64,000 nucleotides of DNA from the NCBI RefSeq assembly GCF_018861045.1, contig NZ_JAHKQJ010000007.1:1209511-1273510 (forward strand), read 5' to 3'. Shown here piece by piece: positions 1 through 64,000 of the stretch. Source of the stretch: Octadecabacter sp. B2R22. Its GTDB lineage: Bacteria > Pseudomonadota > Alphaproteobacteria > Rhodobacterales > Rhodobacteraceae. A model generated the notes under the pieces. The model was not told where the DNA came from. It made no database searches and saw only the letters and a program-made list of their open reading frames with translations. A program made the position numbers and the translations under genes. How positions within the stretch are numbered: the first letter of the stretch is position 1; each line of letters begins with the position of its first letter.

Positions 1-849
1 GTGGCCATGTTCGCCGATATCCAAGGGATTTCGATCATCTGTGCACAAACACATATAGCTTGCCGTGCGTTCGTCCAGCAAAGGCAACAGCGCATCAAGG
101 TCCTTTGAAACCGATCCTTCCCGGATCAGGACACGCAGCCCCTTTTGCAGCTTTTCACGGGCCTCATCAGCGCTGGTGGCTTCGTGTTCAGTACGGATAC
201 CCGCTGCGATGTAGGCGTTCAGATCGCGCCCTGACAACAAAGGCGCATGCCCGTCGATGTGCCCGCCTTTGAACGCCTCAAGCTTGGCCATGATACCTGC
301 GTCTTGATGGATCACACCGGGGTAATTCATGACTTCGGCCAGCCCGATGACCTGCGGATGCCCCATCAGCGGAATCAAGTCGTCCGCTTCAATACGGGCG
401 CCAGAGGTTTCCATATCCGTAGACGGCACACAGGAACTAAGGTTCACGCGGATATCTAGAACCGTTTCCAACGCCGCATCCAAGAAATACTGAATGCCTG
501 CGACGCCCAGAACATTGGCAATCTCATGGGGATCGCAAATCGCGGTCGTCACACCCAGCGGCGTCACCAAACGGTCAAACTCGAACGGAGTGACGAGGCT
601 GGATTCAATATGCAGATGGGTGTCGATGAACCCCGGAACGAGAGTTAGTCCCGTGACATCGACCACCTCGCGGCCGTCATAGCTGTCGCAGGTTCCGACG
701 ATCGTATCGCCACAGATTGCAACGTCACCCTCTAAGAAAGCTCCGGTAATGACATCAAAAATGCGTCCGCCGCGCAGGACAAGTTCGGCGGGGTCGTCCC
801 CGCGCCCTTGGGCAATTCTATCGCTAAGTTCGGCGGGGCTACGTTGCAT
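1..849 (-). CDS. ade: Adenine deaminase, C-terminus cut by window edge
   Basis: Direct translation of the minus strand from ATG at 849 gives 283 residues open to the window edge, so this is the N-terminal half of a protein usually near 570-600 residues. The frame contains the amidohydrolase metal motif [12 protein letters not shown] followed by [14 protein letters not shown] and HIDGHAPLL, the signature order of AdeC-type adenine deaminases, which convert adenine to hypoxanthine and ammonia in purine salvage. An AGGAG lies 7 nt before the chosen ATG; another ATG 4 nt upstream is in a different frame and only yields a short shadow. The gene follows the GGDEF/EAL gene on the same strand with a 94-nt gap. 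Family assignment is firm; function by homology only. Confidence 0.88.
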
Positions 850-943
850 TTCATATCTCCTGCTAGGGGCACAAGAGACATGAGAACCCCGTCAAGGTCC
901 AGTGCGCAGATTAGCTCAAGCAGCTTCATTGCGAACATGAAGA

Positions 944-2983
944 TTAGAAAATGCGCACGCTATCCGTAAAGGCCTCAAACTCGGGAACAGGAAGGGGAGC
1001 TGTGATGTAATACCCTTGCGCTTCGTCACAATTGTGTTCGGCGAGCCACGCCAACTGTTCAGCCGTTTCGACACCCTCAGAAACGACCGTCGCGCCAAGC
1101 TGCTGACCGAGCGTCAAAATCAATTGAACGATCGGGCCCGTGTCAGGAAGTTGTGAAATGAATGACCTGTCAATCTTAAGGCACGTCAATGGGAACCGAG
1201 AGATGTAGGACAGATTAGAGTAGCCCGTCCCGAAGTCATCAATCGCAAGTCGATACCCCATGGCTGTAATGGCGCGCAGGCGGCCAGCAATCAGGTCATG
1301 ATCCCCAATTAGAACGGTTTCGGTCACTTCAAGCTCGATCTTTCCTGTCGGGAAATCCGGATCCGTGGCCAACAGCGTCAATGTGTTAATAAATCCGGGG
1401 TCACTAAACTGCCTCGGTGATACGTTGAGAGACACGCTCAAATCGCGCCCCTGACGCGCCCATTCAATGGCCTGCTTGCACCCCAGTTCGAGGACCAAGC
1501 GCCCAACTTCTTCGATCAATCCGGTTTCTTCGCAAATCGGTATGAAACTATCCGGAAGTAGAACACCGCGTTCAGGATGCATCCAACGGGCAAGTCCCTC
1601 GGCACCGGTGATTTTGCCAGTTTCGATATCAAGGCGAGGCTGGTAATAAAGAACGAATTCCTGGTTCTCGACAGCATGTCTCAATTCGATCTCAAGGCGG
1701 TCACGGGCCTTGGCGGCAATGCCCATCTCAGGCGTGAAGTACGTCACCTTATCGCGACCGCTTTGCTTGGACGCGTATAGGGCAATGTCGGCCTCGCGCA
1801 GCACATCGCTTTGGTCGCCTTTTCGCGGGAAGAACGACGCCACACCGACACTGATCCGAGCATCGATACGGGTCTTATTGTGCAAAATGGGCCGGGAGAT
1901 TGCTAAGCGAAGCCGCGATATCTGAGCCTCCAAGCTGGCACGGTCGCGCACATCTTCGATCAAAACGACAAATTCATCGCCGCCGAGACGCGCAATCATG
2001 TCTTGAGACCTCAGTGTCGCTCGGGTGCGCAATGCGATTTGCTTGAGGACTGTGTCCCCTGCCTCATGGCCGTAGCGGTCGTTGATAAGCTTAAAACGGT
2101 CAACGTCAAAGAAGACCAAAGCACATGGCGTGTCCGGCCTCACGCGGTACAAAGTCGAAAGGTGGTTCTGAAGAAATGCGCGGTTGTGAAGGTTCGTAAG
2201 CTGGTCCCTGTCCGCCAAATGCCGCGCTGTGTCGCGGGCTTCTTTGAGTTCGCTAACGTCAATTGCGGTTATTAGAATTGCAGGTTGACCTGTGACTGCA
2301 TCCGAACATTTCTTGGCCGAAACGTCATACCATCGTTTACCGCGTGCTGTATTCATCCGCGCAACAAGGCGGTATTCGCCCAAACGTTCCATCTGATCCA
2401 GCAGTTCATCACAGTCGGTCGGTTCCACGAACAGGCGGGCAAAATCCACGACAGGACTTGCAAACGCGTTGCGGGCTGCGGGGTTCAAATACAGCGGTGG
2501 TCCGTCCCGACTGAACAACGTGATCATGACGTCGGTGTGCAACAGCGCTTCTGCGCTGCGCAAGTTATCGGGTTGGTCTTCGGCCCGGCCCAAAGCTTCG
2601 CACATCATGGCCATGCGGCCATCTTCCAGTCGGTAGCCGCTATAAACGACCATTACGCTTTCGGGTTTACCGCTCGGGTAAAGGGTCCAAAGCTCGGTAA
2701 AGGTCGTGTCGCTCGCTTTGAAATCAGCCTGATACTGCAACAGGCGTTTCGCAACCGTACTCGACATATCGCGCGAAAGGTCCCGCGCTGTCAGCTCTTC
2801 TTCGCTAGAGGCACGCCAAAGACGGCAGGCCGCGTCATTCGCGCTGGCGATGCACGAGTTATCGATGTCGAAAATCCACACGGCTGCGTCAAGCCGTTGT
2901 GCTAGGTCGAATGGAACGAAATCCTGAAACGGGTCATCCCGCTGTTGGTTCAGTTTCGTTGTCAGTGAGCTAACTTTGGTCAA
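944..2983 (-). CDS. PAS-GGDEF-EAL cyclic-di-GMP signalling protein
   Basis: 679 residues, predicted cytoplasmic (no clear membrane segment). Roughly residues 25-245 look like two PAS-type sensor modules, ending in the usual linker before the GGDEF domain. The GGDEF motif is intact at about residues 334-338 (RLGGDEF), and an RxxD inhibitory-site motif (RSQD) sits five residues before it, so diguanylate cyclase activity with product inhibition is possible. The C-terminal EAL domain keeps the ligands and catalytic residues (LNVSPRQF, ELEVTET, DDFGTGYSNL, LKIDRSFI, SEGVET, EAQGYY), but the name motif reads EGL at about 462-464 instead of EAL; the metal-binding Glu is kept. The only available start is TTG, with a poor Shine-Dalgarno, so the N-terminus is uncertain. 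It lies 27 nt after the GST gene and probably shares its transcript. Confidence 0.92.
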   Translation of the reverse strand: MTKVSSLTTKLNQQRDDPFQDFVPFDLAQRLDAAVWIFDIDNSCIASANDAACRLWRASSEEELTARDLSRDMSSTVAKRLLQYQADFKASDTTFTELWTLYPSGKPESVMVVYSGYRLEDGRMAMMCEALGRAEDQPDNLRSAEALLHTDVMITLFSRDGPPLYLNPAARNAFASPVVDFARLFVEPTDCDELLDQMERLGEYRLVARMNTARGKRWYDVSAKKCSDAVTGQPAILITAIDVSELKEARDTARHLADRDQLTNLHNRAFLQNHLSTLYRVRPDTPCALVFFDVDRFKLINDRYGHEAGDTVLKQIALRTRATLRSQDMIARLGGDEFVVLIEDVRDRASLEAQISRLRLAISRPILHNKTRIDARISVGVASFFPRKGDQSDVLREADIALYASKQSGRDKVTYFTPEMGIAAKARDRLEIELRHAVENQEFVLYYQPRLDIETGKITGAEGLARWMHPERGVLLPDSFIPICEETGLIEEVGRLVLELGCKQAIEWARQGRDLSVSLNVSPRQFSDPGFINTLTLLATDPDFPTGKIELEVTETVLIGDHDLIAGRLRAITAMGYRLAIDDFGTGYSNLSYISRFPLTCLKIDRSFISQLPDTGPIVQLILTLGQQLGATVVSEGVETAEQLAWLAEHNCDEAQGYYITAPLPVPEFEAFTDSVRIF

Positions 2984-3010
2984 TTGGAACAGACGCCTTT
3001 GTAAGTTGGT

Positions 3011-3643
3011 CTATGCAGCCTTGGCATTTGACATGCCCAGGTTTTGGAGAGGTTGAAATTTATCCGTGAGCGTTACGTCCTCAATCCAACGTTCGATCAT
3101 AGGGTAATCAGCGGGATCAATTCCTGCTTCGTTCAAAACATGCACGTAACCAAAAATCGCAATGTCCGTGACGGAATAGCCGGATTGTAACATGAAGCGA
3201 CGCGATCCGAGGTGCGCGTCCAAGCGTTCAAGACCAGGGCGTGCCCTGTCCAACCACTGTGAAATTTCATCGATATGTGCTTCGCGCTGCTCTGGAAGGA
3301 TGAAAGAGTAAAAACGAGCTGGTGAAATAAAGGGCTCAAGCTTGGATTGTTCAAAGAACATCCATTGCAATGCTTCGGCCCTTTCGGCCGCAGCATCAGG
3401 CATCAGGTGGGTTCCCTCGGCCAAGAACCACAGCATTGCGTTACTCTCGCCGAGCCTGATGTCTTTGCTATATTCAAGAAAAGGGACCACCCCCAACGGA
3501 TTCAATTCAAGGAAATCGGGCCGCTTTTGTTCGCCATTTAAAACGTCAATGAGTTTCACTTCAAATTCTTGGTCCAATTGAATCATTGCAAGCCAAGGTT
3601 TCATACAGTTTCCGGACCCCTCACACGCATATAAAGTCACCAT
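3011..3643 (-). CDS. Glutathione S-transferase family protein
   Basis: 210 residues when started at ATG 3643, where AGGAG stands 7 nt upstream; the open frame runs 8 codons further up without a ribosome site. The N-terminal thioredoxin-fold half shows the GST pattern: a beta strand then SGNCMKPW, the cis-proline region NPLGVVPFLE and the glutathione-binding RLGESNAMLWFLAE. The C-terminal helical half ends with SVTDIAIFGYVHV, the conserved helix-6 motif. Conjugation or reductive use of glutathione is expected, but the substrate cannot be read. It is divergent from nrdJ across a 228-nt AT-rich gap and precedes the cyclic-di-GMP gene. Confidence 0.9.
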   Translation of the reverse strand: MVTLYACEGSGNCMKPWLAMIQLDQEFEVKLIDVLNGEQKRPDFLELNPLGVVPFLEYSKDIRLGESNAMLWFLAEGTHLMPDAAAERAEALQWMFFEQSKLEPFISPARFYSFILPEQREAHIDEISQWLDRARPGLERLDAHLGSRRFMLQSGYSVTDIAIFGYVHVLNEAGIDPADYPMIERWIEDVTLTDKFQPLQNLGMSNAKAA

Positions 3644-3794
3644 GTTACACTCCTGAATTAGATTCATTTACCATCTAACTACCGATGTGTTGTTAAGACG
3701 AGCCTAACCGCAGGCCGCCCAAAGGCGCAGCAAAAATGCCAGAACCGTCAAAAAAATCAGCGACGGGAAATTTTCACCACTTCAACTCTATCAC

Positions 3795-3844
3795 AACCTT
3801 AAGGTTAATACTTACTTAACACAGTTCACTAATATAATGTTAGT
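3795..3844. promoter_or_regulatory. Two inverted repeats in the GST/nrdJ divergent promoter
   Basis: AACCTTAAGGTT at 3795-3806 is a perfect 12-bp palindrome. A second inverted repeat, ACTAA-N7-TTAGT, covers 3828-3844 with a TATAAT inside its spacer (3833-3838), which could be a -10 element 28 nt before the nrdJ ATG. The second repeat faintly recalls an NrdR box, but the match is not good enough to name. Either could be an operator for nrdJ or GST control. Confidence 0.35.
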
Positions 3845-3871
3845 ATTTACAAGACTTGGGGTAGAAAAACT

Positions 3872-5596
3872 ATGAACGACCTAAGCATGGCAGCTGCGCC
3901 TGTGCTAGACTTCGAACAACCCATAGCTGCACAAATATGGGACCAAAAATATCGGTACGTGCGCGGTGGGCAGATTGTCGACGCCAATTTAACCGACACA
4001 TGGAAACGTGTTGCCAATGGACTCAGCTCAGCCGAGGCGCCGGGCGAGCGAGACAGAATACGGACGCTTTTTTATGAAGCCATGAAAGGTTTCAAAATTC
4101 TTCCGGCGGGCAGAATATTGGCCGGCTGCGGGACCGAACGGAATGTGACGCTTTCAAATACATTCGTAATGCGAACCGTCCCGGATTCCGTGTCCGGAAT
4201 TATGGATACCTTGAAAGATGCGGCATTAACCATGCAAATGGGTGGCGGAATTGGATTTGATTTCTCTACTTTGCGCCCCTCTGGAATGCGTGTCGCCGGT
4301 TTGGATTGCCCAGCGGCAGGTCCGCTTGCAGCGATGGATATTTTCGACACCACCTGCAAAATGCTCGTTAAAGGCATGGGGCGCGGTGCGATGATGGCGA
4401 CGATGCGGTGCGATCATCCCGACATCGAGGCGTTCATCTTCGCCAAGTCCGACCGCAGCCGCATGCGTAATTTCAACCTATCTGTTTTGATAACCGATGA
4501 CTTCATGAATGCGGTTGAAACCAATCGCGATTGGAACCTGACGTGGAACGGATCGGTTCTTCGCACCCTGAAGGCGCAGGATCTTTGGAACGCGATCATG
4601 AAAATGACCTATCGTGCGGCGGAACCCGGGGTGCTGTTCATCGACCGGATCAATGACGCCAATCCATTGGCGTATCTTGAAACGATTTCCGCGACCAATT
4701 CTTGTGCTGAACAGCCGCTTCCGCCTAACGGGACTTGCCCGCTCGCATCGATTAACCTCGCGCAATTGGTCAGGGCTCCATTCTCGAAATCGGCGTCACT
4801 CGACACTGCTGAGATGAGGCGCCTCGTGGCGATTGCGGTACGGATGCTGGACAACACCTTGGATGTGTCGCGCTTCCCATTAGAAGCACAGCGCCTGAAA
4901 GCCCAAGAACAACGTCGCATCGGGCTCGGTGTAACAGGTGTTGCGAATGCAATAGCGATGCTCGGCGTCAGATACGGATCAGAGAACGCTGTGCAATTGC
5001 TGGGAAATTGGATGCAAACCATTCAGAACACGGCCTACCTTGCATCTGCGGAGCTGGCCAAAGAACGTGGCGCTTTTCCAGCTTACAATGCCGAACGTCA
5101 CCTTGAAACCAAGAGCGTCAAATCACTGGACGAGTCCGTCCGCGCCAAGGTGTCTCGTTATGGTTTGCGCAATGGCACTTTGACGACCATCGCGCCGACG
5201 GGGACGATTTCAATGCTGGCTGGAAACGTGTCATCCGGGATCGAGCCGATCTTTTCCACCGCCTACACACGGCGGGTGAACGCTGCAAATGGCATTACAA
5301 CAACGGAAAGGGTCATGGATTTCGCGGCTCTGCAATTTAACAACCTCTTTGGCGAAAACGCGGATCTGCCAGAGACGTTCACCACGGCTGCGGACCTCAC
5401 ACCCGAAGATCACGTGGCAATGCAGGCGGCGGCGCAGAAATGGGTCGATAGCGGTATTTCGAAAACGGTAAACTGCCCGGAAGATATCCCGTTCGAAACC
5501 TTCAAAGATGTCTATAAGTCGGCCTATGATACGCATTGCAAAGGGTGCACGACATACCGCCCCAACGCCATTACTGGTTCGATTTTGTCCACGTGA
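3872..5596 (+). CDS. nrdJ: Adenosylcobalamin-dependent (class II) ribonucleotide reductase
   Basis: 574 residues, the short type of B12-dependent RNR, which makes deoxyribonucleotides without oxygen or a second subunit. The catalytic N-x-C-x-E reads NSCAEQPLPP with Cys278 as expected thiyl-radical site, and Cys289 (GTCPLASINL) follows at the usual 11-residue spacing. The glycine-rich GGGIGFDFS loop and the phosphate-binding APTGTISMLAGNVSSGIEP are present, and the C-terminus has the C-x2-C pair CKGC before TYRPNAITGS. The N-terminal partner of the reducible disulfide appears to be Thr97 (LSNTFVM) where other class II enzymes have Cys. No cobalamin riboswitch is visible upstream. The following small gene begins 14 nt later and is likely co-transcribed. 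Confidence 0.93.
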   Translation: MNDLSMAAAPVLDFEQPIAAQIWDQKYRYVRGGQIVDANLTDTWKRVANGLSSAEAPGERDRIRTLFYEAMKGFKILPAGRILAGCGTERNVTLSNTFVMRTVPDSVSGIMDTLKDAALTMQMGGGIGFDFSTLRPSGMRVAGLDCPAAGPLAAMDIFDTTCKMLVKGMGRGAMMATMRCDHPDIEAFIFAKSDRSRMRNFNLSVLITDDFMNAVETNRDWNLTWNGSVLRTLKAQDLWNAIMKMTYRAAEPGVLFIDRINDANPLAYLETISATNSCAEQPLPPNGTCPLASINLAQLVRAPFSKSASLDTAEMRRLVAIAVRMLDNTLDVSRFPLEAQRLKAQEQRRIGLGVTGVANAIAMLGVRYGSENAVQLLGNWMQTIQNTAYLASAELAKERGAFPAYNAERHLETKSVKSLDESVRAKVSRYGLRNGTLTTIAPTGTISMLAGNVSSGIEPIFSTAYTRRVNAANGITTTERVMDFAALQFNNLFGENADLPETFTTAADLTPEDHVAMQAAAQKWVDSGISKTVNCPEDIPFETFKDVYKSAYDTHCKGCTTYRPNAITGSILST

Positions 5597-5610
5597 AGGG
5601 GACCTAATAA

Positions 5611-5862
5611 ATGTTTCGCCGCAAAGCACCCGCCGAAGACTCACCAACGCAAGCTTCGCCTCTTGCGCGGGCCGGATGGCAGCCGACACACAAACATCGT
5701 AAAGGCGGGCTTTACCGGCTTTTGAGCTACGGAACATTTGAAGCGGACATGTCCGCCGTTGCCATTTATGATGATGCCGTCGGCACCATTTGGGTCCGTT
5801 CCAAGGCGGAGTTCGATGACGGGCGATTTACCCCCCTGAACCAAGGCAACCCGGACAATTAG
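5611..5862 (+). CDS. Small DUF1653-like protein
   Basis: 83 residues. The central stretch KHRKGGLYRLLSYG, then VAIYDDAVGTIWVRSKAEF, follows the DUF1653 pattern (KGG-x-Y-x-V, a one-strand gap, then V-x-Y and WVRP-x-x-x-F), although the proline after WVR is replaced by serine. This fold is a small beta-barrel of unknown role. A GGGGA stands 8 nt before the ATG and the gene is 14 nt after nrdJ, so it is probably the second gene of that transcript. Confidence 0.75.
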   Translation: MFRRKAPAEDSPTQASPLARAGWQPTHKHRKGGLYRLLSYGTFEADMSAVAIYDDAVGTIWVRSKAEFDDGRFTPLNQGNPDN

Positions 5863-5880
5863 CGGTTTGCCAGACTGGCG

Positions 5881-7659
<1,779 letters not shown>

Positions 7660-7724
7660 TTATCACCCCGTAGCCCGTGCCACTGGGGGCAGCCATGCTC
7701 GTCACCAACCCCAAACGGATCTGA

Positions 7725-8942
7725 TTACGCGGGGCTTAGCCCGCGCAGCCGCTCAGAGCGGCGACGCAGGAGTTCCACTGTTGTCAAAAGCAAGATCGAC
7801 ATCACCACAAGAACCGTCGCAGCCGCCAGAATGGTCGGTGAAATCTGTTCGCGCAGTCCCGTGAACATCTGCCAAGGCAAAGTCTGTTGCTGGGCCGATC
7901 CGACGAACAACACCACGACAACTTCGTCAAACGACGTAATGAACGCAAACAAGGCCCCCGAAATAACACCCGGCATGATGAGTGGCATCTGCACCTTAAA
8001 AAACGTCGGCAAAGGCGCAGACCCCATCGACGCCGCCGCACGGGTCAGCGAGTTGTCAAAGCCAACTAAAGTCGCTGTCACGGTGATGATAACGAACGGA
8101 ATTCCCAAGACCGCATGAGCAAGGATCACTTTGACAAAGCCGACAAAGGTCTGTGACAGACCCAAAGTCGCCTCAAGCCAGTTGCCCAATGGTGCATAGA
8201 AAAAGAACATGCCTGTCGCCGAAATGATCAGCGGCACGATCATAGGGGAAATCAAAATTGCCATCATTGCGCGCCGTCCAGGGACGTGGCTTTGGCTGAG
8301 GCCCACAGCGGCCAATGTGCCAAGGGACACCGAAATGACCGTCGCAATCGGTGCAATGATCAGCGAGTTCTTTAGCGGCACCATCCATTCATCGGTGCCA
8401 AGGAAATCGCGGTAGTGTTTCAGGCTATAGCCCTCGGCCTGAAAGTTCAGCATTTCAGGCGTGAAGGTAAAGAAATCCTGCGCGTTAAAGCTGAGCCACA
8501 TGACGGGGAACAGCGGCGCGATCAGGAAGAAAAAGATGAACCCGCAAATCAGCAAGAACGCGTTGTGCCAAAGCGTTTGCCCCGCCGTGTAATAAACAGG
8601 AACGCCCGCGCGATATTTGCCCGTTGCCAGCCAATACCCGGCCCAGCCAAGGACTGCGCCAACAATGGCACCAGATATCGCCGTTCCAAGGTTACCAAAG
8701 ACAAATCCGGCCACGGCGAAGGCTCCAATCAGCCCCCAACGCACGGCGGTGCGGCGGGACAGGTTGTTTTCAACGATAAAGGCGACGGCTGCGCCAATGA
8801 CCGCGCCGATCAGTGCGCCATACCAAGGATGGCCAATCATATTACCACCCACAAAGCCGAACATGGCGGCCAGTAAGGCGGTCAATGGCAGGGTAAAGGT
8901 CATCAAGTCAGAACGCGGGGTGTTGGGTGTCGTGATGCTCAT
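7725..8942 (-). CDS. ABC transporter permease, PotC-type, with extra N-terminal membrane domain
   Basis: 405 residues, about 130 longer than usual PotC proteins. The C-terminal ~270 residues are a normal binding-protein-dependent permease with the EAA loop (RAAASMGSAPLPTFFKVQMPLIMPG) that contacts the ATPase. Before it, residues about 15-115 form an additional block of roughly four glycine- and alanine-rich hydrophobic segments (for example GALIGAVIGAAVAF and GAIVGAVLGWAGYWL) with glycine-zipper spacing, not part of the standard fold. It is the last gene of the importer operon; its ATG is 4 nt after the preceding permease stop. Substrate class is polyamine or a related small cation by family only. 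Confidence 0.9.
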   Translation of the reverse strand: MSITTPNTPRSDLMTFTLPLTALLAAMFGFVGGNMIGHPWYGALIGAVIGAAVAFIVENNLSRRTAVRWGLIGAFAVAGFVFGNLGTAISGAIVGAVLGWAGYWLATGKYRAGVPVYYTAGQTLWHNAFLLICGFIFFFLIAPLFPVMWLSFNAQDFFTFTPEMLNFQAEGYSLKHYRDFLGTDEWMVPLKNSLIIAPIATVISVSLGTLAAVGLSQSHVPGRRAMMAILISPMIVPLIISATGMFFFYAPLGNWLEATLGLSQTFVGFVKVILAHAVLGIPFVIITVTATLVGFDNSLTRAAASMGSAPLPTFFKVQMPLIMPGVISGALFAFITSFDEVVVVLFVGSAQQQTLPWQMFTGLREQISPTILAAATVLVVMSILLLTTVELLRRRSERLRGLSPA

Positions 8943-8946
8943 GTCG

Positions 8947-10605
8947 TTATCCCAATTTCACGTTGTCGATGCCGACGATCTGATCGTAGACCCAGTAAAG
9001 CGCCAAAACGAGCACCAGCAAGATCGTCCCGAGCGCGGCCGCAAGGCCCCAGTTCAGCGATCTGGAAATATGATAGGCGATCCGGTTCGAGATGAAGACA
9101 CCATCGGTGCCGCCAACAATTTCCGGCGTGATGTAGTACCCAATCGCCAAGATGAACACGAGGATCGACCCTGCCCCGATGCCCGGAACGGACTGCGGGA
9201 AATACACGCGACGGAACGCAGTGACATTCGTTGCGCCCAGCGATTTAGCCGCGCGCAGATAGGTCGGGTTTATGGTCTTCATAACTGAATAAAGCGGCAG
9301 GATCATGAACGGCAGCAGGATATGCGTCATCGCAATGATCGTACCGGTCGAGTTGTTCATCAAGATGAGGCGGTTGGCATCATCCACAAAGCCAAGCCAG
9401 ACCAGCAATTCATTGATCACACCTTGCTGTTGCAGCAGTACTTTCCACGCCGACGTCCGCACAAGAAGTGACGTCCAAAATGGCAGAAGCACAAGTATCA
9501 TCAATACGTTAGCCGACTTCATTGGCAAGTTCGCCAGCAACCAAGCCACCGGATAGCCCAAGATAATACAGCTCAGTGTGATGATCATGGACATCCACAT
9601 CGTGCGGCCAAACAGTTTGATGTAAAGGCGTTCGTTATCAGGGCGCAGATCAACGCCATCAGGCGTCAATTCACGGTCAACGGAGTTCAGAAAGTACCCT
9701 GTTGTGTAGGCGGAACTATAGACTTCGATCGTTGTCCAAACATCCGTCTTGACCCAGTCTTCGTCTAGATCGGCAAACGCGGCAGTAAAATCGGCCTTTG
9801 GCATTTCAGCGGCGGCAATGGCCTGCAGCGCTTGGGCACCTTCGCCCTCATAGGCAGCAATCGCGGTTCCTGTGGCGGGGTTTTCAAGATCAACAACCAA
9901 AGCGGCATAGACCGCTTCCCATGGGTCTTCTTCGGCGACGACCTCTTCGTCTTCAATCACAGTCCAGATTGCCCAGTCCGTGTAGGCGGCTGCGGTCGTC
10001 GGGAGCAGCTCGACAATCTCGGCAGAGGGCACAAAACCCACGTCGCCGCGCATGTCATCGCCGGTCAAATCAACCCAGCGTTCACGACGTTCGCGTAGCA
10101 AGTCCTCGCCGCCTGCGCCGTTCATCATGGCAAACCAAAAGGCGCCATCTTCAAATTGATCATCGACGTCTTCGATGGCGTCCTGAAACACCTCTCCGAC
10201 GTCATCCAAAGACCGTCCGGATGTACGAAACATCGACGCAAGGCCGGTGTTTTCGTAATTCAGGCGTGTCCCCAGCTTGGTGTGCTCTTTGGCTTCGGCA
10301 GCGTTGAACATGTCAAAGAACAGGTTCTGGAATACGTCCTCTGACGGGATATTCCCACTTTCAGCGTCCCAGCTTTCAAGGGCGACAACCGTGCCGGGCA
10401 ATGTCCCTGACACGATCTGGTTTTCGACGGATCGAAACAACATCGACACGATCGGCACGACAAAAGTCAGCAGCACGAAAAGCAACAAAGGCGCAATCAG
10501 GGCCAACGCCCTGATTTTTTGGCGGCGCAACGCCCGCCCGAGGCTCGCCTTAAGTGGCGTGCCGTCAGCTGCAAGCATTGGTCCTGACCCTGTTGTGTCG
10601 CTCAT
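8947..10605 (-). CDS. ABC transporter permease, PotB-type, with large periplasmic insert
   Basis: 552 residues against about 290-310 for PotB. The first membrane helix (about residues 32-58) is followed by an acidic soluble insert of roughly 265 residues, predicted periplasmic, before the remaining five or so helices start near residue 330 (MWMSMIITLSCIILGYPVAWLL). The EAA loop is recognisable as LRAAKSLGATNVTAFRRVYFPQSVPG. The insert has several aspartate/glutamate runs (IEDEEVVAEEDPWEAV) and no domain I can name; it could receive the binding protein or stabilise the importer. GGGG stands 5 nt before the ATG. It is separated from the binding-protein gene by a strong hairpin. Confidence 0.9.
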   Translation of the reverse strand: MSDTTGSGPMLAADGTPLKASLGRALRRQKIRALALIAPLLLFVLLTFVVPIVSMLFRSVENQIVSGTLPGTVVALESWDAESGNIPSEDVFQNLFFDMFNAAEAKEHTKLGTRLNYENTGLASMFRTSGRSLDDVGEVFQDAIEDVDDQFEDGAFWFAMMNGAGGEDLLRERRERWVDLTGDDMRGDVGFVPSAEIVELLPTTAAAYTDWAIWTVIEDEEVVAEEDPWEAVYAALVVDLENPATGTAIAAYEGEGAQALQAIAAAEMPKADFTAAFADLDEDWVKTDVWTTIEVYSSAYTTGYFLNSVDRELTPDGVDLRPDNERLYIKLFGRTMWMSMIITLSCIILGYPVAWLLANLPMKSANVLMILVLLPFWTSLLVRTSAWKVLLQQQGVINELLVWLGFVDDANRLILMNNSTGTIIAMTHILLPFMILPLYSVMKTINPTYLRAAKSLGATNVTAFRRVYFPQSVPGIGAGSILVFILAIGYYITPEIVGGTDGVFISNRIAYHISRSLNWGLAAALGTILLVLVLALYWVYDQIVGIDNVKLG

Positions 10606-10658
10606 AGTGTCCCCGCGAAGGTAGTTTTTAGGTGGATAAATTTAGAAACAAATGGGGT

Positions 10659-10682
10659 GGAAGGGGCGCGAACGCCCCTTCC
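10659..10682 (-). terminator. GC-rich hairpin after the binding-protein gene
   Basis: GGAAGGGGCG - CGAA - CGCCCCTTCC is a perfect 10-bp stem with a tetraloop, 10 nt downstream of the binding-protein stop. There is no clean run of T after it, so it is more likely a partial terminator or an mRNA 3'-end stabiliser that lets the binding protein be made in excess over the permeases. Confidence 0.7.
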
Positions 10683-10692
10683 GAAAGGTCGC

Positions 10693-11808
10693 TTATTGAG
10701 CCAACCAAGCTTGGAATTTCGCGTCGATATCGTCGCGGTAATCAGCCCAGAACTCGTAGTTGTACAAGAACGTGTTCGCAGCGTTGTTAGGATCGGTTGG
10801 CATGTGTGGTGCCATATCGATGCCCAGTGTTTCGTGCTGACCAACCAGTGGTGCAGACGACATACGCGCAGGACCGTAGGAAATGTACTTGGCCTGATCC
10901 GCAAGACGCTGTGTGTCTGTTGCGAAGTAAACGAAGTCCAGTGCGCGTGCTTCACGCTCAGGGGACAGACCCGCTGGGATGATCCAACCATCAAGGTCAA
11001 ATACTTGCGCGTCCCACATCATACCGATTGGCTGGTCCTGCTCTTCGATCGCAGCAAACAGACGACCGTTGTATGTGGAGCCCATGAACACTTCACCGTC
11101 AGCCAAAAGCTGTGGCGTGTCAGCACCGGCAGACCACCAGATTACGCTGTCACGAATGGTGTCGAGCTTGGCCAGAGCCTGCTCTTGGCCCTCTTCCGTG
11201 GACAGAACGTCGTATACGTCTTCTTTTGCTACGCCGTCACACAGCAAAGCCCATTCAACGTTGTTGATAGGACGCTTTTCAAGTGCGCGCATGCCTGGAT
11301 ATGTTTCAAGATCGAAAACGTCACAGATGTCATCCGGTGCGTCTACGCCTTCAGGAACCAAGTCCGTGCGGTAGCCAAATGTTGTGGAATAAACGATCTG
11401 CGGGATAAAGCAGTCGCCAACCAGCAAGTCACCAAAGTCGTCTTCGGCGGATGTGCCATCAGGTGCCGGAGCGAGTTGTTCATCAGCGTCGATTTCCAGC
11501 GCCAGACCTTCGTCGCAAAGACGCAGAGCGTCAGCAGCAACAACGTCAACAACATCCCAAGTGATGCTTCCCGCTTCGTTCATCGCGCGCAGCTTTGCCA
11601 CGGCTTCAGCAGAGGACTCGTCCCAAGTGACAGTCACGCCTTCGTTCATCGCAACATATGGGTCGGAATACGCAGCTGATTGTGAGGCTTGGTATGCACC
11701 GCCCCAGCTAACAAGCGTCATGTCAGAGGACATGTGGCCGTCGGCCATTACGGAAGCGGCGGACAGGCCAAGAGCCGTTGTCGCCAAGAGCGTTTTCGTG
11801 AGTTTCAT
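10693..11808 (-). CDS. Extracellular solute-binding protein, PotD/PotF type
   Basis: 371 residues. A signal peptide (MKLTKTLLATTALGLSAASVMA) ends with an A-x-A type cleavage site near residue 22. The mature part starts with DMTLVSWGGAYQ, the usual first strand of polyamine-type binding proteins, and keeps WDVVDVVAADALRLCDEG, VGDCFIPQIVYSTTFGYR and WWSAGADTPQLLADGEV, which shape the two-lobed ligand site. It captures the importer's substrate in the periplasm. It is second in the operon after the ATPase. Substrate is not readable: many relatives of PotD carry compounds other than polyamines. Confidence 0.93.
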   Translation of the reverse strand: MKLTKTLLATTALGLSAASVMADGHMSSDMTLVSWGGAYQASQSAAYSDPYVAMNEGVTVTWDESSAEAVAKLRAMNEAGSITWDVVDVVAADALRLCDEGLALEIDADEQLAPAPDGTSAEDDFGDLLVGDCFIPQIVYSTTFGYRTDLVPEGVDAPDDICDVFDLETYPGMRALEKRPINNVEWALLCDGVAKEDVYDVLSTEEGQEQALAKLDTIRDSVIWWSAGADTPQLLADGEVFMGSTYNGRLFAAIEEQDQPIGMMWDAQVFDLDGWIIPAGLSPEREARALDFVYFATDTQRLADQAKYISYGPARMSSAPLVGQHETLGIDMAPHMPTDPNNAANTFLYNYEFWADYRDDIDAKFQAWLAQ

Positions 11809-11897
11809 TAGAAGTCTCCATGTTTTACTCGGACTATTCTTACGATCAGGCCGCGCGCACCGAGCTTGGCACAGCCTATTCTGCGAACCCTAAACGC

Positions 11898-12995
11898 TTA
11901 AGCGTCCAAAGCGCGGCAATCTTGGGGGAGCCAGCCAATTTTCACTGTGTCTCCACGCGCATAGCGCCGCTGGTCGGCACGGTTGCGCGTCTTAACGATA
12001 AAGTCGCTGTTGCCTGCCACGCGAAGGCGCGTGCGGAACGTGTCGCCCATATAGATAAACTCAAGCACCTCAGCGCTAAGCGTATGCGCATCCGGCCCAA
12101 GTTCTGGATCAATCTCCACGCGCTCTGGGCGGATAGAAACAGTGGTGCGGTCGCCAACAGCGCCTACATTCACGGGCTTAGCGTCGATGATCTCTCCGCT
12201 ATCCAGCTTCACTTCGCAGGTGTCACCCTTAATCTTGGTAACAACGCCCACGAGCGTATTGTTCTCACCGATGAACTGGGCAACGAAGCTGTTTTGCGGC
12301 TGCTCATAAAGCTCATCCGGCGGCGCCAGTTGCTGGATACGGCCATCATCAAAGACGGCGACACGATCGGACATCGTCAAGGCTTCGGTTTGGTCGTGCG
12401 TCACGTAAACCGTCGTAATACCAAGGTTATGCGCCAAATCAGTAATCTCGAACTGCATCTTCTCACGCAGCTGCTTATCCAGCGCGCCAAGAGGTTCATC
12501 CATCAAGACCAACTCAGGTTCGAAAACCAGCGCACGGGCCAATGCCACACGTTGCTGCTGACCACCCGAAAGCTGCGCCGGACGTCGGCCACCGAAATCG
12601 CCCATCTCGACCATGTCGAGCGCGCGTTTCACTTTTGCTTCGCGATCGGATTTGCTGATTTTGCGAACTTCCAACGGGAAAGACAGGTTTTCGGCGATCG
12701 TCATATGTGGGAACAACGCGTAGTTCTGAAACACCATACCAATACCGCGCTTGTGCGGTGGGATGTTGTTGATCGATTCACCATTCAGGCGAATATCGCC
12801 GTGAGTGGCGGTTTCAAAACCGGCCAGCATCATCAGGCAAGTGGTCTTGCCGGACCCAGACGGCCCAAGCATAGTCAGAAATTCGCCCTTAGGCAGTGCA
12901 AGGTTCAAATCTTTTACGACAAGGATTTCACCGTCGTAACTTTTTTGAACTCTCTCGAATTCGACAAACGCGTCGTCTCGTTGTGTATCAGCCAA
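11898..12995 (-). CDS. ABC transporter ATP-binding protein, PotA type
   Basis: 365 residues from a TTG start at 12995, chosen because GGGAG stands 6 nt upstream; a GTG at 13016 is in frame but has no ribosome site. Walker A GPSGSGKTT, Q-loop VFQNYALFPHMT, signature LSGGQQQR, Walker B LVLMDEPLGALD and the H-loop VYVTHDQTEA are all intact, followed by a C-terminal TOBE/OB regulatory region (about residues 240-365). It is the first gene of the importer operon, 89 nt ahead of the binding protein, and is divergent from the DoeA-like gene. Confidence 0.93.
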   Translation of the reverse strand: MADTQRDDAFVEFERVQKSYDGEILVVKDLNLALPKGEFLTMLGPSGSGKTTCLMMLAGFETATHGDIRLNGESINNIPPHKRGIGMVFQNYALFPHMTIAENLSFPLEVRKISKSDREAKVKRALDMVEMGDFGGRRPAQLSGGQQQRVALARALVFEPELVLMDEPLGALDKQLREKMQFEITDLAHNLGITTVYVTHDQTEALTMSDRVAVFDDGRIQQLAPPDELYEQPQNSFVAQFIGENNTLVGVVTKIKGDTCEVKLDSGEIIDAKPVNVGAVGDRTTVSIRPERVEIDPELGPDAHTLSAEVLEFIYMGDTFRTRLRVAGNSDFIVKTRNRADQRRYARGDTVKIGWLPQDCRALDA

Positions 12996-13317
12996 CTTGG
13001 GCTCCCTATCTATCACGCGGTGGGTTCCCCACTCTTCGTTGTCGCAAGTAAACCCATCGCACGTCAGACCTGCAAGTGGATTCCCAAGAACAAGTCCGAA
13101 AGGCTGCCGACACGCCGTTTAACCGTGAATTGTGCGGCCAATTTCAGCACTTTGTGGAAATGTGATCAAATACCGCGGTGGAGTTGAGAATCAGTCTATG
13201 CACTGCTTTCGGTTGCGGGAGATAGTTCAAAAACGCCCCCTCAATGTCGCCAACTCGTAGAAATAACCCGCTGGGCGACCTAACCTGAGGCTGCAAAACC
13301 TGCTGAGGAGTGCTTGA
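12996..13317. promoter_or_regulatory. 322-nt divergent promoter region between importer and doeA-like operons
   Basis: No convincing ORF is present on either strand. It should hold the promoters of both divergent operons. The right end has GAGGAG 8 nt before the doeA-like ATG. A TGTGATCAAA at about 13159-13168 resembles half of a CRP/FNR site but its partner half is missing. No clear shared operator was seen. Confidence 0.4.
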
Positions 13318-14502
13318 ATGACAAACCCAAACCCCGCCTTCAGCGACAAGGAATATGCGCGCCGCTTGGCGCTTGTGCGCTCTGCGATGACTACGGCAGG
13401 CATTGACGTTTTGTTTGTCGAAGACCCGTCCAATATGGCGTGGATTACCGGGTATGACGGGTGGTCCTTTTATGTCCATCAAGGCGTGATCGTGTTACAG
13501 GACGGCGACCCGATCTGGTGGGGCCGCAATCAGGATGCCAACGGCGCAGTGCGTACAGTCTGGATGGGGAACGACCGCGTCTTGGGGTATGACGATACTT
13601 TTGTGCAATCCAGCACCCGTCATCCCATGCAGGACCTGTCACGCATCCTGAAAGACATCGGTCATGGGGCTGCGCGTCTTGGTGTGGAGATGGACAACTA
13701 CTATTTCTCAGCCAAGGCCTACACCACATTGCTTGCTGAATTGCCCAGCGCCCAAATCATCGACGCAACCGCCCTTGTGAATTGGCAACGCGGCATCAAA
13801 TCCGACGAAGAGTTGGTCTATATGCACAAAGCCGCGCGCATCGCAGAGGCCGTGATGGACGGCGTGATTGAGCGAATTGAACCGGGCCTGCGTAAAAATG
13901 ATCTGGTTGCAGATATCTACGGCGATGTGATCCGCGGGGTTGGCGATGACTGGGGCGACTACCCTGCGATTGTGCCGTTGTTGCCATCGGGGAGCGACGC
14001 CGCCGCCCCTCACCTGACGTGGAACGGCGACACCTTTAAGCAAGGGCAAGGAACCTTCTTTGAACTCGCAGGCTGTTACCGCCGCTATCACATCCCGTTT
14101 TGCCGATCCGTCTTTCTGGGCACGCCGCCCGACTTTTTGAAACGGGCCGAGGCGGCGCTTGTCGAAGGGTTGGACGCAGGATTAAACGCCGCCCGCGCTG
14201 GCAATCGCGCTTGCGATATCGCGACGGCCCTTGCCGTGCCCCTTGAACGCGCTGGCATCGAACGCAGTGCGCGATGTGGCTACCCAATCGGCCTTAGCTA
14301 CCCGCCCGATTGGGGGGAGCGTACGATCTCACTGCGCGAGGCAGACGAAACAATCCTGCAAGCAGGCATGACGTTCCATTTTATGCCGGGGTTGTGGATG
14401 GACGACTGGGGGCTGGAAATCACAGAGTCCATTTTGATCACCGAAGATGGCCCAGCGCAGTGTTTCTGTGACAGGCCACGCCAGATGTATCTGAAGGGCT
14501 AG
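13318..14502 (+). CDS. doeA: Ectoine hydrolase-like protein (DoeA/EutD family, M24 fold)
   Basis: 394 residues, matching DoeA length. The N-terminal creatinase-like domain has PSNMAWITGYDGWSFYVHQG and the C-terminal pita-bread domain has FELAGCYRRYHIPFCRSVFLG, GYPIGLSYPPDWGERTISLR and FHFMPGLWMDDWGLEITESI, all hallmark stretches of DoeA/EutD, which open the ectoine ring to N-acetyl-diaminobutyrate. The canonical M24 metal-ligand aspartates are not evident in FELAGCYRRYH, as expected for this subgroup. The neighbours are not those of a standard ectoine cluster (no TRAP transporter, no DoeB of the AstE family), so the true substrate may be ectoine or another cyclic or N-acylated diamine. It is followed after 1 nt by the ArgE-like gene. 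Confidence 0.8.
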   Translation: MTNPNPAFSDKEYARRLALVRSAMTTAGIDVLFVEDPSNMAWITGYDGWSFYVHQGVIVLQDGDPIWWGRNQDANGAVRTVWMGNDRVLGYDDTFVQSSTRHPMQDLSRILKDIGHGAARLGVEMDNYYFSAKAYTTLLAELPSAQIIDATALVNWQRGIKSDEELVYMHKAARIAEAVMDGVIERIEPGLRKNDLVADIYGDVIRGVGDDWGDYPAIVPLLPSGSDAAAPHLTWNGDTFKQGQGTFFELAGCYRRYHIPFCRSVFLGTPPDFLKRAEAALVEGLDAGLNAARAGNRACDIATALAVPLERAGIERSARCGYPIGLSYPPDWGERTISLREADETILQAGMTFHFMPGLWMDDWGLEITESILITEDGPAQCFCDRPRQMYLKG

Positions 14503-14503
14503 A

Positions 14504-15664
14504 ATGAAACCGATCGAGTACCGCACGATTGAACATTTGCGCCACTTGGTTGGTTTTGCGTCAGTGTCAGCCGACAGCAACCTAGATTTGATTGCTTGGC
14601 TGTCTGACAGGTTCGAAGCGTTGGGCGCGCGGGTGTTTTTGGACCATGATCCGAGTGGCACAAAGGCCAACCTGTTTGCCACTCTGGGGCCTGAAACTAC
14701 GGGTGGTATACTGCTGTCAGGCCATACGGATGTTGTGCCTGTAACGGATCAAGACTGGACCAGTGATCCTTTTGACGTGATCCAACGAAATGACCGCCTT
14801 TACGGACGCGGGACCTGTGACATGAAAGGGTTCATCGCCGCGTGCCTTGCTGTGGCCGAAACGATTGATGCGCACACGCTGACCCGCCCGCTGCATTTCG
14901 CCTTTACCTATGACGAAGAAGTCGGGTGCCTTGGCGCACGGGCCTTGGTGGCTGTTTTGCGTGATAAAGGGTTGGTGCCCGACATCACGATCATCGGTGA
15001 GCCAACTGAAATGCGCATTATCGAAGGGCACAAAGGGTGTTGTGAATACACCGCCGAATTTGTCGGGCTCGAGGGCCATGGATCGGCGCCTGATCTGGGT
15101 GTGAATGCGGCGGAATACGCAACGCGCTATGTCACCCGTCTGCTAGAGTTGCGCCAAGACCTTATTGAACGCAGCCCACCAGATAGCCCCTTTGACCCAC
15201 CGTGGAGCACAATCAACATCGGGCGCATTTCAGGCGGGGTCGCCCATAACGTGATCGCGGGTAAAGCAGTGGTCGATTGGGAAATGCGTCCGGTTCAGGT
15301 CAGCGATCTAGATTTTGTGAAATCCGTGATTACCCGTTTCTGCTCGACTGATCTTTTGCCTGCCATGCAAGCGATCAGCCCCGAGGCCTCGATCTCCGTG
15401 ACAACAATCGGCGAAGTCGCAGGCCTTGTTCCGATGCCCCAGAACGCGGCCCGCGATCTGGTTGCCAAACTCACGGGTACAAACGGCGCTGATCTTGTGG
15501 CGTTCAGCACCGAAGCGGGGTTGTTTCAAGCGATTGGAAGTGATGTTGTCGTCTGTGGACCGGGCTCGATACGGCAAGCCCATAAGCCGGACGAATATCT
15601 GGAGGTCGATCAGCTCAACGCTTGCGTTGCCATGCTCACGGCGCTGGCAGATCACATCAGTTAG
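14504..15664 (+). CDS. ArgE-like M20 family deacetylase
   Basis: 386 residues. M20 dinuclear-zinc motifs are in order: SGHTDVVPV (first His and catalytic Asp), RGTCDMKGFIA (bridging Asp), DEEVGCLGA (general-base Glu pair), IGEPTEMRI, and a C-terminal His in GPGSIRQAHKPDEYLE. Members of the ArgE branch deacetylate N-acetylornithine and related N-acyl amino acids. With the DoeA-like gene 1 nt upstream, a job in deacylating the ring-opened product (N-acetyl-diaminobutyrate or similar) is an attractive inference; a plain arginine-pathway ArgE is the alternative. The stop is 3 nt from the convergent DUF1989 gene. Confidence 0.88.
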   Translation: MKPIEYRTIEHLRHLVGFASVSADSNLDLIAWLSDRFEALGARVFLDHDPSGTKANLFATLGPETTGGILLSGHTDVVPVTDQDWTSDPFDVIQRNDRLYGRGTCDMKGFIAACLAVAETIDAHTLTRPLHFAFTYDEEVGCLGARALVAVLRDKGLVPDITIIGEPTEMRIIEGHKGCCEYTAEFVGLEGHGSAPDLGVNAAEYATRYVTRLLELRQDLIERSPPDSPFDPPWSTINIGRISGGVAHNVIAGKAVVDWEMRPVQVSDLDFVKSVITRFCSTDLLPAMQAISPEASISVTTIGEVAGLVPMPQNAARDLVAKLTGTNGADLVAFSTEAGLFQAIGSDVVVCGPGSIRQAHKPDEYLEVDQLNACVAMLTALADHIS

Positions 15665-15667
15665 CAG

Positions 15668-16519
15668 CTAGCGGCCATGGCTGCGGTCATAGGCATTTGG
15701 TGGCGGCGGATCATAAGGCGTGGCGCAGTCAAACACGTCTATGACCAACGGATGGCAGGTCGCCTTGTCAGATGTGTGCTCGTCCCCGCAATCCCCGCCC
15801 GGACAGGCCGACAAGCCAACGATCAAATCCATCTCCGCAAAAAATTCCAGATAGTCCCCTGCCCGCACGGGGCTGGCCTTCATGAAATACTGGTGCGTGT
15901 CTGCGGTGAAGCCCGTACACATAAAGACGTTCAAAACGTCATGGACCAACGGTTCAGCATCGGCGATCGACACCCCCGTAAAATCGGCAAGCGCCCGCGT
16001 CAGATTGGAATGACAGCAATAGTGATAATCCGTCCCCGACAACAGCTGCCCCGTATAGGGGTCACACCGTGTGCCAATGACATCATGCACAGAACCGCCG
16101 TCAGCGTCCCAGCCATACCAATCCAGCGTGTCCTGCGTCACCGTCGCCATGGGCCGCATATTCGGGAACCGCGACCACATGCGATCGCCCGTGGATAAAT
16201 GCGTGCCATGCAGCGCCCGCGTTTTCCCTGAATAAAAGTGCTCGCTCAGATCATCGGCGGCCCAAACATTCAAATCACCGACCTGATATCCCTCCGGCGC
16301 AGTAATGCGAAAGAACCCGCCCGCGGGAACCGCAATGCAACGGGCATCGCGCGGCGGGACGACAACACTGGCAGAACTGACCGCCCTCTTGCGTCGAGCC
16401 GCGATCATATCCATGTCAGGTGGCGCAAGGTCCGTCGTGGGGTAGCACACAACCGCAGGCTTGGCGCGGCGTGCGTCCGCATCGGCAGGAGCCGCAAAGG
16501 AAGGGGTCTTGGATTTCAT
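15668..16519 (-). CDS. DUF1989 / urea carboxylase-associated family protein
   Basis: 283 residues. After a low-complexity start, the DUF1989 pattern runs from about residue 55: an IPAGG-like strand (IAVPAGGFFRIT), GDLNVWAADDLSEHFYSGKTRALHG, LSTGDRMWS, the RPMATVTQDT motif and a metal-type cluster around RCDPY and HYCCHSNL. It ends with a Cys-rich segment, ACPGGDC. Related proteins sit beside urea carboxylase and amine catabolic genes; the chemistry is unresolved. It is convergent with the ArgE-like gene and lies next to an amine-type importer, so a part in nitrogen-compound catabolism is plausible. AAGG stands about 9 nt before the ATG. Confidence 0.82.
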   Translation of the reverse strand: MKSKTPSFAAPADADARRAKPAVVCYPTTDLAPPDMDMIAARRKRAVSSASVVVPPRDARCIAVPAGGFFRITAPEGYQVGDLNVWAADDLSEHFYSGKTRALHGTHLSTGDRMWSRFPNMRPMATVTQDTLDWYGWDADGGSVHDVIGTRCDPYTGQLLSGTDYHYCCHSNLTRALADFTGVSIADAEPLVHDVLNVFMCTGFTADTHQYFMKASPVRAGDYLEFFAEMDLIVGLSACPGGDCGDEHTSDKATCHPLVIDVFDCATPYDPPPPNAYDRSHGR

Positions 16520-16582
16520 ATCGCTTACCTTCGATCAGAACCGTTGCCATGACCTTAGCTTGAGAAATCCAATCAGCCAGCC

Positions 16583-17287
16583 CTACTTTGTGTTCACCCG
16601 CTTGATAAGCTCTTCACCGCTTTCTTTGCGCTCACTATAGCGTTCAACCAGATAATCGGCGCGCCCACGGGTCAGCAAAGTGAATTTCACCAGCTCTTCC
16701 ATGACATCAACCACGCGATCGTAGTTGCCTGAGGGTTTCATGCGGTCATTGTCGTCAAACTCCAAGAATGCCTTGGGCGTAGAGGACTGGTTCGGGATCG
16801 TGAGCAACCGCATCCACCGCCCCAAAATCCGTAACTGGTTAACCGCGTTGAAACTTTGCGAACCACCGTTCACCTGCATCACCGCAAGCGTCTTGCCTTG
16901 GGTCGGACGGACAGCCCCCATCGACAATGGAATCCAATCGATCTGGGTTTTCATGATCCCCGTCATCGCCCCGTGTCGTTCTGGTGAACACCAGACCATG
17001 CCCTCGCTCCAGTTCACCAGTTCGCGCAATTCTTGCACCTTTGGGTGATCCGCGTCCGTGTCATCAGGCAATGGCAACCCGCTTGGATTGAATGTCTTGG
17101 TTTCGGCGCCCAGGCGACGCAAGATGCGCGCCGCCTCTTCGGTCATCAAACGACTGAACGAACGATCTCGAAGCGATCCGTAAAGCAGCAAAATGCGCGG
17201 CGCATGGGTCAGACCATCACTGGCAAAAAGGCGGTCGGTGTCTGTGGTGCGAAAGTGGTCTTCTACGACGTTAGGTGTATCAGTCAT
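16583..17287 (-). CDS. arsH: Arsenical resistance NADPH-dependent FMN reductase ArsH
   Basis: 234 residues from ATG 17287; 14 in-frame codons upstream lack a better ribosome site. The flavodoxin-like motif [13 protein letters not shown] binds FMN phosphate, and [23 protein letters not shown] and [19 protein letters not shown] are characteristic ArsH stretches. ArsH oxidises methylated or aromatic trivalent arsenicals. It is divergent from an ArsR regulator whose operator lies between them. No arsenite pump (ArsB/ACR3) or ArsC is in the window. Confidence 0.95.
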
Positions 17288-17376
17288 CAGGGTATCTTTC
17301 CGTTTTTGGCAATGATGCCGCGCATTCATTTCGGCAAATACCGAATTGACTTTGACCTAAGTCGACTCACCCGAGC

Positions 17377-17413
17377 TTGTCAAGATTCGATATTTCGGCT
17401 ATTAACGAAATAT
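17377..17413 (+). promoter_or_regulatory. ArsR promoter with operator; predicted leaderless start
   Basis: TTGTCA (17377-17382), a 17-nt spacer and TATTAA (17400-17405) form a promoter whose expected start falls at about 17412, the A of the arsR ATG. A perfect inverted repeat ATATTTCG-N8-CGAAATAT (17390-17413) covers the -10 element and the start point. No Shine-Dalgarno precedes the ATG, consistent with a leaderless mRNA. A weaker repeat, ATTTCGG-N6-CCGAATT (17328-17347), lies on the arsH side. Confidence 0.65.
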
Positions 17414-17729
17414 GGATCAAGACAACGCAATCGAAGCTTTCTCTGCCCTCGCCCAACCCTCAAGGCTGGACGCGTTTCGTCTTCTTGTGCGCGCGGGCCC
17501 AAAGGGGCTGCCCGCGATGGAGATATCGCGCCAACTGGGCACAAAGCCGTCCACACTGTCTGGTCATCTGTCGATCCTGAAACGTGCGGGCGTATTGACG
17601 GCGACCCGCCATCAACGCGAAATCCACTACGCCGCAAATCTGGCGAATATCAATGAACTGGTTCAATTCTTGATCGCCGATTGTTGCAGCGGGCAACTGG
17701 ACGACTGCAAAATAACCCTCTGCCCCTAG
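17412..17729 (+). CDS. arsR: ArsR family arsenic-responsive repressor
   Basis: 105 residues with a winged-helix fold: AFSALAQPSRLDAFRLL opens helix 1-2, and the recognition region reads MEISRQLGTKPSTLSGHLSILKRAGVL. The usual ELCVCDL metal box of E. coli ArsR is absent; instead Cys91, Cys92, Cys99 and Cys104 cluster at the C-terminus, resembling the Acidithiobacillus-type ArsR in which C-terminal cysteines bind As(III). It most likely represses itself and divergent arsH through the operator overlapping its start codon. The last 4 nt overlap the convergent nsrR-like gene. Confidence 0.9.
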   Translation: MDQDNAIEAFSALAQPSRLDAFRLLVRAGPKGLPAMEISRQLGTKPSTLSGHLSILKRAGVLTATRHQREIHYAANLANINELVQFLIADCCSGQLDDCKITLCP

Positions 17730-18202
17730 GCACCAATAGACGCTGGCGAACACTCAACGGCGAGCTCCGGCTTCATCGCAAGCAATTCCACCAACCCGCA
17801 GTTCCCGCGCACCAGATCGTCTAGCGTCACTAAATCAAGCTCGTGATAAAACGCCTCAAGCGCGCGTGCGACGTAGGACCGCAACCGACATGTTGTTGCC
17901 AGCGGGCAAGTGTTTCGTTCCTTGTCAAAACACTCCGCAAACGGGATCTCGGTTTCAAAGACCCGAAAGACAGCGCCAATAGAAATCTGATCTGGCCGTC
18001 TGGCCAGTCGAATGCCCCCTGTCCGACCGCGCACGGTATCGACAAAACCTTCGACCTGGAGATTTTGGACCACCCGCGCGACATGATTGGTCGATGAATT
18101 ACACCGCTCAGCAATGTCGGATGTCCGAACAAGATCGCGGTCATTGACGGCACAAAACATCAACGTTCGGGCGGCAAGATTGGTTCGTGTCGTTAGACGC
18201 AT
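17726..18202 (-). CDS. nsrR: Rrf2 family regulator, NsrR-like (nitric oxide sensing)
   Basis: 158 residues from ATG 18202, preceded by AAGGA at 6 nt; 8 upstream in-frame codons are excluded. The N-terminal winged helix starts MRLTTRTNLAARTLMF and includes HVARVVQNLQVEGFVDTVRGRTGG. Three cysteines (AECFDKERNTCPLATTC) are placed as the [Fe-S] ligands of NsrR/IscR-like Rrf2 proteins, and LDLVTLDDLV closes the dimer helix as in NsrR. NsrR proteins lose repression when NO attacks the cluster. It is divergent from cydDC, and an NsrR-type site precedes cydA, so control of the NO-tolerant bd oxidase is likely. An IscR or RirA assignment is less fitting. Confidence 0.75.
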   Translation of the reverse strand: MRLTTRTNLAARTLMFCAVNDRDLVRTSDIAERCNSSTNHVARVVQNLQVEGFVDTVRGRTGGIRLARRPDQISIGAVFRVFETEIPFAECFDKERNTCPLATTCRLRSYVARALEAFYHELDLVTLDDLVRGNCGLVELLAMKPELAVECSPASIGA

Positions 18203-18253
18203 CTGGATTCCTTCGCTTTGAAGCAATATTTCACATCACAGATACCGGTTTCT

Positions 18254-18267
18254 TTGATCCAGATCAC
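18254..18267 (+). promoter_or_regulatory. FNR/FnrL-type site before cydDC
   Basis: TTGAT-CCAG-ATCAC matches TTGAT-N4-ATCAA at 9 of 10 positions. Its centre lies about 62 nt before the cydD ATG, which would allow activation from the usual -41.5 position with a start near 18302. Confidence 0.65.
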
Positions 18268-18322
18268 ATTTGGCCCTCAAAAACTACTCTACACAGCCTC
18301 CAACACAAGGAAGCCCAAACAC

Positions 18323-19954
18323 ATGACCCACGAACAAACCCCGACAGAAACGCGGCATCGACACAGTCGGATTGGCGGCGCACTGGCCGTTGCCTCGAGC
18401 CTGATCTGGTTGGTGCAGGCATTGGTCATTGCTCGGGTTCTGTCATCGTTGCTTATCGGGGCGTCAGTGGCGGCATGGTCGATGGGCGCTGCCATTTTGG
18501 GCCTCGGCCTTATCCGCTCGGCGCTCAATTATTTGGCGCAAGTTTACCTTAGCGCTGCAGCCGAGGCCGAGATCCAGTCGTTGCGCGCAGACCTCATCAC
18601 TGTCGAAACCGGAACGGCGGACCCGTCCGCCTTTGGTGGCGGCGGAGCAATCGCAGCGCTGGCGACCGAAAAACTCGAAGCATTGCGCCCCTATCTTCTT
18701 AGGTACAAACCTGCACGTGCGCGGGTGATGGTCGTCCCGATCGTCATCTTGATCATTACGGCTTGGTTCAGTTGGGCAGCTGCGATTGTGCTGTTTGCGG
18801 CTGGTCCGTTGATCCCGCTGTTCATGGCCTTGGTTGGCTGGGCCGCCAAAGAAGCGAGCGCGCGCCAGATGGTCGAAATCGGGTCACTGAACGACCTGTT
18901 GGCAGACCGACTAGCCGCCCTTTCAGACCTGAAACTAATTGGCGCGGGACCGCAGGTCATTGATGGTTTTGGCACCGCATCCACTTCGCTTCGAGAACGC
19001 ACAATGGCTGTTTTACGCGTGGCGTTTTTGTCCTCGACGGTTCTGGAACTCTTCTCGGCGCTTGGTGTCGCGATGATCGCTGTTTGGGTGGGTTTTGCAT
19101 TGTTGGGGGAACTTGCCTGGGGCACTTGGGGGCACCCTTTGACGCCTTTTGCAGGGATTTACCTTTTGCTTTTGGCGCCGGATTATTTTCAACCTCTCCG
19201 CGAACTGGCGGCGGCATGGCACGACAAATCGGCTGCAGATGCTGTGCAGGACGAAATCGAAACGTGGCGCAGCGAAAACCGCCCTTCCCTTCTGGGAACA
19301 GGAGCGAGCGCCAAACCTTTGCCGTTCATGGGGTTATCAGCGCGCGACCTTACAGTTCGGCGTGATGACCGCACACTGGAATATCAAGATTTCGACATCC
19401 AACCCGGTGATAGCATCGCTTTGACCGGGCCAAGCGGCGTCGGCAAGACAACCTTGCTTCGGGTGTTTGCGGGCCTTGAACGACCGGCAACTGGTGATGT
19501 GTTAATTGGCGGGGCGACGTTGGACGACACGACCGCAGATGCGTGGCGTTCCTCGCTTGGATGGATGCCCCAAGCGCCGCGTTTTTTGGGCCAATCGCTG
19601 CGCCAAAACATCGGGTTCGGACAAGAGCTGGATAAAGATGTATTGGATGCCACACGCGTAACTCCGATCATCGCCACCCTTCCCGCCAAAGAAAGCACCC
19701 TATTGGGCGAGACAGGCGCAGGACTATCTGGCGGAGAAGCACGTCGCGTGATGTTGGCGCGGGCGCTCCATCAACGCCCAAGCATTGTCTTTGCGGATGA
19801 ACCAACGGCGGATTTGGATGCGGACACCGCGCGCGATATTATTGACGGGCTTTTGGCCTACGTCGCACAGGGCGGAACATTGATCGCCGCCACCCATGAT
19901 TCAGGGTTGGTTTCCCGACTGCAACGACACATCGATCTGGGGGCAGCAGCATGA
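18323..19954 (+). CDS. cydD: Heterodimeric ABC exporter subunit CydD
   Basis: 543 residues from ATG 18323 (AAGGA 11 nt upstream); 35 codons of upstream open frame overlap the regulatory region and are excluded. The first ~320 residues hold about six membrane helices; the nucleotide-binding domain carries Walker A GPSGVGKTT, Q-loop MPQAPRFLG, signature LSGGEARRV and Walker B IVFADEPTADLD. CydDC exports cysteine/glutathione (and binds heme) and is needed to assemble the bd oxidase in the periplasmic-side environment. The stop overlaps the cydC start by 4 nt (ATGA). Confidence 0.93.
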   Translation: MTHEQTPTETRHRHSRIGGALAVASSLIWLVQALVIARVLSSLLIGASVAAWSMGAAILGLGLIRSALNYLAQVYLSAAAEAEIQSLRADLITVETGTADPSAFGGGGAIAALATEKLEALRPYLLRYKPARARVMVVPIVILIITAWFSWAAAIVLFAAGPLIPLFMALVGWAAKEASARQMVEIGSLNDLLADRLAALSDLKLIGAGPQVIDGFGTASTSLRERTMAVLRVAFLSSTVLELFSALGVAMIAVWVGFALLGELAWGTWGHPLTPFAGIYLLLLAPDYFQPLRELAAAWHDKSAADAVQDEIETWRSENRPSLLGTGASAKPLPFMGLSARDLTVRRDDRTLEYQDFDIQPGDSIALTGPSGVGKTTLLRVFAGLERPATGDVLIGGATLDDTTADAWRSSLGWMPQAPRFLGQSLRQNIGFGQELDKDVLDATRVTPIIATLPAKESTLLGETGAGLSGGEARRVMLARALHQRPSIVFADEPTADLDADTARDIIDGLLAYVAQGGTLIAATHDSGLVSRLQRHIDLGAAA

Positions 19955-21597
19955 AAAACCTCCTGAAATTGGCGCTTCTCCTTCTAAACGGTGAAAAGAA
20001 AGCATTTGCGCAAGGCATGGCCTTGTCCCTCACCGTGCTCATCATGGGCATCGCGCTGCTGTCGCTGTCCGGCTGGTTCATCACGGCAGCCGCCGCGGCA
20101 GGTTTGATCGGGTTGGGGACCGTGTTTAACGTATTTGGCCCATCCGCGATGGTTCGGTTTCTGGCACTGGGCCGCACCGTGGCGCGTTACGGCGAACGCC
20201 TTACCACCCATGACGCGACCCTGCGGGCCTTGTCGAACCTTCGCATTCGCCTGTTAAACGGCGTCCTTCACGCCCCTTACCGACAGTTGGAACGCCTCCG
20301 GGCGAGCGTGTTTTTGAACCGGGTGACCGCTGACATTGATGCACTGGACGGGTTGGCACTGCGGCTGCTGATCCCCGGGATCGCGGGCTTGGCGGTCATC
20401 GCGCTTACGGCGATCGCCGTTGGACTACTTGTCGATCCCTCCATCGCGTTAGTGATCCTAATTGGGTACGGGTTTGGACCGACTTTTGTCTTCCTCGTGG
20501 GGCAATCGCTTGCACAGCGCCCGTCGCGCAGAAACGAAGCAGGGATGCAGGCGCTGCGAAGCCGCGTCATTGACCTGATTACTGTGCGCGAAGAACTGAT
20601 CGCCTTTGGCCGAATCCGCCATACGCAAGAGAGCATCAATAAGGCCATCGCCTACCAATCACACGGCCAAAACACTGTTGAAAAAATCGAGCGTCAAACC
20701 GGTTTCTGCCTTGAAATGATGGGCTGGGGTGTTGTCGCACTTTCACTTGCGCTTGGTGCCTCGCTTACCCAATCGGGGTCGATCAGCGCCGCACAAGCAG
20801 CGATTGGCGTGTTTGCCGCGCTCGCCCTTTCTGAGGCAGTCGCTCCCGTGCGCCGCGCCTTGGCCGAGATCGGGCAGATGAGGTCCGCCGCGAAACGGGT
20901 CATCCCCCTTCTGGCAGACGCCGATGTTGAACCATCCAATGTCATTGTGGACGGCACTGATGCCCCCCTTGTTGCCGACGCGCTGGTCGTCAAACGTGAG
21001 CCAATTGGTGCCCCGTTGTTCGCGCCCCTAAGCTTTCGCGTGCGGCCCGGTGAAACCGTTGCTTTGACGGGTCGCAGTGGCAGCGGAAAGTCCACGGTTT
21101 TGCTTATGGTCGTGGGGCAAATCACGCCAAGCGACGGCAAGCTGTCTTACAAAGGATCAGCGCCGCATCTTGTTCCGACAGAGATCTTGACACACACCGT
21201 CGCGATGGTTCCACAGCGCCATGCACTGGTCGCCGGTACAATCGCCGAAAACCTAAGACTGGCCGCCCCCGCCGCGTCAGATGGTGACCTTTGGGACGCT
21301 TTGGAGGCCACCCAGCTTGCGGATGTTATTCGTGCCAAAGGTGGCATGGACAGTAGCCTCGGGTTTCGCGGAGTGGGTTTGTCGGGCGGTGAAGCACGCC
21401 GGCTTGTTCTTGCCCGTGCAATTTTGCGCAAACCCGCACTTCTTTTGCTAGATGAGCCAACCGAGGGACTTGATGCGCCACTGGCAAACGTCGTGCTAGC
21501 AGGTTTACGTCAGGCCTTGCCAGATGCCGCCTTTTTGATCGCAGCACATCGACCAGAAGAAGTGGCATTTGCAGATGAAATCATACACGTCGCTTAG
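19951..21597 (+). CDS. cydC: Heterodimeric ABC exporter subunit CydC
   Basis: 548 residues. N-terminal membrane domain of about six helices starts with GMALSLTVLIMGIALLSLSGWF, a typical CydC opening, followed by PSAMVRFLALGRTVARYGERLTTHD. Its NBD has Walker A GRSGSGKST, Q-loop VPQRHALVAG, signature LSGGEARRLVLARA and Walker B LLLLDEPTEGLD, and an H-loop AAHRPEE. Together with CydD it forms the exporter required for cytochrome bd maturation. The 140-nt gap to cydA carries its own FNR- and NsrR-type sites, so cydABX can also be transcribed alone. Confidence 0.93.
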   Translation: MKNLLKLALLLLNGEKKAFAQGMALSLTVLIMGIALLSLSGWFITAAAAAGLIGLGTVFNVFGPSAMVRFLALGRTVARYGERLTTHDATLRALSNLRIRLLNGVLHAPYRQLERLRASVFLNRVTADIDALDGLALRLLIPGIAGLAVIALTAIAVGLLVDPSIALVILIGYGFGPTFVFLVGQSLAQRPSRRNEAGMQALRSRVIDLITVREELIAFGRIRHTQESINKAIAYQSHGQNTVEKIERQTGFCLEMMGWGVVALSLALGASLTQSGSISAAQAAIGVFAALALSEAVAPVRRALAEIGQMRSAAKRVIPLLADADVEPSNVIVDGTDAPLVADALVVKREPIGAPLFAPLSFRVRPGETVALTGRSGSGKSTVLLMVVGQITPSDGKLSYKGSAPHLVPTEILTHTVAMVPQRHALVAGTIAENLRLAAPAASDGDLWDALEATQLADVIRAKGGMDSSLGFRGVGLSGGEARRLVLARAILRKPALLLLDEPTEGLDAPLANVVLAGLRQALPDAAFLIAAHRPEEVAFADEIIHVA

Positions 21598-21619
21598 GAC
21601 GTAACGGAAACACCGAAAT

Positions 21620-21642
21620 AATCTACATTTGAAATACATCTT
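21620..21642. promoter_or_regulatory. NsrR-type inverted repeat before cydABX
   Basis: Read on the minus strand, the left half is AAGATGTATTT (11 of 11 to the NsrR half-site AAGATGYATTT), then C, then AAATGTAGATT (8 of 11 to AAATRCATCTT): the 11-1-11 layout. It directly abuts the FNR box at 21643 and lies just upstream of the predicted -35 region. Confidence 0.6.
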
Positions 21643-21656
21643 TTGACACAGATCAA
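21643..21656 (+). promoter_or_regulatory. FNR/FnrL-type site before cydABX
   Basis: TTGAC-ACAG-ATCAA, 9 of 10 to the consensus. With a CATACT -10 element at 21677-21682 the predicted start is near 21690, placing the box centre at about -41, the class II activator position. Confidence 0.75.
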
Positions 21657-21694
21657 ATAACACATCTCAGAATCAGCATACTTGAATTTTAATC

Positions 21695-21709
21695 CGCATC
21701 CCTGATGCG
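21695..21709. promoter_or_regulatory. Inverted repeat in the cydA leader
   Basis: CGCATC-CCT-GATGCG, just downstream of the predicted start point. It is flanked by a direct repeat ATTTTAATC at 21686-21694 and 21711-21719 (25 nt apart). It could be a short mRNA hairpin or a second operator. Confidence 0.35.
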
Positions 21710-21736
21710 CATTTTAATCATTCAAGGAGCCTTCTC

Positions 21737-23350
21737 ATGGAGATCGGACTGGTCGAGCTGTCGCGCATGCAATTCGCGTTTACAGCCATGTATCACTTTC
21801 TCTTCGTGCCGCTAACGTTGGGTCTGTCGATCCTCGTTGCGATCATGGAAACCGTATATGTAATGACAAACCGCCCCATCTGGCGTCAGATGACCAAGTT
21901 TTGGGGCACACTGTTTGGCATCAACTTCGCGATCGGTGTCGCAACCGGCATCACGATGGAATTCCAGTTCGGCATGAACTGGAGCTATTACAGCCACTAT
22001 GTCGGTGACATTTTCGGGGCGCCCCTCGCCATCGAAGGCTTGATGGCGTTCTTCCTGGAGGCAACCTTTGTTGGTCTGTTCTTCTTTGGCTGGGATAAGC
22101 TCAGCAAGGTTCAGCACTTGGTTGTCGCATGGCTCGTTGCGATCGGTTCGAACTTCTCCGCGCTCTGGATCCTGATCGCCAACGGATGGATGCAAAACCC
22201 TGTGGGCGCTGAGTTCAACCCCGAGACAATGCGCATGGAAATGACCTCGTTCTTTGAAGTTCTGTTCAACGAAGTCGCGCAGGCTAAATTCGTGCACACA
22301 GTGTCGGCGGGTTATGTCACCGCGTCCGTCTTTGTTCTGGGTGTTTCGGCCATTTACCTGATCATGGACAAACACAAAGATCTGGCACGCCGCTCGATTG
22401 CTGTGTCTTCTGCGTTTGGTCTGGCTGCGGCTTTGTCGGTTGTCGTCCTCGGCGATGAATCCGGTTATTCTGCCAGCCACACACAACGCATGAAACTCGC
22501 CGCGATTGAGGCCATGTGGCACACAGAACCGGCCCCTGCCTCGTTTACGTTGATCGGCTTTCCCGACCAAGAAGCCCGCGAAACCCACTACGCTGTGCAC
22601 CTTCCTTGGGCCATGGGCCTGATCGGAACACGCAGCCTGACCACGGAAATCCCCGGTATCAACGAGTTGGTGGAAGAATCCGAAGTCAGAATTCGTGACG
22701 GCCTCATCGCTTATGACGCGCTGATGACCATCCGCGAACAGCGTGACGCCACACCACAAGCGGTACGTGACACGTTTGAGGCCCATTCCGAAAACCTCGG
22801 CTATTCTTACCTGCTTAAACGCTATGTCGATGATCCACGCGATGCGACTGAAGAGCAAATCCAGATGGCCGCTGACGATACCGTCCCCGGTGTTGCACCG
22901 CTGTTCTGGGCGTTCCGGATTATGGTTGGCCTTGGCTTTAGCTTTATCGCTGTGATGGCCTACTTCTTCTATCGGGCCTCGTTCCGGCAGATGCAGTTCC
23001 CGCGTTGGTCACTTTATGCTGCAGTTATCATCATCCCGACCCCGTGGATTGCTGCGGAACTCGGGTGGTTCGTTGCCGAATTTGGCAGACAGCCTTGGAC
23101 AGTGGATGGCGTTCTGCCAACCGCGATGAGTGCCTCGCACCTCAGCATTGCTGATCTGCTGATCACTTTGGCTGGCTTCCTCCTCTTCTATTCGGTCCTC
23201 TTCGTGATCGAGATGAGCCTGATGGTGAAATACATCCGCAAAGGCCCATTCCAAGACGTGGAAGAAACCAATGAATGGCAGGAACGCCACGAAGCACGTC
23301 TTCGCGCCAAGATCGATGTTCCTTCCTCCAACACCACACCAGCGGAGTAA
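21737..23350 (+). CDS. cydA: Cytochrome bd quinol oxidase subunit I
   Basis: 537 residues. The opening VELSRMQFAFTAMYHFLFVPLTLG carries the His that binds heme b595, FVHTVSAGYV the His for b558, and the quinol-binding loop is the long type (about residues 240-370: KLAAIEAMWHTEPAPASFTL, GYSYLLKRYVDD), as in E. coli. About nine membrane helices. It oxidises ubiquinol and reduces oxygen with high affinity in the inner membrane. CAAGGAG precedes the ATG. cydB follows after 5 nt. Confidence 0.97.
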   Translation: MEIGLVELSRMQFAFTAMYHFLFVPLTLGLSILVAIMETVYVMTNRPIWRQMTKFWGTLFGINFAIGVATGITMEFQFGMNWSYYSHYVGDIFGAPLAIEGLMAFFLEATFVGLFFFGWDKLSKVQHLVVAWLVAIGSNFSALWILIANGWMQNPVGAEFNPETMRMEMTSFFEVLFNEVAQAKFVHTVSAGYVTASVFVLGVSAIYLIMDKHKDLARRSIAVSSAFGLAAALSVVVLGDESGYSASHTQRMKLAAIEAMWHTEPAPASFTLIGFPDQEARETHYAVHLPWAMGLIGTRSLTTEIPGINELVEESEVRIRDGLIAYDALMTIREQRDATPQAVRDTFEAHSENLGYSYLLKRYVDDPRDATEEQIQMAADDTVPGVAPLFWAFRIMVGLGFSFIAVMAYFFYRASFRQMQFPRWSLYAAVIIIPTPWIAAELGWFVAEFGRQPWTVDGVLPTAMSASHLSIADLLITLAGFLLFYSVLFVIEMSLMVKYIRKGPFQDVEETNEWQERHEARLRAKIDVPSSNTTPAE

Positions 23351-23355
23351 AACCG

Positions 23356-24516
23356 ATGATCCTTTTTGAATTGATCGAATACGATATCCTTCGTGTGATC
23401 TGGTGGGCGCTTTTGGGCGTGTTGCTGATCGGATTTGCCCTGACGGACGGGTTTGACATGGGCGTTGGGGCCTTGCTCCCCTTCGTCGCCAAGACTGACG
23501 TTGAGCGCCGCATCGCGATCAACACGGTTGGGCCTGTCTGGGAAGGCAACCAAGTTTGGTTCGTCCTTGGCGGCGGTGCGATCTTCGCCGCTTGGCCCCC
23601 GCTTTATGCCGTAAGCTTCTCGGGGCTGTATCTGGCGATGTTTGTGGTTCTTGCCGCGCTCATCGTGCGCCCTGTGGCTTTCAAATACCGTTCCAAACGC
23701 GAGGACCCTAAATGGCGGTCTCGTTGGGATTGGGCGCTGTTTGCCGGTGGCGCTGTGCCTGCCCTTTTGTTCGGGGTTGCGGTTGGGAACGTCCTTTTGG
23801 GCCTGCCGTTTTACCTGACCGAAGACCTGATGCCGATGTATCCGGGTAACGCTGCGATGAAATTCATCGGCCTGCTGCGCCCCTTCGCGCTGCTTGCTGG
23901 CTTGGTTTCATTTTCAATGTTGCTTATGCACGGTGCGGCATGGCTTTCCTTGAAGGCCGAAGGTGCTGTTGCCGAACGTGCCCGTGCAATCGGCGTCAAA
24001 GCCGGGATCGTAGCGGCTGCGGGCTATGCGCTTGCTGGTCTTTGGCTTGCGGTTGGCATTGACGGTTTCGCCTTGGGTGAGGTTGTTGCGAACGGCCCGT
24101 CCAACCCGCTCTATTCGGACGTGACACGTGATGGATCATGGCTGGCCGCCTATGCTGCCCGCCCATGGATCGCTATTGCGCCGATTGCGGGTTTTGTGGG
24201 CATCGCGCTTGCTGTGATGGGTCTGCGCGCGGGTCGCGAAGTCTCAACACTGTTGTGGTCGAAGCTCGGGATTTTCGGGATCATCTCATCCGTCGGACTG
24301 ACAATGTTCCCCTTCATCCTGCCCTCCACCATTGATCCAAATAGCTCTCTGACCGTCTGGGACTCTTCGTCCTCGCACCAGACCCTGTTCATCATGCTGG
24401 TGGTCACGGCGATCTTTATGCCGCTGATCCTGATGTACACCGCATGGGTCTACAAAGTGCTTTGGGGCAAGGTCACCGAAGCTGACGTCACCGAAAACTC
24501 TCACAGCGTTTACTAA
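23356..24516 (+). CDS. cydB: Cytochrome bd quinol oxidase subunit II
   Basis: 386 residues from ATG 23356; GGAG overlapping the end of cydA is the ribosome site, and 27 upstream in-frame codons inside cydA are excluded. The start MILFELIEYDILRVIWWALLGVLLIGFALTDGFDMGVG is a textbook CydB beginning, with Asp residues used in heme d/proton entry, and NTVGPVWEGNQVWFVLGGGA follows. About eight helices. Ends 12 nt before cydX. Confidence 0.97.
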   Translation: MILFELIEYDILRVIWWALLGVLLIGFALTDGFDMGVGALLPFVAKTDVERRIAINTVGPVWEGNQVWFVLGGGAIFAAWPPLYAVSFSGLYLAMFVVLAALIVRPVAFKYRSKREDPKWRSRWDWALFAGGAVPALLFGVAVGNVLLGLPFYLTEDLMPMYPGNAAMKFIGLLRPFALLAGLVSFSMLLMHGAAWLSLKAEGAVAERARAIGVKAGIVAAAGYALAGLWLAVGIDGFALGEVVANGPSNPLYSDVTRDGSWLAAYAARPWIAIAPIAGFVGIALAVMGLRAGREVSTLLWSKLGIFGIISSVGLTMFPFILPSTIDPNSSLTVWDSSSSHQTLFIMLVVTAIFMPLILMYTAWVYKVLWGKVTEADVTENSHSVY

Positions 24517-24528
24517 GGAGAAAATAAT

Positions 24529-24666
24529 ATGTGGTATTTTGCTTGGCTACTCGGACTGCCCCTCGCCGCTATGTTCGCCGTCCTAAACGCGATCTGGCTG
24601 GAGATGCGCACAGACGCCTGCTTCTCAGATGAGGGCGACTGCCCCATGGGTGATCACACCCACTGA
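24529..24666 (+). CDS. cydX: Cytochrome bd small subunit CydX
   Basis: A 45-residue protein found by reading downstream of cydB, preceded by AAGGAG at 8 nt. It starts MWYFAWLLGLPLAAMFAVLN, the family's single membrane helix with the W-Y-F-x-W-x-L-G motif and the Glu in IWLEM. CydX stabilises the heme pocket of the CydAB complex. The soluble tail DACFSDEGDCPMGDHTH is longer than the shortest CydX proteins and includes two cysteines. Confidence 0.93.
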   Translation: MWYFAWLLGLPLAAMFAVLNAIWLEMRTDACFSDEGDCPMGDHTH

Positions 24667-24697
24667 ACGACCGGGGTTCGTCCCCTCCTCCTCGGTC

Positions 24698-24733
24698 TGG
24701 CGCGGGTTTCGTCTCTCTAAGCGACCCGCGCCA
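24698..24733 (+). terminator. Hairpin between cydX and the DsrE-like gene
   Basis: TGGCGCGGGT and ACCCGCGCCA form a perfect 10-bp stem around a 16-nt loop, 32 nt after cydX. There is no T-run, so it may be an mRNA-stabilising or partial termination element that separates cydABX from the next gene. Confidence 0.55.
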
Positions 24734-24775
24734 ATAGACCCTTCCAGTTTGCTATTCCCGAAAAGGACATACGAT

Positions 24776-25213
24776 ATGAAGAAGCTCCTCCTCGCCGCCT
24801 GCTCCGCACTGTCGCTCTCAGGTCCAGCCTTGGCACAAGAGGCTCCAGACACGCTGGTGACTATCTTGACCGCAGCGGAACCCCAGACACAATTGATGGC
24901 GATGGTTCTGGCCATGCAGGCGGCCCAACAAGGCGCTGCACCTCACATCATGCTATGCGGCCCAGCGGGCGATATCGCCCTTCTGGACGCCCCAGAAAGC
25001 GCCACCGCACCGCAGCCGCCGCGCGACATGAGCCCCAAGGGGCTGTTAACCCAGATCGCCGCCCTGCCCGGTGCCAAAGTCGAGGTTTGTGCCATCTATC
25101 TTCCTGGCAAAGGCCTGCAAGCTGACGCGTTGATGGACGGTGTCACAGTCGCCCAGCCCCAAGCGATGGCCGCCGCGATGATTGCACCAAACGCACGCAT
25201 CGCAAGCTACTAA
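24776..25213 (+). CDS. Exported DsrE-like small protein
   Basis: 145 residues from ATG 24776 with AAGGA about 10 nt upstream. A signal peptide MKKLLLAACSALSLSGPALA precedes the mature start QEAPD. The rest resembles a DsrE/F-fold subunit: MVLAMQAAQQGAAPHIMLCGPAGDIALL is the first beta-alpha unit, and GAKVEVCAIYLPGKGL carries the Cys position used in sulfur-relay relatives. It is the last gene after cydX, and could act in periplasmic sulfur or thiol chemistry linked to CydDC, but this is inference. A short hairpin (25220-25247) with one G-U pair follows the stop. Confidence 0.65.
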   Translation: MKKLLLAACSALSLSGPALAQEAPDTLVTILTAAEPQTQLMAMVLAMQAAQQGAAPHIMLCGPAGDIALLDAPESATAPQPPRDMSPKGLLTQIAALPGAKVEVCAIYLPGKGLQADALMDGVTVAQPQAMAAAMIAPNARIASY

Positions 25214-25259
25214 CCCAGCCGCCTGCAGCCCTTCTGGTCTGCGGGCGCACCGCCGGAAC

Positions 25260-27695
25260 TTATATTTGGTTGGATGTAGCGCGAGTGGCAGTCGCGCCAG
25301 CGAACTTGTTAGATAACCCCTTCAGGCTTCCTGCGACATGCTGCGAGTTCCAGTAAAGCTTGCTCTCTTTGTAGGGCAAAGGCGTGTGATATTGCACAAA
25401 TTTTCCGATTTTGTATCGTTCGATTATGGTCAGATTAATGTGCGACTTATCCAAATCGCACGTCTGTATATATCTTGCGATGGCCCTCGTCAGGAGACCA
25501 GGGCCAGCTTTGCTCCAAGTACTGTCGTTATCTCGCTGTAGAAGAGATGTCTTGGCAGACACTGCGGCCCAAACAATTGCGGGATGCTTTGCGGGTGCCA
25601 TGACGATGTTGTTTCCAATTTTCCCGAAGGGTTCCAGCGTGACGGTCAATCCTTTGGACTGGGAAAAGAGACTGTCGATATTGCAGATCAACCGATCGTC
25701 AGAGTCGGCGTAGATACCGCCCTCTAACATCAAAAAGCAAAGGCGAAAGAAGTCACTTTGCTCTGTGGGTGAACGAGACATCAAGAATGCCTTTCCCCAA
25801 CTTGGCCCAAGCCGATCATTGATGAAACGTTGGGCCGTATCGCGACTGAAAAGGCGATAATCGCAGTGCGGCGCATCTTTCCACGTTTGCATGATCTCGG
25901 AAATATCTTCTGGAGGAGTCTTTGCATCCCAATACTGCACGATATTTCGAGGTATCTTTTGATCTTCGGCTGTTTTGGCAGCCGTGCTGTTCATCCAGTC
26001 AGATATTACCTCAACAGCAGGAGAAATTGACGTAAAACTCGCCTGATCCGAGCCGGTATCATTGGCCATTTTAGCGTCAGCAAAAAGCAAACCCTGCAAA
26101 GATGGATTGAAATGTATGTAGCTTTTTTGAGACTGCTCAGACCGCATCTCTTGGATGGCTTGTTCGGCAGCATCGATCTCGTTCAAGCCTATCAAGACAT
26201 CAATGTAGACCACTCGATAGTCGAGCTTCAGTTGAGGGTCCGTAATGGCCTCAAGAATCCTGCGCGCCTCATGGAGATCATTCATTTCGATAAGGCACAG
26301 CGCAATGACAAGCTGGCTATGAGGCGCAGAGGATTGCAGGCGTTCTTTAGCCTTGGCGACACGATGCGGTTCGCCGGATGCAATCGAGGTCATCACATAG
26401 TCCCGAAAGACTGGAACACTATCAAGGTGATGATCAAAAACTTTATGTAAATACCGAACCGCGACGCGTTGTTTTCCCGCTTGCTTTAGCAGTCTGGAAA
26501 TAAGCAGGCATTCAGCAACTGTGCGCAGGTTACCACCGTCGCGGCCCCTTTGACTGAGCGCCTTAGACGCCCCAATGGTCAACGCATGGTACTCGAGTTC
26601 GAAGTGAGGCCGGTTTTCTGGCGACTGCTTGGACAAAAGCACCTGCCCGATCTCTTTCCAGAGAGAGAGCTGGAGCTGAAATGCTTTGGCCAAGATCTGT
26701 TTGCTTTCTTGAAGGCCGAGGGTTTCGCGTGAAAACAGTTCGCCTAGAAAACTGTCTGCAAACACGCCCTTTCCGTAAAGATCGGCGCGCTCGTAAACTT
26801 GCCATAGTAGGGCGCTAGGAATGTCTTGCTGATGCGCAACAAGCCAATCTGACATTTCATCAAACAAATCCTCAGACAACTTCGCGGGTAAACCGGCAAG
26901 AATTGTTGCACCAAGTATGGCGCCCAAGGTTTTGTCGGATTCGTCCTTATTTGACATCAACACTGGCAGGCGGGTTACCGCGAAGTCGCTCAACGTATCG
27001 AAGTCTTGTAACTTGCTTGCCAGTCCAATTTTCGCAACAAGCGCACCACGGTGGTTTGGCTGTTCCACCAGCATCATATCAATCAATTTCAGGCTGGCGT
27101 CTTGATCCCCCGCGACACGGTGCGACGTTGCTAACGTATGCATAATCGAGAGATCGCTTGGGTTGCGCTTCAACAACGAAGCCAAAAGGGAAATGCCTTC
27201 ATCGTGGCGCCTAAGACCTCGAAAAGAGACGGCTTTCTTGACTAGAATGGTCAGGTCGTGTGGATAGACAGCCTCGGCTGCATTGGCATGGCTTAGGGCG
27301 TCGTCGAATTTGTGCAACGCAATGGCAATGTCGATCTTGGCGATAAGTGCGCCACGGTGGCGTGCCTGCAATGCCAGTATCGCAGCAATCAATTCTAGAC
27401 CGGCGTCATATTCACCAGCTTCGCGGTGCGCCGCCACGAGCCCGAACATAATCGCGACATTGCGCGGGTGCCGTTTCAACAATGCTTGTAAATGCGAGAT
27501 ACCCTCATCTTTGCGCTGCAACTGCCGTAACACGACCGCCTTTCGCAACTGCATTGGGAGGTTGTTAGGATACAGTTCCAATGCAGCAACAACTTGCTGC
27601 AAGGCCCCATTGTAGTTGAGCACCATTTGCGCTTCGGTCACTGCTTTTAACAGGTCCGCGGCAGTGGGTTTGTTGTGTCTTGTCGCATCAACCAT
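25260..27695 (-). CDS. TPR protein fused to DXD-type glycosyltransferase
   Basis: 811 residues. Residues about 1-250 are tetratricopeptide-like helical repeats (NNLPMQLRKAVVLRQLQRKDEGISHLQALLKRHPRN, and a near copy HDLTILVKKAVSFRGLRRHDEGISLLASLLKRNP about 100 residues on). The C-terminal ~250 residues match the Gly_transf_sug/OCH1-like fold: IPRNIVQYWD, then QSDFFRLCFLMLEGGIYADSDDRLI with the DXD-type ADSDD motif, and WSKAGPGLLTRAI. It should add a sugar to a protein or surface glycan. No signal peptide. The base composition is a little richer in A/T than the neighbours. The ribosome site is weak, and the start ATG is the best available. Confidence 0.8.
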   Translation of the reverse strand: MVDATRHNKPTAADLLKAVTEAQMVLNYNGALQQVVAALELYPNNLPMQLRKAVVLRQLQRKDEGISHLQALLKRHPRNVAIMFGLVAAHREAGEYDAGLELIAAILALQARHRGALIAKIDIAIALHKFDDALSHANAAEAVYPHDLTILVKKAVSFRGLRRHDEGISLLASLLKRNPSDLSIMHTLATSHRVAGDQDASLKLIDMMLVEQPNHRGALVAKIGLASKLQDFDTLSDFAVTRLPVLMSNKDESDKTLGAILGATILAGLPAKLSEDLFDEMSDWLVAHQQDIPSALLWQVYERADLYGKGVFADSFLGELFSRETLGLQESKQILAKAFQLQLSLWKEIGQVLLSKQSPENRPHFELEYHALTIGASKALSQRGRDGGNLRTVAECLLISRLLKQAGKQRVAVRYLHKVFDHHLDSVPVFRDYVMTSIASGEPHRVAKAKERLQSSAPHSQLVIALCLIEMNDLHEARRILEAITDPQLKLDYRVVYIDVLIGLNEIDAAEQAIQEMRSEQSQKSYIHFNPSLQGLLFADAKMANDTGSDQASFTSISPAVEVISDWMNSTAAKTAEDQKIPRNIVQYWDAKTPPEDISEIMQTWKDAPHCDYRLFSRDTAQRFINDRLGPSWGKAFLMSRSPTEQSDFFRLCFLMLEGGIYADSDDRLICNIDSLFSQSKGLTVTLEPFGKIGNNIVMAPAKHPAIVWAAVSAKTSLLQRDNDSTWSKAGPGLLTRAIARYIQTCDLDKSHINLTIIERYKIGKFVQYHTPLPYKESKLYWNSQHVAGSLKGLSNKFAGATATRATSNQI

Positions 27696-27758
27696 TCAAG
27701 GGATCCACGATTGCGTCATCCCTTAGATGGCGGACCAAAATCTCAACAAACCGCTTTA

Positions 27759-28937
27759 TCACCCAGCGTTAAGCGTTTGCATCATCTCAACAAACTCTGC
27801 TTCAACCGCATCATCATATGAAGAAATATCAAAACGCTCGCGGATATGTTTTGGAAGCTGTCGCTTGGCCGAAATACGTGTGAATTTCAGTTCTGGAATG
27901 ATCCGCTCGCAGCCATAAATATCGACATATTCTTGGTAGTTGTCGAAACTTTCCCGCCCAACGTAATCGATAAAGGTTTCTGTTGGCGCACCGTTAGCAA
28001 GGATGACGTCGTGGTGCTTGGTTTCGATATGGAAATAGGTAACGCTTGCTGGCAATTCGGCGGCAGGCACCCATTGAATGGTTGAACCATTCACAAGGCA
28101 TCCGGCGTTTATGACCAAGCCGTCTATGACCATCCCATGATCGGCCGTCACAGTTAAATCACTATGCGGCATTCCGTTGCCCAACGCCCCCTTGCGGATG
28201 CGTACAGGTTCAAGCTTGGCGGGCACCTGAGCGGAACCAGGCCGAACGGTCTGTTTTCCAAGCCAAATCACATCGCATTCCTGACCTGACGCTGTCAGGA
28301 TTTTCTGCCCGATTTTAAGGGTTTCAACTGCGACTTCGCCGTTCGAGCTGCGAATTAGTGTGCCCTCGGCAAAACACAGCAATCCAGGTGTTGCGTCGTC
28401 GACTACAATATTGTCATCGCCCGCCGGATCGCGCTGGATGGATTGGCCGTCAGCGGTCAGTGAAACGTCGTCCGTTCCAATTAGAGTGGTTCCTGGAAAT
28501 CCTGGCGAGTCTGATGCCTCATCGCCACCGACGGCATTGCCGTAGTTAAATGCAACATAATCACCTGACGTGGTGTCGACCATCGCAAGCCCGTCACCGG
28601 TATTTGAAAGCGATAGAGATCCGCTTGCCACCACAATCGTTGCGCTCGGGTTCGCGGCCTGTGCTGACGCAAGATCTGCGTTGTTATCCAAGATCAGCAA
28701 GACTTCCCCTGCGCCCAATGTGCCACCTGAGAAACTGTGCACCAGTTGGTCTTCCCAAAGCTCCACACCAGCAAGCGATATTGGCGAACCGGATACATTG
28801 ATGATCTCGATGAACTCATCCTTCAGCGCGTCGATATCGCCGCTGCCGTCAGTGTCATATCCGGGAGTTCCGTTTGGGTCAGTTCCGACTTCGTTTATCG
28901 CCAGACCGCCATTGATCACATTTGTAGTTGTTGCCAC
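27759..28937 (-). CDS. Lamin-tail-like / Hint domain secreted protein
   Basis: 392 residues from a GTG at 28937, chosen because GGAGAG lies 5-6 nt upstream; a longer frame (to 28994) has no such site. Residues about 8-185 form a lamin-tail-domain-like beta sandwich: LAINEVGTDPNG, DEFIEIINVSGSPISLAGVELWE, LGAGEVLLILDN. A Hint_2 domain begins at the Cys of LLCFAEGTLIRSSNGEV and includes LTVTADHGMVIDG, and YFHIETKHHDVILANGAPTETF, the splicing/cleavage-type histidines. Hint modules self-cleave at their N-terminal Cys, so the lamin-tail part could be released or attached. No classical signal peptide, so a type I or other leaderless secretion path is expected. Confidence 0.83.
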   Translation of the reverse strand: MATTTNVINGGLAINEVGTDPNGTPGYDTDGSGDIDALKDEFIEIINVSGSPISLAGVELWEDQLVHSFSGGTLGAGEVLLILDNNADLASAQAANPSATIVVASGSLSLSNTGDGLAMVDTTSGDYVAFNYGNAVGGDEASDSPGFPGTTLIGTDDVSLTADGQSIQRDPAGDDNIVVDDATPGLLCFAEGTLIRSSNGEVAVETLKIGQKILTASGQECDVIWLGKQTVRPGSAQVPAKLEPVRIRKGALGNGMPHSDLTVTADHGMVIDGLVINAGCLVNGSTIQWVPAAELPASVTYFHIETKHHDVILANGAPTETFIDYVGRESFDNYQEYVDIYGCERIIPELKFTRISAKRQLPKHIRERFDISSYDDAVEAEFVEMMQTLNAG

Positions 28938-29205
28938 GATACTCTCTCCACTGTGTCTCAAAGGTGCGAAATTCAAAGTCAGTCGAACTGACACTCACTT
29001 CGTAACAGCAAAATTAGATCAAGTTAACTATTAACGCATGAAGTCGTGTTTCATCAACGATGGGCAACCAATGTGATCTTTCGGTGATCATTTAATGTGC
29101 AAGTCGAGCTTCAAGCTATGTATGCCTTCAGCAGCCCAACCGTGGTACTTTTCCTACCCGCTTATCTAAGGCCTACCAGATTAGCGTCTGATACCCTGCC
29201 CCTCC

Positions 29206-31095
29206 TCAAACAAACAGCATGCCGTCATCGAAGTCAGCCAGATCGGTGCCCTCAAACACGACCTCGACGTTACCGGATGCGAAGACCACATCGGTGCCGT
29301 CTTGCGTGAAGGCCGCCTGCGCCGTTGCTAGGTCGCCAAACTCGAAATCGGTGATGTCGATGCCATCCCAAGCTTCCAGATCAAGCACAACGTCGCTGCC
29401 AGCATCCGCTTGGCGGAACACGAACAGGTCCGAACCAAACCCGCCGGCCATCACATCATCACCTTCACCACCGACGATTTCGTCGCTGGCCGCATTGTCG
29501 CGCATCCAGTCTTCCAACGCTTCCGCCGTGTTGTTGCGGAACTCGCTGGATTGGGCAAAGCCTTGCACAACTTCGGTGCGTGATGCCCCGTCTTCGAGAT
29601 CACCAACCCAGCGCGCCAAACCGGTGTCATCGGCAGCACGGCCCAGCACGTTCTGATACATCAGTTCGACGAATTCAGCGTTGCTCAGATCGTCGCCAAA
29701 GCGGTTCTTGAACTCCGTTGAGTTCACAAAGCCAGCTGCCTCATCCAAATATTCCGTCCCAGAGCCAAGACGTTCCGTCCGATTGAACATCCCAGCCTCG
29801 TCTGGTGTGCGATCCAGCGTGGCCTGATACAGGCGGAACACATCGTCGGTCCAAATTTGCTGGGTATTGCCTTGCCCGAACTGCGCAGCATCCGTCGCGG
29901 TGTTGTTTTTGAATTCGCCACTGTTGGAGAACCCAAGCACGACCTGCGCGCGGGAAAGACCGTCCTCAAGATCGCCGACCCAACGGGCCAAGCCGGTGTC
30001 ATCCGCATCGCGGTTCAGCACGTTTTGATAGAGCAGATTGACGAAGTCGGCATTTTCCAAGGCACCATATGTGTTCTGGAATTCCGTTGAATTCACAAAC
30101 CCATTCGCGGCCTGAAGCAGCGATAGTTCATCCGTGGCAACGCGCGTGGTCCAGTTCTGATGCCCATTCGCATCCGGTTCGCGCCCAAGCGTGGCTTGGT
30201 ACAAACGGTACACAGACGCTCCATCCTCGGAAAAATATCCGATCGGAAGTTTATCTCCGAAGATCAAGTCATCGCCGTAACCACCCGACAAAACGTCGTT
30301 ACCTGCATTACCAATCATGAAATCATCGCGTCCGGCTGCATTGATAATGTCGCCTTCTTGCGACCCAATGTATCTTTCAACATGCGGATTGCCGCTGATC
30401 TCTTCGAAACCGGAAAACAAAAACGATACATCTCTGGCGTGAACCGTTCCGCTCGAAAGGTCGACAACAAATGGATCTGGCACACCAAAATCACCCAGCG
30501 AAAGAATGTCGTAGCCGTCCCCGCCCATTATGGTCAGTCCATCTTGCGACGGTGCGGATGCTCTGAATAAATCGTCGCCTGCGCCAAGATCGAAAGCGTT
30601 CAGGTACTCGATGAAGCCGCGCATAGAGACAGTATCATCATCGTCGCCTAGGATGATCTGCCCCAAGCCTTCGCCAATTAGCTGGTCAAACTTGTCATTC
30701 GAAAGATTATCCCCTTCCATACGACCCAGCAGAATTTCCGTAAATTCAGAACCATCGAAAGCCGCGCCCGCGACTGTGAAAACCGTCCCTCGGTTTGTCG
30801 AAGAAAACTTTAAGTCCGTGATTGTTCCGGTCAGCAACCCGAATTCATTGACCGACAGATCGGTCCCCGAGACCGTAACTGTTGGGTCTATGCTATAATA
30901 GCCAGTCGACGCGAGGCTATTGGGACGGATAAACTCAATTCCATCAGCACTCTCTAAAAAACCATACGAAGGCGACGGAAACACCCAACCTCCTTGAACA
31001 AAAGTATTGGTAAACAAGACAGCGTCGGAAATACTATCGAAACGTACTTCGGGATTAATGGAGGCCAAATCAATTTCCTTCGTAGATACACACAA
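29206..31095 (-). CDS. RTX calcium-binding protein with tandem DUF4214 repeats
   Basis: 629 residues. Nonapeptide RTX repeats occur near residues 255-285 (GNAGNDVLSGGYGDDLIFGD) and near the C-terminus (GGEGDDVMAGGFGSDLFVF), the typical type I secretion region. Between them lie two ~115-residue DUF4214 units (each starting RLYQATL-R-P), which share the identical run DDTGLARWVGDLEDG. It is likely exported and calcium-folded at the cell surface. No type I exporter is in the window. Starts are poor: TTG at 31095, or TTG at 31068 with AAGGA 7 nt upstream, which I find more credible. Confidence 0.85.
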   Translation of the reverse strand: MCVSTKEIDLASINPEVRFDSISDAVLFTNTFVQGGWVFPSPSYGFLESADGIEFIRPNSLASTGYYSIDPTVTVSGTDLSVNEFGLLTGTITDLKFSSTNRGTVFTVAGAAFDGSEFTEILLGRMEGDNLSNDKFDQLIGEGLGQIILGDDDDTVSMRGFIEYLNAFDLGAGDDLFRASAPSQDGLTIMGGDGYDILSLGDFGVPDPFVVDLSSGTVHARDVSFLFSGFEEISGNPHVERYIGSQEGDIINAAGRDDFMIGNAGNDVLSGGYGDDLIFGDKLPIGYFSEDGASVYRLYQATLGREPDANGHQNWTTRVATDELSLLQAANGFVNSTEFQNTYGALENADFVNLLYQNVLNRDADDTGLARWVGDLEDGLSRAQVVLGFSNSGEFKNNTATDAAQFGQGNTQQIWTDDVFRLYQATLDRTPDEAGMFNRTERLGSGTEYLDEAAGFVNSTEFKNRFGDDLSNAEFVELMYQNVLGRAADDTGLARWVGDLEDGASRTEVVQGFAQSSEFRNNTAEALEDWMRDNAASDEIVGGEGDDVMAGGFGSDLFVFRQADAGSDVVLDLEAWDGIDITDFEFGDLATAQAAFTQDGTDVVFASGNVEVVFEGTDLADFDDGMLFV

Positions 31096-31198
31096 CCTTC
31101 TCTAAATAGATTACATAGGCATCAACCATTAGTAAGTGAAGCAAAAGCAGCATTTTACGCCACGACCAGCGGTCAGAACATAATTGAGGAGCTAGTGG

Positions 31199-31285
31199 CG
31201 GAGGCTCAGGGATTCGAACCCTGGGAGGACTTTCACCCTCGTCGGTTTTCAAGACCGGTGCATTCGACCACTCTGCCAAGCCTCC
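31199..31285 (-). tRNA. tRNA-Ser (anticodon TGA)
   Basis: Minus strand. Acceptor stem GGAGGCT/AGCCTCC with discriminator G at 31199, D-arm, an anticodon loop CTTGAAA giving TGA, a long variable arm as in class II tRNAs, and a T-loop GGTTCGAATCC. Length 87 nt. It decodes UCA (and wobble). CCA is not encoded. Confidence 0.95.
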
Positions 31286-31508
31286 GCTGGCGACACCTTT
31301 AGCTGCGGTAATTTGATTCTTAAAGTGCCTAAGCGCTCTCTTTTCATTGCGAGGTTTTCCGCCGAAATTCGTGCACAAGCCTTTCAAAGTAAGGCGACCA
31401 CGGCTAATGTCCCCGAAAGGTGTGGGTTTACCGCACGATCTGGGCTGAGAAAAACAGCCCGAAAATGGGCGCAGTCGCCGATCAACGGCGCGAAAACGAG
31501 GGCACACA

Positions 31509-32402
31509 ATGTCAGGCAAGACACGGGTAACATTCAAGAAATTTGCGATTCCTTTGGCGGCGTCGTCGATCATCGCCCTTAGCGGTTGTGACGAGAACGG
31601 TGAGTTTGCGTTCCCGACTTTAGACAACGCGGCGGCAAATGATACGATCGCAGCCAGCGACGGAGCAGCCCAAAGCGTCCAACTTGTTGAACGAGATGTC
31701 GAAGCCCCTGATGCTTTTCAGGTTACAGAATCAGGTCTTTGGGACGGTCGCCCGTCCTTGGGTGGTGTCTGGGTTGCACATCCTGACGTCACAGAGCCCG
31801 AACGCGTGATTATCCGCAACCAATCCAACGGGACGTTTGTGATCGGAGCGCTTTTCCGTCGTGAACGCGACAACCCTGGCCCGTCTTTGCAGGTTTCCTC
31901 TGATGCGGCATCTGCCCTTCAAATGCTCGCGGGTGCCCCGGCGCAACTGCAAGTCACAGCCTTGCGCCGCGAAGAAGTCGCCGACGCACCTGAAGCAACG
32001 CCAACCGCTGACTTCGAGGCCCCCGTCGACATTGCCGCAGCACCAATTGATAGCGCCCCATTGGATGTGCCGGACCCGATTGCCGCCGCCGCGGCCGCAA
32101 TTGATGCCGCTGACGTGGCCACTCCGGCCCCAGCACCAAGCCCAGCACCGACGCCTGCTTCGTCTTCGCTGTCCAAACCCTTCATCCAGATCGGTATTTT
32201 CTCGGTTGAGGCCAACGCGGACGGCACCGCTGCGCGCATGCGCTCAAACGGAATTGTTCCGACGGTTCTGGAACAGACCAGCCAAGGCCGCACCTTCTGG
32301 CGTGTCATTGTTGGCCCTGCTACATCTGAATCCGAACGCGCCGAACTGCTGCGCCAAGTCAAAGCCCAAGGCTTTGAGGACGCGTATTTCGTCACCAACT
32401 AA
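31509..32402 (+). CDS. SPOR-domain lipoprotein
   Basis: 297 residues. A lipoprotein signal with lipobox LSGC near residues 24-27 anchors it to a membrane. A conserved module (residues about 60-135, including GLWDGRPSLGGVWVAHPDVTEPERVIIRN) is followed by an Ala/Pro-rich linker and a C-terminal SPOR domain (KPFIQIGIFSVEANADGTAARMRSNG... GRTFWRVIVGP), which binds denuded septal peptidoglycan. It is immediately upstream of a D-Ala-D-Ala carboxypeptidase, supporting a role in envelope/cell-wall work. GAGG stands 7 nt before the ATG. Confidence 0.9.
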   Translation: MSGKTRVTFKKFAIPLAASSIIALSGCDENGEFAFPTLDNAAANDTIAASDGAAQSVQLVERDVEAPDAFQVTESGLWDGRPSLGGVWVAHPDVTEPERVIIRNQSNGTFVIGALFRRERDNPGPSLQVSSDAASALQMLAGAPAQLQVTALRREEVADAPEATPTADFEAPVDIAAAPIDSAPLDVPDPIAAAAAAIDAADVATPAPAPSPAPTPASSSLSKPFIQIGIFSVEANADGTAARMRSNGIVPTVLEQTSQGRTFWRVIVGPATSESERAELLRQVKAQGFEDAYFVTN

Positions 32403-32429
32403 ACAACAACCATCCACGCAAGAGGCCCC

Positions 32430-33620
32430 ATGATCCGCGTTGCATCTGCCCTATTTTTGCTGATCACGAGCGCGCCAATTGCCAGCGCTCAATCCTTTGA
32501 AACACGGGCTACGGCGGCCTATGTCATCGACCATTCAACCGGCACTGTTTTGCTGGAAAAGAATGCCGATGAACCGCTGCCGCCTGCGTCCATGTCAAAA
32601 CTGATGACGCTCTATATGGCGTTTGAGGCCATCAATCCGTTGAACGGCCAGTTGCCGATGCTCACGGTGGATGATGTGCTGCCCGTGTCCCAACATTGCA
32701 TGGATTACACAGGTTCTACGATGTTCTTGGACACATCAGATCGCGTTCGGGTCGAAGACCTGCTGCGCGGGGTCATTGTGTTGTCTGGCAATGATGCGTC
32801 TTGTGCGCTGGCCGAAGGGCTTTCCATCAACGGAACCGAAGCCGGTTTTGCCCAGCAGATGACGGTGCGTGCCCGCGAATTAGGGATGATGAATTCCAGC
32901 TTTGCGAACTCGAACGGTTGGCCTGCCGCGGGGCAGCGCATGTCGATGCGTGACCTTGGTATACTCGCGGATCGTCTGATCTCGGACTACCCGACCTTCT
33001 ATCCTCTCTTTGCTGAGCAATCTTTTGATTACGATGGCGAACACCCCGCCAACACCCAGAACCGCAATCCATTGTTGGCACTCGGGATCGGCGCTGATGG
33101 TCTAAAAACGGGCCACACCTCCGAGGCGGGCTATGGCTTGGTCGGATCGGCCAAACAGGGTGACCGTCGCGTTATTTTCGTACTAACGGGGCTCGACAGT
33201 GCGCAGGCCCGCGCCGAAGAAGCGGAACGCATTGTGAATTGGTCCTTTCGCCAGTTTGCGCAACGCGACCTCGGGCGCAGCGGCACGCGGATCGCCACGG
33301 CTGACGTCTGGATGGGCGAAATGCCAAGCGTTGGCCTGACCCTCGCTGAAGATCTGTCTCTGCTTGTGCCACTGGCTGGTGGGGCTGATGTTGCCGCGGA
33401 GGTGATTTTCAACGGACCGATCCAAGCGCCCGTCACCCAAGGGGACCAGATTGCGGAATTGGTCATCCAACTTCAAAACATGCCCGAAACCCGCGTCCCA
33501 TTGCTCGCTGAGACATCTGTCGCGGCTGGCGGGTTCAACACACGCCTTCGCACGGCTGCCGACGTCTTGGTCGCGCGCATCAATGAACCCGACGACGCCG
33601 CCCCTGCCGAGACTGAATAA
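32430..33620 (+). CDS. D-alanyl-D-alanine carboxypeptidase (PBP5/6 type)
   Basis: 396 residues with a signal peptide (MIRVASALFLLITSAPIASA). Penicillin-binding motifs: SxxK as S54-M-S-K57 (PPASMSKLMT), SxN as SGNDASC, and KTG in DGLKTGHTSEAGYG. A C-terminal beta domain (about residues 290-380) follows the catalytic part, as in DacA-type low-mass PBPs that trim pentapeptide stems. No clear C-terminal amphipathic anchor. It lies 27 nt after the SPOR lipoprotein, likely in one operon. Confidence 0.95.
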   Translation: MIRVASALFLLITSAPIASAQSFETRATAAYVIDHSTGTVLLEKNADEPLPPASMSKLMTLYMAFEAINPLNGQLPMLTVDDVLPVSQHCMDYTGSTMFLDTSDRVRVEDLLRGVIVLSGNDASCALAEGLSINGTEAGFAQQMTVRARELGMMNSSFANSNGWPAAGQRMSMRDLGILADRLISDYPTFYPLFAEQSFDYDGEHPANTQNRNPLLALGIGADGLKTGHTSEAGYGLVGSAKQGDRRVIFVLTGLDSAQARAEEAERIVNWSFRQFAQRDLGRSGTRIATADVWMGEMPSVGLTLAEDLSLLVPLAGGADVAAEVIFNGPIQAPVTQGDQIAELVIQLQNMPETRVPLLAETSVAAGGFNTRLRTAADVLVARINEPDDAAPAETE

Positions 33621-33622
33621 CC

Positions 33623-34273
33623 ATGACCCATGCCCATGACGGCGCCCCTCGTGGGCTGTTTATCTCTTTTGAAGGCATTGATGGCTCTGGCAAATCCACA
33701 CAAGTGAAACTGTTAGCAGAACGCTTTCCGGATGCGGTTCTGACACGCGAACCCGGCGGCAGTGCGGGCGCCGAAGAAATCCGTGCCCTTTTGCTAACAG
33801 GTGACCCTGATCGCTGGTCTGCTGAAACTGAGATCCTACTGTTCACAGCTGCGCGCCGTGATCATCTTGAAAAGACAATCCGCCCTGCCCTTGCTGCTGG
33901 AAAAACCGTGATTTGTGATCGTTTTGCGGACAGCACGCGCGTGTACCAAGGCGCCACACGTGGTGCGCTGCGTGGCACTGTTGATGCGCTTCATGATGTG
34001 ATGATCGGCCAAGAACCGGACCTGACGTTCATTATCGACATGGACCCGGAGGCTGCCCTCACCCGTGGACTGGCCCGCAAATCCGGTGAAGACCGTTTTG
34101 AAGACATGGGGTTGGCGTTCCAAGAAACATTGCGCCACGGGTTTCTTGCCTTGGCCAAAGCCAACCCGCAGCGCTGCGTGCTGATTGATGGCAACCGTGA
34201 TCCTCAGGCGATTGCAGCTGAAATCGCGGCCCATGTAGCTGATCGCACCGCCAACGTGTCCGAAGGCGCCTGA
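33623..34273 (+). CDS. tmk: Thymidylate kinase
   Basis: 216 residues. P-loop FEGIDGSGKST, TREPGGSAGAEEIR, and the DRFADSTRVYQG motif with the LID region GLARKSGEDRFEDM assign Tmk, which phosphorylates dTMP to dTDP. It starts 2 nt after the carboxypeptidase stop and 1 nt before holB, the usual tmk-holB-tatD order of alphaproteobacteria. Confidence 0.97.
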   Translation: MTHAHDGAPRGLFISFEGIDGSGKSTQVKLLAERFPDAVLTREPGGSAGAEEIRALLLTGDPDRWSAETEILLFTAARRDHLEKTIRPALAAGKTVICDRFADSTRVYQGATRGALRGTVDALHDVMIGQEPDLTFIIDMDPEAALTRGLARKSGEDRFEDMGLAFQETLRHGFLALAKANPQRCVLIDGNRDPQAIAAEIAAHVADRTANVSEGA

Positions 34274-34274
34274 T

Positions 34275-35441
34275 ATGGCGCGCGCCCCAAAAGACGACGA
34301 CGGTGAAAAGCCTCTGTCAGATCAAATCGAAGGCGCCCCCCACCCCAGCCAAACCGAACATTTGTTTGGCCAGTCCCATGCCGAAGCCGATTTTCTAGAC
34401 GCGTTCAATTCTGGCCGAATGCATTCGGGCTGGATGATCACGGGACCACGTGGCGTTGGCAAAGCCACGCTAGCATGGCGCATGGCGGCCTTTTTATTAA
34501 GCCAGCCTTTGGTTGCTGCGGACGACATGTTCGGCGCTCCGCCCCCGCCAGAAAGCTTGGACATCGACCCCGAGCATCCTGACATTCGCCACCTGCGAGC
34601 GGGTGCGCATCCACGCCTATTCGTGGTGCGCCGTGTTCTGAACGCCACCGAGACGGGATTTCAGGATCAGATCACCATGGCAGCACTGCGCGGCCATAAA
34701 GACGGCCCCAACAAGCTGATGGATTTTCTGCATCAAAGCGCCACGGACGGAGGGCGACGCGTCATCATTATCGATGCCGCCGATGACATGAACCCGTCAG
34801 TCGCCAACTCGATCCTGAAGGTTCTCGAAGAGCCGCCCAAGGACACCTATTTCTTGTTGGTCTCGCATCAGCCGTCGCGGCTTTTGCCGACGATCCGGTC
34901 ACGGTGTCGGCTGTTGCGCTGCGGCTTTCTAAATGCCGCAGATGTCGGGCATGCCTTGGAGCAAGCCGAGGTGCACACTGATGGCAGCGAAAGCCTTGCG
35001 GCGCTGTCTGGTGGGTCCGTCGGCGAAGCGATCCGCCTGACCAATCTGGACGGGCTGACAATCTATTCCGATCTGGTTGGCCTGATGGGCGGCTTGCCCC
35101 GCTTTGACCGCCCGCGTGCCTTGCGTCTTGCGGACAGTTGCACCGGCAAAGCGGGTGCCACGCGCTTCGCCTTGGTGCTTGATTTGATTGATACATTTCT
35201 GGCCCGCCTTGCCCGCGCCGGCCTTGAAGGGCCGCCCGCCGTGCAGGCCTCTCAGGGTGAAGCATTGCTGCTGTCGCGGCTGTCGCCGCACGATGTTGCC
35301 GCCCGCAAATGGGCCACCCTGCAACAAGAGGTCAGTGAAAGCACCCGTCACGGCAAGGCGGTCAATCTTGACCCTGCCGCGCTGATCCTTGATACGCTAT
35401 TTAAGATCGAAAAAGTCGCGCAGGGCGTGGCCACCCCCTGA
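34275..35441 (+). CDS. holB: DNA polymerase III delta-prime subunit
   Basis: 388 residues. The clamp-loader AAA+ fold shows HSGWMITGPRGVGKATLAWRMA (P-loop-like), RRVIIIDAADDMNPSVANSILKVLEEPP and LLVSHQPSRLLPTIRSRCR with the SRC motif that defines delta-prime. Position between tmk and tatD supports HolB over DnaX. It is a subunit of the sliding-clamp loader. Confidence 0.95.
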   Translation: MARAPKDDDGEKPLSDQIEGAPHPSQTEHLFGQSHAEADFLDAFNSGRMHSGWMITGPRGVGKATLAWRMAAFLLSQPLVAADDMFGAPPPPESLDIDPEHPDIRHLRAGAHPRLFVVRRVLNATETGFQDQITMAALRGHKDGPNKLMDFLHQSATDGGRRVIIIDAADDMNPSVANSILKVLEEPPKDTYFLLVSHQPSRLLPTIRSRCRLLRCGFLNAADVGHALEQAEVHTDGSESLAALSGGSVGEAIRLTNLDGLTIYSDLVGLMGGLPRFDRPRALRLADSCTGKAGATRFALVLDLIDTFLARLARAGLEGPPAVQASQGEALLLSRLSPHDVAARKWATLQQEVSESTRHGKAVNLDPAALILDTLFKIEKVAQGVATP

Positions 35442-35465
35442 TTTCCCAAAGCCCAAAGGCGCAGT

Positions 35466-36263
35466 ATGTCCACTCCGCAGATTGTCGATAGTCATTGCCA
35501 TCTGGATTTCCCAGATTTTGACGAGGAACGCGCAGATGTCATTGATCGCGCCGTGGCCGCTGGTGTGGCGCGGATGGTGACGATCTGCACGAAACTGCGC
35601 CTTGAACCGCAGGTCCGTGCGATTGCCGAAGCCTACGCACCCGTCTTTTACGCCGCAGGCACACACCCGATGAGCGCGGCTGATGAACCCTTGGCAACAG
35701 TCGATGAACTGGTGACCATGTCCCGGCATCCCAAATTTGTCGGCATCGGTGAAAGTGGCCTTGATTACCACTACACGTCTGAGAGCGCCGAAATCCAAAA
35801 ACAATCTCTGCGCATTCACATCCAAGCCGCCCAAGAAACTGGCCTGCCGCTGATCATTCACAACCGCGCCAGCGACGAGGACATGATCGATATCCTCAGC
35901 ACCGCCCACGCGCAAAAGCCTTATTCCTGCGTGATGCACTGCTTTTCCAGCAGCGCTGAACTGGCCCGCGTGGCGATTGACCTTGGGTTCTACCTTTCGA
36001 TGTCGGGCATCGCGGCCTTTCCCAAGTCCACCGAGTTGCGCGACATCTTCGCGGCAGCGCCAGTGGATCGTATCTTGGTTGAAACCGACAGCCCTTACCT
36101 TGCGCCCCCGCCCCATCGCGGCAAGCGCAACGAACCCGCCTACACGGCCCACACTGCTAAAATTGGAGCCGAAGCATTCGGGTTGAACTACGAAGACTTC
36201 GCAGCCCAAACCACCGCCAATTTCGACCGCCTGTTTTCAAAGGCCGCGGGTTGGTCCGCATGA
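35466..36263 (+). CDS. TatD family metal-dependent DNase/hydrolase
   Basis: 265 residues of a TIM barrel. Metal-binding motifs: DSHCHLDFPDF, GESGLDYHYT, HNRASDEDMI, MHCFSSS, and ETDSPYLAPPPHRGKRNEPAY. TatD-type proteins cleave DNA ends in a Mg-dependent manner. It follows holB after 24 nt and overlaps the next gene by 4 nt (ATGA). Confidence 0.95.
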   Translation: MSTPQIVDSHCHLDFPDFDEERADVIDRAVAAGVARMVTICTKLRLEPQVRAIAEAYAPVFYAAGTHPMSAADEPLATVDELVTMSRHPKFVGIGESGLDYHYTSESAEIQKQSLRIHIQAAQETGLPLIIHNRASDEDMIDILSTAHAQKPYSCVMHCFSSSAELARVAIDLGFYLSMSGIAAFPKSTELRDIFAAAPVDRILVETDSPYLAPPPHRGKRNEPAYTAHTAKIGAEAFGLNYEDFAAQTTANFDRLFSKAAGWSA

Positions 36264-37054
36264 CGATCACTCTACGCATCCTTGGCTGCGGGTCCTCTGG
36301 CGGCGTGCCGCGTCTTGGCGGGCACTGGGGCGCGTGTGACCCTGCCAACCCCAAGAATGTGCGCAAACGCTGTTCCCTGCTGGTGACACGCACCTCGCCC
36401 GACGGCGTGACCCGCGTCTTGATCGATACGTCGCCCGACCTTCGCCAACAGCTGCTCGACGCCGAGGTCGGAGAGCTGGACGCGGTCGTTTACACCCATG
36501 CCCATGCCGATCATGTGCACGGTATCGATGACGTTCGAATGATCGTCTTTAACATGCGTCAGAGGCTTCAAGTTTGGGCAGACGCGGACACGGGAAACCA
36601 GCTGCTTGCGCGGTTCGGGTATGCTTTTGTTCAACCCAAAGATTCCAACTATCCGCCAATTTGCGACCTCAACACCATTACGGGTGATGTCACCGTTGAC
36701 GGCGCCGGTGGGCCGATCACCCTGTCCCCAATCGAAGTGCAACACGGGAACATTGACGCGCTCGGATTTCGGATCGGAAATGCGATGTATTTGCCGGACG
36801 TCTCAGACATTCCTGATGCAGCCTGGCCCGCATTCGAAGGTTTAGATCTTTGGATTGTCGATGCCCTGCGCCGCGATCCCCACCCAACCCACGCACATCT
36901 TGCCAAGGCGCTTGAATGGATCGACCGCGTGCAGCCCAAACGCGCTGTGCTGACCAATATGCACATCGATCTGGACTACGAGACCGTGGCCGCAGAAACG
37001 CCAGAGCACATTCAGCCCGCTTACGATGGGTTGACGTTGACGCTGGACAGTTAA
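36260..37054 (+). CDS. Metallo-beta-lactamase-fold hydrolase, PhnP-like
   Basis: 264 residues from ATG 36260, which overlaps the tatD stop. The HxHxDH motif reads THAHADHVHGIDD, preceded by a GCGSSGGVPRLGG start (a phosphodiesterase-type N-terminus), and later ligands appear as QHGNIDALG, the DVSDIPD aspartate and NMHIDLDY. Relatives hydrolyse cyclic phosphates and phosphodiesters (PhnP, RNase Z-like). It often follows TatD in this order. No phosphonate genes lie nearby, so the substrate is open. Confidence 0.9.
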   Translation: MTITLRILGCGSSGGVPRLGGHWGACDPANPKNVRKRCSLLVTRTSPDGVTRVLIDTSPDLRQQLLDAEVGELDAVVYTHAHADHVHGIDDVRMIVFNMRQRLQVWADADTGNQLLARFGYAFVQPKDSNYPPICDLNTITGDVTVDGAGGPITLSPIEVQHGNIDALGFRIGNAMYLPDVSDIPDAAWPAFEGLDLWIVDALRRDPHPTHAHLAKALEWIDRVQPKRAVLTNMHIDLDYETVAAETPEHIQPAYDGLTLTLDS

Positions 37055-37057
37055 GCC

Positions 37058-37987
37058 ATGATTGACATCCTCGTCATCGTTCTGCCGGTCTTTATCGTAC
37101 TGGGGGCTGGGTACTTGGCGGTTTGGGGCAAAATGTTCACGGACGATGCCGTGGACGGGTTGATGCTTTTTGCGCAAAAATTCGCAATTCCCGTCCTGTT
37201 GTTTCGTGCCATTTCAACATTGGACATCGGTGAGAATTTTAACGCCCCCCTGTTGTTTAGTTTCTACGCCGGCGTTGTTGCGGCGTTCATCCTCGGGTTA
37301 CTTGGTGCCCGTTTTCTGTTTGGACGGTCATGGGAAGACTGTGTCGCCATCGCATTTTGCTGCTGTTTCTCAAATACTTTGTTGCTTGGCGTGCCGATCA
37401 CCGAACGCGCGTTCGGACCTGACTCCCTACTGGGAAACTATACGATTATCGCCGTGCACGCGCCGTTTGGGTACATGCTTGGCATCACGGCGATGGAACT
37501 GGCCCGCGCGCAGGGAACTGCGCTGCGCAAACTGCCTGCAAAGGTCGCAAAATCCATGTTCTCGAACGCAATGGTCGTCGGAATCGGGCTAGGGTTAGCG
37601 GTGAACCTCGGCAATATTCCATTGCCGTCCGTGTTGACCGACGCCGTAGAACTTATGGCCCGCGCCGCCCTTCCGGCCGCTTTGTTTGGTCTTGGCGGCG
37701 TGCTGTATCGCTACCGCCCCGAAGGGGATATGCGCACGATCCTATATGTTTGTGGTGTCTCTCTCATCATCCATCCGATGATCGTTTGGGGGATGGTGCA
37801 CTGGTTTGACCTGTCCACGGCGACACTACGCTCGGCGGTGGTCACGGCTGCGGTCGCGCCAGGAACCAACGCCTATGTCTTTGCAAACATGTATGGAACG
37901 GCAAAACGGGTGGCTGCATCCTCCGTGCTGCTTGGCACGGTCTTGTCAGTCATAACCACATCTATCTGGATTAGTTTTCTACCCTAG
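37058..37987 (+). CDS. AEC family (auxin-efflux-carrier-type) transporter
   Basis: 309 residues with about ten hydrophobic segments in two repeated halves. Characteristic are the first helix IVLPVFIVLGAGYLAVW, the CCFSNTLLLGVPI motif with the conserved Asn-Pro-like break, and the C-terminal VAPGTNAYVFANMYG. Members export or import small organic anions. It begins 3 nt after the MBL gene and ends the row of plus-strand genes, with a terminator 10 nt after its stop. Confidence 0.92.
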   Translation: MIDILVIVLPVFIVLGAGYLAVWGKMFTDDAVDGLMLFAQKFAIPVLLFRAISTLDIGENFNAPLLFSFYAGVVAAFILGLLGARFLFGRSWEDCVAIAFCCCFSNTLLLGVPITERAFGPDSLLGNYTIIAVHAPFGYMLGITAMELARAQGTALRKLPAKVAKSMFSNAMVVGIGLGLAVNLGNIPLPSVLTDAVELMARAALPAALFGLGGVLYRYRPEGDMRTILYVCGVSLIIHPMIVWGMVHWFDLSTATLRSAVVTAAVAPGTNAYVFANMYGTAKRVAASSVLLGTVLSVITTSIWISFLP

Positions 37988-37996
37988 ATACGGGCG

Positions 37997-38025
37997 AAAC
38001 TGGGGGAATATTCGTCCCCCAGTTT
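37997..38025. terminator. Bidirectional terminator
   Basis: AAACTGGGGG - N9 - CCCCCAGTTT, a perfect 10-bp stem between the convergent AEC transporter and mannitol dehydrogenase genes. GAATTCTT follows on the plus strand; the minus strand has a shorter T stretch. Confidence 0.8.
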
Positions 38026-38041
38026 GAATTCTTAATCCGAT

Positions 38042-39505
38042 CTAGCCCTTAAGGTAGGTTTCGATCGCGGCTTGCGTCCCGTCGCGCCAGACGACGGAAA
38101 GCCAGCGGGAAAAACTCTCTGCAAAAACAGGGTTCTGCGCGAGCGTCCCGTAATATTGCTCTTGCTCGATCCACTTAGCGGGATCGGTTTTCGCAAGGGT
38201 GGCGTGCTCGACCAAGGTATCCCAGAACGGGTCGTTGGCTTTTATCTCGGAGCCGTCTTCACGGGTCCCAGCGCACATGCGCGCCCAAAGTGCTTCGATC
38301 AGGGCAAGGCCCTCAATCGGTGCATTTACCGCCAAGGCATCCCGAATGATGGGATGCAAGAACCCCGCATGGCGTGATGATCCATCAAAAGCCACGCGGC
38401 GGGTCGTGTCGTAGATTTCTGGATTGGAAAAACGCTCAGTGACCAGATCGACGTATTCCAAAGGCGTCAGCCCCGGAACGGACTGAACGTGCGGCACGAT
38501 CTCTGTTGTTTCGATCTTGCGGAACAAATCGCGGATCAATGGGTGCGCCATGGTGCCTGCAATTGTTTCGACAGACAGCAATTCGCCCGGTGTCGCGATG
38601 ATCTGGTGGCCTGCATTTAGCAAGCGTAGCTTCATATCCTCAAAGCCGTGCACGTCATCCGTAAATGTCGCACCGACCTTGTCGTAATCTGGGCGCCCTG
38701 CGCAGAACTTGTCTTCGATCACCCACTGGCGAAACGGTTCATGCGTAACCGGAACAGCATCTGCAATCCCGAAAGACGCAGCCAGTTCAAGCTCCTTTGG
38801 GCCAGTCGCCGGTACAATGCAGTCGACCATTGAATTCGGGAACGTGGCGTTTTCATCAATCCAAGCTGCAAGGTCTGGATCAGACAAGGTCGCCAGCGCT
38901 ATGATCGTCTGGTGAAGAATGTCGCCGTTGCCCTGAAGGTTGTCGCAGCTCTGGCAGGTAAACGGGCCAAAGCCATTGGCACGTCTCAGTTTCAGCGCAG
39001 CAATCATAGCGCCGAATGCAGTTTTAGGCGTGTCAGGGTTTGCCGCATCGTGAACGACGTCAGCGTGACCTGTGTCCAAACCACCCTCAACAGATTGATA
39101 ATATCCACCTTCGGTCACTGTCAGTGAAACAATCCGAACAGCTTCTGTGGCCATCTGAGCAATGAGGGACGCATTGTCGGCCTCAACTTCGACGAAATCA
39201 ATCATCGAGCCGATGACCTCGGCTGATTTACCAGACGGGTCAAGCTCGATCAGGGTTGTCAGACAGTCCTGATCCAAAAGCTTTTGACGCTGATTAGCGT
39301 CTGCGGGGCGCACCCCTGCCCCCGCAATCGCCCAATCATGGGCAAGGCCCTGATCCATCAATCGGTGAAGATACCATGCCTGATGGGCACGGTGGAAATT
39401 GCCCAGACCGATATGAACGATCCCGACAGATAAAGCAGTCCGATCATAGCTCGGCACGCGTACGCTTTGTGGCAGTTCGCCTAGATTTTTCACGTTGGTC
39501 CCCAT
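38042..39505 (-). CDS. mtlK: Mannitol/polyol 2-dehydrogenase
   Basis: 487 residues from ATG 39505, where GGTGA stands 8 nt upstream; an in-frame GTG four codons earlier is unsupported. The long-chain polyol dehydrogenase pattern is clear: IVHIGLGNFHRAHQAWYLHRL (NAD-binding), SLTVTEGGYY, QSCDNLQGNGDI, FPNSMVDCIVPATG, and KLRLLNAGHQII with the catalytic Lys. It oxidises mannitol, or arabitol/sorbitol, to the ketose. It is the last gene of the polyol operon, 28 nt after the ATPase gene. Confidence 0.93.
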   Translation of the reverse strand: MGTNVKNLGELPQSVRVPSYDRTALSVGIVHIGLGNFHRAHQAWYLHRLMDQGLAHDWAIAGAGVRPADANQRQKLLDQDCLTTLIELDPSGKSAEVIGSMIDFVEVEADNASLIAQMATEAVRIVSLTVTEGGYYQSVEGGLDTGHADVVHDAANPDTPKTAFGAMIAALKLRRANGFGPFTCQSCDNLQGNGDILHQTIIALATLSDPDLAAWIDENATFPNSMVDCIVPATGPKELELAASFGIADAVPVTHEPFRQWVIEDKFCAGRPDYDKVGATFTDDVHGFEDMKLRLLNAGHQIIATPGELLSVETIAGTMAHPLIRDLFRKIETTEIVPHVQSVPGLTPLEYVDLVTERFSNPEIYDTTRRVAFDGSSRHAGFLHPIIRDALAVNAPIEGLALIEALWARMCAGTREDGSEIKANDPFWDTLVEHATLAKTDPAKWIEQEQYYGTLAQNPVFAESFSRWLSVVWRDGTQAAIETYLKG

Positions 39506-39533
39506 GGTATTATTCACCGATCAACAGTTTCGA

Positions 39534-40550
39534 TTACGCGATGCGCAACCCTTGCGCATCGAACCTGTGCAGCTGGTCCATGTCAGGTGTCAGGTAAACG
39601 GTGTCTCCGTGAGACACTGCGATGTCGCCCGAGATACGCACGGTGAACAAATCACCTTCGCCCGTATCCAAACCCGTATTGTGAACGTGAATGAAGGTAT
39701 CCGACCCAAGGTGCTCTGCTACGCCGACGGTGCCTTTCCACGTGCCTTCGGTCTTTGAAACCGAAACGTGTTCTGGGCGAATGCCGATGGTTGTCGCATC
39801 GTGCTTGGCCGCCTCTTCGCCCTCAATCAGGTTCATTTTCGGAGACCCGATGAAACCCGCAACGAATTTGTTGCGTGGTGTGTGGTACAGCTCAAGTGGG
39901 GAACCGACCTGTTCGATCACGCCCGCCTGCAACACAACGATCTTGTCGGCCATTGTCATCGCTTCGACTTGGTCGTGCGTCACGTAGATCATGGTTGTCT
40001 TCAGCTTGGTATGAAGCTCCATGATTTCCAAACGCATGCCGACACGCAGTGCCGCATCAAGGTTGGACAGCGGTTCGTCAAACAAGAACGCGGATGGTTC
40101 ACGAACAATCGCACGACCAATGGCCACACGTTGGCGCTGACCACCGGACAATTGGCCCGGCTTACGGTCAAGATAGTCCGCCAAGTTCAACGACTTTGCA
40201 GCCGCTTCAATCTTTGCGTCTTGTACGTCTTGCGGGATTTTCGCCATCCGCATCGGGAACGCGATGTTCTTGCGAACCGTCATGTGCGGGTACAAAGCGT
40301 AAGACTGGAACACCATCGACAACCCGCGCTTGGCTGGCGACACTTCGGTGACGTCTTTGTCGTCGATGTTAACTTTACCTGCTGTTAGGTCTTCCAGACC
40401 TGCGATCATCCGCAACAGCGTGGACTTACCGCAACCCGATGGGCCGACAAATACCACGAACTCGCCGTCGTTGATTTCAAGATCCAGCGGCGGAATGACT
40501 TCCACGTCGCCAAATTTCTTCTGAACTTTATCAAGTACGATGCTTCCCAT
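39534..40550 (-). CDS. Polyol ABC transporter ATP-binding protein (SmoK/UgpC type)
   Basis: 338 residues from ATG 40550, placed by AAGGAG 7 nt upstream; 22 codons of upstream frame are excluded. Walker [11 protein letters not shown]-loop [13 protein letters not shown], signature [14 protein letters not shown], Walker [13 protein letters not shown] and H-loop [12 protein letters not shown] are intact, with a MalK-like TOBE tail. It drives polyol uptake for the dehydrogenase. GGAG overlaps closely with the preceding permease end (11-nt gap). Confidence 0.95.
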
Positions 40551-40561
40551 GAGATCGCTCC

Positions 40562-41398
40562 TTATTTCACTGCGCCAAAGGTCAAACCTGAGACCAATTG
40601 TTTCTGACAGAACCAACCCAAGACGATGATTGGTCCGACTGCTGCTGTAGAGACCGCCGACAAGCGCCCGAAGAACAAGCCCTCTGGGGCGCGGTTGCCC
40701 TCGATAAGCTTGGACAGGGTTGCTGCGTCAATCGTCGTGAGACGCACTGTCCAGTAGGCCTCGTTCCAGCAGAAAATAAACGTCAAGAGTGCGGTGGAAA
40801 CGATGCCACCCCACGCTAGTGGGATAAGGATCTCTTTGACCTCGCCCCATGTGGTTAGGCCGTCCATCTTGCCCGCTTCGATGATGTCTTTCGGGATGTC
40901 CTTAAAATAGGTGAACAACATCCAGACCACGATCGGCAGGTTGATCAGGCACAGCACGAAGATGACAAGGAAGTGTGTGTCAAAGACGTTAAACACGTTC
41001 TTTGTCAGGAATGTCATCGGGTACAAAACAGCCGCCGCAGGCAGCATTTTTGTGGACAACATCCACATCAATATGTCCTTCGTGCCACGGCTGGGGTTGA
41101 ACGCCATAGCGTAGGCACAAGGCACACCGACGATCAGCGCGAACAACGTCGCAAAAACCGAAGTGATCACCGAGTTGGTCGCGAAGCGCCAGTAGTCGTA
41201 GTTGTCCGACATGTTGGCGTAGTTTTCCAACGTCGGAGTAAAGAAGAACACATGCTCTGCTTTAACAGCGTCAGCGTCTGTCTTGAAGCTGGTCAGGATC
41301 ATGTAAAAGATCGGAAAGAAGAAAATCAGTGCGACGACCCAAGCGAGGGTTGGCCAAGCGATTTTCGAGAACCGTGAAGTTTTAGCAACGATTGCCAT
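40562..41398 (-). CDS. Polyol ABC transporter permease (SmoG type)
   Basis: 278 residues and about six membrane helices. The EAA loop [27 protein letters not shown] contacts the ATPase. N-terminal [33 protein letters not shown] and [14 protein letters not shown] are typical of the CUT1 MalG-like subunit. Overlapping operon order with the other permease (11-nt gap). Confidence 0.94.
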
Positions 41399-41409
41399 TG
41401 TGTGTCCCC

Positions 41410-42348
41410 TTATTCCATCAATGTCTTACCAACAGCGCGCAGCAAGAAGATGGCGACGATGTTGGCGAGAATGACTGCGAAAATGCCCGTGGCGCTTGCA
41501 GCACCAATGTTGTTGTTGGTGAATTCACCAATCAGATAAGGCAGGTTTTTGTTGCCGTTACCGCGGCTGACAATTTCGATCTCTGCATAAAGCGAGAGGT
41601 GGAAAATCGCCTGGATCATCACAACGATCGCCATTGGGCGGCCAAGGTGCGGCAAGGTCAGGAACCGGAACTGCGACCAGCGGCTTGCGCCATCCAGCAC
41701 AGCGGCTTCTTTTTGTTGCTGATCTTCCGATTGCAACGACGTCATAAAGATAAGGACCGCAAAAGGCGTCCACTGCCATGTGACCATCATGATAACTGCA
41801 ATCGCAGAGGTTTGCGTGGCACGGAACGAGATCGGCTCCAAAACAGGCCAGAGGTTAAAGAACCACCCAACAAGCGGCGCATCTTGCATTCCGGCCGCCA
41901 TGTCATTGATCGCGCTAATGGCGATCCCCTGAAGGCCAAGCACCGGATCAAGCAACATGTTGATCCACAACACCGCGTTCACGGCAGGCATCACAAAGAA
42001 CGGCGAGATCAGCAAAACACGAACAACACCGCGGCCCGGGAAGGACCGGTTGATCAACACGGCGATCATTACACCAAGCACGACCGTCAGCGTCAGGATG
42101 CTGCCAACGATGAACAGACTGTTCTTAATCGCCAGAATAAAATCTTTGGAGTTCATCACGAACTCGTAGTTTCCGAAACCGCGCCAGTTGGACCAGGACG
42201 GCGTTGTCCATTCAGGACGAACCGTGCTGTTCAGAACGTAGCGGATAAATGAATAAAAGAGCGTCATCGCGAGCGGGACGATCATCCAGAACAGCAACAG
42301 CAACACGGCTGGTGTCTGAAGAAGACGAGGGATTGTTCTATTGGCCAT
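41410..42348 (-). CDS. Polyol ABC transporter permease (SmoF type)
   Basis: 312 residues from ATG 42348; 12 further in-frame codons upstream have no family similarity. About six membrane helices with a MalF-like arrangement: TPAVLLLLFWMIVPLAMTLFYSF first, and an EAA loop QQKEAAVLDGASRWSQFRFLTLPHLG. The NDMAAGMQDAPLVGWFFN periplasmic piece is also seen in sorbitol/mannitol SmoF proteins. A hairpin and 173 nt separate it from the binding protein gene. Confidence 0.93.
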   Translation of the reverse strand: MANRTIPRLLQTPAVLLLLFWMIVPLAMTLFYSFIRYVLNSTVRPEWTTPSWSNWRGFGNYEFVMNSKDFILAIKNSLFIVGSILTLTVVLGVMIAVLINRSFPGRGVVRVLLISPFFVMPAVNAVLWINMLLDPVLGLQGIAISAINDMAAGMQDAPLVGWFFNLWPVLEPISFRATQTSAIAVIMMVTWQWTPFAVLIFMTSLQSEDQQQKEAAVLDGASRWSQFRFLTLPHLGRPMAIVVMIQAIFHLSLYAEIEIVSRGNGNKNLPYLIGEFTNNNIGAASATGIFAVILANIVAIFLLRAVGKTLME

Positions 42349-42473
42349 AACGAGGTCTCTCAGCTTGGTGAAAGTGCGTAGCAATAAATTTCGGGTTTCT
42401 CACGCCAACGGCAGGCCGGTCAAATTGACAACGGACACAGATACTATTGGCGAGTGAAACGGAGGGTAGAGTA

Positions 42474-42502
42474 AGAAGACCCGGCGCAAGGCCGGGTCTT
42501 CT
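42474..42502 (-). terminator. Hairpin after the polyol binding-protein gene
   Basis: AGAAGACCCGGC - GCAAG - GCCGGGTCTTCT is a perfect 12-bp stem, 18 nt after the binding-protein stop. As at 10659 it lacks a strong T-run, so partial termination or mRNA protection is the likely effect. Confidence 0.7.
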
Positions 42503-42520
42503 CGAAGGTCAAACTACGTA

Positions 42521-43816
42521 TTAGTAGTAGCCAGCTTCACGCAGGATCGCATCAGCTGCTTCCTGAGATGCTGCAAGTGCTTCTTCGACAGACTTGGCGC
42601 CGGACAATGCCGCTGCCATTTCCTGACCGAATGCAGTACCGATCTCTGGGAACTCAGGGATCGCTACGAACTGAACACCAACGTAAGGCTTGATGTCTGT
42701 TGCTTCTGGAGCAGCAGAGTTGATCGCAGCAAGTTCAGCTTCTGCAAAACCAGCAGCTGCCTGGAACTCAGGGATTGCATATGTAGATGCACGCTGACCA
42801 GTTGGAACAGAACCCCAACCGAAGTCTGGGTGGTTGCCTACAGCCTGAACGTACTCTTTGGATGTTGCCCACTGGATGAAGTCATGAGCAGCTTCGGAGT
42901 TTGGCGAACCTGTTGGAACAGCCATTGCCCAAGCCCACAGCCAGTTCGCACCAACTGGGTTACCAGCGTTTGGCGACTGAGCGTAACGCACGTTTTCGTT
43001 CTCAAGGAAGGATGCAGCGATCGTCGCATCAATCCACAGGCCACACTTGCCTTCGTTGTACAAAGCCAAGATCTCGTTGAAGGAGTTACCTTCAGAACCT
43101 GGAGGGCCGTAGTTCTGCAGCAGGTCTACGTACATAGTAACCGCAGCATTAAACTCTGGTGTGTCGAATGCCGGAGTCATGTCAGCGTTCAGATACGCAG
43201 CGCCAAAGGAGTTCGCGATTGTGCCGATGAATGCGCCGTTGTCACCCCAACCTGGTTTACCGCGCAAACATGCACCGTAAACGCCGTTGTCTGGGTCGTG
43301 CATCGCAGCAGCGGCTGCGACAACGTTTTCCCAGCTGTCGTTGTCAGCGATTGTTACGCCAGCAGCGTCAGCAAGATCACCACGGTACATAACCATGGAA
43401 GATTCGCCGTAGAATGGTGCAGCGTAAAGCTGACCGTCAGCGGACAGACCAGCTGCCATTGCAGGCAGAATGTCGTCAACGTCGTAAGAGTCGTCGAAGT
43501 TCAGTGGTTCGATCCAGCCTGCAGCGCCCCAGATTGGTGCTTCCTGCATGCCGATGTTGATGATGTCGTACTGGCCGCCACCGGTTGCTGTGTCAGAAGT
43601 AACCTGCTCGCGCAGAACGCCTTCTTCCAGAGATACCCAGTTCAGAACGACGCCTGTTTCTTCTGTGTATGCTTCTGCAACTGTTTGCATGTTGATCATG
43701 TGACCGTTGTTCACGATCGCAATTGTCAATTCTGTTGCATGGCCGTCAGCAGCCGCAGCGCCAGCTGTGAGGCTGAAACCAATCGCAGTGGTTAGCAGTG
43801 TTTTCTTAATAGACAT
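42521..43816 (-). CDS. Polyol ABC transporter substrate-binding protein (SmoE type)
   Basis: 431 residues from ATG 43816, placed by GGGAGG 7 nt upstream; 40 upstream codons are excluded. Signal peptide MSIKKTLLTTAIGFSLTAGAAA with mature start DGHATELTIAIVNNG. Family 1 binding-protein features include VLNWVSLEEGVLREQVTSD, YDIINIGMQEAPIWGAAGWIEPL and GYGAC-like GVYGACLRGKPGWGDNG, the sugar-alcohol-type hinge. It is the most codon-optimised gene of the operon by eye, fitting high expression. Confidence 0.95.
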   Translation of the reverse strand: MSIKKTLLTTAIGFSLTAGAAAADGHATELTIAIVNNGHMINMQTVAEAYTEETGVVLNWVSLEEGVLREQVTSDTATGGGQYDIINIGMQEAPIWGAAGWIEPLNFDDSYDVDDILPAMAAGLSADGQLYAAPFYGESSMVMYRGDLADAAGVTIADNDSWENVVAAAAAMHDPDNGVYGACLRGKPGWGDNGAFIGTIANSFGAAYLNADMTPAFDTPEFNAAVTMYVDLLQNYGPPGSEGNSFNEILALYNEGKCGLWIDATIAASFLENENVRYAQSPNAGNPVGANWLWAWAMAVPTGSPNSEAAHDFIQWATSKEYVQAVGNHPDFGWGSVPTGQRASTYAIPEFQAAAGFAEAELAAINSAAPEATDIKPYVGVQFVAIPEFPEIGTAFGQEMAAALSGAKSVEEALAASQEAADAILREAGYY

Positions 43817-43831
43817 GAATGTCCTCCCTTT

Positions 43832-43845
43832 TTTACGTATGTAAA
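43832..43845. promoter_or_regulatory. Probable LacI-type operator before the polyol operon
   Basis: TTTAC-GTAT-GTAAA, a 14-bp inverted repeat 16-29 nt before the binding-protein ATG. A near copy lies before the regulator gene. This fits a palindromic LacI-family operator. Confidence 0.5.
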
Positions 43846-43922
43846 TATTGGCGTCGAGACCCGCGCCTGTCAAGAAAGTTTTTAAACTGCCTATTTTCTG
43901 CGCCGCAGCAAAAGTTTCAAAG

Positions 43923-44960
43923 CTAGGCCGATTCACGCAACATTAGACTACCGTCAAACAACGAAATCTCTGGCGTATCATCTGAAAGATCGCCGCTAAT
44001 CTTCTGCAAAAGCCGAGAAACTGCTTTCTTACCAATTGCATCGGTATCCTGTGCGACTGTGGTTAACGATGGATTAATATTTGGACATAGCGGGTAATCA
44101 TCATGCCCTGCGATCCGGAAACCGCCCTCTTTGCTGCGCCCAGGAAATAGGCCGTGCCGCGTCGCAGCACGTATGGCACCAATCGCCAAACGGTCATTTG
44201 CGCAGAGAATCGACCGTTCCGCGAGGCGACCAGCAGAGAGTTCAGCATTCAGAACCGCTTCTCCATGCTTCTCAAAATGCCAGTCCTCGTTCACCAATTC
44301 CGTACCCAAAACCTGTGGCTTGAACCCAAGTTCTTCCATCTTGGCGATATAGGCCGCTTCACGTTCCAGAGCGTTGAAATTCACCCGTGGCATCGCCAAA
44401 AACACCGGCGGATCACCGATCCGGCACAGGTACTCGACGATTAACCCCGTACTTTGAGTGTGGTTTGTTCCAACAAAATCAACGCCCTGCATCGTATTCG
44501 GACGTGAATCCATCATGACAAACGGCAGACGAGACTGCAGGCGCCGATAAACCGCCTGATCACTATGATCCCCAAGTGGCGCAACCAAAGCCCCGTCAAC
44601 ATTCATCGAAATAAACGTCTCGGCGGCGCGCGCTTCGATGGCCGGATCCGAGTGAGAGCATTGCGTAATGACGGTCAGGCCGGCTTCCATCGCGGCAATC
44701 TCAACTGATTCGAGAAGTTTGGTGAAGAACAGATCATTCAGGTAGGGAATGATAACTCCGATCATTCCAGTCGACTTCCGATTGAGGCGCGTCGCAAAGA
44801 AGTTCGGGATGTATTCAACCGTCGCCAACCCCGCTTCGATCCGAGCGACAGTGTTTGGTTTAACAAGCGAGGGGTCCTGAAAAAAACGTGACAGCGTCGG
44901 GCGTGAAACGCCAATCGCGGCAGACAGCTCCTCCATCGTATTGATACGTGGCTTACCCAT
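43923..44960 (-). CDS. LacI family transcriptional regulator of the polyol operon
   Basis: 345 residues. N-terminal helix-turn-helix and hinge: MEELSAAIGVSRPTLSRFFQDPSLVKPNTVARIEAGLATVEYIPNFFATRLNRKST. The effector domain of about 280 residues has the periplasmic-binding-protein fold (MIGVIIPYLNDLFFTKLLESVE, CANDRLAIGAIRAA, RIAGHDDYP, LTTVAQDTDAIGKKA). GGAGGG precedes the ATG by 8 nt. It is the first gene of the row, divergent from nothing, and probably binds the TTTAC-N4-G(T/G)AAA repeats before smoE and before itself; a polyol would be the inducer. Confidence 0.93.
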   Translation of the reverse strand: MGKPRINTMEELSAAIGVSRPTLSRFFQDPSLVKPNTVARIEAGLATVEYIPNFFATRLNRKSTGMIGVIIPYLNDLFFTKLLESVEIAAMEAGLTVITQCSHSDPAIEARAAETFISMNVDGALVAPLGDHSDQAVYRRLQSRLPFVMMDSRPNTMQGVDFVGTNHTQSTGLIVEYLCRIGDPPVFLAMPRVNFNALEREAAYIAKMEELGFKPQVLGTELVNEDWHFEKHGEAVLNAELSAGRLAERSILCANDRLAIGAIRAATRHGLFPGRSKEGGFRIAGHDDYPLCPNINPSLTTVAQDTDAIGKKAVSRLLQKISGDLSDDTPEISLFDGSLMLRESA

Positions 44961-45024
44961 GCAGACACCCTCCCCTGATCTCTGGAACTCAGTATAGCGA
45001 GCCAGAACCGTCTGTCGATATTTT

Positions 45025-45038
45025 TTTACACGCGGAAA
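45025..45038. promoter_or_regulatory. Second LacI-type operator candidate before the regulator gene
   Basis: TTTAC-ACGC-GGAAA, the same layout as 43832-43845 with one changed base in the right arm. It lies 65-78 nt before the regulator ATG, consistent with autoregulation. Confidence 0.35.
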
Positions 45039-45176
45039 TTAATTCCTTACATGCTTTTTACAGAACGGGGACCACGGCGAGGGAGAGTCAGCTGCAACTC
45101 AACGCAATGTCGTCGACCATGCAGCCAGCATGGTAGGACATAGAGATTCTATAATGATCGGGAATGCTCCGACTGG

Positions 45177-45260
45177 TGCGGTCGGGGGGACTCGAACCCC
45201 CACGAGTGTTACCTCACAGCGACCTCAACGCTGCGCGTCTACCAATTCCGCCACGACCGC
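45177..45260 (-). tRNA. tRNA-Leu (anticodon GAG)
   Basis: Minus strand. Acceptor stem GCGGTCG/CGACCGC, discriminator A at 45177, anticodon loop TTGAGGT giving GAG, long variable arm, T-loop GGTTCGAGTCC. Length 84 nt. It decodes CUC/CUU. CCA is not encoded. Confidence 0.95.
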
Positions 45261-45329
45261 GATGTCCGAAAGCGTAGGCGCCATTTAGCGAAGCACTGCG
45301 CGCACCTCAAGCGTTAAATTCACAAGTTG

Positions 45330-45833
45330 TTACGATTGCGGGGCCAGCGCCAAATCCGCCGCGCCACGGCCACCGCGTGCGATCCAAATCAAAAGCACTG
45401 TCGCAAGGCCGATCACGATCCAGCCCAGATTGTCGGAACCACCAAATACAGCTTCGTTTATCAGCCGGTCCGGCAGAAAATTCGCCACCCCCGCCCCCAT
45501 CAATCCAAACCAATAGAGCGCACGAAACGTCGCACGGTGCGCACGAACCCGCCCCGCAAATATGTGACGCATCCCCGTAAAGAGGGACCAAAACGTCAGC
45601 AGCGCGAATCCATGCAACGGGCTAAAAGGGCCAATCACAGCAAAACTGTGAATGAAGAACGCCGAAGCAGCGACCGTAAACATCGCCGCGACCCAGATGT
45701 AACCCGTGATCTTATGCAATCGGTCCCTCTTCTTACGATAAAGCGGCAAAGGCCCAACCGCGACAGCGATCAGCGCGGCGGCGGCATGGATCTGGATATG
45801 AAGCGGTGCGGATAAAAGCGGGTCTAGTGACAT
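45330..45833 (-). CDS. DUF2306 membrane protein
   Basis: 167 residues with about four hydrophobic segments. PLHIQIHAAAALIAVAVGPLPLYRKKRDRLHKITGYIWVAAM is the signature first part (heme-like His pattern of unknown meaning), and FGLMGAGVANFLPDRLI follows. Function unknown. It is divergent from a membrane LytTR regulator, and the two may form a sensing pair. AAAGG precedes the ATG. Confidence 0.85.
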   Translation of the reverse strand: MSLDPLLSAPLHIQIHAAAALIAVAVGPLPLYRKKRDRLHKITGYIWVAAMFTVAASAFFIHSFAVIGPFSPLHGFALLTFWSLFTGMRHIFAGRVRAHRATFRALYWFGLMGAGVANFLPDRLINEAVFGGSDNLGWIVIGLATVLLIWIARGGRGAADLALAPQS

Positions 45834-45933
45834 AAGGAAACCTTTCGAATTGGCAGTTTGGGTTTGATTGCCTATGTCTTAGCCAACCGCCTTGCTGACC
45901 CAATGCACCCTGCCCAAACGAAAGAGATTATAC

Positions 45934-46704
45934 GTGAACACCACCGCCTCGCAGTCCACGATACGTGAATGGCGGGCCCATATGGCCCAGCCCACGCGCG
46001 TGGCGAGCCTATTGGGGGCGGCTATAATCCTGACGGTGATGGGGCCGTTTAATACAGACGAGGCGATGCGCCATCTCCCGCGGTTTGCCTATTGGGGCAC
46101 GATCGTCGTTTTGTGTTATAGTGTCGGCTACTTTGGCACGCTCACCGCGGACAGGCTGGCTGGCCCGCGTTCGGGGCTGCTGCCGCGACTGCTAATAGCG
46201 ACGCCCTTAACCGGCGTCGGCGTCTTTGCCGTTGTCTATATACTGAACGGTCTGGCTGTTGAGTACTGGGCCACAGGGCGGGACTTGGTGATCATTGCGG
46301 CCAATGTCGTTGTTATATCGTCGATCATCACCACGATCTTCTTTGTTGCGAACAGCAGCGCCAAACAAGACGCGGTGCAGCCGGCCCCGCCCCCAATCCT
46401 AGATCGCATCCCTTTTGATAAACGCGGTCCTCTCGTCGCGCTGTCTGTAGAGGACCATTATGTTCGCGTTAGAACGACAAAAGGCGAAGACATGGTGTTG
46501 ATGCGGCTGTGCGATGCGATCAAAGAGGTCGGCGACACGGTCGGATTGCAGGTCCATCGGTCCCATTGGATCGCCCTGCCCCAAGTGACAGCGGCCAATC
46601 GCAAGGGCGACGGCGCTGTGCTGACCCTGACAGATGGCCCCGACGTGCCGGTAAGCCGCGCCAATGTCGGCAAATTAAAGGAGGCGGGGCTTTTGCCTCG
46701 GTAA
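45934..46704 (+). CDS. Membrane-anchored LytTR domain regulator
   Basis: 256 residues if started at GTG 45934 (GAAAGAG about 8 nt upstream); a TTG at 45892 is the only longer option. Residues about 25-140 contain four membrane segments (ASLLGAAIILTVMGPF, FAYWGTIVVLCYSVGYFGTLT, ATPLTGVGVFAVVYILNGLA, LVIIAANVVVISSIITTIFFVA). The C-terminal ~100 residues form a LytTR DNA-binding domain: LVALSVEDHYVRVRTTKGEDMVLMRLCDAI, HRSHWIAL, VPVSRANVGKLKEAGLL. Its signal is unknown. It is divergent from the DUF2306 gene and directly precedes lipB. Confidence 0.87.
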   Translation: MNTTASQSTIREWRAHMAQPTRVASLLGAAIILTVMGPFNTDEAMRHLPRFAYWGTIVVLCYSVGYFGTLTADRLAGPRSGLLPRLLIATPLTGVGVFAVVYILNGLAVEYWATGRDLVIIAANVVVISSIITTIFFVANSSAKQDAVQPAPPPILDRIPFDKRGPLVALSVEDHYVRVRTTKGEDMVLMRLCDAIKEVGDTVGLQVHRSHWIALPQVTAANRKGDGAVLTLTDGPDVPVSRANVGKLKEAGLLPR

Positions 46705-46707
46705 GTG

Positions 46708-47367
46708 ATGGTTGAATGGATCACGACACAAGGTTTGACCGAATACGCGCAGGCTGAAGCCTTTATGGAGGCGCGCGCGGAGGCGATCCATCTTGGTGAG
46801 GCCGATGAGTGTATCTGGCTGATCGAACACCCCCCTCTTTATACGGCCGGCACATCGGCCAAGCTAGAAGACCTCACCGAGCCCGACCGTTTTCCTGTGC
46901 ACACAACAAAACGCGGCGGGCAATATACCTACCATGGTCCGGGCCAACGGGTTGCCTATGTCATGCTGGACGTCGGCAAACGCGGCCATGATGTGCGACG
47001 CTTTGTGAAAGACCTTGAAACCTGGGTCATTGCGGCGCTGGCAGAATTCAATGTCAAAGGCGAAATCCGCGATGGTCGCGTTGGGGTGTGGGTGCAGCGC
47101 GACGACAAACCGCTGACTGCACTTGGCCAACCTGCAGAGGATAAGATCGCCGCCCTCGGCATCCGTTTGCGCAAATGGGTCAGCTTTCACGGCATCAGTA
47201 TCAACGTCGAACCAGACCTCAGCCATTTTGGCGGGATCGTACCCTGCGGCATCAGTGAACACGGTGTGACATCGCTGGTTGATCTTGGCCTGCCCGTCAC
47301 AATGGACGACGTCGATGTCGCCCTGCGCAAAACCTTTGACGACTGCATCACGTCCCGCGAGCCCTAA
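46708..47367 (+). CDS. lipB: Octanoyl-[acyl-carrier-protein] protein N-octanoyltransferase
   Basis: 219 residues from ATG 46708 (a GTG 3 nt earlier overlaps the same region). LipB motifs: [52 protein letters not shown] with the catalytic Lys, and [13 protein letters not shown] with the nucleophilic Cys. It moves octanoyl from ACP to lipoyl domains, the first step in lipoate assembly. It begins 3 nt after the LytTR gene. Confidence 0.97.
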
Positions 47368-47513
47368 GCGATCGCGGGGCTTTGCCAAGGTCAAAGTCGG
47401 AGCGTTTGTCTTAGATCAAGGTCTCGCGTTGCGAATCTCTGCATATCAATCCCAGCCAACGAACGGGCCAAAACGGCCATAAAGCGCAGTGTTCAACCAC
47501 CTGCGCCAATTTA

Positions 47514-47537
47514 ACCCATGCAATTATGCACATGGGT
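47514..47537. promoter_or_regulatory. Inverted repeat in the ctaD upstream region
   Basis: ACCCATG-N10-CATGGGT, 7-bp perfect arms with an AT-rich spacer, about 100 nt before the ctaD ATG. It may be an operator or leader hairpin. A weak FNR-like TTGTC-TTAG-ATCAA (8 of 10) lies at 47406-47419. Confidence 0.35.
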
Positions 47538-47636
47538 AGTTGCTCTGCTTGGCCACGCCCTCTAAAACTCCATCAAAGCCGTGGGATGAGTCTGTTCATC
47601 CCTCACTGATCATGTTGAAGAAATAGGGAGCGCCAC

Positions 47637-49310
47637 ATGGTAGACGCAGCCGTCCACGACCACGGGCACGAAGACAATCGCGGGTTCTTTACCCGCTGGT
47701 TTATGTCCACAAACCACAAAGATATCGGTATCTTATACCTGTTTGTGGCGGGTTTCGTCGGGTTCTTGTCCGTCTGTTTCACCGTTTACATGCGGATGGA
47801 GCTTATGAACCCAGGTGTTCAATACATGTGCCTTGAAGGCGCACGTTTGTTCCCGGCAGCTCTGAATGAGTGTACCCCGAACGGGCACCTCTGGAACGTG
47901 ATGGTGACCTATCACGGCGTCCTGATGATGTTCTTCGTTGTTATTCCTGCCCTTTTCGGTGGTTTCGGTAACTACCTGATGCCATTGCAAATTGGCGCAC
48001 CTGACATGGCGTTCCCGCGTTTGAACAACCTGTCGTTCTGGCTGTTCTGCACTGGTGTAGCGCTTGGTGTCTGTTCGCTGCTTGCCCCTGGTGGCAACGG
48101 TCAGCTGGGCTCTGGTGTTGGTTGGGTTCTGTACCCGCCGCTCTCCACATCCGAGGCTGGTATCTCAATGGACCTCGCGATCTTCGCCGTGCACGTCTCC
48201 GGTGCGTCTTCTATCCTTGGCGCGATCAACATGATCACAACCTTCCTGAACATGCGCGCACCTGGCATGACGCTGCACAAAGTGCCGCTGTTTGCTTGGT
48301 CCATCTTCGTAACAGCTTGGCTAATCCTTTTGGCTCTGCCTGTTCTGGCTGGTGCGATCACAATGCTTCTGATGGATCGTAACTTCGGCACGACCTTCTT
48401 TGACCCTGCTGGCGGCGGCGACCCGATCCTGTACCAGCACATCTTGTGGTTCTTCGGTCACCCAGAAGTATACATCATCGTCATTCCGGCCTTTGGCATC
48501 ATCAGCCACATCGTTGCGACATTCTCCAAGAAACCGATCTTCGGTTACCTGCCAATGGTCTACGCGATGGTTGCGATTGGTGTTCTTGGCTTCGTCGTTT
48601 GGGCTCACCACATGTACACGGTCGGTATGTCCTTGACACAGCAGTCCTACTTCATGCTGGCAACCATGGTTATCGCGGTGCCTACAGGCGTTAAGGTCTT
48701 CAGCTGGATCGCAACAATGTGGGGCGGGTCTGTGACCTTCAAGGTGCCGATGCTCTGGGCGTTCGGGTTCTTGTTCCTGTTCACCGTTGGTGGCGTAACC
48801 GGGATCGTTCTGTCCCAAGCTGGCGTCGACCGTGCCTACCACGACACCTACTACGTTGTGGCACACTTCCACTACGTGATGTCGCTGGGGGCTGTGTTCG
48901 GTATCTTTGCCGGTATCTATTTCTACCTGCCAAAGTTTGCGGGCCGGATGATGCCGGAATGGGCTGGTAGGATTCACTTCTGGGCCATGTTTATCGGTGC
49001 AAACCTGACATTCTTCCCACAGCACTTCTTGGGTCGTAACGGCATGCCGCGCCGCTACATCGACTACAACGAAGCCTTTGCTCTCTGGAACTATGTGTCT
49101 TCCATCGGTGCGTTCATCTCGTTCGGATCTTTCGTGTTCTTCATCGTGATCTTGTTCAAGGTCTTGCTGGCGCCACGCAACTGCACAGAGAATAACCCAT
49201 GGGGCGAATTTGCTGACACGTTGGAATGGACTTTGCCGTCCCCTCCACCGGAGCACACATTCGAGCAGCTTCCAAAACAGGAAGACTGGGATCACGCACA
49301 TTCCCACTAA
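47637..49310 (+). CDS. ctaD: Cytochrome c oxidase (aa3) subunit I
   Basis: 557 residues, 12 membrane helices. Heme a and a3/CuB ligands: [24 protein letters not shown] with the cross-linked His-Tyr pair, WAHHMYTVG, and [15 protein letters not shown]. The K- and D-channel residues lie in the usual places. It catalyses four-electron oxygen reduction with cytochrome c at high oxygen. It stands alone (CtaC/E are not in the window) and ends in an intrinsic terminator; AGGGAG is 6 nt before the ATG. Confidence 0.98.
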
Positions 49311-49333
49311 CGACCGTCAGGTCTGATGAATAC

Positions 49334-49368
49334 GGGCCTCGGCGGAAACGCCGGGGCCCTTCTTCTTT
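49334..49368 (+). terminator. Rho-independent terminator after ctaD
   Basis: GGGCCTCGGCG - GAAA - CGCCGGGGCCC (one G-T pair), followed by TTCTTCTTT: an 11-bp stem with GAAA loop and T-rich tail 24 nt after the ctaD stop. Confidence 0.88.
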
Positions 49369-49380
49369 AGGAGCATATTC

Positions 49381-49938
49381 ATGATTATTTTCTGGATCAT
49401 CTTCATCGTGCTGATAGGCGTACCGCTGTTCCTTCATGTGCGTGGAAAGACTGTTGTTGCGCTCTCCCTCAGCGTCGTCCTGATGTATCTGCTTGCGATC
49501 CTCGCGGCCTTATCCACCGCGGTCCTTACCGCAATCGCAGACTTGTTCATATCAATGATCAGACCACCAACCGTGACCAAATCCGACTTCTACGACGACA
49601 CCTATTTTGTCGCTGGGAACGCCGAACAACTGCTTGCTCCAATGCTAATCTTCATGGCTATCGCTCTTGTGTTCTGGCTCCTTGCGAGATGGGGCGCACC
49701 TCTCCCCCATGACGCTTTGAAAACTTTGTTCTGGATGCTGCACATCACAGTGCTCGCCCTGCCCTTCGCCGCTGCGGCGATGATGTCAGCGGGCATGCCA
49801 AGGAGCTATCTGGAGGACACGAACGGAGCGAACCCAATGGTCGTTGCCACGTCAATCGTATCACTGCTGACCTTTATCGCCGTGATCGGATTCATCTGGA
49901 TCGCAGTCAAAGCGACATTTCAACGGATACGCGCGTAA
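49381..49938 (+). CDS. Unrecognised four- or five-helix membrane protein
   Basis: 185 residues that I cannot assign. Hydrophobic segments lie near residues 1-18, 25-50, 82-102, 116-136 and 158-176. A loop motif, SDFYDDTYFVAGNAEQ, resembles the [12 protein letters not shown] helix start of cytochrome oxidase subunit I, which may be chance, but the gene is next to ctaD. The gene starts 13 nt after the terminator and overlaps DUF2244 by 1 nt (TAATG), so the pair is likely one transcript. The only start is ATG with GGAG 5-6 nt upstream. What it does is open. Confidence 0.7.
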   Translation: MIIFWIIFIVLIGVPLFLHVRGKTVVALSLSVVLMYLLAILAALSTAVLTAIADLFISMIRPPTVTKSDFYDDTYFVAGNAEQLLAPMLIFMAIALVFWLLARWGAPLPHDALKTLFWMLHITVLALPFAAAAMMSAGMPRSYLEDTNGANPMVVATSIVSLLTFIAVIGFIWIAVKATFQRIRA

Positions 49939-50456
49939 TGCCTGTTGAATGGATCACACCGCAGGGTAAGCCCGATGAGGACGCACCCCTAAAGCAGGTT
50001 CATTTGTGGCCCTACCGATCCCTGCTGCGACGTGATTTTGTGATCTTTATCGCGGGCACTCTCGCCTTGGTCTTGCTGCCGATGCTTTCGGTACTCGGTT
50101 CGCCAGTGTTGTGGGGGCTTTTACCCTTCTTCATCATCGCTGTCGCCGGCATGTGGTATGCCCTGCACCGCAGCTACAAGGATGGCGAAATCCTTGAAGA
50201 CCTGTCGATCTGGCACGACCGCATGACGCTTGACCACCATGACCCCCGCAAAGGTCACTATTCCTGGGAGGCCAACCCCTATTGGGTTCAGGTCAAGATA
50301 GACCCCCACAATGAACGCATTCCCAACTATTTGACACTCAAGGGAAATGACCGCGAAGTTGAAATCGGAACATTCTTGTCCGAGGACGAACGCGCCGTTC
50401 TTTATGATGAGATCACGGATGCAATTCGCGACGTTCTGAACGCAGGGCAGACATAG
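49938..50456 (+). CDS. DUF2244 membrane protein
   Basis: 172 residues with two hydrophobic segments (FVIFIAGTLALVLLPMLSVLG and VLWGLLPFFIIAVAGMWYAL) followed by a soluble basic/acidic tail, which matches DUF2244 in helix spacing and the closing WEANPYWVQVKI pattern. Such proteins occur next to cytochrome oxidase genes in alphaproteobacteria. Function unknown; the context suggests a part in oxidase assembly. Confidence 0.85.
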   Translation: MPVEWITPQGKPDEDAPLKQVHLWPYRSLLRRDFVIFIAGTLALVLLPMLSVLGSPVLWGLLPFFIIAVAGMWYALHRSYKDGEILEDLSIWHDRMTLDHHDPRKGHYSWEANPYWVQVKIDPHNERIPNYLTLKGNDREVEIGTFLSEDERAVLYDEITDAIRDVLNAGQT

Positions 50457-50505
50457 GCGCAAGTTTCGGGTCGCACGCCCTTGATGAACGGCATAGCGTC
50501 CGCTC

Positions 50506-51432
50506 ATGACATCGCAACGCACCATCTCAACCCGAACTTGGGCCGAACTGTTATTGCTCGCGCTCATTTGGGGCGGGGTCTTCCTTGCTATACGTTTGGC
50601 ACTTGATGAAGTGCCCTTTGTCACCTCTGTGGCGCACCGTGTGTTCTGGGCCGCCCTCCTTTTATGGGGCTACGTTCTAGCGCGGGGGTTGGCTATTCCA
50701 CGTGACCTTCGGACTTGGAGTGCGCTTCTGGTCATGGGGTGTTTAAACAACGTTATCCCGTTCTCTCTTATGGCATGGGGGCAGCTTCATATTGAATCCG
50801 GCTTGGCCTCGGTCTTCAATTCAACGACCGCCATATTCGGCGTCATTGTTGCGGCGATCGTTTTTGCGGATGAACGGCTCACGCTGCGCAAGGCCATCGG
50901 CTCGGTCATTGGCTTTCTGGGCGTAGCAACCGCCATCGGCCTCGAGTCCCTGCACAACCTCGACATCAAATCACTTGGCCAGTTGGCGGTGATTGGCGGC
51001 ACATTGTCCTACGCGTTCGCTGGTGCGTGGGCGCGGCTCAAACTCAGCACGCTTGCCCCTCAAGTCGCTGCTGCTGGAATGCTGACCGGATCATCCGTGG
51101 TGATGGTGCCTGCCGCGTTCTTTATCGACGGAGTTCCGTCTTTTGACCTCAGCCTGACCGCCCTTGGTGCCATCGCCTACTATGTGATCTTCGCGACCGC
51201 AGGTGCTTATTTGCTGTATTACCGCATTCTTGCTGCAGCAGGATCTGGTAATCTAATGCTCGTGACCCTGCTTATGCCGCCAATTTCAATCCTGCTTGGG
51301 GCGCTTGTCTTGCAGGAATCCCTAACGCCCAACGTCTACGTCGGGCTTGGGATACTTGCATTGGGATTGATCATTCTAGATGGCCGCCTGATCTCGCGGC
51401 TCAAAAGCGTCGTTAGCCGAGCTTGGACTTAA
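50506..51432 (+). CDS. EamA/DMT family transporter
   Basis: 308 residues, ten predicted helices as two EamA units. RTWAELLLLALIWGGVFLAIRLALDEVP opens the first unit and PLAWGQLHIESGLASVFNSTTAIFGVIVAAIVFADERLT closes it; FGQLAVIGGTLSYAFAGAWAR begins the second. Such drug/metabolite transporters export amino acids or similar metabolites. The stop overlaps the convergent YqeY gene by 20 nt. Confidence 0.92.
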   Translation: MTSQRTISTRTWAELLLLALIWGGVFLAIRLALDEVPFVTSVAHRVFWAALLLWGYVLARGLAIPRDLRTWSALLVMGCLNNVIPFSLMAWGQLHIESGLASVFNSTTAIFGVIVAAIVFADERLTLRKAIGSVIGFLGVATAIGLESLHNLDIKSLGQLAVIGGTLSYAFAGAWARLKLSTLAPQVAAAGMLTGSSVVMVPAAFFIDGVPSFDLSLTALGAIAYYVIFATAGAYLLYYRILAAAGSGNLMLVTLLMPPISILLGALVLQESLTPNVYVGLGILALGLIILDGRLISRLKSVVSRAWT

Positions 51433-51871
51433 CCAATGGTCCGACTTTACCAAAATCAATCTGACCGGTGTATTTCGCTTTTAGGATGCCCATGACCTTG
51501 CCCATGTCGCGGATGCTATCCGCACCGACTTCAGCAATGGCTGCATCGATCTGCTTGGCCACCTCATCCTCGGACAACTGCCGTGGCAGGAATTCTTCGA
51601 TGATCGTAATCTCGAAAAGCTCTTTTTCGGCCAACTCAAGACGCCCGCCTTCTTCGTAGACTTTCGCGCTTTCTTGGCGCTGCTTGACCATCTTGCCAAG
51701 GATACCAAGAACAACGTCGTCGCCCACGCCTTCATCGCTTCCATTGCCGCGTGCTTCGATGTCGCGATCCTTAATTGCAGCGTTAATCAGACGCAGAGTC
51801 GACAAGCGATCTGCCTCTTTAGCTTTCATTGAGGCTGTAAGGGCCGCATTGACCCGAGCGCGCAATTCCAT
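51413..51871 (-). CDS. GatB/YqeY domain protein
   Basis: 152 residues of the YqeY type: MELRARVNAALTASMKAKEADRLSTLRLINAAIKDRDIEARG, then VLGILGKMVKQRQESAKVYEEGGR, IIEEFLPRQLSEDE, DMGKVMGILKAKYTGQIDFGKVGPLVKSKL. These helical proteins share the tRNA-binding tail of GatB but have no catalytic part. Convergent with the EamA gene, so its last 20 nt overlap it. AGGGA is about 9 nt before the ATG. Confidence 0.92.
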   Translation of the reverse strand: MELRARVNAALTASMKAKEADRLSTLRLINAAIKDRDIEARGNGSDEGVGDDVVLGILGKMVKQRQESAKVYEEGGRLELAEKELFEITIIEEFLPRQLSEDEVAKQIDAAIAEVGADSIRDMGKVMGILKAKYTGQIDFGKVGPLVKSKLG

Positions 51872-52091
51872 TGTGATTATCCCTAATCCTGTGAGCGGTA
51901 ACAGTGGCGCGGACCATACTGCGAACGCCGGGTAAATAACAAGCAGTCAAACGCGCGAACCCGCTTGGGCGACGCAACGGAAAAATCCGCTCGATCCATG
52001 CCTTGACCATGACAAGGCCAGCCCTTAGATAGCGGACAATTTGGCTGTGCTTACTGCCCGCATGGCCCTTATTCAGCAGGGGAAAAGACCA

Positions 52092-53252
52092 ATGGCCAAC
52101 ACCAAGAAACCAACCGCATGCCTTGCTCTCGCTGATGGAACCGTTTTCTACGGTATGGGTTTTGGCGCCGTCGGGCAGACCACAGCAGAGCTTTGCTTCA
52201 ACACAGCGATGACCGGCTACCAAGAGATCATGACCGACCCATCCTATGCGGGCCAGATCGTAACATTCACCTTCCCCCACATTGGCAATACCGGCGTAAC
52301 CCCCGAAGACGATGAAACAGCCGATCCTTTCGCGGCTGGCATGGTGGTGAAATGGGACCCGACCGAGCCAAGCAACTGGCGCTCTGTTGAACAGCTTGAA
52401 CCGTGGCTCGAAAAGCGCGGTCGCATTGGGATCGGTGGCATCGACACACGTCGCCTGACCCGCGCGATCCGCCAGCAAGGTGCGCCACACGCAGCCCTTG
52501 CCCATGATCCGGATGGTAACTTTGACGTCGAAGCATTGGTCGGGTCTGCACGTGGCTTTGCGGGCCTTGAGGGCCTTGATCTTGCCAAGGACGTGACCTG
52601 TGCGCAGTCTTATCACTGGGATGAAATGCGTTGGGCATGGCCCGATGGTTTCCCGCGTCAGACCGATCCGAAACACAAAGTCGTCGCCGTGGATTTCGGC
52701 GCGAAACGTAACATCCTTCGCTGCCTGGCGTCTGCGGGCTGTGACGTCACTGTTTTGCCAGCAACCGCAACCGCCGAAGAGGTGATGGCCCACAATCCTG
52801 ACGGTGTTTTCTTGTCCAACGGCCCCGGTGATCCGGCGGCAACGGGCGTATATGCTGTGCCAATGATCAAAGATGTGTTGGCCAAAGACCTGCCTGTTTT
52901 CGGCATCTGTCTGGGTCACCAGATGTTGGCGCTGGCCCTTGGCGCCAAGACCGTAAAGATGAACCACGGTCACCACGGAGCCAACCACCCTGTCAAAGAC
53001 AACGATACAGGGAAAGTTGAAATCACATCGATGAACCACGGATTTACAGTGGATGCACAGTCCCTTCCGAGCGGTGTACGCGAAACACATGTATCGCTCT
53101 TTGATGGATCCAACTGTGGGATCGCCGTCGAAGGTAAGCCCGTGTTTTCGGTTCAGTACCACCCAGAAGCATCACCAGGCCCAATGGACAGCTACTATCT
53201 GTTCGAACGGTTCTCTGCGGCGATGACCGAACGCGCAGGCGCGAAAGTTTAA
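52092..53252 (+). CDS. carA: Carbamoyl-phosphate synthase small subunit
   Basis: 386 residues from ATG 52092 (GGGGAAAA 9 nt upstream); 17 in-frame codons ahead are excluded. The glutaminase domain has FGICLGHQMLALALG with the nucleophilic Cys, and SVQYHPEASPGP with the His-Glu pair. The N-terminal domain starts CLALADGTVFYGMGFGA. It releases ammonia from glutamine for CarB, feeding pyrimidine and arginine synthesis. carB is not in the window; no attenuator was recognised upstream. Confidence 0.97.
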   Translation: MANTKKPTACLALADGTVFYGMGFGAVGQTTAELCFNTAMTGYQEIMTDPSYAGQIVTFTFPHIGNTGVTPEDDETADPFAAGMVVKWDPTEPSNWRSVEQLEPWLEKRGRIGIGGIDTRRLTRAIRQQGAPHAALAHDPDGNFDVEALVGSARGFAGLEGLDLAKDVTCAQSYHWDEMRWAWPDGFPRQTDPKHKVVAVDFGAKRNILRCLASAGCDVTVLPATATAEEVMAHNPDGVFLSNGPGDPAATGVYAVPMIKDVLAKDLPVFGICLGHQMLALALGAKTVKMNHGHHGANHPVKDNDTGKVEITSMNHGFTVDAQSLPSGVRETHVSLFDGSNCGIAVEGKPVFSVQYHPEASPGPMDSYYLFERFSAAMTERAGAKV

Positions 53253-53329
53253 CCACGTTACCATGCCCTTAACGGCACGTTAACTGTTTTGCCCCCACAG
53301 TGGCGACGGGACAGGTTAACGAGGCTTTG

Positions 53330-55261
53330 ATGGCTCTTACGTTTAGCACACGTCGGCAACATCCATTGCCCGACGCAAGTGATGACGCGCGACGGCTCGC
53401 TGAGCCTATAAGCGTTGGTGATATTCTCGGGTCGGATGGCGTTGCGAATGCGATAAATGATGCGCGCGCTGACAAACGAAATCGCGATGCAGCGGCGCTC
53501 GAAACCGCGCTGCGCCACCGGCTTGGCCTCCCCCCAGAGACATTGGCGCAAGTCGAAGCAGGCTTAATCGGCACGAGCGTCATTGACCCAGTTCGATCCC
53601 CTGCGGACCCGCGTTTGGTAGAGAAATTCGGCGCGGATCTGTGCCTAAAGCACCGCGTGTTGCCGTGGCGGTCCTCTGCGGGGCGGGTTACCGTTTTGAC
53701 CACGTCACCAGATCAGTTTTTACGGGTAAGAGACGCGCTCGTCGCAATTTTTGGCCCCGTCCATTTGGCCATCACAACCAACGAAAACCTAGACGCGGCC
53801 CTCAGTAAGATGTGCCACAAGACGTTGATACATAACGCAGAGAAGCGAACGAAACGGGTTGAATCCTGTCGTGGTTGGGACGGCGGAAAAGCCTTTCGTT
53901 GGGGGGGCGCTATCGTCTTTACCATACTGGCCTGTCTGATCATGTGGCCCACCTTCAGTTTCCTCGTCTTGTGTGGCTGGGGTGTCTTTACGTTGATCCT
54001 GAACACGATGCTCAAGGTTGCATCTGTGGTTTTGCACCTCACGGCCAAATCCGACCCACCCCCAGCCGCCGCCCCTCAACTGGCGCACCTCCCCATCGTC
54101 ACGATCCTTGTTCCACTGTTCCGAGAACGCGACATCGCAGGCGCACTGGTGCAACGGCTGTCAAATCTAGACTATCCCACCGACCGGCTTGATGTGTGTT
54201 TGGTCCTAGAGGCCGATGACGCGACAACCCAAGAAGCCTTGGCGAAGACACAGCTTCCATTTTGGATGCGTGCCATTCGGGTCCCCTTGGGGACGTTGCA
54301 AACGAAACCTCGGGCGTTGAATTACGCGTTATGTTTTGCCAAAGGGTCAATCATCGGGGTTTATGACGCCGAAGATGCCCCTGCGAGCGACCAAATCCAT
54401 GTGGTCGTGAACCGTTTCGCCCAGCGCGGGCCGGACGTCGCCTGTTTACAAGGGCGTTTGGACTTTTACAATTCGCATTCCAACTGGCTGGCGCGGTGTT
54501 TTACCGTCGAGTATGCCACGTGGTTCCGCATTGTCCTTCCGGGCCTTGAACGCTTGGGTCTTGCGATACCTTTGGGCGGGACAACTTTGTTCTTCCGACG
54601 CGAAATTCTGGAAGAGTTAGGTGGCTGGGATGCCCATAACGTCACTGAAGACGCGGACCTTGGGATCCGGTTGGCCCGTCATGGTTATCGCACAGAAATC
54701 ATCGACACTGTCACCCAGGAAGAAGCCAACGCGCGCGCTTGGCCTTGGGTCAAACAGCGGTCTCGTTGGTTAAAAGGGTATGCAATCACCTATGGCGTTC
54801 ACATGCGCAACCCATTGAAGTTATGGCGTGATCTGGGGGCATGGCGGTTCTTCGGGGTGCAGCTTTTGTTTGCGGGAACCATCAGCCAGTTCCTGTTGGC
54901 GCCTTTGTTGTGGTCATTCTGGTTGATGCTGTTTGGCGTGCCACATCCGCTGGATGGCGTCCTTGCACCATCTGTCGCCATTACCTTTTCGCTGATCTTT
55001 CTAGTGAGCGAACTCATAGGGATAACCGTGTCTGCTATCGCCGTGACGTCCACTGGAAAACCGGACCTCATCAAATGGGCCCCGACCTTGCACCTCTATT
55101 TTCCGCTGGCCTCAATGGCCGCATATAAAGGCGTGATAGAGCTGGCGACAAAACCGTTCTACTGGGACAAGACCAGCCACGGCATCTTTGCCCCGACTTC
55201 TGAAGGGATCGCAGACGTTAGCCAGCCTGCACGGCCTCTGCGTCCAACCGCAGCCGAATAA
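53330..55261 (+). CDS. Glycosyltransferase family 2 with GspE/MshE N-terminal domain
   Basis: 643 residues from ATG 53330 (GAGG 5 nt upstream); the longer frame begins with GTG 53300. Residues about 60-165 match a T2SSE_N/MshEN-type domain (RLVEKFGADLCLKHRVLPWRSSAGRVTVLTTSPDQFLRVRDAL), some of which bind cyclic-di-GMP. Membrane helices near 185-240 precede a GT2 core: TILVPLFRERDIAGALVQRLSNLDYP, LVLEADD, YDAEDAP (metal), NVTEDADLGIRLA, and QRSRWLKG (the QxxRW product site). Three or four more helices end the protein. It may make an extracellular polysaccharide under c-di-GMP control, fitting the GGDEF-EAL gene in the window. The end overlaps the GntR gene by 44 nt. Confidence 0.88.
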   Translation: MALTFSTRRQHPLPDASDDARRLAEPISVGDILGSDGVANAINDARADKRNRDAAALETALRHRLGLPPETLAQVEAGLIGTSVIDPVRSPADPRLVEKFGADLCLKHRVLPWRSSAGRVTVLTTSPDQFLRVRDALVAIFGPVHLAITTNENLDAALSKMCHKTLIHNAEKRTKRVESCRGWDGGKAFRWGGAIVFTILACLIMWPTFSFLVLCGWGVFTLILNTMLKVASVVLHLTAKSDPPPAAAPQLAHLPIVTILVPLFRERDIAGALVQRLSNLDYPTDRLDVCLVLEADDATTQEALAKTQLPFWMRAIRVPLGTLQTKPRALNYALCFAKGSIIGVYDAEDAPASDQIHVVVNRFAQRGPDVACLQGRLDFYNSHSNWLARCFTVEYATWFRIVLPGLERLGLAIPLGGTTLFFRREILEELGGWDAHNVTEDADLGIRLARHGYRTEIIDTVTQEEANARAWPWVKQRSRWLKGYAITYGVHMRNPLKLWRDLGAWRFFGVQLLFAGTISQFLLAPLLWSFWLMLFGVPHPLDGVLAPSVAITFSLIFLVSELIGITVSAIAVTSTGKPDLIKWAPTLHLYFPLASMAAYKGVIELATKPFYWDKTSHGIFAPTSEGIADVSQPARPLRPTAAE

Positions 55262-55868
55262 TATAGGCTCTGGAAATGTGTTCGCGAAGGGCTGCATCCG
55301 CCGCATCGCCGTCCCCTGCCTCAATGGCACGAACGATGACTTCATGTTCTTCCATCGTGTCTTTCGTGCGCCCTTCGGCCGCAATGGAAGTGGACGCCAA
55401 AAGCGCCATAGATCGGTGAACCAAGTCCAACTGCTGCACCAAGAACCGGTTGTGGGACGCAAGGTGGATCTGTTTGTGGAACCGCCGATTGGCGCGGCTC
55501 ATGGCATCTGGGTCATCTATCAACTTACGATCCGCCTCGAGCATATCGCGTAGAACGGCCAGTTCCTCGGGTGTTGCATGGCGTGCGGCCAGCCGCGCGG
55601 CTAGACCTTCAAGTGCACCGCGCACCACATAAAGTTCGCTAAGTTGACTATGGTCCAGCGACGCTACAATCAACGAACGCCCATCCCGTGTGAGAAGGCT
55701 TTGCGTCTCAAGCCGTTGCAAAGCCTCGCGAACAGGGGTGCGCGAAAACCCGAACCGTTCCGCCAATTCGCTTTCGACCAGTCGGCTTCCGGGCTTGTAG
55801 GTTCCTGTGTCGATCGCCTCTAGGATCAATTCATAAGCGACTTTTTGTGGTTGTTCGTGCTGGGGCAT
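55218..55868 (-). CDS. GntR family regulator with FCD effector domain
   Basis: 216 residues from ATG 55868, placed by AAGGA 7 nt upstream; 17 more in-frame codons are excluded. The winged helix reads YELILEAIDTGTYKPGSRLVESELAERFGFSRTPVREALQRLETQSLLT, then the all-helical FCD domain with metal-binding histidines (ARRFHKQIHLASHNRFL, EEHEVIVRAIEAGD, ALREHISRAY). It senses a small carboxylate or sugar acid by family habit; no partner operon is evident. Confidence 0.92.
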   Translation of the reverse strand: MPQHEQPQKVAYELILEAIDTGTYKPGSRLVESELAERFGFSRTPVREALQRLETQSLLTRDGRSLIVASLDHSQLSELYVVRGALEGLAARLAARHATPEELAVLRDMLEADRKLIDDPDAMSRANRRFHKQIHLASHNRFLVQQLDLVHRSMALLASTSIAAEGRTKDTMEEHEVIVRAIEAGDGDAADAALREHISRAYIIRLRLDAEAVQAG

Positions 55869-55896
55869 AATAAATTCCTTGGTCAACGGTTTGTAG

Positions 55897-55914
55897 CCCA
55901 CGGTTTCCCACGGT
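55897..55914. repeat. Direct repeat before the GntR gene
   Basis: CCCACGGT-TT-CCCACGGT: two identical octamers 10 nt apart (about one helical turn), 29-46 nt before the GntR ATG. They may be an autoregulatory site or promoter part. Confidence 0.35.
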
Positions 55915-55956
55915 ATCAACCCTTAGGATTTTGCACCCAAACGGAACGGAACCCTT

Positions 55957-56601
55957 ATGGTCAAAGCGTCTTTCTCTCACGTGCGTGCTTGGGTCTTTGA
56001 CCTCGACAACACTCTCTACCCACCCTCGGTGAACCTCTTCGGCCAGATCGAAGAATTGATGGCGGATTACGTGTCAAAGGCGCTCAACGTGAGCACAGAC
56101 AAAGCAAATGCCTTGCGCAAGCATTATTGGGCAACTTACGGAACGACACTCGCGGGATTGATGGCAGAACATGATATCGAGCCCGATCCGTTTCTAAGCG
56201 CGGTGCATGACATCGATTTTTCCGTCCTCCCCAAAGACCCTGATCTGGCGCGGGCGATCAACGCCCTGCCTGGACGTAAGATCGTTTATACCAATGGGAC
56301 AGAGCCCTACGCCCGAGACGTTCTCAAGGGCCGTGGTTTGGATGGATTGTTTGACGCGGTCTACGGCGTCGAACACGCGTCTTATCGCCCAAAGCCTGAA
56401 CAAGCCGCTTTTGAAGCCGTTTTCGCGTTGGATAACTTGCCACCAGACCAAGGCGCGATGTTTGAAGACGATGTGCGCAATCTTGCCGCGCCCCACGCGA
56501 TGGGCATGCGCACGGTGCATGTGGCCCCTCTGGCGGATCATCACGATCATATTCACCACCACACGAACGATTTGACAGGCTTCTTGTCGCAGCTGGTCTA
56601 A
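55957..56601 (+). CDS. HAD family pyrimidine 5'-nucleotidase (SDT1-like)
   Basis: 214 residues. HAD motif I VFDLDNTLYPP, motif II IVYTNGTEPYARDVL, motif III Lys in YRPKPEQAAFEAV, and motif IV MFEDDVRNLAAP. The four-helix cap follows motif I. SDT1/PhoA-like members dephosphorylate UMP and CMP. It precedes the UbiH-type gene and is separate from the GntR gene by 88 nt. Confidence 0.9.
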   Translation: MVKASFSHVRAWVFDLDNTLYPPSVNLFGQIEELMADYVSKALNVSTDKANALRKHYWATYGTTLAGLMAEHDIEPDPFLSAVHDIDFSVLPKDPDLARAINALPGRKIVYTNGTEPYARDVLKGRGLDGLFDAVYGVEHASYRPKPEQAAFEAVFALDNLPPDQGAMFEDDVRNLAAPHAMGMRTVHVAPLADHHDHIHHHTNDLTGFLSQLV

Positions 56602-56642
56602 CGCGGCTTTTACGTTCCACAGGCAAGGTCTAGACTAGAGAC

Positions 56643-57839
56643 ATGATGCAAACGGATATCTTCATTTCAGGTGGCGGCGTTGCGGGTCTTACCGCAGCAG
56701 CGGCCTTTGGCACGGCTGGTTTTTCGGTCGTGATCGCCGACCCGATGCCGCCCGTGACCGATGAAACCGCCGATGGCGCGGACCAACGAACAACGGCATT
56801 CCTCCAGCCTGCACGGGACTTTCTAGACGCCGCGGGCCTTTGGGCCCGATTGGTGCCCTTTGCGGCCCCCTTGCAAATCATGCGCATCGTTGATGCCGGC
56901 GGCGCGGACCCGACCGCCCGTGTCACCCGAGATTTTGATGCCGCCGATATTTCTGAACTGCCATTCGGCTGGAACCTCCCGAACTGGTTGCTGCGCCGAG
57001 AAATGGTGGCGCGGCTGGCTGATCTTCCCAATGTGACGTTCCTGTCTGGCGTTGGTTTTGCCAAACTTTTGTCTCGCACATCTCAAGCCCGCGTGACCCT
57101 GACAGATGGAACCCGCATCGCAGCGAATCTGGTCATAGGCGCGGACGGCCGCAACAGCCCTGTGCGCGCCGCAGCAGGCATCCACGCCAAAACGACGCGC
57201 TATGGCCAAAAGGCCGTGACATTCGCCGTCACCCACGAAGCGCCCCATGAAAACATTTCAACCGAAGTTCACCGCACCGGCGGCCCATTCACATTGGTGC
57301 CCCTGCCCGATCACGACGGCAAACCGTGTTCATCGGTGGTCTGGATGGAAGACGGGCCAGATACCGCCCGCCTTGCTGCCCTCCCCGACGCCGAATTCAA
57401 CCACGAGGCAACGCAGCGCAGCGCAAACACTTACGGCCCCCTTACCCTAGTTTCACCGCGCATGGTCTGGCCGATCATCAGCCAAGTTGCAGATAGAATG
57501 TCATCAGAGCGAGTTGCCCTCGTCGCCGAAGCCGCCCACGTCGTCCCTCCGATTGGGGCGCAAGGATTGAACATGTCACTGGGCGATCTGGCGTGCTTGC
57601 TGGACTTTGCCGCAGCCAACCCCGACACTCTCGGCAGCGCGGAAATGCTCAAGGCCTATAACAATCGCCGCCATCCTGAGGTTAAGCTACGCGTCAAAGG
57701 CGTGGACCTTCTTAATCGCGCCAGCCAAGCCGAAAACCCGCTGCTGCGCGACCTACGTGCCAAAGGAGTGGATGCGCTTTACGGGTTGGCCCCGTTGCGT
57801 AAAACATTGATGAAGATCGGCTTGGGGGCCAAGGGTTAG
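56643..57839 (+). CDS. UbiH/UbiF/COQ6 family FAD hydroxylase
   Basis: 398 residues. FAD dinucleotide fold DIFISGGGVAGLTAAAAFGTAGF, DG motif VIGADGRNSPVR, and the GD motif in VALVAEAAHVVPPIGAQGLNMSLGDLACLL, as in the ubiquinone-pathway hydroxylases and their relatives. It would hydroxylate the benzene ring of ubiquinone precursors; exact position (C1/C5/C6) cannot be assigned. Its reading frame is followed by parE. Confidence 0.9.
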   Translation: MMQTDIFISGGGVAGLTAAAAFGTAGFSVVIADPMPPVTDETADGADQRTTAFLQPARDFLDAAGLWARLVPFAAPLQIMRIVDAGGADPTARVTRDFDAADISELPFGWNLPNWLLRREMVARLADLPNVTFLSGVGFAKLLSRTSQARVTLTDGTRIAANLVIGADGRNSPVRAAAGIHAKTTRYGQKAVTFAVTHEAPHENISTEVHRTGGPFTLVPLPDHDGKPCSSVVWMEDGPDTARLAALPDAEFNHEATQRSANTYGPLTLVSPRMVWPIISQVADRMSSERVALVAEAAHVVPPIGAQGLNMSLGDLACLLDFAAANPDTLGSAEMLKAYNNRRHPEVKLRVKGVDLLNRASQAENPLLRDLRAKGVDALYGLAPLRKTLMKIGLGAKG

Positions 57840-57936
57840 CCAAACCTGCGAAACCTTATCCACAGCCACGCAACCACACTTCCCCCTCTCCACGCGCCAT
57901 GGCATACTGCTCAAAATCAAAACCAAAGAGCAGCAC

Positions 57937-59895
57937 ATGGCCAATGATCTTCTAAGCGGCAAACCCGCGTCCGACTACGATGCTTCCTCCATTCAAGTGC
58001 TTGAGGATATGGAGCACGTCCGCCTGCGCCCCGGTATGTATATCGGTGGTAAAGACGACCGCGCGCTGCATCACATGGTTGCCGAAATCGTCGACAACTC
58101 CATGGACGAAGCCGTTGCCGGCCACGCCACTTGGATCGAAGTCGAACTGCACGAAAACGGCCATGTCACAGTGCGCGACAACGGGCGCGGCATTCCAACC
58201 GACCCGCACCCGTCCGACCCCTCAAAATCCGCGCTTGAGATCATCTTTTGCACCCTGAACGCAGGCGGCAAATTCTCGGGCGAAAACTATGAGACATCAG
58301 GTGGCTTGAACGGCGTTGGCTCCTCTGTGGTGAACGCCCTATCCGACCATTTGCGCGTCGAAGTGGCCCGCAACAAAGAACTCGTTGCGATGGAATTCAG
58401 TCGCGGCGTACCCCAAACCAAGTTGGAAAATGTAGGCGCGGCCCCCAATCGGCGCGGCACGGCTGTCACGTTCCACCCTGACCCCGAAATCTTCGGTTCG
58501 TTGAAACTTAAACCTGCCCGCCTGTTCGCCATGGCCCGCAGTAAGGCCTACCTGTTCTCTGGCGTCGAAATCCGCTGGAAAACCTCCATTGCGGACGGCG
58601 ACACCCCGATGGAGGCAAAGTTCCACTTCCCCGGCGGCCTTTCCGATTATTTGAAAGAACGTCTCGACGGGTCCACCGTCTATTCCGAACGCCCATTTGC
58701 GGGCACGGTCGATTTCCGCGATAAGTTCAACGAAACCGGCAAAGTCGAATGGGCGATCAACTGGACCCCTGCCCGCGATGGTTTCATCCAGTCTTATTGT
58801 AACACGGTCCCCACCCCCGAAGGGGGCACGCACGAACAAGGCTTCTGGTCAGCGGTCCTCAAGGGCATCCGCGACTACGGCGACCGCGTGGCCAACAAAA
58901 AGGCCAAACTTATCAACCGCGATGATCTGACAACGGGCGGCTGCGCGCTGGTGTCTATCTTTGTGCGCGATCCGCAGTATGTCGGCCAAACCAAAGACCG
59001 TTTGTCCAATGAATCCGCGGCCAAAATGGTCGAAGGCTCCGTGCGGGACCACTTTGACAACTGGCTGGCCGCCGACACCAAGGCCGCGAGCGCGATCCTC
59101 GACTTCCTCGTGCTGCGCGCCGAAGAACGCCTTAAACGTAAACAGGAAAAAGAGACCGCGCGTAAAACCGCGACTGCGAAATTGCGCCTCCCCGGTAAGC
59201 TGGTGGATTGTTCCTCCAAAACCCGCGACGGCACTGAACTGTTTATCGTTGAGGGTGACTCTGCGGGGGGCTCTGCCAAAATGGCGCGGGATCGTAAGAC
59301 CCAAGCCCTGCTGCCCCTGCGCGGTAAGATTCTGAACGTGCTGGGGGCTGCGTCCTCAAAACTGGGCACTAACGCTGAAATTAGCGACCTAACGCAGGCT
59401 TTGGGCGTGCAGCTCGGGGCGAAATTCAACGTCGATGATCTGCGCTATGACAAGGTCATCATCATGACCGATGCGGACGTCGACGGCGCACACATCGCCG
59501 CCCTGTTGATGACGTTCTTCTTTAGCCAGATGCGTCCGATGATCGACGCGGGGCACCTGTATCTGGCCTGCCCACCCCTGTTCCGCGTCACCCAAGGTGC
59601 GCGGCGTGAATATTGTCTGGACGAGGCCGAAAAGAACGAAGTGCTGGCCAAGGGCCTTGGCGGGTCCGGAAAGATGGACGTCAGCCGCTTTAAGGGTCTG
59701 GGCGAAATGGACGCGAAAGACCTGAAAGAAACCACAATGGACGTGACGACGCGCAAACTGATCCGCGTGTCGATTGACGAAGACGAACCGGGTGAAACTG
59801 GGGACTTGGTCGAGCGTTTGATGGGTAAAAAACCGGAAATGCGGTTCCAGTATATTCAGGAGAACGCTAGGTTTGTTGAGGAGCTGGATGTTTAG
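57937..59895 (+). CDS. parE: DNA topoisomerase IV subunit B
   Basis: 652 residues, the length of ParE rather than GyrB (~800). GHKL ATPase motifs are EIVDNSMDEAVAGHA, VRDNGRGIPTDPHP and SGGLNGVGSSVVNALS; the TOPRIM domain has FIVEGDSAGGSAKMARDR, ILNVLGAASSKLGTNAEISDLTQALG and MTDADVDGAHIAALLMTFFF. C-terminal MDVSRFKGLGEMDAKDLKETTM is the family's metal/linker part. It decatenates daughter chromosomes with ParC. Its stop overlaps the orphan gene start. Confidence 0.97.
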   Translation: MANDLLSGKPASDYDASSIQVLEDMEHVRLRPGMYIGGKDDRALHHMVAEIVDNSMDEAVAGHATWIEVELHENGHVTVRDNGRGIPTDPHPSDPSKSALEIIFCTLNAGGKFSGENYETSGGLNGVGSSVVNALSDHLRVEVARNKELVAMEFSRGVPQTKLENVGAAPNRRGTAVTFHPDPEIFGSLKLKPARLFAMARSKAYLFSGVEIRWKTSIADGDTPMEAKFHFPGGLSDYLKERLDGSTVYSERPFAGTVDFRDKFNETGKVEWAINWTPARDGFIQSYCNTVPTPEGGTHEQGFWSAVLKGIRDYGDRVANKKAKLINRDDLTTGGCALVSIFVRDPQYVGQTKDRLSNESAAKMVEGSVRDHFDNWLAADTKAASAILDFLVLRAEERLKRKQEKETARKTATAKLRLPGKLVDCSSKTRDGTELFIVEGDSAGGSAKMARDRKTQALLPLRGKILNVLGAASSKLGTNAEISDLTQALGVQLGAKFNVDDLRYDKVIIMTDADVDGAHIAALLMTFFFSQMRPMIDAGHLYLACPPLFRVTQGARREYCLDEAEKNEVLAKGLGGSGKMDVSRFKGLGEMDAKDLKETTMDVTTRKLIRVSIDEDEPGETGDLVERLMGKKPEMRFQYIQENARFVEELDV

Positions 59896-60770
59896 TGTCA
59901 GTCTGCTGGCTCTGCGCGGAAGAGGCAAAACTCTGTGAGAGTCACGTCATCCCACGTTTCGTTTTCGCATGGCTCATCGAGACAGGTGGGACGCCTTACT
60001 TAAGACATGGGGCGACCCCCAATCGAAGGGTTCAGGACGGCGACAAACACTTTCTCTACTGCAAAAAATGTGAAGATCGTTTCTCGAGATTCGAGAAATC
60101 CTTCAAAGAACGTGTGTTTCAATTTGCGATATCCTCTGAGAAGTTGACGCCCCGATACGGCCCTTGGATGTCTAGATTTGCAGCTTCGTTGTCCATTAGA
60201 GCAATACACTCAAAATCTTATCGTGGGGTGTCAGATGCTTATTCAGAAGGATTGAGAAATCAAATCTCAGATGCCGAACAGTCACTCCGGGAGTTCTTGT
60301 TGGACAAGACAAAGCATCCGGGGCGCTATAGGCAGTACTTTTATTACCCAGGTTATTTCAATAGTTTCGACGCGCCGGATCTACCATCGAACTGGAACAC
60401 CTATATCAAGCGCTCTGTAGAACGCGATATCCTGTTTACAGAAGATGAGTCCTTTTGCGCCACATTCGTGAAGACAGGACCCGTCTTCTTTGTAGGAGTG
60501 ATAAGGGACGGAAAAGGGATACTTAAGAAGGACTTCCTTCGTTGCGGTGACGGCGAGCTTAGTGGTCACCCCTTTAATCCGCCCTCCATGATTTGGCATC
60601 ACTTGAGTCTTCGTGCATCAAAGAGCATTGATTTAATGGGCGCCTTATCCGAGAAGCAGGCCAAAAAGTCTGAGGAGGAGGTGCGCAAACGTTTCGACGA
60701 TTTCAAAAAGTCTGATCTTGCCGGAACGCTGATAGAAGACTTAGAACAGTTTGGGCCTCGAAAAAGATAG
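59895..60770 (+). CDS. Orphan HNH/zinc-finger-like protein of unknown function
   Basis: 291 residues, not recognised as a named family. A GTG at 59895 overlaps the parE TAG and has GAGGAG 11 nt upstream. The N-terminus contains C-x2-C (VCWLCAEEAKLC), SHVIPRFVFAWL, then C-x2-C (LYCKKCEDRF), a pattern of zinc-chelating HNH-type modules, but the canonical Asn/His catalytic pair cannot be checked. A basic and helical rest includes WHHLSLRASKSIDLM and ends with KRFDDFKKSDLAGTLIEDLEQFG. Its composition and codon use differ from parE (more A/T), suggesting transfer. It could be nuclease-type defence or an RNA/DNA-binding protein; no companion genes are seen. Confidence 0.7.
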   Translation: MSVCWLCAEEAKLCESHVIPRFVFAWLIETGGTPYLRHGATPNRRVQDGDKHFLYCKKCEDRFSRFEKSFKERVFQFAISSEKLTPRYGPWMSRFAASLSIRAIHSKSYRGVSDAYSEGLRNQISDAEQSLREFLLDKTKHPGRYRQYFYYPGYFNSFDAPDLPSNWNTYIKRSVERDILFTEDESFCATFVKTGPVFFVGVIRDGKGILKKDFLRCGDGELSGHPFNPPSMIWHHLSLRASKSIDLMGALSEKQAKKSEEEVRKRFDDFKKSDLAGTLIEDLEQFGPRKR

Positions 60771-60843
60771 CCGCACAGCACCGTGACGAAGTCAGATATG
60801 AGTCTGGCGCTGCGAGATCTTAGACTTCACCGAGGGTCACCCC

Positions 60844-61038
60844 CTAAAACCGATCCGCGTATTTCACCATGGCTTGCGCATAGGATGAACGAAACCCGTC
60901 CCCGCGCGGACTGATGCTAAGCCCGCCATAGGGTTGCCAGCCGTCGTGGATCGCGGCCTCGACCTTTTGGCCCAGAACCTCCGGATCTTCCTGCGTCAAG
61001 ATTCTATACTCCGTGACGTGTTGGGGATGCGTGATCAT
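60844..61038 (-). CDS. DUF1737 small protein
   Basis: 64 residues: EYRILTQEDPEVLGQKVEAAIHDGWQPYGGLSI and the ending SYAQAMVKYADRF follow the DUF1737 pattern (GWxPxGG, then QAMV). Its start overlaps the cytochrome gene's stop by 4 nt, so it is the last gene of the FNR-driven transcript. Function unknown. Confidence 0.85.
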   Translation of the reverse strand: MITHPQHVTEYRILTQEDPEVLGQKVEAAIHDGWQPYGGLSISPRGDGFRSSYAQAMVKYADRF

Positions 61039-61430
61039 TCTGCCTGTATCCCTTCCAGAAACGCGACAACGTCCGCCAAGGTGCGCGATGTCATCATCGG
61101 CTGACCGGTTTCCAATTTGATCGGGGTGTCGTTGCCCTCGAAATAATCGCCATAGACCGGCATCGGTGATCCGTGACTGACCAACGGGTCGCGCCCGTCA
61201 ATGCGCATGGCCGCGCGGGTGGTCGGAAAGACGCCGTCATTGCGCTCCGCCATCCTCGTCAAATCAGGTGGTTGCAGGATCAGCGTCGCCGACATTGGCC
61301 CGCCACCTTGCGCATCAACACCGTGGCAGGTCGCGCAATAGGTTTGATAGATCAACTGGCCTTCAAGCGCGTCTTGCGCCGCCAAAGGGGCAGCCAACAC
61401 AGCCAACATAGCTGCTAAGATCGTCTTCAT
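61035..61430 (-). CDS. Class I cytochrome c
   Basis: 131 residues with a signal peptide (MKTILAAMLAVLAAPLAAQ). CATCH binds heme c, preceded by LEGQLIYQTY and followed by GVDAQGGGPM; Met candidates for the sixth ligand are in GSPMPVYGD. A periplasmic electron carrier. It begins 9 nt after the previous cytochrome gene and is followed by DUF1737 with overlap. Confidence 0.92.
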   Translation of the reverse strand: MKTILAAMLAVLAAPLAAQDALEGQLIYQTYCATCHGVDAQGGGPMSATLILQPPDLTRMAERNDGVFPTTRAAMRIDGRDPLVSHGSPMPVYGDYFEGNDTPIKLETGQPMMTSRTLADVVAFLEGIQAE

Positions 61431-61439
61431 CGCAAACTC

Positions 61440-61841
61440 CTATTCTTGAATGGACTCCAGATATGTTCCGAGCGCCAACAGACGCGCGGGGATAGGGGTC
61501 ACTTCGCCGTTTTCATCTTCTACCAAAACAGTTGGTCCCATGCCCTCGGCGCCAAATTCCGGCATCGCGGCGCTAAACTCGTCTGCGCGGTGGAAGCCAT
61601 CAATCACACCCAACACGTAGTCGCGTGGGAACACCCCACCGTTATCGGCAGCGAGGACCGTCAAATCAGATGGCATGTTGAACAGCTGTTCGCCGAACTC
61701 GCCCATGCCTTTGGCGTCGCCACCATGACAGGCCGCACAGTTGTTTTGAAATAAGAGCTCGCCCGCCTCGACGCTGACATCAAGTTCTTGTTCAACACAG
61801 CCCGCTAAAAGCAGCGGTGCTATCCATAGGGTATGTTTCAT
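61440..61841 (-). CDS. Lipoprotein cytochrome c
   Basis: 133 residues from ATG 61841 (GGGAG 7-8 nt upstream); 20 upstream codons are excluded. The lipobox LLLAGC near residue 11-15 anchors it to a membrane. CAACHGGDAKGMG binds heme c, and a Met in AAMPEFGAEG is the likely distal ligand. It is first in a three-gene operon with a second cytochrome c, and a perfect FNR box lies 47 nt upstream, so it should be made at low oxygen as an electron carrier to an oxidase or denitrification reductase that is not in view. Confidence 0.9.
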   Translation of the reverse strand: MKHTLWIAPLLLAGCVEQELDVSVEAGELLFQNNCAACHGGDAKGMGEFGEQLFNMPSDLTVLAADNGGVFPRDYVLGVIDGFHRADEFSAAMPEFGAEGMGPTVLVEDENGEVTPIPARLLALGTYLESIQE

Positions 61842-61887
61842 GATCGTCTCCCTTTTCTTTAGCCTAAACCTTAACAGAACCAACACC

Positions 61888-61901
61888 TTGATACAGATCA
61901 A
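61888..61901. promoter_or_regulatory. Perfect FNR/FnrL site before the cytochrome c operon
   Basis: TTGAT-ACAG-ATCAA, 10 of 10 to the consensus and symmetric, 47-60 nt from the cytochrome ATG (minus) and 57-70 nt from the HExxH lipoprotein ATG (plus). It can control either or both genes. Confidence 0.8.
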
Positions 61902-61957
61902 CGTGACGTAGGGTGCATCTCTTTCCCTTTGGCAAGTCTGCGCTTAGGCTTTGGCGT

Positions 61958-62635
61958 ATGCGAATTCTCATGGCCTTTTTGATCTTATGTGGCTGCGCCC
62001 GTGGCCTGAGCGACGGGGAACGCGCGTTGATGTTCCCGATCATGGGGGACAGCTTTGTCGCGGATGATGCGTACATGATGGAATTAGGGGTGATCGGAAT
62101 GGTGACCCGCACCTACCCGACCCGTCCACAGACGACTTGCCGCGAACGGATCAATCCACCGCCCACAGGCCCGACAATCCAGACCCGCACGGCAGGTGCA
62201 GTGGCCTGGACCCATGTGTTAACCAATCCCGACTGGACCCTGCCCGACTACGCCCCCGGCTACCCAGAGGCAATCAACCTGTCAGCGGCGCTTTATTTCG
62301 CCCATGAGATGACGCACATCTGGCAATGGCAAAACCGCGCGACAACGGGCTATTCGCCATTCCGCGGATTGGCGGAACACAAACCGGGGGCAGACCCCTA
62401 TCTGCTAGAGGCAGACAGTGCCGTCGCGTTTCATGATTTGGGGTATGAGCAACAGGCGGTTTTGATCGAAGAGTTCATCTGCTGTCGCACGCTTGCCCCG
62501 AATGGCGCACGCACAGAACGCCTTTATCAGACTTTGTCAGCCGTCATGCCCGTGCAACATCCAGCACAAACCCCAAAGCCCGATGAGGTCTTTGGGGTCT
62601 ATGAAGATGCCGATCTGCGCGGGGTTTGCGACTAG
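61958..62635 (+). CDS. HExxH-containing lipoprotein (putative metallopeptidase-like)
   Basis: 225 residues from ATG 61958; a GTG 15 codons earlier is in frame but lies in the divergent promoter. Lipobox LILCGC near residue 9-11. ALYFAHEMTHIWQWQNRAT supplies an HEMTH zincin motif, and GYEQQAVLIEEF could supply the third zinc ligand, in a gluzincin-like pattern. I cannot name the family; relatives might be secreted proteases or toxin-associated proteins. It is divergent from the cytochrome operon, sharing its FNR box. The ribosome site is weak. The stop overlaps the convergent next gene by 4 nt. Confidence 0.72.
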   Translation: MRILMAFLILCGCARGLSDGERALMFPIMGDSFVADDAYMMELGVIGMVTRTYPTRPQTTCRERINPPPTGPTIQTRTAGAVAWTHVLTNPDWTLPDYAPGYPEAINLSAALYFAHEMTHIWQWQNRATTGYSPFRGLAEHKPGADPYLLEADSAVAFHDLGYEQQAVLIEEFICCRTLAPNGARTERLYQTLSAVMPVQHPAQTPKPDEVFGVYEDADLRGVCD

Positions 62636-63273
62636 CGCACCGCGAGGTTTGAAACCGATGCGCGGATCGTTGAGTCCGTGTCGTCACTGTCTGCCGATAC
62701 TGCGACGCCAACCAATGCACCGATGCTGCCACCAAAGGCAGCGGCGTAGTCACTGGCAAGGTTTACGCTTTCAGAATTGCTGCCCGTTCCAGCGGAGCGC
62801 AGGATTACGTTTGCGCCCTGACCAGGTGCGTAGGGAGACTGCTGGATCGCGCCACGCGAATGGTTGCCGCCCCAGACATATTGCAAAATGCGCACGTTGG
62901 GGTTGCTGTTAAGCTGACGAATATTCGCGCCTTCCATTGAGGCTGCATCGGCCTCTGGCAAGAAGACGAAATAGACGGAAATATTGCGATCATCCCCGCC
63001 CTTGCGGCGCAAATCTGTTGCTGGGACGGATTGATCGACCGACCAGTTCCAAGACGCCGAAGTAGACCCCCAATCGCCACGCCCCGTGCGCGCCCAAGCA
63101 AGAGACACCCCGCCATCAGATGCGATGCTCATGGATCCACCGTTGAAGGAATAGTCGTTAGAGTTGAACAGTTGCAAACGCTGTTCGTTCCAGTTGCCGC
63201 CAAAGGAAATCGGGCCAGCCGCCGCAGCCGAGGCTGCAAGAACAACAGGAAGAGCAAGAGACAGAATACGCAT
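62632..63273 (-). CDS. DUF3047-like exported protein
   Basis: 213 residues from ATG 63273 (AAAGG 8 nt upstream); 19 earlier codons are excluded. Signal peptide MRILSLALPVVLAASAAA. The body resembles the DUF3047 beta-sandwich (WNWSVDQSVPATDLRRKGGDDRNISVYFVFL, NVRILQYVWGGNHSRGA, and AAAFGGSIGALVGVAVSADSDDTDS). Function unknown, secreted. Convergent with the HExxH lipoprotein, overlapping by 4 nt. Confidence 0.8.
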   Translation of the reverse strand: MRILSLALPVVLAASAAAAGPISFGGNWNEQRLQLFNSNDYSFNGGSMSIASDGGVSLAWARTGRGDWGSTSASWNWSVDQSVPATDLRRKGGDDRNISVYFVFLPEADAASMEGANIRQLNSNPNVRILQYVWGGNHSRGAIQQSPYAPGQGANVILRSAGTGSNSESVNLASDYAAAFGGSIGALVGVAVSADSDDTDSTIRASVSNLAVR

Positions 63274-63357
63274 AAGAACACCTTTCGTTTTGTTGAGAGC
63301 ACGTTGACCCAAACTCGGTGGCAATCTCAATGAAAGGTTACGGTTCTCACGTGAATG

Positions 63358-64000
63358 TCAGGCAGACGCGAGCGCTCGTGATGCAGCCCATAGCGCGTCG
63401 GGCACGTCAATTTCGCCCATTGGTTCTCGGTTTTGGCCGGGAATGCGGGCGCCGTCTTGTTCTGCGACAGCTTGCGCCACGCGGGATAGGCGTGCCGCAA
63501 AATCTGCACCGGGTTCCATCAGAATATAGAACTGGCCAAGGTCATGGGGTTTGCCATCGGGTAGCTTTAACCCGCTGACATCCAGTGAATTAACCGATCC
63601 GGTCATGCCTGCAGCAAGAACTTCGGCCATCAAGCCAAAGCCCCAGCCCTTATAGCCCCCCGCCGACACCAACGCGCCCTTAAGCGCGGCGTCTGGGTCA
63701 GTTGTTGGCTGGCCGTTCACGTCCACAGCCCAGCCGAGCGGTATTTTCTCGCCTGCGGCCTTCGCCATTGTGATCTTGCCCAGAGCCACGGCAGAGGTCG
63801 AGAAATCCCAATGCATTCCGCCATCCGGCAAGGACATCGAAATCGGGTTGGTCCCGATCACGGCCGTGTTGCCATTCGGGGGCGCCACCACAGGGGATGC
63901 ATTGGTAAATCCGATGCCAATCAACCCAGCGGCTGCGATCTGTTCTGTAAAGAACCCAAGCGACGTGCAGGTGTGCGCATGGGCGACGGCCAATGTCGCA
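63358..64000 (-). CDS. Malate/L-lactate/ureidoglycolate dehydrogenase family protein, N-terminus cut
   Basis: At least 213 residues open to the window edge, so this is the C-terminal part of a ~340-residue protein. Ldh_2 family stretches: the NADH-site region before it (ATLAVAHAHTCTSLGFFTEQIAAAGLIGIGFTN), GTNPISMSLP, ALKGALVSAGGYKGWGFGLMAEVLAAGMTGS, and the closing REPMGEIDVPDALW. It reduces or oxidises 2-hydroxy acids with NAD(P). It is minus strand and 84 nt upstream of the DUF3047-like gene; the exact substrate is open. Confidence 0.88.
   Translation of the reverse strand, partial: ATLAVAHAHTCTSLGFFTEQIAAAGLIGIGFTNASPVVAPPNGNTAVIGTNPISMSLPDGGMHWDFSTSAVALGKITMAKAAGEKIPLGWAVDVNGQPTTDPDAALKGALVSAGGYKGWGFGLMAEVLAAGMTGSVNSLDVSGLKLPDGKPHDLGQFYILMEPGADFAARLSRVAQAVAEQDGARIPGQNREPMGEIDVPDALWAASRALASA

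Follow-up and report, generated by a model that had tools for sequence, protein, structure and literature searches.

Predicted Rrf2-type operators beside FNR boxes in the cytochrome bd oxidase locus of Octadecabacter sp. B2R22

Cytochrome bd is the oxidase that bacteria use as a fallback at low oxygen and under respiratory poisons. The regulator encoded beside the cyd genes of Octadecabacter sp. B2R22 can be compared with several described systems of the Rrf2 family, of which NsrR of Escherichia coli and Streptomyces coelicolor shares with it the family, three cluster cysteines and a palindromic operator of 21–23 bp (predicted in our case). NsrR also provides a precedent for action at FNR-dependent promoters: in the excerpted text of PMC8139620, nap and nrf are put under both FNR and NsrR, and the E. 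coli nrf promoter is reported to be down-regulated by NsrR from an upstream site (Browning 2010, cited there). The promoter architecture described below is therefore of a known kind. NsrR differs from our protein in that the latter carries Asn8 rather than Asp8 and scores below the cut-off of the NsrR model, and in that searches of this genome for NorB, NirK and a complete flavohaemoglobin found no NO-detoxification regulon. The NsrR operator core, ATGYATTT/AAATRCAT, also differs from GCATC/GATGC and CACATC/GATACC in two of the sites reported here (sites II and III, respectively).

RirA of the Rhizobiales shares with our protein Asn8 and the three cysteines, and its model gives the top curated-model score; it differs in that this score is below the cut-off, in falling outside the 52-row tree group of our protein, and in having a different operator. 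What RirA controls is iron uptake (PMC6748827 and PMC10510648, in excerpt) rather than an oxidase cassette. In Rhodobacter sphaeroides, MppG (RSP_2888) is a Rhodobacteraceae Rrf2 repressor that is bound at its own promoter, but it targets photopigment and other genes, and its authors, in the excerpted text, found no shared DNA motif (PMC4263372). We liken MppG to our protein by description only, not by sequence. Finally, CtaR of Acidithiobacillus ferrooxidans is encoded by an Rrf2-type gene in an oxidase-biogenesis cluster, for which regulation was proposed from bioinformatics; the oxidase there is of the aa3 type, not bd, and the excerpt of PMC2754497 gives no operator.

In the open-access literature searched, we found no paper that ties an Rrf2 protein to the control of bd oxidase in these bacteria, and the use of such an architecture by a dedicated Asn8 Rrf2 protein for a bd oxidase appears to be new. 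A further paper concerns RegAB, NsrR and cydAB in Burkholderia (PMC8191878).

Predicted operators in the two cyd control regions

The window, by which we mean the whole 64-kb stretch of DNA analyzed, contains an Rrf2-family gene on the minus strand followed by cydD, cydC, cydA, cydB and cydX. The initial annotation had placed the Rrf2 gene two operons upstream; it directly adjoins cydDC and is divergent from it. The features of the locus are as follows.

17726..18202, minus strand: Rrf2-family regulator gene, 158 aa, divergent from cydD (Pfam Rrf2, 115 bits)
18228..18250, unstranded: site III, predicted Rrf2-type operator between the Rrf2 gene and cydD (16.5 bits)
18254..18267, unstranded: second FNR-like box, beside site III (TTGATCCAGATCAC; 9/10)
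18323..19954, plus strand: cydD (top NCBIfam match TIGR02857 CydD, 427.9 bits, narrowly missing the cut-off of 435)
19951..21597, plus strand: cydC (top NCBIfam matches two CydC models, both below cut-off; position after cydD)
21620..21642, unstranded: site I, predicted Rrf2-type operator, the site of the initial annotation (AATCTACATTTGAAATACATCTT; 17.7 bits; ends at the FNR box)
21643..21656, unstranded: FNR box of the cydA promoter (TTGACACAGATCAA; 9/10)
21677..21682, plus strand: predicted −10-like CATACT, from aligned promoters
21691..21713, unstranded: site II, predicted Rrf2-type operator at the predicted cydA transcription start (AATCCGCATCCCTGATGCGCATT; 19.7 bits)
21737..23350, plus strand: cydA, bd oxidase subunit I (PF01654, 574 bits)
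23356..24516, plus strand: cydB (TIGR00203, over cut-off)
24529..24666, plus strand: cydX (TIGR02106, over cut-off)

At the margins of the locus, an ArsR-type gene (17412–17729) and the Rrf2 gene share 4 bases where their ends meet, and the ArsR-type gene is adjoined in turn by an FMN-reductase gene (16583–17329); tblastn found neither of the two in the other 80 cyd loci described below. Downstream of cydX, positions 24776–25213 encode a 145-aa, secreted-looking protein that is without a Pfam or NCBIfam match at E 0.001, and 17 of the 80 cyd loci contain a relative of it.

The repeat of site I, the FNR box that it abuts and the CATACT hexamer read letter for letter as had been claimed. The half-site scores given with them had the right values, but with the sides exchanged or the minus strand read: on the plus strand, site I agrees at 8/11 positions on the left and 11/11 on the right with the NsrR consensus AAGATGYATTT-N-AAATRCATCTT. 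Sites II and III, which had been overlooked along with the FNR-like box at 18254–18267, fit this consensus poorly (6+6 and 4+7 of 11). The 64-kb window has four FNR boxes of at least 9/10, and the two cyd control regions account for two of these. When palindromic pairs around the FNR box were counted without any consensus, 4 to 9 of 11 pairs matched; with the best of twelve centres chosen, these counts are suggestive only. The centres of sites I and II are 71 bp apart, which does not amount to complete helical turns, and we do not propose looping between the two.

Starting from random seeds, we derived a palindromic motif from 48 upstream regions, namely those of cydA and of the Rrf2 gene at 24 loci where the two are linked, with the window excluded from training. 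The learned motif has the consensus ATCCGCATCTAAGATGCGGAT with 13.2 bits of information, and its 84 sites above 7 bits include some that are weak or overlap an FNR box. When the window was scanned with this motif, the best three places in 64 kb were 21692–21712 (19.7 bits), 21621–21641 (17.7 bits) and 18229–18249 (16.5 bits), which correspond to sites II, I and III. With training restricted to distant loci, by leaving out the nine loci that share a ten-row Rrf2 clade with the window, site I ranked first in the 64 kb, site II second and site III third or fourth. A weaker match at 18244–18264 (13.4 bits) overlaps site III as well as the FNR-like box next to it.

For comparison, 100 sequences of 64 kb were simulated with the dinucleotide composition of the window; their maximum scores averaged 13.9 bits and the highest was 18.1, reached once, so that a lone site of 17.7 bits is unusual yet possible. 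Places of at least 16 bits are expected 0.13 times per window versus the three seen, all of which lie in the two cyd control regions. Additionally, in 5000 shuffles of the 139-bp cydC–cydA region, the best score was at least as high as that of site I in 0.02%. These results confirm that site I is more than a product of chance; the site is real and conserved. The earlier proposal of an operator abutting an FNR box in the cydA promoter is supported, in the form of a predicted operator of the Rrf2 type.

Conservation and association with the Rrf2 gene

A search for CydA over 149 genomes of the family found a near-complete relative, with at least 67% identity, in 25, and in at least eight of these, the window's genome counted in, the coordinates place an Rrf2 relative some 3.5 kb upstream, on the opposite strand. 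A further scan returned 80 cyd loci, 19 of them with a linked Rrf2 gene; some of the others are cut contigs, in which linkage is not judgeable. These 19 loci and five further ones make up the 24 linked loci of the training set. For the promoter comparison 78 of the 80 loci were used, the start of cydA being cut in the other two. Under two-fold cross-validation (near clade versus far), the motif reached at least 10 bits in 16 of 19 linked versus 16 of 59 unlinked cydA promoters (Fisher p = 2e-5), and the median score was 15.5 bits in the former versus 4.9 bits in the latter. An FNR box of at least 9/10 is present in 16/19 linked versus 21/59 unlinked promoters, and the best motif match is separated from the box by −1 to 3 bp at 13 of the 19 linked loci. 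There are exceptions: the motif falls below 9 bits in three of the 19 linked promoters (L089, L104 and L121), and three of the 19, that of Labrenzia among them, are missing a 9/10 FNR box. In Labrenzia (L107) and Gemmobacter aquatilis (L116), the Rrf2 gene lies beside cydA with no cydDC between, and the motif is kept. The motif is also present in the Rrf2–cydD region of many linked loci.

Closer to the window, the cydA FNR box is 79–100% identical across nine near relatives, and site II is 62–86% identical in seven of the nine, with shifted spacing and low values in the other two. The stretch between the FNR box and site II is 11–26% identical in seven of these relatives; in the same seven the FNR box is 79–93% identical, as is site II at 62–86% in six. 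Site I was left out of these figures on account of its variable distance from the FNR box. In most near relatives, an AT-rich stretch resembling GAATAY or AATATA is found at about the −10 region. Within the near clade, site II begins 47–51 bp past the first position of the FNR box; an FNR box centred at −41.5 would put site II at the transcription start.

The association extends in part to genomes in which the two genes are apart. An Rrf2 protein was searched for in 36 of the 59 unlinked genomes, 15 carrying the motif (in one case at slightly under 10 bits) and 21 lacking it, and a relative of at least 125 bits was found in 11 of the 15 versus 7 of the 21 (one-sided p = 0.02; the 125-bit line was set after the list had been seen, and related genomes are not independent). 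Taken together with the linkage counts, this indicates that motif and regulator go together, if imperfectly, even where the regulator is encoded in trans. Among 43 cyd-unlinked Rrf2 loci, three further ones giving no usable start, a motif of at least 12 bits precedes the Rrf2 gene itself in seven, two of which (L051 and L208) are the same place; self-regulation is thus not general in the wider Rrf2 subfamily. The sites and their tie to the neighboring Rrf2 gene are well supported. As the motif occurs in that gene's own promoter region and tracks its linkage, the earlier suggestion that this gene probably encodes the binding protein is supported.

The Rrf2 protein, its likely mode of action and its signal

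The Rrf2 protein belongs to the Rrf2 superfamily by both TIGR00738 (93.6 bits against a cut-off of 73.3) and Pfam Rrf2 (115 against 30). It falls below the cut-offs of the NsrR model NF008240 (91.4 of the 182 bits needed) and of the RirA model NF008886 (134.3 of 193), the latter still being its highest NCBIfam curated score. Its closest match in the PDB is S. coelicolor NsrR (E = 1.6e-19). It carries Asn8, Cys91, Cys99 and Cys105, as do 25 of 25 linked relatives; at residue 8, the NsrR proteins of E. coli and S. coelicolor have Asp and S. meliloti RirA has Asn. In a phylogenetic tree, the window protein lies in a clade of 21 rows, 18 of them cyd-linked with itself counted (support 100/95), which is nested in a group of 52 rows that includes neither RirA nor E. 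coli NsrR. Resolution at the base of the tree is poor, with S. coelicolor NsrR forming a long branch beside the 52-row group, and the cyd linkage of the Rrf2 gene requires nine changes on the tree. The genome also encodes, close to ccoN, an FnrL-like protein with the N-terminal cysteine motif CSDCPIRHRAVCSKC, in keeping with the involvement of FnrL that had been proposed.

From the sequence evidence, we consider it probable that the neighboring Rrf2 protein is a local, dedicated repressor of FnrL-activated cyd operons, and that it is relieved by damage to, or loss of, an Fe-S cluster. An Rrf2 dimer would bind a palindrome of 21–23 bp, approximately AWYYGYATYnnnRATRCRRWT, at three places. FnrL would activate cydA at low oxygen from about −41.5, and Rrf2 protein bound at site I, upstream of and touching the FNR box, would hinder it. 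At site II, located at the predicted cydA transcription start, bound protein would block RNA polymerase, while site III would be occupied between the Rrf2 gene and cydDC, likewise beside an FNR box. The Rrf2 protein might instead act as an activator when bound at site I, but site II argues for repression, and repression of the FnrL-activated cyd operons appears to be the most likely mode of action. Repression would be lifted once the cluster is damaged or lost, be it through oxygen, a shortage of iron, or NO or some other oxidant. The AND logic of the initial proposal is an inference.

It is possible, though we lean against it, that the chemistry is like that of RirA, as a special case of this explanation: a three-Cys cluster with no fourth protein ligand would be labile to low iron and to oxygen, and cyd would be derepressed by iron shortage or oxidative damage. 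Asn8, shared with S. meliloti RirA, and the top score of the RirA model (134 bits, but under the cut-off of 193) point in this direction, whereas the target is a terminal oxidase rather than iron uptake, and the cluster of the Rrf2 protein is itself a prediction. TGA-N9-TCA, which we take to be the RirA box (IRO-box pattern), is absent from the cydC–cydA region, though it occurs once in the Rrf2–cydD region and 27 times over the window. In favor of this reading, an Asn8-to-Asp exchange in RirA itself yields a stable, NsrR-like cluster that no longer responds to iron (PMC10510648, in excerpt). RirA is, on the other hand, stated to be absent from Rhodobacteraceae in the excerpted text of PMC4618611.

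The reading put forward initially, in which the Rrf2 protein is an NO-sensing NsrR and expression of cydABX requires both low oxygen and NO, is unlikely. It can draw on S. coelicolor NsrR as the closest solved relative, on the three conserved cysteines C91, C99 and C105, on the full agreement of the right half of site I with the NsrR consensus, on an operator length of about 23 bp, and on the nap and nrf precedents. The regulator, however, groups apart from E. coli NsrR and reaches only half the score that the NsrR model needs, and sites II and III are poor matches to the NsrR consensus. Asn8 stands in place of Asp8, which in NsrR is a cluster ligand (PMC5411485, in excerpt). In the genome, NorB was not found, as the two heme-copper oxidases there are CtaD- and CcoN-like; the search for NirK stayed below the cut-off; and no complete flavohaemoglobin (Hmp) was found, the only matches being partial, reductase-like and below cut-off. 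These three therefore cannot be targets of the regulator. A genome search for NnrS gave nothing, the search's own control being likewise silent. Neither NsrR as the regulator nor NO as the signal is thus borne out. NO arriving from outside may still act as the signal, although these searches lend it no support, and cluster damage in general is favored over NO as such.

Lastly, it is very improbable that the palindrome is bound by another factor, such as a Crp/Fnr or RegA-type protein, and that the Rrf2 linkage is incidental: RegA activates cydAB in R. capsulatus (PMC5359404, in excerpt) and the motif reaches 10 bits in 16/59 unlinked promoters, but it associates with linkage and with Rrf2 relatives in trans, recurs in the Rrf2–cydD region of the window and of many linked loci, and has a length that fits the 23-bp NsrR operator (PMC9338935, in excerpt).

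Genome-wide matches and the cyd cassette

The 3.3-Mb genome was scanned with a pattern derived from the motif, allowing at most one mismatch, a setting outside which weaker sites may fall. There were 46 matches versus 16 for the reversed pattern, and among the 46, site II is top, site I sixth and site III joint ninth. Of the best 17 matches outside the window, 14 lie in coding frames, L162 among them, and three (L168, L170 and L176, with 16.2, 15.3 and 14.1 bits) lie at or just before a gene start. With the cyd sites among the best ten of 46 and the outside matches mostly in coding frames, a regulon centred on cyd is likely, and further targets are possible.

We draw no conclusion from the three matches near gene starts. 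L168 may lie over the start of a small gene, L170 (G000:C7:722228; 15.3 bits) may coincide with the start of a histidine-phosphotransferase gene or lie slightly ahead of it, and L176 precedes what is presumably a ribonuclease-E-like gene.

The arrangement of Rrf2 gene, cydDC and cydABX is found across Rhodobacterales, in some other Alphaproteobacteria and also on an Allorhizobium megaplasmid. In the sole congener among the 149 genomes (G145), there is no close bd oxidase, only a relative of 36% identity, and no Rrf2 match at E 0.001; it is as if the cassette had been gained or lost as a unit. We regard it as plausible, if somewhat short of probable, that these genes form a portable, self-regulated bd-oxidase cassette, with a regulator from an Asn8 subfamily of Rrf2 proteins that is separate from both NsrR and RirA and has its own operator. 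Two Fe-S proteins, FnrL and Rrf2, would then be wired at one promoter such that low oxygen turns on the oxidase but damage to a cluster is also sensed. A local Rrf2 switch with three predicted operators by FnrL boxes would offer a small system for two Fe-S sensors sharing one promoter, and the motif could be used to seek targets of an Rrf2 group that is common in the family, with MppG perhaps one of its members.

On plasmid unnamed3 of Allorhizobium pseudoryzae (L183; 1.27 Mb, Rhizobiaceae), the same divergent Rrf2–cydDC–cydA order is seen. The Octadecabacter genome itself encodes another Asn8 Rrf2 protein (L003, G000:C7:511818–512243), whose gene adjoins that of a Crp/Fnr protein without the N-terminal cysteine motif (L225, G000:C7:511129–511323). 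The tree neighbors of L003 are directly divergent from a distant CydA relative (32–36% identity) in genomes G120 and G003 and lie about 1.3 kb from one in G105; we take this distant relative to be of the cyanide-insensitive type.
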